From a virus: 22,124 nucleotides of DNA. The notes beneath the pieces are model-generated. The model saw only the letters and a list, made by a program, of their open reading frames with translations. It did no database searches and had not been told where the DNA came from. Positions 1-22,124 of the stretch are shown here, piece by piece. The DNA lies in the IMG/VR virus record IMGVR_UViG_3300025669_000214, positions 1 through 22,124 of that record. One strand, written 5' to 3'. Numbering within the stretch: the stretch's first letter is position 1; each line of letters begins with the position of its first letter. Position numbers and translations under genes: made by a program.

Positions 1-37
1 CGGAATCATAGTTGGCATTCGTTGTTCGTTTTGCCAT
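1..37 (-). CDS. Start of the next tail gene (partial, runs off the left edge)
   Basis: An ATG whose first base is at 37 opens a frame reading MAKRTTNANYDS before the window ends. A purine-rich GAGGG lies about five bases upstream of the ATG. It follows the distal tail protein gene after 14 bases, in the same direction, so it is probably the next tail-tip gene of the operon. Twelve residues are too few to assign a family. Confidence 0.6.
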   Translation of the reverse strand, partial: MAKRTTNANYDS

Positions 38-51
38 GCTACCCTCTCGGA

Positions 52-633
52 TCAGATAACTTGTATCAGTCGGATCAGACTTGATCTTCCAATCGTCGGC
101 GTTAAATACTCGCTCATGAACGTATCGGCATCGTAGCGGACAGTGTATGTCCGGTATACCTTCAACCCTGATGTCGCCGACTCATTTGAAAGCGAGTCAG
201 TTCCTATAAGCGTCAGCGTGCCAGCCACGACTCCGCCGGTGTCGATAGTGTACTCGCCGTCATCGCTGGTTGATCCATCAACAGTAACCGTTTGTCCGGC
301 AACAAACCCCATGTCTGAAAACCCGCTACCTGAATCCGTGATTGTGTCAGGATTTGAATTAACCAGTGCGATCGTGTCTGTTATTTGTTCCGCATAATTC
401 GGGAATGTGAATGTTGTATAACTACCCTTCATGGAATCAAAATGATTTCGGATTGCAAGTAATGTTGCCGCCGCTTGCGCATTGAAATACAGATTGAATC
501 CTGACTTTGATGCCGACCATTTCTGCCGACGCTGTTCCTTGCCTGACTCGAATCGAGAAGTGGTTGTATTCCATGTGCGGTCAAATGTATAAGGCGTTAT
601 AATCTGCGGTTGCCAAGATGTAGTCCATGCCAT
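52..633 (-). CDS. Distal/minor tail protein (lambda gpM / DUF2460-like) with inserted beta module
   Basis: 193 aa. The first 80 residues (RRQKWS near 35-40, a run of aromatic and hydrophobic strands, then TFTFPNY) and the end (YTVRYDADTF near 163-172, then hydrophobic strands) resemble the small tail-tip proteins that cap the tube below the tape measure. Between them, residues about 85-160 form a separate module with NPDTITDSGSGF, GSTSDDGEYTI and LTLIGTDSL. The same module is found in the second tail-tube protein of this window, so it is a mobile domain inserted just before the conserved C-terminal strands. The start codon overlaps the tape-measure stop (TAATG), giving translational coupling. 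The family name is from remembered sequence style and gene order; the insertion is seen directly. Confidence 0.72.
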   Translation of the reverse strand: MAWTTSWQPQIITPYTFDRTWNTTTSRFESGKEQRRQKWSASKSGFNLYFNAQAAATLLAIRNHFDSMKGSYTTFTFPNYAEQITDTIALVNSNPDTITDSGSGFSDMGFVAGQTVTVDGSTSDDGEYTIDTGGVVAGTLTLIGTDSLSNESATSGLKVYRTYTVRYDADTFMSEYLTPTIGRSSLIRLIQVI

Positions 634-2477
634 TAGAACCGCTCCCTGTTCGCAAAGTTCCTATTCGAGTCATCTACGATTGCGACAATTTTACCTGCGA
701 GCTGATGATCGTTGCCGTTTACAACAACGGTTGTTCCGCCAAGAGCTGGCTTTGACGAAACACCGGCTTCACTCGGAAAACCAAGTGACCTTGTGAATGC
801 GCCGGAGAATCCACCCGGCCCCTGCGTTACAAGATTGAATACCCCGGCAGCTGTCGCCTGTGCGCCAATACGTGCGAACATATTCACGAATGAATTCAAC
901 ACCCGCTGCGTGAAGTTGTCGGCATCGTTTGCCATGTCGAATAACCATCCACCCCAAAAATCTCCGAACTGTTTTGCCTGTGCTATCGTTGCTTGGTATC
1001 GTTCTGTTTCTTTCGCCATCAATTCATCCTGAATTCTAAACGATTCCCTTAGTACCTCTGTTTTTGTCCGCTCCGCACTAACGAATCCAGCTACCGAAAT
1101 TTCAGACGCAAGACTTGCCCCCGGCCCCTGAACGAGATCAGGCGATGTGCCTTTTATGCCCATTCCGCCGATACCAAGCCCGCCGGTAAATCCGCCTCCG
1201 CCACCCCTGGCTGTTGGTTGTGTGATTGGAACGGCGATTCCTTGTGCCGCGACTTGTGCTGCCTCATCGCCGAAACCACCACCTGTGCCGCGTCCACCTC
1301 TTGCTTTTCCACCACCAAAACCCTTAAATCCAAATAATTTATCCTCTACAGTATTACCAGCTCCCATTAATAATTTACCAATACCATATCCAGCACCAAA
1401 AGCGGCAATCACCCCAAATGCAGGTGACATAGCAATTGCACCTAAAGCAGCAGCAAGACTCCATAGTTTTGCAATGACTATTGTTAGCGTGCCGACGACG
1501 AATATCTTTCCGATAATATCGCCGTGCGTCTGCGCGATTCCCGCTATCGCTACAAGTGCATCCTTGACTTTCGTGATCCAATCGACGAACGTACTTTGAA
1601 TGTGCTTCTGGTTTGCCTCATACCATTTCGTGAATGCCTCTGTTGCGGCTGTTGCTTTCTCAACAATCTTTGCAACTGTTACGTCTATTTTCTGTTTTAT
1701 TAGTTCGTCGTTTACCTGTATCCAGTTGGTTACTGATCCCACAACACTGGTGAATGTGGGCAGGAATTTGTCTCCGATGTACTCCACAATATCGCCGAGG
1801 AAGTTTTTCATCTGTTGGAGTTTACCGAGGAATGTCGCCAGCTCAGTTTCAGCCGCACCGCCGAATTTTTTCTGCAATGTCTCAATGGCAAACGCTGCTT
1901 TTTCTGTCAGCGTCATCGCCTTTAACGTCTCATTATTTGATGTCTTGAATTCCGCGATATACCGACCGAGCATTTCAATATTACCGGACAATGCCATACC
2001 GACCATGCGTGCCGCAGTAGTTACGTCAAACAGCCCTGATGCAGCCAGATCCATAGAGAGCTTTGCGCCGATGAATGCCTGGTCAAGATCGCCAGTGAAC
2101 ACGAGTATCTTCTGAAGTACCTGTGCTGTATCGGTGTCGCCATACTTTGTCGTCTTCTGGAGTGATGCGGCGTAATCATCTATTTTGCCCTTGACATCAG
2201 CCCACGCAATTCCATGCAATTCGATCTGTGTGCGAAGCGTCCTGAATATCCGTTCCTGTTCAGCAGCCGCCTTCGTGACTTTAAACAGTGCGGCAGATGC
2301 GGCAACTCCGAACGCAGTTACAGCAATGATCGCTTTCTTGAACGATATTGAAGCAAGTTTCTTCTGAACGCCACTTGCGAACGACGTGAATTTGGATGTG
2401 GCTTTTTTGAAGCTCGCAGCTAAACTCTTCTGGTCAACTGTTACTTCGACAACGCCTTCGGCAATTACTATTCTCAT
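633..2477 (-). CDS. Tail tape measure protein
   Basis: 614 aa, the longest gene here, placed directly after the frameshifted tail chaperone as in nearly all siphoviruses. It determines tail length and is released during DNA injection. Visible features are a Lys/Ser-rich N-terminus, a hydrophobic segment at about 49-65, helical Ala-rich sequence to about 320, a second hydrophobic region at about 324-373, a Gly-rich stretch at about 384-441 and a shorter C-terminal part. By the usual rule of about 0.15 nm per residue the tail would be roughly 90 nm (inference). Its ATG overlaps the chaperone stop (ATGA at 2474-2477). DNA coding for residues about 333-387 is clearly more AT-rich than its flanks. 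No peptidase or lysozyme domain is apparent. Confidence 0.9.
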   Translation of the reverse strand: MRIVIAEGVVEVTVDQKSLAASFKKATSKFTSFASGVQKKLASISFKKAIIAVTAFGVAASAALFKVTKAAAEQERIFRTLRTQIELHGIAWADVKGKIDDYAASLQKTTKYGDTDTAQVLQKILVFTGDLDQAFIGAKLSMDLAASGLFDVTTAARMVGMALSGNIEMLGRYIAEFKTSNNETLKAMTLTEKAAFAIETLQKKFGGAAETELATFLGKLQQMKNFLGDIVEYIGDKFLPTFTSVVGSVTNWIQVNDELIKQKIDVTVAKIVEKATAATEAFTKWYEANQKHIQSTFVDWITKVKDALVAIAGIAQTHGDIIGKIFVVGTLTIVIAKLWSLAAALGAIAMSPAFGVIAAFGAGYGIGKLLMGAGNTVEDKLFGFKGFGGGKARGGRGTGGGFGDEAAQVAAQGIAVPITQPTARGGGGGFTGGLGIGGMGIKGTSPDLVQGPGASLASEISVAGFVSAERTKTEVLRESFRIQDELMAKETERYQATIAQAKQFGDFWGGWLFDMANDADNFTQRVLNSFVNMFARIGAQATAAGVFNLVTQGPGGFSGAFTRSLGFPSEAGVSSKPALGGTTVVVNGNDHQLAGKIVAIVDDSNRNFANRERF

Positions 2478-3237
2478 GATGTCCCCGGTGACTTTATTCC
2501 GTATTGTTGTTCAAGTGTTGCGTGATCCGGCTCACCCTTGTTCTTTTTGTCTGTCATGCGCCCGATATAATCGCGGAACATGAATACCAGTTTCTCGAAC
2601 TCAGCCCGCCGATTATCAATATCATAGAGATCAAACACCATTCCGATTGCATTATAGTCAACGTCGAGCGGGTCGCCCATCCCCCCTGTCCGCAACTGGT
2701 TTAAGAGAAGTGGGAACAGGGCATACGCCGTCTCGTTTCCATCTATCGGTGCCGGGATGCAATCGTAGCATGGTGGCTCGTCGCCTGTCTTATCCCATTT
2801 CTTCCGGCATGTGGGACAATCATCGCCTCTGGTGCGATTAATAACCCAATCGACGAGCAGCGTCAGTTTTTTACTTCGAGCCCTGTCCGCGCTTCCAGAG
2901 CGGTATTCAGTGAGTCAAGGGCGTTCGCCACGACAGCCGCGAATTCAGGGCATTGTGTCATCAGCAGTTTTTTGTTTTCGGAAGTACACTTGATCTGCTT
3001 GTCGGCCTGATCAGTTACACCTGACCATGATACAATACCGGCGTTCCACGTGAGATCGGATTCAAGTTCATCGTTGACGTGCTCAACCATTACGCCCTGA
3101 CGACTTGGTTTCTTCTTGCGCGTTTGGCTTCGTATCTCCTGAATCTGCGCCTGTGTCAATACACGCACCTCTATTTTGCCGCCGCCAGGAAGATCGAATT
3201 CGCTCGTGGGATTCAAATTCTCGGTGTTCAGTTTCAT
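2474..3237 (-). CDS. Tail assembly chaperone, -1 frameshift fusion (G-T type)
   Basis: Ribosomes that slip -1 at AAAAAAC (2866-2872) avoid the TGA at 2863-2865 and continue to the stop at 2474, giving a 254-aa fusion (124 aa in frame 0 plus 130 aa in the -1 frame). The -1 frame is open from the slip to the tape-measure overlap and begins with LTLLVDWV. It carries CPTC and CYDC at about residues 141-144 and 157-160, a probable zinc ribbon present only in the fusion. In lambda-like phages the short G and long GT forms act as chaperones on the tape measure and tail tube. Position between tube and tape measure, the slip site and the cysteine pairs agree. The second part has no good independent start before about 2695, which supports slippage rather than a separate gene. 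Confidence 0.88.
2863..3237 (-). CDS. Tail assembly chaperone, short unshifted form (G type)
   Basis: 124 aa in frame 0, the main product if no slippage occurs. It starts MKLNTENLNP, contains LPGGGKIEVRVLTQAQIQEI near 17-36, is largely helical by composition and ends ARTGLEVKN followed by TGA. The last two sense codons, AAA and AAC, are themselves the slippery sequence. A purine-rich AAGGGA about seven bases upstream supports the ATG at 3237. It follows the second tail-tube gene after 22 bases. Function is by position and frameshift architecture rather than by a catalytic motif. Confidence 0.85.
   Translation of the reverse strand: MKLNTENLNPTSEFDLPGGGKIEVRVLTQAQIQEIRSQTRKKKPSRQGVMVEHVNDELESDLTWNAGIVSWSGVTDQADKQIKCTSENKKLLMTQCPEFAAVVANALDSLNTALEARTGLEVKN
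2866..2872 (-). other. Programmed -1 ribosomal slippery heptamer A AAA AAC
   Basis: In the zero frame the codons read GTA AAA AAC TGA, so the heptamer A-AAA-AAC is in the register required for simultaneous -1 slippage and sits directly before the stop. AGGG about eight bases upstream could act as an internal Shine-Dalgarno stimulator. A small GACG/CGTC stem lies immediately downstream. The -1 frame continues for 130 codons to the tape-measure start. Confidence 0.88.
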
Positions 3238-3259
3238 GGTCGTTCCCTTTCGTGATGTG

Positions 3260-4381
3260 TTATTTCCACGCTGTAGTTCTGCTTGTCAGCGTGAGTGAGC
3301 CGGTTCCGACGATATTAAGTACCTGCGTCACAAGACCATCGACAGGCGTGACAAGCCCCGTGCTTTCAACGATCCCGAGCCCTTCGTAATAATATGCGGT
3401 TGTGCCGGTCGGATCGGCAGCGTTCTGGATAAAGAAGCGGAACATGTATGTCAGCCCGGCAAAGTTATACGGGGTGTCGTCTTGGTAGAATCCGTTGCAT
3501 GTTGCTGACCAATCTGTCAGCGCCGCAACCCTTGTTTTGTACCCGGAATTCCCATCGGTGAAGTCAGTTGATTCGTAGACATCAACACCATCGTCAATTG
3601 ACCAGTCGCGGAATCCAAGTAACTGCGTGCCGCGCGGTGCTGTCTTGATTATAACATCATCGCCAGCAGCTTCGGCTGTTAATGAATCGCCGCCAACAAG
3701 TGTCAGCACACCAGGAGCAGCCCCGCCTGCGGCAATAGTAAATTCGTCATTGTTACTTGTCGATCCTGACACGGATATTTTCATGCCCGTGGTAAACCCA
3801 CCGGATTCCCCGGCTGGTGCTTTTACCGTTACCAATACATTATCAACATAGAAGTCACCAGATGTTTCTGTGTCCGAATCGATCTGGATCGTAGCAAGTG
3901 CGCCGCCCGCCGTCTCGGTGTATTCAAACGTGATGTTGTTCCACGCATCCTGTGTGAGTCCGGTCTGCGCGGTATCGTATACTTTCGTTGTACCGTTATC
4001 TCCACGGTATACAACAACGCGGCATCGTGTACCGTCGTCAGGATATACCCACAGATCAGCGGCATACATCACTCCGGTTACAGTGGTCTCAATCAGCACA
4101 TCGCTCTTGATTCCCTGGTTCACTCCGTTTGGCGTAAACTTGCGGGAGTATGTACCTGCATACTCCTGTGTGCCTGATCGTGCGTTCGCTGCCGGTGCCG
4201 ATGGCGAATCGTTCCAGTTGGCATCAAGCTCCATGTCCCAGTTCGTTACGAGTGTATTGACAAAGCCGTTACCTGAATCCAGAATTGTATCTGGATTGGT
4301 GTCGGCAAATGAGATCGTATCCGCTGCGATGTATGCAGGCGCATAATACAGCGCTCCGACTTTACCATGTATTTCAGCCAT
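3260..4381 (-). CDS. Second major tail (tube) protein with nested domain insertion
   Basis: 373 aa. The first residues (MAEIHGKVGALYYAP) and the segment at about 255-365 (DWSIDDGVDVYESTDF, YKTRVAALTDWSAT, TPVDGLVTQVLNIVGTGSLT) match the adjacent 121-aa tube protein along its whole length. Between them about 230 residues are inserted. An outer module at about 20-42 and 189-247 (NPDTILDSGNGF, then GSTSNNDEFTI and LTLVGGDSL) is the one also seen in the distal tail protein. It is interrupted by residues about 43-188, which look like a CBM4/9-type jelly roll (NWDMELDANW, then WNNITFEYTE, then FYVDNVLVTV). A GGAGG about ten bases upstream supports the ATG at 4381. It could be a minor tube variant displaying a carbohydrate-binding domain; the inserted fold is inference. 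Confidence 0.82.
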   Translation of the reverse strand: MAEIHGKVGALYYAPAYIAADTISFADTNPDTILDSGNGFVNTLVTNWDMELDANWNDSPSAPAANARSGTQEYAGTYSRKFTPNGVNQGIKSDVLIETTVTGVMYAADLWVYPDDGTRCRVVVYRGDNGTTKVYDTAQTGLTQDAWNNITFEYTETAGGALATIQIDSDTETSGDFYVDNVLVTVKAPAGESGGFTTGMKISVSGSTSNNDEFTIAAGGAAPGVLTLVGGDSLTAEAAGDDVIIKTAPRGTQLLGFRDWSIDDGVDVYESTDFTDGNSGYKTRVAALTDWSATCNGFYQDDTPYNFAGLTYMFRFFIQNAADPTGTTAYYYEGLGIVESTGLVTPVDGLVTQVLNIVGTGSLTLTSRTTAWK

Positions 4382-4399
4382 GATATTTCACCCTCCAAA

Positions 4400-4765
4400 T
4401 TAGGCAGGACGGGTGAGTGCGCCGTTGCCGACAAAGTTGTACGTTACGGTCACAAGATCATCAACAGGGGTATTCACCGCTTGGCTGACAAGCATCGCTG
4501 TCCCTGTGTATGTCGAGCCGCTTACAATTGTAAGCGTCAGTGCCGCGCTATCTCCGGGATCAGCAGTGTTTGTCGAGTCGTACCGCGCCTCGATGGTAGC
4601 CGACCAATCATTGAGACCTGCCATCCGTGTCTTGTAGTTATTGGCACCATCCGCAAAGTCAGTTTTTTCGTGAATATCAGGTGCGTCGTCGATGTTCCAC
4701 GAATACACATTTGCAACGATGCCAGCGAAGGTGATTGATCCGCCTTTGCCCGTGATTTCAGCCAT
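4400..4765 (-). CDS. Major tail (tube) protein, short paralogue
   Basis: 121 aa, read from the ATG at 4765 (MAEITGKGGSITFAG) with AGGAG eight bases upstream; the open frame extends further upstream but lacks a better start. It is beta-rich and carries WNIDDAPDIHEKTDF, YKTRMAGLNDWSAT and TPVDDLVTVTYNFVGNGALT. The last is a typical C-terminal strand pair of siphovirus tube proteins that polymerise into stacked hexamers. The start lies inside the last codons of the upstream glycosyltransferase, so its ribosome-binding site is within that gene. The next gene encodes a larger paralogue. This short form is the likelier bulk tube subunit. Confidence 0.82.
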   Translation of the reverse strand: MAEITGKGGSITFAGIVANVYSWNIDDAPDIHEKTDFADGANNYKTRMAGLNDWSATIEARYDSTNTADPGDSAALTLTIVSGSTYTGTAMLVSQAVNTPVDDLVTVTYNFVGNGALTRPA

Positions 4766-5384
4766 CTTGAATCTCCTTTTTGATAGTGGCCCACATGCCG
4801 CTGAACTTCTCGTCAACCTGCACCGTGGTCAGGTGTTTTGGTATTACTGATGCGTCAAGTAAAATTTCACCGCCTGCCTCGCGGACTTTATCACAGAACA
4901 AATAATCCTCTCCGAGAACCGGTCTACACAGTTCATCATCCTCCGTCTCAAACCACGGATGAAACATGTGTTCTTTCACCCAATCAACGTCGATCAGCAT
5001 ACATGCTGTACTGACACGATCAACCGGGAGTATATCGCCAACCTTGCATTTCATATTAGTTGACTGGAAACACGGGTCGAATGGTGGATACCGTCTGAAC
5101 ATCAATCCGGCAACTACAGCCGCGCCTGACGCATCCATCGTAGCCGTTAATCGATTCACTGTATCGACCGGGTAGACCATATCAACATCCATCATCATTA
5201 GTTGATTCGCACCGGAATGGATTGCGTTATACATCAACCCGTTTCGCAGTGCTGTTATTGGCCCGGCTTCGGATGTGAGCAACATGTGTTCGCCCTTATC
5301 AACCAAGATATACGATTTGAAGAAATCGGCATGTACCATCGGGAATCCCAACGGCAATCCGATTGCGAGTTTCTTGTCTCTCAT
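4758..5384 (-). CDS. GT-A-fold glycosyltransferase (GT2-like) inside the tail operon
   Basis: 208 aa from the ATG at 5384 (MRDKKLAIGLPLGF), chosen because AGGGG lies eight bases upstream and the start falls 13 bases after the preceding stop. MMMDVDMVYP at about 63-72 gives the DxD metal/nucleotide-sugar site. LGEDYLFCDKVREAGGEI at about 157-174 resembles the ED-containing acceptor/catalytic region of GT2 enzymes, and PKH follows at 182-184. It has no membrane segment, so it is probably cytosolic. Its place between tail terminator and tube genes, and its overlap with the tube start, suggest a virion protein as acceptor. Glycosylation of tail or capsid proteins by phage-coded enzymes is established for some mycobacteriophages; it is inferred here. 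Confidence 0.8.
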   Translation of the reverse strand: MRDKKLAIGLPLGFPMVHADFFKSYILVDKGEHMLLTSEAGPITALRNGLMYNAIHSGANQLMMMDVDMVYPVDTVNRLTATMDASGAAVVAGLMFRRYPPFDPCFQSTNMKCKVGDILPVDRVSTACMLIDVDWVKEHMFHPWFETEDDELCRPVLGEDYLFCDKVREAGGEILLDASVIPKHLTTVQVDEKFSGMWATIKKEIQDG

Positions 5385-5397
5385 GGCGCGGCCCCTT

Positions 5398-5808
5398 TCA
5401 ATTCTTTTGAATCCTGGCGGTAAGTTCAATCGTATATTGCCATGTATCGTCAGCCCTGAACCGGAACCAATTTGACATCCTATACATGACCTGCGCGTAT
5501 CCCGACACCGTTATTGCCACCCATCCCGATCCGGCTGATGGCTCCATCAGTGCGGTAAACTTGTCGAATAATTCATCTATTTCGGTGTTCGCTCGCGTGT
5601 TACTGAAAATATTAAACGTGAACACCATTTCGTATACATTGGTCGAGAACGTGTGAGACGGGATTGCCGTTGTGTTGGTTATAACCGCATAAGGATATGT
5701 CGCACCTTCCGGGCCTTCAGTATCATACACGCGGCCACCGATTGCGGTGTTGAATGTATTCGAAGTGGTCGCCTTTGTTATAAAACCAACAAGGAATGCC
5801 TGTATCAT
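5398..5808 (-). CDS. Tail terminator / tail completion protein (gp17-like, DUF3168-type)
   Basis: 136 aa. GGRVYDTEGPEGATYPYAVI at about 24-43 is characteristic of the small proteins that cap the tail tube and join it to the head. The remainder alternates beta strands (VYEMVFTFNIFS near 58-69 and YTIELTARIQ at the end) as expected for the fold. The ATG overlaps the stop of the gp10-like gene (TAATG at 5808), in the conserved order connector, closure, gp10-like, terminator. Assignment is from this motif plus gene order. Confidence 0.82.
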   Translation of the reverse strand: MIQAFLVGFITKATTSNTFNTAIGGRVYDTEGPEGATYPYAVITNTTAIPSHTFSTNVYEMVFTFNIFSNTRANTEIDELFDKFTALMEPSAGSGWVAITVSGYAQVMYRMSNWFRFRADDTWQYTIELTARIQKN

Positions 5809-6281
5809 TATCTCACCTTAAAGAATGTCGCAAGTTGTGCCCGCGATTTCACCAGTGTTTGCCGCCACACCGGACGCGCTTGGGTTTTTGCCGTGCCGAA
5901 TTCAAGTGGTATTACCTGCGCCACACTTGACCCTGTTACACCGGTATCCTTTTTTGACTTCGCAGCCGGTGACGTTACGCCTTCATTTGATTTTGCCGGT
6001 GCCGTTGGCCTTGATGTTGCCGCACCACCCCATGAGAAAGCATGTGATATCGAATTTATATACCGCCCAAAATCAACTGCCGGTGGATGTCCGGGCGCAC
6101 TTGGATGATGTATATTGCGCCCCCTCTTCACCTTACTCGCTATTACCCTCGGTGTGCTGCGCATAGCGTTTTTGACCGCCGCTTCAAGGAATACAATTGA
6201 CTTCATTATCCCCTTGCGGCCCTGTTTCGACACCTCGTTTTCAACACGTTTCGGATACGTTTTTATCCTGACTTTTGCCAT
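5808..6281 (-). CDS. HK97 gp10-like neck/tail-completion protein
   Basis: 157 aa. An N-terminal amphipathic helix (KGIMKSIVFLEAAVKNAM) is followed by basic GRNIHHPSAPGHPPAVDFGRYINSI at about 54-78, the family's Pro/Gly-rich turn leading into a strand. IPLEFGTAKTQARPVWRQTL at about 124-143 matches the family's terminal EFGT...RP signature. Between them about 25 residues rich in Ser, Thr, Pro and Lys (near 90-118) look like a disordered insertion. It is coupled by TAATG overlaps on both sides. The family is well defined by the C-terminal signature. Confidence 0.87.
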   Translation of the reverse strand: MAKVRIKTYPKRVENEVSKQGRKGIMKSIVFLEAAVKNAMRSTPRVIASKVKRGRNIHHPSAPGHPPAVDFGRYINSISHAFSWGGAATSRPTAPAKSNEGVTSPAAKSKKDTGVTGSSVAQVIPLEFGTAKTQARPVWRQTLVKSRAQLATFFKVR

Positions 6282-6619
6282 TACGATTCCGCCTGTTCGC
6301 GCTTTTCCGATTCAAGGTACAGGATCGTATACCGCTGGCGTCCCATCGGATCTTCTGACAGCTTGACCGTGAAATATCGCGTACCGTATCTCAGCCGGTC
6401 TTTCTCGGTAATCGTCAGTCCTGCCGGTTTATCAAGCATGAATTGATAGTCGGCTGTTATTGCCATCCGATTAAACAACGGGCCTCGATCACCACGTACT
6501 GTCTGAAGCGTGCCGCGTAACGTGCGCACAGGTCGCCACACGAACGACGGTGAATTGGTCGATGTGAGTGTCTCGGTATACCGTTCAAGCGTCACGGTTA
6601 CTTTCGGCCCAAATGCCAT
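6281..6619 (-). CDS. Head closure / head-tail joining protein
   Basis: 112 aa, beta-rich, with LTSTNSPSFVWRPVRTLRGTLQ in the first 40 residues and LTITEKDRLRYGTRYFTVKL near 68-87. The GTRYFTV strand is typical of phage head-tail joining proteins of the SPP1 gp16 / HK97 gp9 type, which close the portal channel after packaging. Position after the connector and before the gp10-like gene is the canonical one. Both ends overlap neighbours as TAATG, so expression is translationally coupled. Confidence 0.82.
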   Translation of the reverse strand: MAFGPKVTVTLERYTETLTSTNSPSFVWRPVRTLRGTLQTVRGDRGPLFNRMAITADYQFMLDKPAGLTITEKDRLRYGTRYFTVKLSEDPMGRQRYTILYLESEKREQAES

Positions 6620-7746
6620 TAAACCATTCTCCGCTTGTATGCGTCAAATATCATTTTGGTTTCGGGTGGCAGTTGCGCGTATGCCGCCGATATATCACCT
6701 GCCCTCATTTGTGTCAACCCGAACGTCTCATCTTGACGTTTGCGGTACATCGACTGGATCAGTGCCATAACTGCAAACCGTATATCGTCTGGCATGGTGG
6801 AAGACGAATATCCGGCAGTGTACGAGCAGATGATATTCCTGATGCCGCAATTAAACAAGCGATATGATGTCAGCTTGCCGGTCGTGGGATCAAGCTGAAA
6901 TTCATTTTCTGCTTCATCGGCCATGTCAAGATCAACGGTTGCGCTGTCAATACAACTCTGGCCCCATGCTTCGAGCAGTTCAGTTGATTTGAATGTTCCG
7001 AATGTAGCAACGACTTGTGCCGTCCATCCAGCCCCAAGCGCGTTCACAGCCGCTACGGCGGTCGCTATCGTCTTGTATGTGGCAAACAGCACTGTCGCAT
7101 CAAGTGCGCCGTCTTTCTCCAGCACAAGCCCTGTGGACGTGACTGACACCGATGCTGTTGATTCGTTGGATGTATTGGTGATCCTGATAGCGGATCGAAC
7201 ACCGATAGCAAGTTTCGTAAACGCTGTCACCGGGTAATCATCGAGCCATATCACTTTACGTCCTGTCCCGTCGTACCGTTTTAATGAATACGCTGTCGAA
7301 TCAAGTGTACGCCGCAAGAGTGAATTCTGAACCCATGTTTCCACGCCATCCTTGATATAGCCGACTACTGTTGTGGGATCACCTGCCGCAAGATCGCTTG
7401 TCAGTGTCAGTGCCGCTGCCTTGTCAGCAGTGAATCCGATTGTTAATGCCGCGTCGGATCCTGACAGCGTGAATGTAAGCGTTGTACCAGCTCCGGCAGT
7501 CATTGAAAACAGGCGTGTCGATGAACTCCATGATACGGTTGATGTGACTGTGAACGCGGTATCTATCGCGGTTTCTATTGCGGCTGCAAGTCCGTCTCCG
7601 CTGTATGTCCCATCGGCAATATCGACGTTTGTTGCGGATCCAGCATCTTTCGTCAGCACCAGCACGTCGTTCCCGGCAGCGATTTCAAAGTATCCCCGGT
7701 CGACCCCGATAAATTCCAGCACTTCATCTGTGGTTACAATTGCCAT
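6619..7746 (-). CDS. Head-tail connector (gp6/gp15-like) with two inserted beta modules
   Basis: 375 aa, much longer than the 100-200 aa usual for these portal-binding adaptors. The family core is seen at residues 1-20 (TTDEVLEFIGVDRG), about 130-186 (VETWVQNSLLRRTL and a WLDDYPVT strand) and about 270-375 (IRNIICSYTAGY, MPDDIRFAVMALIQSMY, YKRRMV). Inserted at about 20-120 is a beta module with DIADGTYSGDGLAAAIETAI and an IGF near its end. At about 186-262 is another (ITNTSNESTASVSVT, then ATYKTIATAVAAVNALGAGW). Both look like modules that recur in phage structural proteins, here presumably facing outward from the neck. The stop overlaps the closure gene start. Core assignment is good; module roles are unknown. 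Confidence 0.82.
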   Translation of the reverse strand: MAIVTTDEVLEFIGVDRGYFEIAAGNDVLVLTKDAGSATNVDIADGTYSGDGLAAAIETAIDTAFTVTSTVSWSSSTRLFSMTAGAGTTLTFTLSGSDAALTIGFTADKAAALTLTSDLAAGDPTTVVGYIKDGVETWVQNSLLRRTLDSTAYSLKRYDGTGRKVIWLDDYPVTAFTKLAIGVRSAIRITNTSNESTASVSVTSTGLVLEKDGALDATVLFATYKTIATAVAAVNALGAGWTAQVVATFGTFKSTELLEAWGQSCIDSATVDLDMADEAENEFQLDPTTGKLTSYRLFNCGIRNIICSYTAGYSSSTMPDDIRFAVMALIQSMYRKRQDETFGLTQMRAGDISAAYAQLPPETKMIFDAYKRRMV

Positions 7747-7747
7747 G

Positions 7748-8047
7748 TTATGCTCCAGTCAATATTGCTATCACCGTATCAATAATTGATGAGTCTATAT
7801 GCACATTGCCTTGTATCCATTGCTTCGTGATGTATAAAAGTATCGGCACAACAAGTATTGTCATTACGGCCATACCACCGATTATTCTGTCACGCCACGA
7901 TTCAAGTTTGCCGACACGCCCATTAGTCTTTATCGTCTGCGTGTGTATATCGCCAAGTTTAGTATGAATGCCTTCGAAATGCGTGATCAATTCGCGGACT
8001 GTCATGTAATCGTCCGCTTTCACGTCATCAGTTCTTCTGTCAGGCAT
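7748..8047 (-). CDS. XhlA-like membrane protein (holin/hemolysin accessory type)
   Basis: 99 aa from the ATG at 8047 (MPDRRTDDVKADD), chosen for GGAG eight bases upstream. Residues about 14-50 are helical with heptad-like spacing (HTKLGDIHTQTIKTNGRVGKL). A single membrane segment spans about 56-74, then a short tail follows. Soluble coiled coil followed by one C-terminal membrane helix, with a TNGRV..LE motif, is the layout of XhlA-type phage proteins that associate with the membrane and assist lysis. No endolysin is visible nearby. The stop is one base from the connector start. Lysis function is inference from layout. Confidence 0.65.
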   Translation of the reverse strand: MPDRRTDDVKADDYMTVRELITHFEGIHTKLGDIHTQTIKTNGRVGKLESWRDRIIGGMAVMTILVVPILLYITKQWIQGNVHIDSSIIDTVIAILTGA

Positions 8048-8119
8048 TGTGCTTGCTCCATCGTCATAGGTTACGGTTTCTTGATTACTATATTGCCGCA
8101 CTGTATCTTCAGTATCACG

Positions 8120-8428
8120 CTATATCAATGCCTTCCCATACAGCAATGCACCTTCGTTATATCGCAAGGCGGCAAATGTGGTCGGTGCGGCTGGGACGTA
8201 GGAGTAGATGGTATGGGCGTCTTGTTTGCCAGAGAAAAGAAGGGAGCCACCAGCATTCATTGCCCCTATAATTACATCAGCAGTTCCCGCATACAATGTG
8301 GATGGTATCGCACCGGAATCAAGGGAGCCAGCAACAGCAATCCCGTTCACGTATAGAACTACTGTCCCGGCGTTAAATGTAAATGCTACATGATACCATG
8401 TTCGTGATTCTCCTCGAGCCGAATGATT
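8120..8428 (-). pseudogene. Remnant of a LamG / concanavalin-A-like lectin domain
   Basis: From the in-frame stop at 8429-8431 to the stop at 8120 the minus strand encodes about 102 residues with the C-terminal half of a LamG-type jelly roll: WYHVAFTFNAG, VVLYVNGIAVAG, VIIGAMNAGG, FSGKQDAHTIYS, RYNEGALLYGKALI. The N-terminal half of the domain is absent, and the open frame has no convincing start with a ribosome-binding site. A GTG at 8350 would begin in the middle of a strand. This looks like the 3' end of a lectin-domain gene left after deletion or recombination, though expression from a non-standard start cannot be excluded. Confidence 0.6.
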
Positions 8429-8447
8429 TCAACTACTGGGAGCAAAA

Positions 8448-8636
8448 TCATTGGTGACTCCCGTGCTTTGCTTTGCAGACGTCCGTGTATACCACGGTTT
8501 TTCGCAGTGTAGTAACTTCCTTCTCCACATCCTCTAACCGGGCGGAAAAGTTTCCTTTTAAGAAAAAAGTTTGAACTACAAAACCAAGCACCAACGTCCC
8601 AATAATTCCCCACGAACCACTTAAATGTTCGAGCAC
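8448..8636 (-). CDS. Small membrane protein with coiled coil
   Basis: 62 aa, starting at a GTG (8636) with GGAGG four bases upstream. One membrane helix at about 9-27 (WGIIGTLVLGFVVQTFF) is followed by a charged heptad-like helix (RLEDVEKEVTTLRKTV) and a tail with one cysteine (DVCKAKHG). This order, membrane first and coiled coil after, is the reverse of the XhlA-like protein downstream. It may be a lysis accessory or membrane anchor; no specific family is recognised. A longer overlapping frame at 8386-8613 has composition typical of an out-of-frame reading. Confidence 0.6.
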   Translation of the reverse strand: MLEHLSGSWGIIGTLVLGFVVQTFFLKGNFSARLEDVEKEVTTLRKTVVYTDVCKAKHGSHQ

Positions 8637-8667
8637 AATTCCTCCCCGCTCCGGTCTGCGTTATGTT

Positions 8668-8877
8668 TTACTTCTCGCTCGTCTCCAAAGGAATAAGTTC
8701 CTGCTTTACCACATCCTCATTACCATCCTCCTTCATGATGCGAATTATTTTGTTTTCGGGAATAGGGATTAATACCTCCTCCAATACTTTTCCCTGTAAC
8801 CCGAATTTACGTACATAATATTTTTGCCCGTACTTTTCTCGAGTGGTTGCGCTGGGCATCTCAGGATAAGTATCCAT
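8668..8877 (-). CDS. Small hypothetical protein (69 aa)
   Basis: Reads MDTYPEMPSATTREKYGQKYYVRKFG, then two short strand-like segments (KVLEEVLIPIPENKIIRIM and VVKQELIPL). Not recognised. It is highly charged with no membrane segment or cysteine. It starts three bases after the upstream exported-protein stop, with GGGGAG about eight bases upstream of the ATG, so it is co-translated with that gene. The repeated LIP pattern suggests a small beta protein or a short tail-like peptide partner of its neighbours. Confidence 0.55.
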   Translation of the reverse strand: MDTYPEMPSATTREKYGQKYYVRKFGLQGKVLEEVLIPIPENKIIRIMKEDGNEDVVKQELIPLETSEK

Positions 8878-8880
8878 ACT

Positions 8881-9879
8881 TTATTCTCCCCATACTTGAA
8901 GAAATTGTAGGCTCGTGGTAGCGGCAACGAATGTGACATTATCGGCGGCGATAGCCACCTGCCAAACAGAACTTGGAACTTGGGTTGAATGCGTTGCCCG
9001 TAATACATCATCAATATAAAATTTCACGTCAGAAGCGGTGATCACGATTTCCATTAGGAACCAAACATTAGTAGTAATCCAAGACGACAAATCAGTTTGT
9101 TGTTCCGGGTCGGTTGTTCCGGTTACTGCCACAGGAATTTGATCCCAGACGCCTATAGAAGCAACTTCATACGCACCAGATACTTCTAACAGATCATCAG
9201 CCACAGTAGGCGTCTTGTCATTCTCTATAAAACCGATGGCGCATTGGGAGCCATCTGTATCCGTCCATATAAACCGGGCATATGAACTGAGATGTATTTC
9301 TGTAACACCCCCCTTTAATCCTATTACTTTTTTATTTTGGGTGTATGTCAATGTTTTATCACCAGTATTTGCTCCATTATTTAGAAACAAATAGCCCGGT
9401 TCCCCTGCCGTATTATTTACAACGGTCGTCGTCCCCCCGCCAGCCTCAAGAACTGCCCAAAGATCGGTATCCGGAGCAGCGGCATCGGCTACAAGATTGA
9501 AGAAGTCCTGGAAACCCGGGAAAGCCCCAATACCAAGAAGGGATTTTTCTTTATCAGAAATCAGGGACAGACTTCCAAGTAATGTTATAATACCTTTGGC
9601 GTACGCGATGAGAGATTTTGTGGTGTCTACTGCGGTAACAGCGGCGTCGTTCTTATTTCCGATTACATCTTTCATCTGAGCGTTTGTTGCCACGTTAGCA
9701 GTTGGTACATCATGCAACCCATCAATAACGGTTATGGCTTCCGATACAGCAGACAACGTATCCAATACCGTGTCCGTCGTGGTCGGCATCTTCCACACAT
9801 CTTGAGCTGCCGCATTCGGAGCGAGTACCAGAGCCGCAAGCAGTAGTGCCGTGCTTATTGTAAGAAATCGTTTCATCAT
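8881..9879 (-). CDS. Exported protein with C-terminal lectin-like beta domain
   Basis: 332 aa from the ATG at 9879; the second ATG at 9876 is better spaced from AGGAG. A Sec signal peptide is evident: KR, a hydrophobic core (LLLAALVLA) and an AAA-Q cleavage site near residue 25. Residues 30-130 are mixed and partly helical (GFQDFFNLVADAA). Residues about 160-330 are beta-rich (YLFLNN, ARFIWTDTDGSQCAIGF, WFLMEIVITASDVKFYIDD), like a concanavalin-A-type jelly roll. Signal peptides are unusual among structural genes, so the product may act in the periplasm or at the host surface. The jelly-roll call is moderate. Confidence 0.68.
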   Translation of the reverse strand: MMKRFLTISTALLLAALVLAPNAAAQDVWKMPTTTDTVLDTLSAVSEAITVIDGLHDVPTANVATNAQMKDVIGNKNDAAVTAVDTTKSLIAYAKGIITLLGSLSLISDKEKSLLGIGAFPGFQDFFNLVADAAAPDTDLWAVLEAGGGTTTVVNNTAGEPGYLFLNNGANTGDKTLTYTQNKKVIGLKGGVTEIHLSSYARFIWTDTDGSQCAIGFIENDKTPTVADDLLEVSGAYEVASIGVWDQIPVAVTGTTDPEQQTDLSSWITTNVWFLMEIVITASDVKFYIDDVLRATHSTQVPSSVWQVAIAADNVTFVAATTSLQFLQVWGE

Positions 9880-9886
9880 TCGCTCC

Positions 9887-10654
9887 TTAGTACCGGTCGC
9901 GGTTGAGTGTCGCGTCTATAGTTGTATTCTGTCCGTTGTCGCCGTATGCCTCGAACTTGAGATATGCGGCAGGTGCGCCAACATCTCGCGTGAACGTCCA
10001 TCCAAATTTGCCCGCCTTCGTGATGTTCAGCGAGTCAGGCGACACTTGGTATCCAACGGTTGCGCCCTTCTGCGTCATCGTTCGTTCGCCGTACCACAGA
10101 TACCCCATTACGTTGACTGAATCGCCCGCAGAGGTCACGTTCAACACTACACTGTTTGTCTTGTACGGAATGAATACCATTGAACTGTCAGCACCGGATG
10201 CGCCGTCAACAACGAGTGAGTCAAGAATAGTTGCTGGTCGCCATGATAATGCCTGGATAAGCGGCTGCTTGTCAACCATGTTCAGCGTCGTTGGATTGAC
10301 TTCAATCTCAGGCCCGTATATGGTCACCTCTTGAGATGCGGAAACTTTGGTATCACCCTCGTCTCGTGTTACAAGGAAGAAATCATAAGCAACGCCCGGC
10401 GATAATCCGGTAATCACATACGACGTTGTTGCCGAGTCACCCAGTGCAGCGAAAGTTGTGTCGGCATAGCAAACATAAACCGAGTCAACTTCGGTTGGTG
10501 CGGTCGTGATGAATATGTGTGCGCTCTGATTCGTGAGTGCGGTTAAATCAAATGCGCCCGCTGTTTGCGCTCCACTTGCGACATTACTGGTTACGAAGAT
10601 CGCCACGAATATTAGTACCGATGTGACGACCGTCTTGATGATTCTTTGTTTCAT
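9887..10654 (-). CDS. Exported protein with fibronectin-III-like domain
   Basis: 255 aa. The N-terminus has basic KQRIIK, a hydrophobic core (VVTSVLIFVAIFVT) and a likely signal peptidase I site SGA-Q at about 29-30. Residues about 40-113 look like a fibronectin type III domain, with the hallmark YVITGLSPGVAYDFFLVTRD at 79-98. Residues 115-255 are further beta-rich sequence (LDSLVVDGASGADSSMVFIPY, MGYLWYGERTM) without a recognised family. AGGAG six bases before the ATG supports the start. It is followed within seven bases by another signal-peptide gene, so the two exported products are probably made together. It may be secreted for host-surface contact or superinfection exclusion; function is unknown. 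Confidence 0.7.
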   Translation of the reverse strand: MKQRIIKTVVTSVLIFVAIFVTSNVASGAQTAGAFDLTALTNQSAHIFITTAPTEVDSVYVCYADTTFAALGDSATTSYVITGLSPGVAYDFFLVTRDEGDTKVSASQEVTIYGPEIEVNPTTLNMVDKQPLIQALSWRPATILDSLVVDGASGADSSMVFIPYKTNSVVLNVTSAGDSVNVMGYLWYGERTMTQKGATVGYQVSPDSLNITKAGKFGWTFTRDVGAPAAYLKFEAYGDNGQNTTIDATLNRDRY

Positions 10655-10676
10655 GGCGATCTCCTCTGGTGATTGT

Positions 10677-11723
10677 TTATGCTACCGATTCGTATACTGG
10701 TTGCATCTGTTCGCTATACCGTGCGAGTGAGAATGCTGATGCCCGCGTTTTAACGTTTTCCGCAACACTGTCCGGGTCTTCTGTTATTGCCTGTATTGTC
10801 CTCACTATGGTATCGGCTACATCTGCCGGATCGTCTGGTATTGCCGTAAACGGTACATGGTCACATCCACGTGCCGCGATGACCGGCGTACCACAACTCA
10901 TCGCCTCGCCTATCGAGCGTGTTACGATCCGTTGTGGTGATAATATTAAATCAGCCGCCCGGTATACATCATTGATCTTGACTGTCCTGCCGACTATTTC
11001 ACCTTTTGCCCCGAGCTTGCGTAGTTCATCAATCAGGTAATTCCAACATCCAAGCGGTGTCTCCATCGCATAGAAATGGAACTTGAGCCCGTCGATTCTC
11101 TTTGCGGCCTCGATTGCCCCGTGTGTAATTTCATATATATCTACATCTTCACGCCAGCTTTCAGCAATCACGATGTTATACTTGCCATTGAATACTCCGA
11201 AATCACGTGCCGGCCCTTCAGGTGCGAACCGGCGTTCATCAATCGGTGGCGCGTCGAGACACACGAGTTTCCCATCCGGTACAATCGGATTCCAGTACGG
11301 GACATGATGATTCCAGAATGTGACCATCTTCCTTACGCGCGGCCATTGTGCTACTGTTGCCGCCAGTGTATATGATTTTCTGCTACCGTTCTGTTCGGGC
11401 CGGAAACACGCCAGCGGTCGACCGTGCAATATCCAGATAACAGGCGCGAAACATTTGACGATCCAATTATCTGATACGCCGGTATGCGCGATTACGATAT
11501 CAGCATCGTACACGACATCCGGGGGGGACGTAGTGAGTATGACATCGCCACGTCTGTCTGTCTGCCCCGTTTTTCCAGGGAAGTGTTTCCCGTCCCGTGT
11601 AACACCGACATCGACAAAATACGTTTCATGCCGAGCCCGTGTGTCCGCTGCAAACATATCTCTTGCTGCTTCGTACAATCCGCAGGCGTTCGGGGCGAAT
11701 GGGGCAAAGTGAACGATCTTCAT
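10677..11723 (-). CDS. GT-B-fold glycosyltransferase (GT4-like)
   Basis: 348 aa. It starts MKIVHFAPFAPNACGLYEAA, a Rossmann strand with the glycine loop of GT-B enzymes. The C-terminal nucleotide-sugar domain shows YNIVIAESWREDVD at about 182-195 and VYRAADLILSPQ at 253-264. SIGEAMSCGTPVIAA at 270-284 is the classic GT4 donor-binding motif with its conserved Glu. Retaining transfer from an activated sugar to an unknown acceptor is expected. The start overlaps the upstream DUF7164-like gene (ATGA at 11720-11723), so methyltransferase, GT-A and GT-B enzymes are translationally coupled and probably act on one glycan. Confidence 0.85.
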   Translation of the reverse strand: MKIVHFAPFAPNACGLYEAARDMFAADTRARHETYFVDVGVTRDGKHFPGKTGQTDRRGDVILTTSPPDVVYDADIVIAHTGVSDNWIVKCFAPVIWILHGRPLACFRPEQNGSRKSYTLAATVAQWPRVRKMVTFWNHHVPYWNPIVPDGKLVCLDAPPIDERRFAPEGPARDFGVFNGKYNIVIAESWREDVDIYEITHGAIEAAKRIDGLKFHFYAMETPLGCWNYLIDELRKLGAKGEIVGRTVKINDVYRAADLILSPQRIVTRSIGEAMSCGTPVIAARGCDHVPFTAIPDDPADVADTIVRTIQAITEDPDSVAENVKTRASAFSLARYSEQMQPVYESVA

Positions 11724-12649
11724 CGCCCTACCTCCGCGATTTCATATTGACTGCCCCGCGTAAGTCCCTCCTGATCGAAACCGCGTACCATCCGATCAGT
11801 TGCGCTTTCATTTCTTTTCCCCGCAATCAGCAGACAGTAATCGCATATTTTGTTCGGGTCAAGGTTGGTCATATCAGCGGTGTCGTACTCACCTCGATGC
11901 CATGAAAGTTTTGAAAAATGGTTGTCTGTGTGCCATGCATGAATATGATAATCAGTATTACATATCGGGTCTTGTGACATACAGAACACATCGAGCCCGC
12001 CCATAGTAAGCGAGTTACCGAAAGTATCATTTGCAGCAAGACATCCAGCGTACATGTTCAGTACATGCAGATACCAGCCGGGCCATGCGCCTTTGCCATC
12101 AGGAAACTCTTCGGCTTTCAACCGTTTGGCGAACTGCATCTGAGTGCTCGCATATGCCAATACATTTGCGGATGGGGCCATGACCGTGCATCCCACATTA
12201 AGGAAATGGAGTTTGATACCCCACTTCTCAGCAATGCGGATCAGATTGTGTGCCACCTTCGGATTCGTTGCATACCCGCTTGTCCCGAATGTAGCGAGCC
12301 GTGGTCGCAGGTTCTTGAAATGTTTTGTCAGGAACACGTCATTATCAGTCTTCAGGATGTAATGGTAGTCTGATATGAATTGCGCGGCTGGTGTTGTCAT
12401 GTACCATGTCGCATTGATGTGTTTATAGTAACCCCACTCAACATCACGTTCTGACAAAGGCACCAACGGCACATAGATTATGTTCTCATGTTTCGGCAGC
12501 TTCCCCATATCAACAACCGGGTTGTGAAATACAATCAGATCGGACATATCGCAGGATTCACTCTGCACCCATGATCGATATAACCATCCGAATTCGATGA
12601 TTGTTTTCTCGTCATTATCGACGTAAACTGTTATCCCTATCGTGTTCAT
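11720..12649 (-). CDS. Phage glycosyltransferase-like protein (DUF7164-type, GT-A)
   Basis: 309 aa. YHYILKTDNDVFLTKHF at about 95-111 contains a DND/DxD site for a metal-bound nucleotide sugar. DLIVFHNPVVDMG near 37-49 and several aromatic-rich segments (GWLYRSWVQS, GAWPGWYLHVLNMYAG, DYHIHAWHTDNHFSKL) resemble a glycosyltransferase-like family that I recall from actinobacteriophages as DUF7164; that name is from memory. It overlaps both neighbours by ATGA, placing it in a coupled unit between a methyltransferase and a GT4 enzyme. The acceptor is unknown; a virion protein is the simplest inference. Confidence 0.75.
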   Translation of the reverse strand: MNTIGITVYVDNDEKTIIEFGWLYRSWVQSESCDMSDLIVFHNPVVDMGKLPKHENIIYVPLVPLSERDVEWGYYKHINATWYMTTPAAQFISDYHYILKTDNDVFLTKHFKNLRPRLATFGTSGYATNPKVAHNLIRIAEKWGIKLHFLNVGCTVMAPSANVLAYASTQMQFAKRLKAEEFPDGKGAWPGWYLHVLNMYAGCLAANDTFGNSLTMGGLDVFCMSQDPICNTDYHIHAWHTDNHFSKLSWHRGEYDTADMTNLDPNKICDYCLLIAGKRNESATDRMVRGFDQEGLTRGSQYEIAEVGR

Positions 12650-13143
12650 AAATCCATGCCCCCGAAGATGGTTTCAACATCTTCTGTGTTGCTGACTACT
12701 GATGTTTGCGGCCCGTACAAGCTCAGATCATACCGGAACTTGAAGTGGCTGAATGCCTCTTCATAGTGGTATAGTCTCGGGTGGCATGTATCATGCACGA
12801 CGATCATCGGCACCTCAGACAGCGCCATAATAGATACATGACGTTCGTTAATGATTCCATGATCCACGAATACAAGTCCCCACTCCTTTTGATATTCAGG
12901 CAAGTGCAGAAAATTTTCTGTGAATCTGAATGTGTGCCAGTCACGTTTGTACTCCGGTGTAAGTTCATCGAACCACGGGCGGTTTGACTCGACAGAATGC
13001 AACAATCTCTTTGTGCTCCCGCACAATCCATGTAACATCGGTGTACTACCGAGCCCTGTCCCCAATTCGAGAACGGGGCCGGTAGTCACCTGAAAGGCGG
13101 CGGTGAGCAACGTTGAATGTGAAGCATACCCTTCCGACATCAT
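12646..13143 (-). CDS. Small class I SAM-dependent methyltransferase-like protein
   Basis: 165 aa. VLELGTGLGSTPML at about 24-37 is the SAM-binding motif I. SVESN at 50-54 supplies the acidic residue that usually holds the ribose. LVFVDHG at 90-96 corresponds to the motif IV strand, and IVVHDTCH near 113-120 resembles a D/H catalytic or metal-binding loop. Length is at the lower limit for the fold and no separate substrate domain is visible. AGGAG precedes the tandem ATG pair at 13143/13140. It overlaps the following glycosyltransferase (ATGA), suggesting O-methylation of a sugar made by the cassette, by analogy with glycan methyltransferases; DNA methylation is unlikely because no such motif is present. 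Confidence 0.72.
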   Translation of the reverse strand: MMSEGYASHSTLLTAAFQVTTGPVLELGTGLGSTPMLHGLCGSTKRLLHSVESNRPWFDELTPEYKRDWHTFRFTENFLHLPEYQKEWGLVFVDHGIINERHVSIMALSEVPMIVVHDTCHPRLYHYEEAFSHFKFRYDLSLYGPQTSVVSNTEDVETIFGGMDL

Positions 13144-13155
13144 GCTTCTCCTTAA

Positions 13156-14169
13156 TTACGAATTACTGTCGAGCTTGCTGATGATCGTTGAATACTGCGT
13201 GCTCCACAGCGTTGCGGTCGAATCAGCCTTGCTGTCAAGGGTTGAGATTTCATTGTCAACAGTCGTGACCTGGTTGCCGACGGAAACGACCTTCGAATCG
13301 ACCGTTCCGATATCGTCAGCAGCAAGTGCGCCGCCCGATCCACCGGATACTCTTCCACCAGCAGCACCGTCGAAGAAATCAGCGAACCATGTGGAACCGG
13401 TCGCCGTATCGACAACGGACTTGGTGTAATTGGTCGTGCCGGAATTGTACATGTATCCGGTAACATTGACATCAACAACCGCTGTGTCTTTGAATTCTAC
13501 AACAGCGGTGCTTGCCTTGCCGTAGAAATCAATGTCGACACGGGCGTTGCTCAGACCGTCAAGATAGATCGGTGTAATACAAGCGTTGCCAGCGATAAAG
13601 CCAACATACTTCAGCTTGATGTCAAGCCGATCAGCGTCAGCCGTTGCGTTGATACACTGCGCCGCTTCAATCGTTGAACTGCCATCACGCCACTCAATGT
13701 CGAGTGAGACATCAGCAGCAGATACGACGAACGCACTTGTCAAACCGTCATCAGCACAAACACCGATGATGTTCTCAACGGAACACTCAGCAGCAGTAAT
13801 GAGCCACGTTGCGGAATTGTCAGTCGACGCCCATGTTACAACAGGGCGAGTCGCACCAGCACCAAGACCCTTGATCTTGACTCCTATTACGTCTTGGGTG
13901 ATTCCACCAGCAGCCGTGATTGATTCGGTGTGTCCGGGCATGACATAGATGATGTCGCCGTTGCTTGCTCCGGCCTGACCGATAGCGTAATCAATAGTCA
14001 GGAACGGAAAGTCGGGATTGCGGCCCTTGCTTGCGGTATCCGCACCATTGGAGGTATTACCTGAGTCAACGTAGAACCGCTGACCAGTGGTGACATCTTC
14101 CGATTCGATTGCGAACATTCCGCCTGATTGCTTACGCACAAATAATGGTGATCTTGTTCCGCCTGGCAT
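13156..14169 (-). CDS. Beta-helix structural protein with coiled-coil C-terminus (head fibre/decoration candidate)
   Basis: 337 aa from the ATG at 14169 (MPGGTRSPLFVRK), with AGGA eight bases upstream; nine further upstream codons are open but poorly initiated. The region FYVDSGNTS, PFLTIDYAIGQA, GDIIYVMPGHTES is the entry of pectate-lyase-like right-handed beta helices common in phage appendages. It is followed by about 180 residues of regular short strands. The C-terminus, after a Gly-rich hinge (GGRVSGGSGG), has heptad-like IGTVDSKVVSVGNQVTTVDN and further repeats, suggesting a trimeric coiled coil. No catalytic residues are evident. Placement next to capsid genes rather than tail-tip genes suggests a capsid-attached fibre; that is inference. 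Confidence 0.72.
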   Translation of the reverse strand: MPGGTRSPLFVRKQSGGMFAIESEDVTTGQRFYVDSGNTSNGADTASKGRNPDFPFLTIDYAIGQAGASNGDIIYVMPGHTESITAAGGITQDVIGVKIKGLGAGATRPVVTWASTDNSATWLITAAECSVENIIGVCADDGLTSAFVVSAADVSLDIEWRDGSSTIEAAQCINATADADRLDIKLKYVGFIAGNACITPIYLDGLSNARVDIDFYGKASTAVVEFKDTAVVDVNVTGYMYNSGTTNYTKSVVDTATGSTWFADFFDGAAGGRVSGGSGGALAADDIGTVDSKVVSVGNQVTTVDNEISTLDSKADSTATLWSTQYSTIISKLDSNS

Positions 14170-14208
14170 TGTAATTATCCTTGTCTCCGGGTTCAAACCG
14201 GTGTGACG

Positions 14209-14457
14209 TTACTTCTGTTCATCGGGCGATTGTACTTGTTTATTTGATCGCCCTGTTTGCCGTTTCCCTCCACCACGTCCTCGTGGCTTCGACTTCGGCT
14301 TCGTGACTTCTTTCGGCGGCGGTTTTGCTGTTGGCAATGGGCCTGTGAATTCTTCGGCTTGTCCTCTGTCAATCATCAGGTGCGCCTGTCCTTCAACCAT
14401 TGGCGTAATCGTACCTTTTGGCCTGCCCATCCATTCGCGTAACAGTTTGATCCTCAT
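14209..14457 (-). CDS. Small basic hypothetical protein (82 aa)
   Basis: From the ATG at 14457 (MRIKLLREWMGRPKGTITPM), preceded by AGGGG. The N-terminal 40 residues look folded, with a short strand and helix (EGQAHLMIDRGQAEEF) of the kind found in small phage head accessory proteins. The C-terminal half is Pro/Lys/Arg/Gly-rich and surely disordered (TKPKSKPRGRGGGKRQ). The basic tail could contact DNA or the acidic capsid surface. It lies between the decoration and beta-helix genes. No family is recognised with confidence. Confidence 0.65.
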   Translation of the reverse strand: MRIKLLREWMGRPKGTITPMVEGQAHLMIDRGQAEEFTGPLPTAKPPPKEVTKPKSKPRGRGGGKRQTGRSNKQVQSPDEQK

Positions 14458-14515
14458 CGGATTCCCCTTTCGTTGGGCGGGCACCGTTCACAGGCACCCG
14501 CCTCATTACCGATGT

Positions 14516-15226
14516 TTACGTTACGGTGTTGGTCATCTTCTTGGTGCCAATTGCGGATGGCATCGGAACACCGCGATCTTTCGCGCCGTACAGGACGATG
14601 TATCCTGCGGCAAACACAGCCGCGCCGGGATCGGAAAGGTCGGCTTGGAAATGATCGTATCCGTTTGCAATATCGAGTGATGCCGCATCGACGTTAATCA
14701 CATACGTTTTGTACGTGACAGCCGGAACCGTGATCGTCGAGGACGGGTCAGTTGCCAGCGGAAGCAGAATATCCTCGTTCTGTCCCGTGCCGCTGAGAAC
14801 AGAAGTCGCGCCGGACGTTCCGCCGGTGAGCGTTTCGCCATCAGTCCATGTGGTGCCACCGGTAAGGCAACGGGCAAGAATGTAACCCGAGCCGACCTGG
14901 TAAACTTCAGCGGTATTCGATGAACCGCTACCGGTGATCGTTTCGCCGACTGTATATGTGCCGGTGACGTTACCAATCAAAAACTTCTGACCGGTTGACG
15001 CAGCATTGGTATACGCAAGCGTCTTGGATCCTGTGCCGTCAGCGTCGGTTGCCTGATCGAGCGTGATCGTGAAAGTTCCGCCAGCAGCATCGCCGACACT
15101 TACAACTACAGCCGCTTTGGTGTACTGCGCCATTGACATCCAGTTTGATGCCACAGCAGCATCGTTCAGCTCCTGCGCGAAAAGCGGGATGAGCGTCATG
15201 TTCTGTTCAAGTTTTACTCCAAACAT
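14516..15226 (-). CDS. Capsid decoration / head accessory protein with GET-repeat insertion
   Basis: 236 aa from the ATG at 15226 (MFGVKLEQNM), with AGGAG six bases upstream; an upstream in-frame start lacks such a site. The core, residues 25-75 and 150-225 (NWMSMAQYTKAAVVVSVGD, YKTYVINVDAASLDIANGYD, VLYGAKDRGVPMPSA), resembles small beta proteins encoded right after phage capsid genes. Residues about 83-148 are an insertion with two copies of a short motif (YTVGETITG and WTDGETLTGGTSGATSVL). It is the first gene after the capsid gene and probably highly expressed. Capsid binding is inferred from position. Confidence 0.68.
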   Translation of the reverse strand: MFGVKLEQNMTLIPLFAQELNDAAVASNWMSMAQYTKAAVVVSVGDAAGGTFTITLDQATDADGTGSKTLAYTNAASTGQKFLIGNVTGTYTVGETITGSGSSNTAEVYQVGSGYILARCLTGGTTWTDGETLTGGTSGATSVLSGTGQNEDILLPLATDPSSTITVPAVTYKTYVINVDAASLDIANGYDHFQADLSDPGAAVFAAGYIVLYGAKDRGVPMPSAIGTKKMTNTVT

Positions 15227-15295
15227 TTGCTTCTCCTTCGTGGTGTTTTTCCTGCTTATATATGGGCGAGGAATTCTAAGCACGCCCTCGATTGA

Positions 15296-15324
15296 TGCCG
15301 GGATGTTTCAATGACACCCCGGCA
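15296..15324 (-). other. Strong hairpin between capsid and decoration genes
   Basis: The minus-strand RNA can form an 11-bp stem (arms 15314-15324 and 15296-15306, one G-U pair) with a seven-base loop. No U-tract follows, so it is not a canonical intrinsic terminator. It lies 70 bases upstream of the decoration gene start, in a 108-base leader that includes further short inverted repeats and an ATATATAA tract. It may stabilise or process the capsid mRNA, or act as a weak terminator. Confidence 0.55.
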
Positions 15325-15334
15325 CCGGTAATTG

Positions 15335-15376
15335 TTATAAACCCTTTTCACGATTAAACGGGTTCGGGTAATTCAT
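15335..15376 (-). CDS. Possible 13-residue minigene after the capsid gene
   Basis: Eleven bases after the capsid stop, an ATG at 15376 opens MNYPNPFNREKGL and a TAA. AGGAG, overlapping the capsid stop codon, is seven bases upstream of the ATG, a better initiation context than several longer genes here. It could be a translated micropeptide, a coupling device, or a chance match. No function is suggested by the peptide itself. Confidence 0.3.
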   Translation of the reverse strand: MNYPNPFNREKGL

Positions 15377-15386
15377 GGTATGCTCC

Positions 15387-16670
15387 TTATGCTCTTGCGG
15401 CAAGCGTGACGTAAGGCGACTTGGTGTTTCCATTTTCCGGGCTGAACGGGGAAGGCCACCAGGGCTGTCCGTCAACATAGAAGATGAACCGGAACGCATT
15501 CTGGTCGTAATCAAACTTCAGGTGCATCGAAGTCTGCACGTCCATGTTCAGGCCACCGGCTTCCTGACCGATGAGATACTGTGACCAGTCATACATACCA
15601 ATGTCACCGACATCACCGAGCGTCGATGCAGCGGACGTATATGTGAGCGGAGCACCCTGAAGTGTCTTAAACGGAACACCGGCTGCGCTACCGTTTACAA
15701 ATACGGGGCCACCACCTGCGCCGACAGCAAGACTCATCGCGCCAAGTTGCGGCGAGGTGTCCCTGTTGGCATACCACTCGCCCAAATCGCCGTATACACG
15801 GGAATCCATTTTCAGGATATTCTCAAATACAATTGTGTCAGCTACCTGATCGGTTTCCTTCGCAACGGAAATAGTAGCGGGTGCATTCAGGACGCCAAGA
15901 GGTTGACCCGCGCCAGTGCCACGGAAGAATGATTTGGTCAGCTCAAACGCCATCGCATCTGACATGCTCTTGGTAAGCATCGCTCCGGCTGATACAGGGC
16001 TGAACTTCATCATCTCACCAGAGACGAACGCGAGTGCCATCGCCTTGCGCAACTGAAGCTGCACCTTGCCGATCTTCACGTTCTTGGTGTCGCCCTGCGC
16101 CTCTTCCTGTTCCCACACAAACTGGACATTACCAGCGACGAATCCCTGCGACTCGTTGAATCCCTGAATATAAGGGATGCCGATTGAATTGGTGCCCATC
16201 GGAATGACCATCGCCTTGTCCATGATGTTCAGGCGTTCGGACAGGCGTGTGAGAACTTCCGTTGAGATTTCTGTCGGGACAAGGAACGCGCCGTCTTCAG
16301 GTACGGTGACGTTCTGTGAGGGCGAGCCAGCAGAGCGGGATAGCACGCCATCATTCCACGCCTTGAGCGTTTCGGATGGTGAGGTTCCGCCACGACCAGC
16401 CGCATAAATCTGCGCGGCGAAATCGCCCATACCCTTGAATCCACCCTTCGGATCGTCCTGATCGCCGAGGATTTTTGATTTGTCGGTGACGCCAATTTCC
16501 CTCACGGCATCTTCGATCTGTTCCTTGACAGCACCCTTGATCGCATCAGTCATGACGATATTCTGATCAGCTGCCTGCGTGTTCAGAAGCTCGGTCAGGA
16601 GCGTTTTCACACCCTCATAATCAAGGGTGTTAGTCTTGGTGTCGTCTACTTTTTTGTCTTCGTCTGCCAT
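15387..16670 (-). CDS. Major capsid protein (HK97 gp5-like)
   Basis: 427 aa from the ATG at 16670 (MADEDKKVDDTK), with GGAG ten bases upstream; an in-frame ATG at 16727 would add 19 residues but has no properly spaced site. Residues 1 to about 110 are charged and helical (YEGVKTLLTELLNTQ, IEDAVREIG), matching the delta/scaffold domain removed by the protease. GAFLVPTEISTEVL at about 127-140 marks the usual entry to the mature fold. Further family features are VQLQLRKAMALAFVSGEMM, FFRGTGAGQPLGVLNA and a C-terminal YVDGQPWWPSPFSP segment. Immediate upstream protease and downstream decoration genes agree. It forms the icosahedral shell. Confidence 0.93.
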   Translation of the reverse strand: MADEDKKVDDTKTNTLDYEGVKTLLTELLNTQAADQNIVMTDAIKGAVKEQIEDAVREIGVTDKSKILGDQDDPKGGFKGMGDFAAQIYAAGRGGTSPSETLKAWNDGVLSRSAGSPSQNVTVPEDGAFLVPTEISTEVLTRLSERLNIMDKAMVIPMGTNSIGIPYIQGFNESQGFVAGNVQFVWEQEEAQGDTKNVKIGKVQLQLRKAMALAFVSGEMMKFSPVSAGAMLTKSMSDAMAFELTKSFFRGTGAGQPLGVLNAPATISVAKETDQVADTIVFENILKMDSRVYGDLGEWYANRDTSPQLGAMSLAVGAGGGPVFVNGSAAGVPFKTLQGAPLTYTSAASTLGDVGDIGMYDWSQYLIGQEAGGLNMDVQTSMHLKFDYDQNAFRFIFYVDGQPWWPSPFSPENGNTKSPYVTLAARA

Positions 16671-16787
16671 CTTACAACTACTCCATTCTGGCGGTTCGTT
16701 GTTTGGTTTATCGATTTGATTTGGCATCCTTATTCGGACGACGCCCAGGATCGATCTTCACCTGCCGGGATAACCGGCTCCAGTGTG

Positions 16788-18188
16788 TCACGATTCCCTC
16801 GTCGCTTTCCCGAATGCGATGGATACTTCATCACCCACTATTTCGTTTATCGTATCTTTCAAGTCCTTTGTTCGGTCTGCCGTGACTTCGGCGAACGCCT
16901 CTTTCACCATATCGGCAGTCATGCCTTCCGGTTTTTCAGGTTCGCGGATCATAAGGACGGGAACACCGGGATCGCTATTGCTTCCGCCATGTGTCGTTGT
17001 GTTATCATCTGTCACCACTTTTTCGTCCACTTGATCCGTATCAGTGGCAGGATCATCTTGATTATCCGCAACAGATTTATCTTCATCGTTCACCACCTCT
17101 TTCGCACCTATCCAGTCAACGGGATCATCGGCTGTCGATACGTCAATGAAATCTCCGTCATCAACTGACCATGCAACACGTTCGTCAGAATCAACCACTG
17201 ATGCTTCCCGGTACTCAGGCACGACTTTCTCGAATGGGCCGTAATGTTTCGCAAGATGGTTGTATACGCCCTTGCGATCATCAGCCGGGATACGTGTTCC
17301 GCCACGGGCACCGAGCAGGATACCCATCGAAGCGGATATTGCACGCCATACAGCAAGCGTATCAGCGGCCTTATGGTGCGGCAACTTGTACGCACTCTTT
17401 GCATCGGCATGTTCCGTATCGAACCATGTTGACATCTTGCGCAAAGTTTTGACATCAGCAGCAGCCACTTCTTTCGCGGCATCCCACGGTTCGCCAATAT
17501 CAGCAATGCCATAGTCCCGGTATCCAATTACATATTTGTCACCGGCATCAAGCGCCTCAGTAAACGCATCGCGCACGGTCTTGGTCTTGATCTCACCTGA
17601 GTCAAGTGCATTGACCAATGCCTCGGGATGCGCCGGGATAGCCACGCAGGATATTTCAAGCAGTTCGACTTTCGTGAACACGCGCCTGATTGTTGCATCA
17701 GGAAACTTTGCACGGTCGATCTCGTCGCCTGTCACTGATTTCTTCGGGATGAAGCCGACGCTGAATGCCCGGATGAAATCTTTGTCGTACATGTTTAGTA
17801 ATTCGTCACCCATCGCATTCGGCGCGAACTCAGCTGTGAATATCAGGTCGTTGGTCTTTTTGTCAACCGCGATAGTCTGGACCTTCCCAACAGGTAGCCC
17901 AAAGTAATCGTGGGAAAGCATCAGCACAGGATTGTCACGAAAGTTTTTCAAGTCCCATGCCTTGTCGTCGATGACTTCGCCATCCCTGTCAGCGGTCGGC
18001 CTGTTTGCCACAGCCGTCACGGTGCGTTTGTCAACGTCAACGCCCTTCTTCATCATGAGCGCCGCAAGACTCTTGTGTTTGATCTCAGGTGTAATTGTTA
18101 CCGTGTCAGCCATGTCAGTCTCCAGTCTGGCGGTCGTGGCATCCATTTTATCCTCAACTCTTTGCGTAATAAAGTCGATATCTAACAT
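16788..18188 (-). CDS. Prohead protease with extra domain and scaffold-like C-terminus
   Basis: 466 aa, roughly twice the length of a minimal HK97-family (U35) maturation protease. The protease is at about 55-195: AVANRPTADRDGEVI, LSHDY with the catalytic His at about 93, FIRAFSVGF with Ser at about 143, and VELLEISCVAIPAHPEAL at 174-191. Residues about 220-325 are a second domain (AYKLPHH, LLGARGGTRIPADDR, YNHLAKHYGPF) of a type often found joined to phage proteases. Residues about 330-405 are an acidic, Asp-rich linker. The end (MTADMVKEAFAEVTADRTKD and following) is helical, like a scaffolding segment. The start at 18188 lies two bases past the upstream stop, with GAGG nine bases upstream. 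It cleaves capsid N-termini in the prohead. Confidence 0.9.
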   Translation of the reverse strand: MLDIDFITQRVEDKMDATTARLETDMADTVTITPEIKHKSLAALMMKKGVDVDKRTVTAVANRPTADRDGEVIDDKAWDLKNFRDNPVLMLSHDYFGLPVGKVQTIAVDKKTNDLIFTAEFAPNAMGDELLNMYDKDFIRAFSVGFIPKKSVTGDEIDRAKFPDATIRRVFTKVELLEISCVAIPAHPEALVNALDSGEIKTKTVRDAFTEALDAGDKYVIGYRDYGIADIGEPWDAAKEVAAADVKTLRKMSTWFDTEHADAKSAYKLPHHKAADTLAVWRAISASMGILLGARGGTRIPADDRKGVYNHLAKHYGPFEKVVPEYREASVVDSDERVAWSVDDGDFIDVSTADDPVDWIGAKEVVNDEDKSVADNQDDPATDTDQVDEKVVTDDNTTTHGGSNSDPGVPVLMIREPEKPEGMTADMVKEAFAEVTADRTKDLKDTINEIVGDEVSIAFGKATRES

Positions 18189-18189
18189 A

Positions 18190-18885
18190 TCATTTATCCT
18201 CGGTTAAAAATGCGTCACAGAATCCATATTTATTTCTGTCAATGATTGTATCATCTATTCCGAGAAATCCGGCAACGCGCCGAATATATATCTTTCTGTG
18301 TTTATCATCCACCTTTGCGGACAAAGGAATGCTGGTACAAAAATCGATCATTTCCGCGTTCAGGTATGGCAGATATATTTCAACACCTTTTGATTCGCTG
18401 TTTAATGCCTCAAGATGATCGGGTGTTAGCCGACCAAGATAATAGGCGTATTTTTCTTCCGGTTCGGTTTGATGGTCATAGTATCCACACATGAACTCAT
18501 CAATGCCGTCACAACATATTATCTTCGTCACGTCTACCGGCAGCATGTCGAAGAATGTCTCATATACATTCCCGTTGGCATTTATTCCGGTTATCATTGT
18601 TTGATGCTTTGTTTGGTATATTAAGCTCCCGATTTTAGCAAACAGTGCATCGGGGTGCTCGTTCCTTGATGCTATTGTGAATGTGTGCGCCTGGTAAAAA
18701 TGGCTGAGAATATCAAGCATTACTGTTGAGTCGATTCCCCCGCTATATGCCAAAGTATCGACCTCTATGGAATCCAATACGTCTTCGAGCAATTCAACAA
18801 ACGCACCAACAGGCGCGTCACCGACACTGGAAACGTCTGCGTATTTATAATAATCCTGCCGCCAATTTTCCGGGTATACTATCAT
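18190..18885 (-). CDS. Asparagine-synthase-like PP-loop ATPase without glutaminase domain
   Basis: 231 aa from the ATG at 18885, which overlaps the preceding stop (ATGA) with AGGA six bases upstream; an open extension to 18927 is less likely. YSGGIDSTVMLDIL at about 47-60 is the PP-loop for ATP pyrophosphate binding. CDGIDEFMCGYYDH at 125-138 matches the G.DE.F.GY motif of the asparagine synthase C-terminal domain. YLPYLNAEMIDFC, then RKIYIRRVAGFLGI and RNKYGF, follow that family to the end. The N-terminal glutamine amidotransferase domain is absent, so it would need free ammonia or another partner if it amidates, or it may form amide or lactam bonds as relatives do. It sits between minor-head and protease genes, which is unusual. 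Substrate unknown. Confidence 0.85.
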   Translation of the reverse strand: MIVYPENWRQDYYKYADVSSVGDAPVGAFVELLEDVLDSIEVDTLAYSGGIDSTVMLDILSHFYQAHTFTIASRNEHPDALFAKIGSLIYQTKHQTMITGINANGNVYETFFDMLPVDVTKIICCDGIDEFMCGYYDHQTEPEEKYAYYLGRLTPDHLEALNSESKGVEIYLPYLNAEMIDFCTSIPLSAKVDDKHRKIYIRRVAGFLGIDDTIIDRNKYGFCDAFLTEDK

Positions 18886-19223
18886 ACTGATTCCTGTAGT
18901 TGTCTGTCTGGACATGGGGGCGGACATCCGGCAGCTTCCGCCTCTTCGTCACTCCAAAAGACTTCTTGGTCATCTTCGAGTCCGGTTATTGCATGATATA
19001 TTACTCCATCTGTGCCCTTGATATGCCCCGTCGTAAACTTATTGCCGAGATGATCGAGAACAAAACAATGGTGTAATTCTTCATCGCCGTCTTCGTCTAC
19101 ATGCACATGGTGCAAGAGATACAGAAAACTCTCTAATGGTTCTCCGTCGTCTTTCATCATTACGAGTTTCCGCTCTGCCATCGCACGCGCTGATGAAATT
19201 AGGTTCTGTTTGCTCATATCCAT
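18882..19223 (-). CDS. His/acid-rich hypothetical protein coupled to the PP-loop enzyme
   Basis: 113 aa from the ATG at 19223, chosen because GGAG is six bases upstream; a TTG at 19235 would overlap that site. An N-terminal helix (QNLISSARAMAERKLVMM) is followed by a beta-type region with many His and acidic residues (YLLHHVHVDEDGDEELHHCFVLDHLG, split by turns). Then come TTGHIKGTDGVIYHAIT and an acidic end with GCPPPCPDRQ. The stop overlaps the PP-loop gene (ATGA), so the two are translated together. It may be a metal-binding protein, partner or substrate of the enzyme. No known family is recognised. A structured RNA with a U-tract lies directly upstream. Confidence 0.68.
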   Translation of the reverse strand: MDMSKQNLISSARAMAERKLVMMKDDGEPLESFLYLLHHVHVDEDGDEELHHCFVLDHLGNKFTTGHIKGTDGVIYHAITGLEDDQEVFWSDEEAEAAGCPPPCPDRQLQESV

Positions 19224-19233
19224 GTTGTTCTCC

Positions 19234-19299
19234 AATAAAAAGCCCGAGCCGCAACATTCAATGGACTTTCAGATTGTCCACCTGTTACGATTCGGGCTT
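19234..19299 (-). terminator. Rod-like RNA hairpin with U-tract (terminator or attenuator)
   Basis: Read on the minus strand, an 8-bp outer stem (19292-19299 with 19240-19247), a 7-bp middle stem with one G-U pair (19283-19289 with 19250-19256) and a 5-bp tip stem (19276-19280 with 19262-19266, nine-base loop) stack into one long rod. It is followed by UUUUAUU, then immediately by the GGAG ribosome-binding site of the 113-aa gene. This fits an intrinsic terminator, but one located in mid-operon upstream of protease and capsid genes, so attenuation, antitermination or an RNA-processing role should be considered. Confidence 0.65.
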
Positions 19300-19341
19300 C
19301 AAACGATCCTGCTACTCAGGTGTTATCAGGGGCCGGTACTT

Positions 19342-19485
19342 TTACTTCCGTGCCTTCGCCTTGTATTTTTCCTCGATCTCTATTTCGGTTATGCCACCCG
19401 TGTTGAAATTAATGGTGGCAACTATCTTGCCGGTGCGTTTATCGGCTTTCCACTTCTTTATCACTTCGTCTATCTGGTTGCTCAT
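19342..19485 (-). CDS. Small hypothetical protein (47 aa)
   Basis: ATG at 19485 with AGGA seven bases upstream; reads MSNQIDEVIKKWKADKRTGK, then ATINFNTGGITEIEIEEKYK and a basic end AKARK. The composition (an N-terminal amphipathic helix, two strands, basic tail) looks like a genuine small folded protein rather than noise. It is spaced 19 bases from the upstream gene. It resembles small basic phage proteins of unknown role. The rod-like hairpin follows about 40 bases after its stop. Confidence 0.6.
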   Translation of the reverse strand: MSNQIDEVIKKWKADKRTGKIVATINFNTGGITEIEIEEKYKAKARK

Positions 19486-19504
19486 GAGCCATCCTATATT
19501 TGTA

Positions 19505-19747
19505 TTATAACACTATAACTAATATGCCGCCAACTATACTTGACAGGATAATCCCGACAAACAATCCAGCCGCAAACATCGCGTTTTCCGCATCACTTCT
19601 ATACGGGAGCCGATAATATTCCCGGTGTTCATTAGGGCCTGGCATTCCAGTTACAACAGAGCTTAGTGTCACAATGCCCTCATCTTCTGATGTGAATCCC
19701 TCGCCTACTGAACTCACGGTTATGATCTTTTTCTCGGCGGTTTCCAT
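19505..19747 (-). CDS. Small C-tail-anchored membrane protein (80 aa)
   Basis: MET and a charged start (ETAEKKIITVSSVGEGF) lead to a soluble part of about 55 residues. A single membrane helix at about 57-80 (MFAAGLFVGIILSSIVGGIL) ends the protein. No signal peptide is seen, so it would be C-tail anchored with the N-terminus in the cytosol. AGGGGG seven bases upstream of the ATG supports the start, but that site lies inside a 7-bp hairpin (see 19756-19816). Holin-like size, but only one clear helix. Function unknown; neighbours are another tiny membrane protein and the MuF gene. Confidence 0.62.
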   Translation of the reverse strand: METAEKKIITVSSVGEGFTSEDEGIVTLSSVVTGMPGPNEHREYYRLPYRSDAENAMFAAGLFVGIILSSIVGGILVIVL

Positions 19748-19755
19748 TGTGTTTC

Positions 19756-19816
19756 CCCCTGTTAATTTACAGGGGCCGTTTTCGTGTGTTGCTGGGCTGG
19801 TGCCGACGACCCCTGT
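19756..19816 (-). promoter_or_regulatory. Candidate three-part RNA switch hiding a ribosome-binding site
   Basis: On the minus strand the leader carries ACAGGGG (19810-19816), then CCCCTGT (19769-19775), then ACAGGGG (19756-19762). The last includes the ribosome-binding site of the 80-aa membrane protein. The middle element can pair perfectly (7 bp) with either copy, so the two stems exclude each other. With the near copy (six-base loop) the site is hidden; with the far copy it is free. A further 6-bp inverted repeat (GGTGCC/GGCACC) surrounds the far copy. No ligand or known riboswitch class is recognised. Confidence 0.4.
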
Positions 19817-19865
19817 GATGCACGCTGTTGCCGCACCCTGTTTGATGGCACCCTACCCTATTCGT

Positions 19866-20000
19866 TTACGTCAACCACCATCCGGTAATAAATCCAATGG
19901 CCGTGCCGAGCATCAATACAGCGAACATGAAACCAACCATATACAAATCCCATTCGTCAGGTGGATAGTATACCTTCCCAATATGCTCTGCTGTTTTCAT
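19866..20000 (-). CDS. 44-residue membrane protein
   Basis: An ATG at 20000, one base after the MuF stop codon, opens MKTAEHIGKVYYPPDEWDLY followed by a hydrophobic helix to about residue 43 (MVGFMFAVLMLGTAIGFITG) and WWLT, then TAA. The placement immediately after a stop suggests translation by re-initiation. A single membrane segment with short flanks could be a small membrane effector or lysis accessory. Between its stop and the next gene lie 118 bases holding only the candidate RNA switch. Confidence 0.55.
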   Translation of the reverse strand: MKTAEHIGKVYYPPDEWDLYMVGFMFAVLMLGTAIGFITGWWLT

Positions 20001-20001
20001 C

Positions 20002-20844
20002 TTACGCATCCTCATCGATTACTGGAATCATCGTGCAGCGACAATTTATAATGGTAGATATGTCCCCGCTCGGATCGCCGGGGTATTCAAGTCCGATTGA
20101 AAACTTGTCACCGAGCGGCACTGTCTCGCCATCAGTAGCGGCATGAGTATCCCTGACACGGGAATCAAGTGTTGCCACCCATTCCTTTTCACTGACGACG
20201 CCTGTCTGCCGATAGCCCTCTTCCGTTGCGAAGTTAGCAGCCCCGGTTGTCTCTGTCCGGGCAATCATCGGGGCACGCACGTCTTTTGCATTCAGATCGT
20301 AGTAATCAGAAACGCGAGTCTTTAACTGTGCCATGCTCTCGCCTGCTGTCATACCGGTTGTCAGCGTGCGCCTCAAGTCCTTACTGGTTGTCTCATTAAC
20401 AAGCGATCCCCATTCGGCTGGTTGTGCCTTCACGAATTCACGGACGTTGGGGTCCGTCACGTTGAACGCTGCGGCTACACCAGTGACTTCATCCATTGCC
20501 CGGCCACCGTTCAGAGTCACAATGCCGCCAATTGTATCGCGTGTTCCTTCGGCGAATAGTTTGTTCCACTTGCGTTGCCCGAACAGCCATGAGTCGATAC
20601 GGGAATCGAATTCACCTTTGTCGACAATTGACTTCAGTGGCCGTTTCGCCATATTCTTCTGCACATCTTTTTCTTGGGCATCGAATAGCTTGATATGTTC
20701 CGCTGTTAGTTTCGCCTCTTGCGGGTCAGTGGCCTTGACGAACGCATACCATGCCTCAGCACGTGCGGCACTACCGGATCGTTTGATGATCTCAGTAGCG
20801 GCAGCAACAACAGCGTCGGCGGTTATGGTGGAGATGAAGGTCAA
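20002..20844 (-). CDS. Minor head protein, MuF / SPP1 gp7 family
   Basis: 280 aa. The family core is at about 195-272: ARTETTGAANFATEEGYRQ, then EWVATLDSRVRDTHAATDGE, PGDPSG and NCRC. These are the Arg-Thr-Glu, D-R-R-TH and N-C-R-C signatures of the phage Mu gpF / SPP1 gp7 group. The first 190 residues are helical (HIKLFDAQEKDVQKNM, RKWNKLFAEG). No C-terminal toxin domain is fused. These proteins associate with the portal and are packaged in small numbers, taking part in head assembly. The start overlaps the upstream gene (20841-20844). Confidence 0.9.
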   Translation of the reverse strand: MTFISTITADAVVAAATEIIKRSGSAARAEAWYAFVKATDPQEAKLTAEHIKLFDAQEKDVQKNMAKRPLKSIVDKGEFDSRIDSWLFGQRKWNKLFAEGTRDTIGGIVTLNGGRAMDEVTGVAAAFNVTDPNVREFVKAQPAEWGSLVNETTSKDLRRTLTTGMTAGESMAQLKTRVSDYYDLNAKDVRAPMIARTETTGAANFATEEGYRQTGVVSEKEWVATLDSRVRDTHAATDGETVPLGDKFSIGLEYPGDPSGDISTIINCRCTMIPVIDEDA

Positions 20845-21233
20845 TAGCTTTTCCTTATTGTGTCTGGCGCAGGAGGCATTCCTTTGCCATAAAATATCTG
20901 GTCTGGTATCGGATTTTCAGGCCGCTTGGCCTCGTAATACTTGCACTTGCCGTCAGTGTTGATTACGTCCCGAGTCTTTGACCCATCTGTGAAGTCGGTT
21001 ATGGGCGCAAGGGGGGCGCGGCATTTTATCCGCAGATCAGGAAAAGTACCCTTGGAGTGTGCGCACTTGTCGCATACCGTCACCGTCAGTGGCGAGCGTC
21101 CATCTTCAACAAGTGAATTGAGCATATCCTTTATAACTGTTATCGGGAATTGTATAACCCCGCTGGTACACATGGTTCCGCGTATTAATATTTCGATCCA
21201 GATATCTTCCGCATCTTTCCTTGTAATACTCAT
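20841..21233 (-). CDS. Small four-cysteine protein between portal and minor head genes
   Basis: 130 aa. Cys at about 54 and 57 (CDKC), 71 and 97 (CKYY) form a C-x2-C-x13-C-x25-C arrangement that could hold one zinc ion. The N-terminus (KDAEDIWIEILIRGTM) is helical and the region GVIQFPITVIKDMLNSLVED follows. It overlaps both neighbours by four bases (ATGA), so expression is fixed to portal and MuF levels. No named family is recognised; a small portal-associated or assembly factor is possible. The C-terminal part is Pro-rich (PENPIPD, MPPAPD). Confidence 0.75.
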   Translation of the reverse strand: MSITRKDAEDIWIEILIRGTMCTSGVIQFPITVIKDMLNSLVEDGRSPLTVTVCDKCAHSKGTFPDLRIKCRAPLAPITDFTDGSKTRDVINTDGKCKYYEAKRPENPIPDQIFYGKGMPPAPDTIRKSY

Positions 21234-22124
21234 GACACACCCCCTCCATTCACTGATTCAACTACTCGCCGTACAAGTCCCTCAACCTGTGTCGGCGACG
21301 GCGTTCCTATTGGTACAAGCGTACTCTGTACAAGCAATTCATCAGCACCGTTGCCCATCGGTTCCTTACCATCTTCAATACGTACTTCATCGCGTGTCCA
21401 TGTGCCTGAATTGATGCGTGATTCCTCTTTCGCCAGCTCGAATGTTCGGTCTTCAGGGATGCAACTATCAAAGGCGACGAACATATTCTCGTCGAACATC
21501 GGGATCAGCTTCTCGTTCAACTTCTCTTGGAACCGGATATGTCTTGGCTCAATTCCGAATCGGCAGTACACGTACAACGCGGCTTCGGCATTTGCTCTGT
21601 TCGCCTTCTCGCTAAACAGTCCTGTCGGCGTGTCGTATGCCTCGAATATCTCTGACTTCGTGTACTCGCGGCCCTTCAAGAATCCAAGATCACGGGGTGA
21701 CATGTTAATCGGAGTGAACGTCGTCTCGCTGTCAAGTAATCCTGTCTTGCCTGCGTTGGCGATACCTGTCCATACCGCAAGTATTTCTTCTTTCAGGCGT
21801 GTGAAGTTCGCGGCGCTCAATGATGATTTCGTTGAAAAGAATCCTTCGGGCCGTGCGTTATTCGTGAACAGTGCGTTTTCAAACAGGTTCATATTCGCGT
21901 TCAGGTTGAACATCTCGGCCACACCCTCAAGCGGTGACATGCCGTAGAACAGGTCACGCGGATTCGGCCAGACGAAATGAACAATCTCATCACGTTCAAA
22001 TCTAACTGTCTGTGCGCCGAGTCGATATTCGTAGTGGCTTATGAATTCATCCTTGCTCGGTACGATCCTCATGCGGTCGACAGGCAACGGCCATATTTCA
22101 AATGGTAGGCCTGTACCTTCGTTC
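21230..22124 (-). CDS. Portal protein, C-terminal part (HK97-type), truncated by the window edge
   Basis: At least 297 residues; the frame stays open to 22124, so the N-terminus is outside the window, and the TTG at 22087 is an internal codon. Typical portal sequence is seen: ERDEIVHFVWPNPRDLFYG, SPLEGVAEMFNLNANMN, NNARPEGFFSTKSSLS, then FLKGREYTKSEIFEAYDTP and GLFSEKANRANAEAALYVY, the last being the family's strongly conserved region. SRINSGTWTRDEVRIEDG near the end is the usual NE.R...G closing motif variant. Twelve copies form the DNA entry channel and the docking site for terminase and connector. The stop overlaps the next start (ATGA). Confidence 0.92.
   Translation of the reverse strand, partial: NEGTGLPFEIWPLPVDRMRIVPSKDEFISHYEYRLGAQTVRFERDEIVHFVWPNPRDLFYGMSPLEGVAEMFNLNANMNLFENALFTNNARPEGFFSTKSSLSAANFTRLKEEILAVWTGIANAGKTGLLDSETTFTPINMSPRDLGFLKGREYTKSEIFEAYDTPTGLFSEKANRANAEAALYVYCRFGIEPRHIRFQEKLNEKLIPMFDENMFVAFDSCIPEDRTFELAKEESRINSGTWTRDEVRIEDGKEPMGNGADELLVQSTLVPIGTPSPTQVEGLVRRVVESVNGGGVS

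Follow-up and report, generated by a model that had tools for sequence, protein, structure and literature searches.

The 22,124-nucleotide stretch analysed here, referred to as the window (positions 1 to 22,124 of IMG/VR virus record IMGVR_UViG_3300025669_000214), carries two adjacent tail-tube genes, the plain S and the "decorated" D. In the reading that we favour, and to which we give about two chances in three, an uncultured long-tailed phage would have two tail-tube paralogs, of which D is the decorated form: a module of ~75 aa would occupy the loop between D tube strands 1 and 2, and a CBM_4_9-like domain would later have entered this module at the surface loop that joins its strands 2 and 3. 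S and D would stack in one tube via a common long-loop interface, as the coupling of their sequences suggests, while the module would hold the CBM away from the tube, on the outward beta1-beta2 loop, where it would probably make weak, multivalent contacts with host-surface sugars and aid adsorption. The evidence also leans slightly towards a broader view, namely that a family of uncultured phages builds its tail tube from two ancient paralogs whose compatibility is maintained by coevolving ring-stacking loops, D being a display subunit that takes exchangeable, and even nested, domains in its beta1-beta2 loop.

Two Adjacent Tail-Tube Genes

The D gene (positions 3260–4381; this gene, S, the tube and module parts below, and the chaperone, tape-measure, distal-tail, and terminator genes lie on the complementary strand) encodes a protein of 373 aa and has a GGAGG ribosome-binding site before its ATG start. 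Upstream of it lies the S gene (4400–4765), encoding 121 aa. Both proteins match PHROG 1407, "major tail protein" (E 4e-9 for S and E 9e-8 for D, where the match spans residues 236-368), and S also belongs with the short tube relatives whose profile (A3), when compared with the PDB, retrieves the major tail protein of phage R4C (8gtb, E 1.8e-11). Foldseek searches with an AF2 model of D return as top matches only tube proteins, i.e., those of monocin, Sf11, GTA, R4C, and lambda, with probabilities of 0.96-1.0 and E 0.002-0.12 (the best E being only 2e-3); these matches identify the tube beta-sandwich, the long beta2-beta3 hairpin itself being poorly predicted. Judged by their tube-core profiles, D and S can be assigned to the siphophage tail-tube proteins of the R4C/PHROG 1407 type. 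The whole D protein has no match in a search of isolated phages.

The original prediction that D resembles its 121-aa neighbour at both ends is borne out: when the N-terminal strand of the tube core (residues 1-19; 4325–4381) is joined to the remainder of the core (residues 248-373, with the long ring-stacking loop; 3263–3640), a search of the window recovers S with 38% identity and E 1e-19, residues 248-373 alone being 41.7% identical to S.

A Domain Within a Domain Within a Tube Subunit

Between these two ends, D contains the first part of the outer beta module (residues 20-42; 4256–4324), the CBM_4_9-like insert (residues 43-188; 3818–4255), and the second part of the module (residues 189-247; 3641–3817). 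Six D relatives (in L047, L018, L036, L014, L080, and L090), each with an adjoining short tube gene, have the module uncut at the same beta1-beta2 site and without residues 43-188; the one in L047 is 46% identical to D of the window. Alignment with these relatives shows that the insertion boundaries had been predicted correctly to within a few residues: the insert sits between "SGNGFV" and "GFTTGM", in loop 19-32, which links strands 2 and 3 in the AF2 model of the module. Because the six relatives have an uncut module, residues 43-188 appear to have been put into a module already inserted in the tube subunit, and the CBM insertion would thus be later than that of the module. Among the more than 40 module copies examined, only those of the window's lineage are split. 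The proposed architecture, a domain in a domain in a tube subunit, is in this way supported by uncut relatives for each layer, and present-day relatives display every layer of the nesting both with the next one and in its absence.

The Outer Beta Module Is Widespread in Virion Proteins

That the two halves form a single module, as had been proposed, is confirmed by the same phage's distal-tail protein (52–633), in which the module of ~75 aa is uncut. This protein matches DUF2460/Rcc01695 in its N-terminal part (PF09343, E 5e-10, at profile positions 17-78 of 205 only; TIGR02217, E 7e-5), and the module (160–381) follows directly. Joined together, residues 20-42 and 189-247 of D match this copy (at 378..175) with 49% identity and E 4e-17; taken separately, the first part aligns with distal-tail residues 86-105 (65% identity) and the second with residues 109-153 (51% identity). 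AF2 models the uncut copy as six strands with a pLDDT of 92.3, and in the predicted monomer of the whole D protein both parts of the module score ~80-87.

A search of IMG/VR for the module yielded 40 loci, and it is found uncut in more than 40 proteins of uncultured phages, which include tubes, distal-tail proteins, adaptors, tail-fibre-like proteins, and others. Scanning genome contigs gave one protein carrying the module, L084, which is not a tube. With Foldseek, the module has no significant match in the PDB (best E 0.39, to assorted small beta barrels) and none below E 0.001 in BFVD, where the best matches are phage tail-fibre, baseplate, and uncharacterised proteins. The module is a widespread virion domain that no Pfam, PHROG, or PDB entry clearly matches. 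Its presence in the distal-tail protein as well as in D points to a general adapter domain of the virion, and our preferred explanation includes the proposal that this six-stranded module is also mobile. Homology to cellulosomal scaffoldins was considered and set aside, as the profile match is weak (E 7e-4) and consists of a short alignment in which common beta-strand residues abound. Of note, the D protein of L014 (1353–2279) contains two copies of the module (residues 20-97 and 221-294), making the C-terminal end a second insertion site.

The CBM_4_9-like Insert and Its Possible Ligand

Taken alone, residues 43-188 match Pfam CBM_4_9 (PF02018) with E 2.4e-5 and 25.1 bits, which is slightly below the curated cut-off of 25.9 bits, and the whole D protein scores 21.4 bits; no further Pfam family is listed for the insert up to E 10. 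The original CBM4/9 label is supported by sequence at a level that falls slightly short of the family's own threshold. AF2 predicts strands in this region but with a pLDDT below 50, so that the fold is unreliable, as expected from an alignment without homologs: beyond a second copy of the gene in contig L003, no homologs of the insert were found in the viral-contig search, and a sequence search of the PDB gave nothing credible. Among phage proteins, the insert is best matched by part of the gpJ-like tail protein of Arthrobacter phage Tank (27% identity, E 6e-3). The idea that a foreign base composition marks the insert was rejected, its GC content being 0.516 versus 0.496 for the window.

L003 is an independent contig, 99% identical to the window (19 mismatches and 2 gaps in 4.6 kb), that has the same D gene with two amino-acid differences. 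Nine of the ~20 differences fall in the CBM region (3875–4289), seven of them within 37 bases (4025–4061), and so do the only two amino-acid changes of the D gene. This distribution would be expected of a host-facing domain, and also of a single recombination tract.

In lactococcal phages of the 936 group, CBM-bearing extensions of the tail tube bind host cells (PMC6669499). By analogy, the insert of D may be read as a weak, multivalent, sugar-binding decoration. A purely structural jelly roll, acting as a stiffener, a spacer, or a docking site for another protein and having no sugar ligand, is less probable but deserves serious attention: the galactose-binding-like fold serves many purposes, the Pfam score falls slightly short of the cut-off, and the best phage match is the Tank gpJ-like stretch. 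The host-cell binding of the 936 extensions nonetheless speaks for a sugar ligand, as does the clustering of the L003 differences and of both amino-acid changes in the CBM region, to the extent that it does not reflect one recombination tract.

S and D Share a Matched Ring-Stacking Loop

The S gene is directly followed by D in ten viruses (the window, L047, L018, L036, L014, L080, L088, L089, L090, and L092), and this conserved two-tube arrangement, together with its matched stacking loops, is new here. When the D sequences of the ten pairs are compared, their beta1-beta2 loop is a variable insertion site: most contain the module, L088 a divergent copy of it, the window the module with the CBM, and L092 (535-1137) a different insert of ~75 aa, while L089 has no insert. 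Glycine-rich inserts are also present in the apparently single tube proteins of L094 and L095. The variability of this loop in D marks a tolerant, probably outward site on the tube subunit, and suggests that the tail of the window phage can take exchangeable surface parts. In the lambda tube, this loop touches the Ig domain on the outside of the next subunit (PMC8718954); an insert at that loop should therefore face outward, and it is reasonable, by this analogy, to expect that of D to be displayed on the tail exterior.

Most D members have conserved features of their own, an additional RFF...YYYEG stretch and an end of the form TxAW, and a tree over S residues 57-121 groups all D proteins in a single clade (support 0.971). 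Over S residues 23-56, which make up the long loop, the picture is reversed, S and D of the same virus being sisters in 8 of the 10 cases. Mean identity in this loop reaches 0.600 within a virus, versus 0.346 between S and D of different viruses, 0.355 among S, and 0.337 among D, and none of 100,000 permutations attained the observed same-virus value, in a test that takes the ten viruses as exchangeable and an interval that was picked after viewing the alignment. A sliding window places the peak of S/D similarity at residues 41-55, within a broad rise over residues 21-60, in the same place as the chosen interval. The rings of R4C contact each other through the long loop that follows beta2 (PMC10276861), and the matching of this loop within each virus therefore argues that S and D have a stacking interface in common and build the same tube; that they stack on each other is what we infer from these alignments. 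Such coupling offers a test, requiring sequences alone, of which tube proteins share a tube.

Where D would stand in that tube, and in how many copies, bears on a second alternative, in which D forms one specialised ring beside the distal-tail hexamer or the terminator and the CBM is located at the tail tip or the neck instead of being distributed along the tail. A specialised ring would suit a protein with a separate gene and with conserved features peculiar to it (the RFF...YYYEG stretch and the TxAW end), and also the place of the D gene, with the main tube gene on one side and those for the chaperone, the tape measure, and the distal tail on the other. The matched loops, however, speak only for S-D stacking, which neither restricts D to one ring nor excludes this, and we regard the single ring as a serious but less probable option.

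The loop similarity could also have arisen by gene conversion between S and D, with no functional need to stack. Where loop residues are identical between partners, 52% of the codons are identical too, versus 40% expected, and older gene conversion may thus explain part of the coupling; many synonymous sites differ, however, so that the copying was not recent. As the effect is, in addition, centred on the very hairpin through which R4C rings touch one another (PMC10276861) and is repeated in ten lineages, gene conversion as the whole explanation is unlikely. A chimeric assembly or a gene in decay, as the unusual architecture of D and the lack of the protein in isolated phages might suggest, is extremely improbable, since the gene is also present in the independent contig L003, where it differs by two amino acids and keeps both its open frame and its ribosome-binding site intact, which rules out a single-assembly chimera.

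Comparison With Known Decorated Tails

Decorated tail tubes are already known, and in the examples found the addition is either an extension at the C terminus or one internal insert. The tail of SPP1 combines a plain and a decorated subunit, gp17.1 and gp17.1*, in a 3:1 ratio (PMC8718954), and the matched stacking loops of the ten viruses point to a similar mixed tube of S and D. In SPP1, however, both derive from one gene by a frameshift that adds a C-terminal FN3 domain, whereas S and D come from two ancient paralogous genes that are started separately, each from a ribosome-binding site of its own, and the insert of D is internal, in the beta1-beta2 loop. The 936 phages have sugar-binding modules both on the tube (MTP-TpeX) and in an "evolved Dit", which bind host cells (PMC6669499). 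Similarly, tube and distal-tail protein of the window phage have a module in common, and the latter protein has the distal-tail core with an internal extra module that characterises an evolved Dit, yet no CBM. TpeX differs from D in that a frameshift gives the tube protein a C-terminal extension containing a BppA-like CBM, whereas D has a CBM_4_9-like domain nested in another inserted module.

Inserts within the tube subunit, as in D, are also found in YSD1 (domain 2; PMC8718954) and JBD30 (the decoration domain; PMC11445458), but at other sites, after alpha1 and at residues 88-175, respectively; they are single-layered and occur in phages with one tube gene. Compared with the tubes of roseophage R4C and the GTA, the core of the window phage is nearest to the R4C major tail protein, and the R4C distal-tail protein likewise belongs to the DUF2460/Rcc01695 family and has an outward insertion domain; the R4C tube subunit, in contrast to D, is 130 aa long without insertion. 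Finally, an isolated phage, Dinoroseobacter phage R26L, has the same module in its Phage_tube_2 tube protein (ORF residues ~109-185), although the tube family and the site differ from those of D and the module is not split.

Neighbouring Genes

The tail genes are ordered as follows: tail terminator (5398–5808; phrog_176, E 1e-8), a small sugar-/nucleotide-transferase-like gene, S, D, tail assembly chaperone (2863–3237; phrog_313, E 7e-7), probable tape measure (633–2477; identified from phrog_8125, E 5e-4, and its position), and distal tail. Sugar-/nucleotide-transferase-like, glycosyltransferase, and asparagine-synthase-like genes (4758-5429, 10677-12649, and 18190-18927) occur among the structural genes, one of them directly upstream of the S-D pair. 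Two genes of the structural region (8881-9879 and 9887-10654) have signal-peptide-like starts, which is unusual for virion genes, and the second has a weak FN3 match. Lastly, a comparison with L050 reveals a divergent tract of ~300 bases (6930-7225) with near-identical flanks inside the head-tail adaptor gene (6619-7746), which, from its sequence, looks like a swapped domain.
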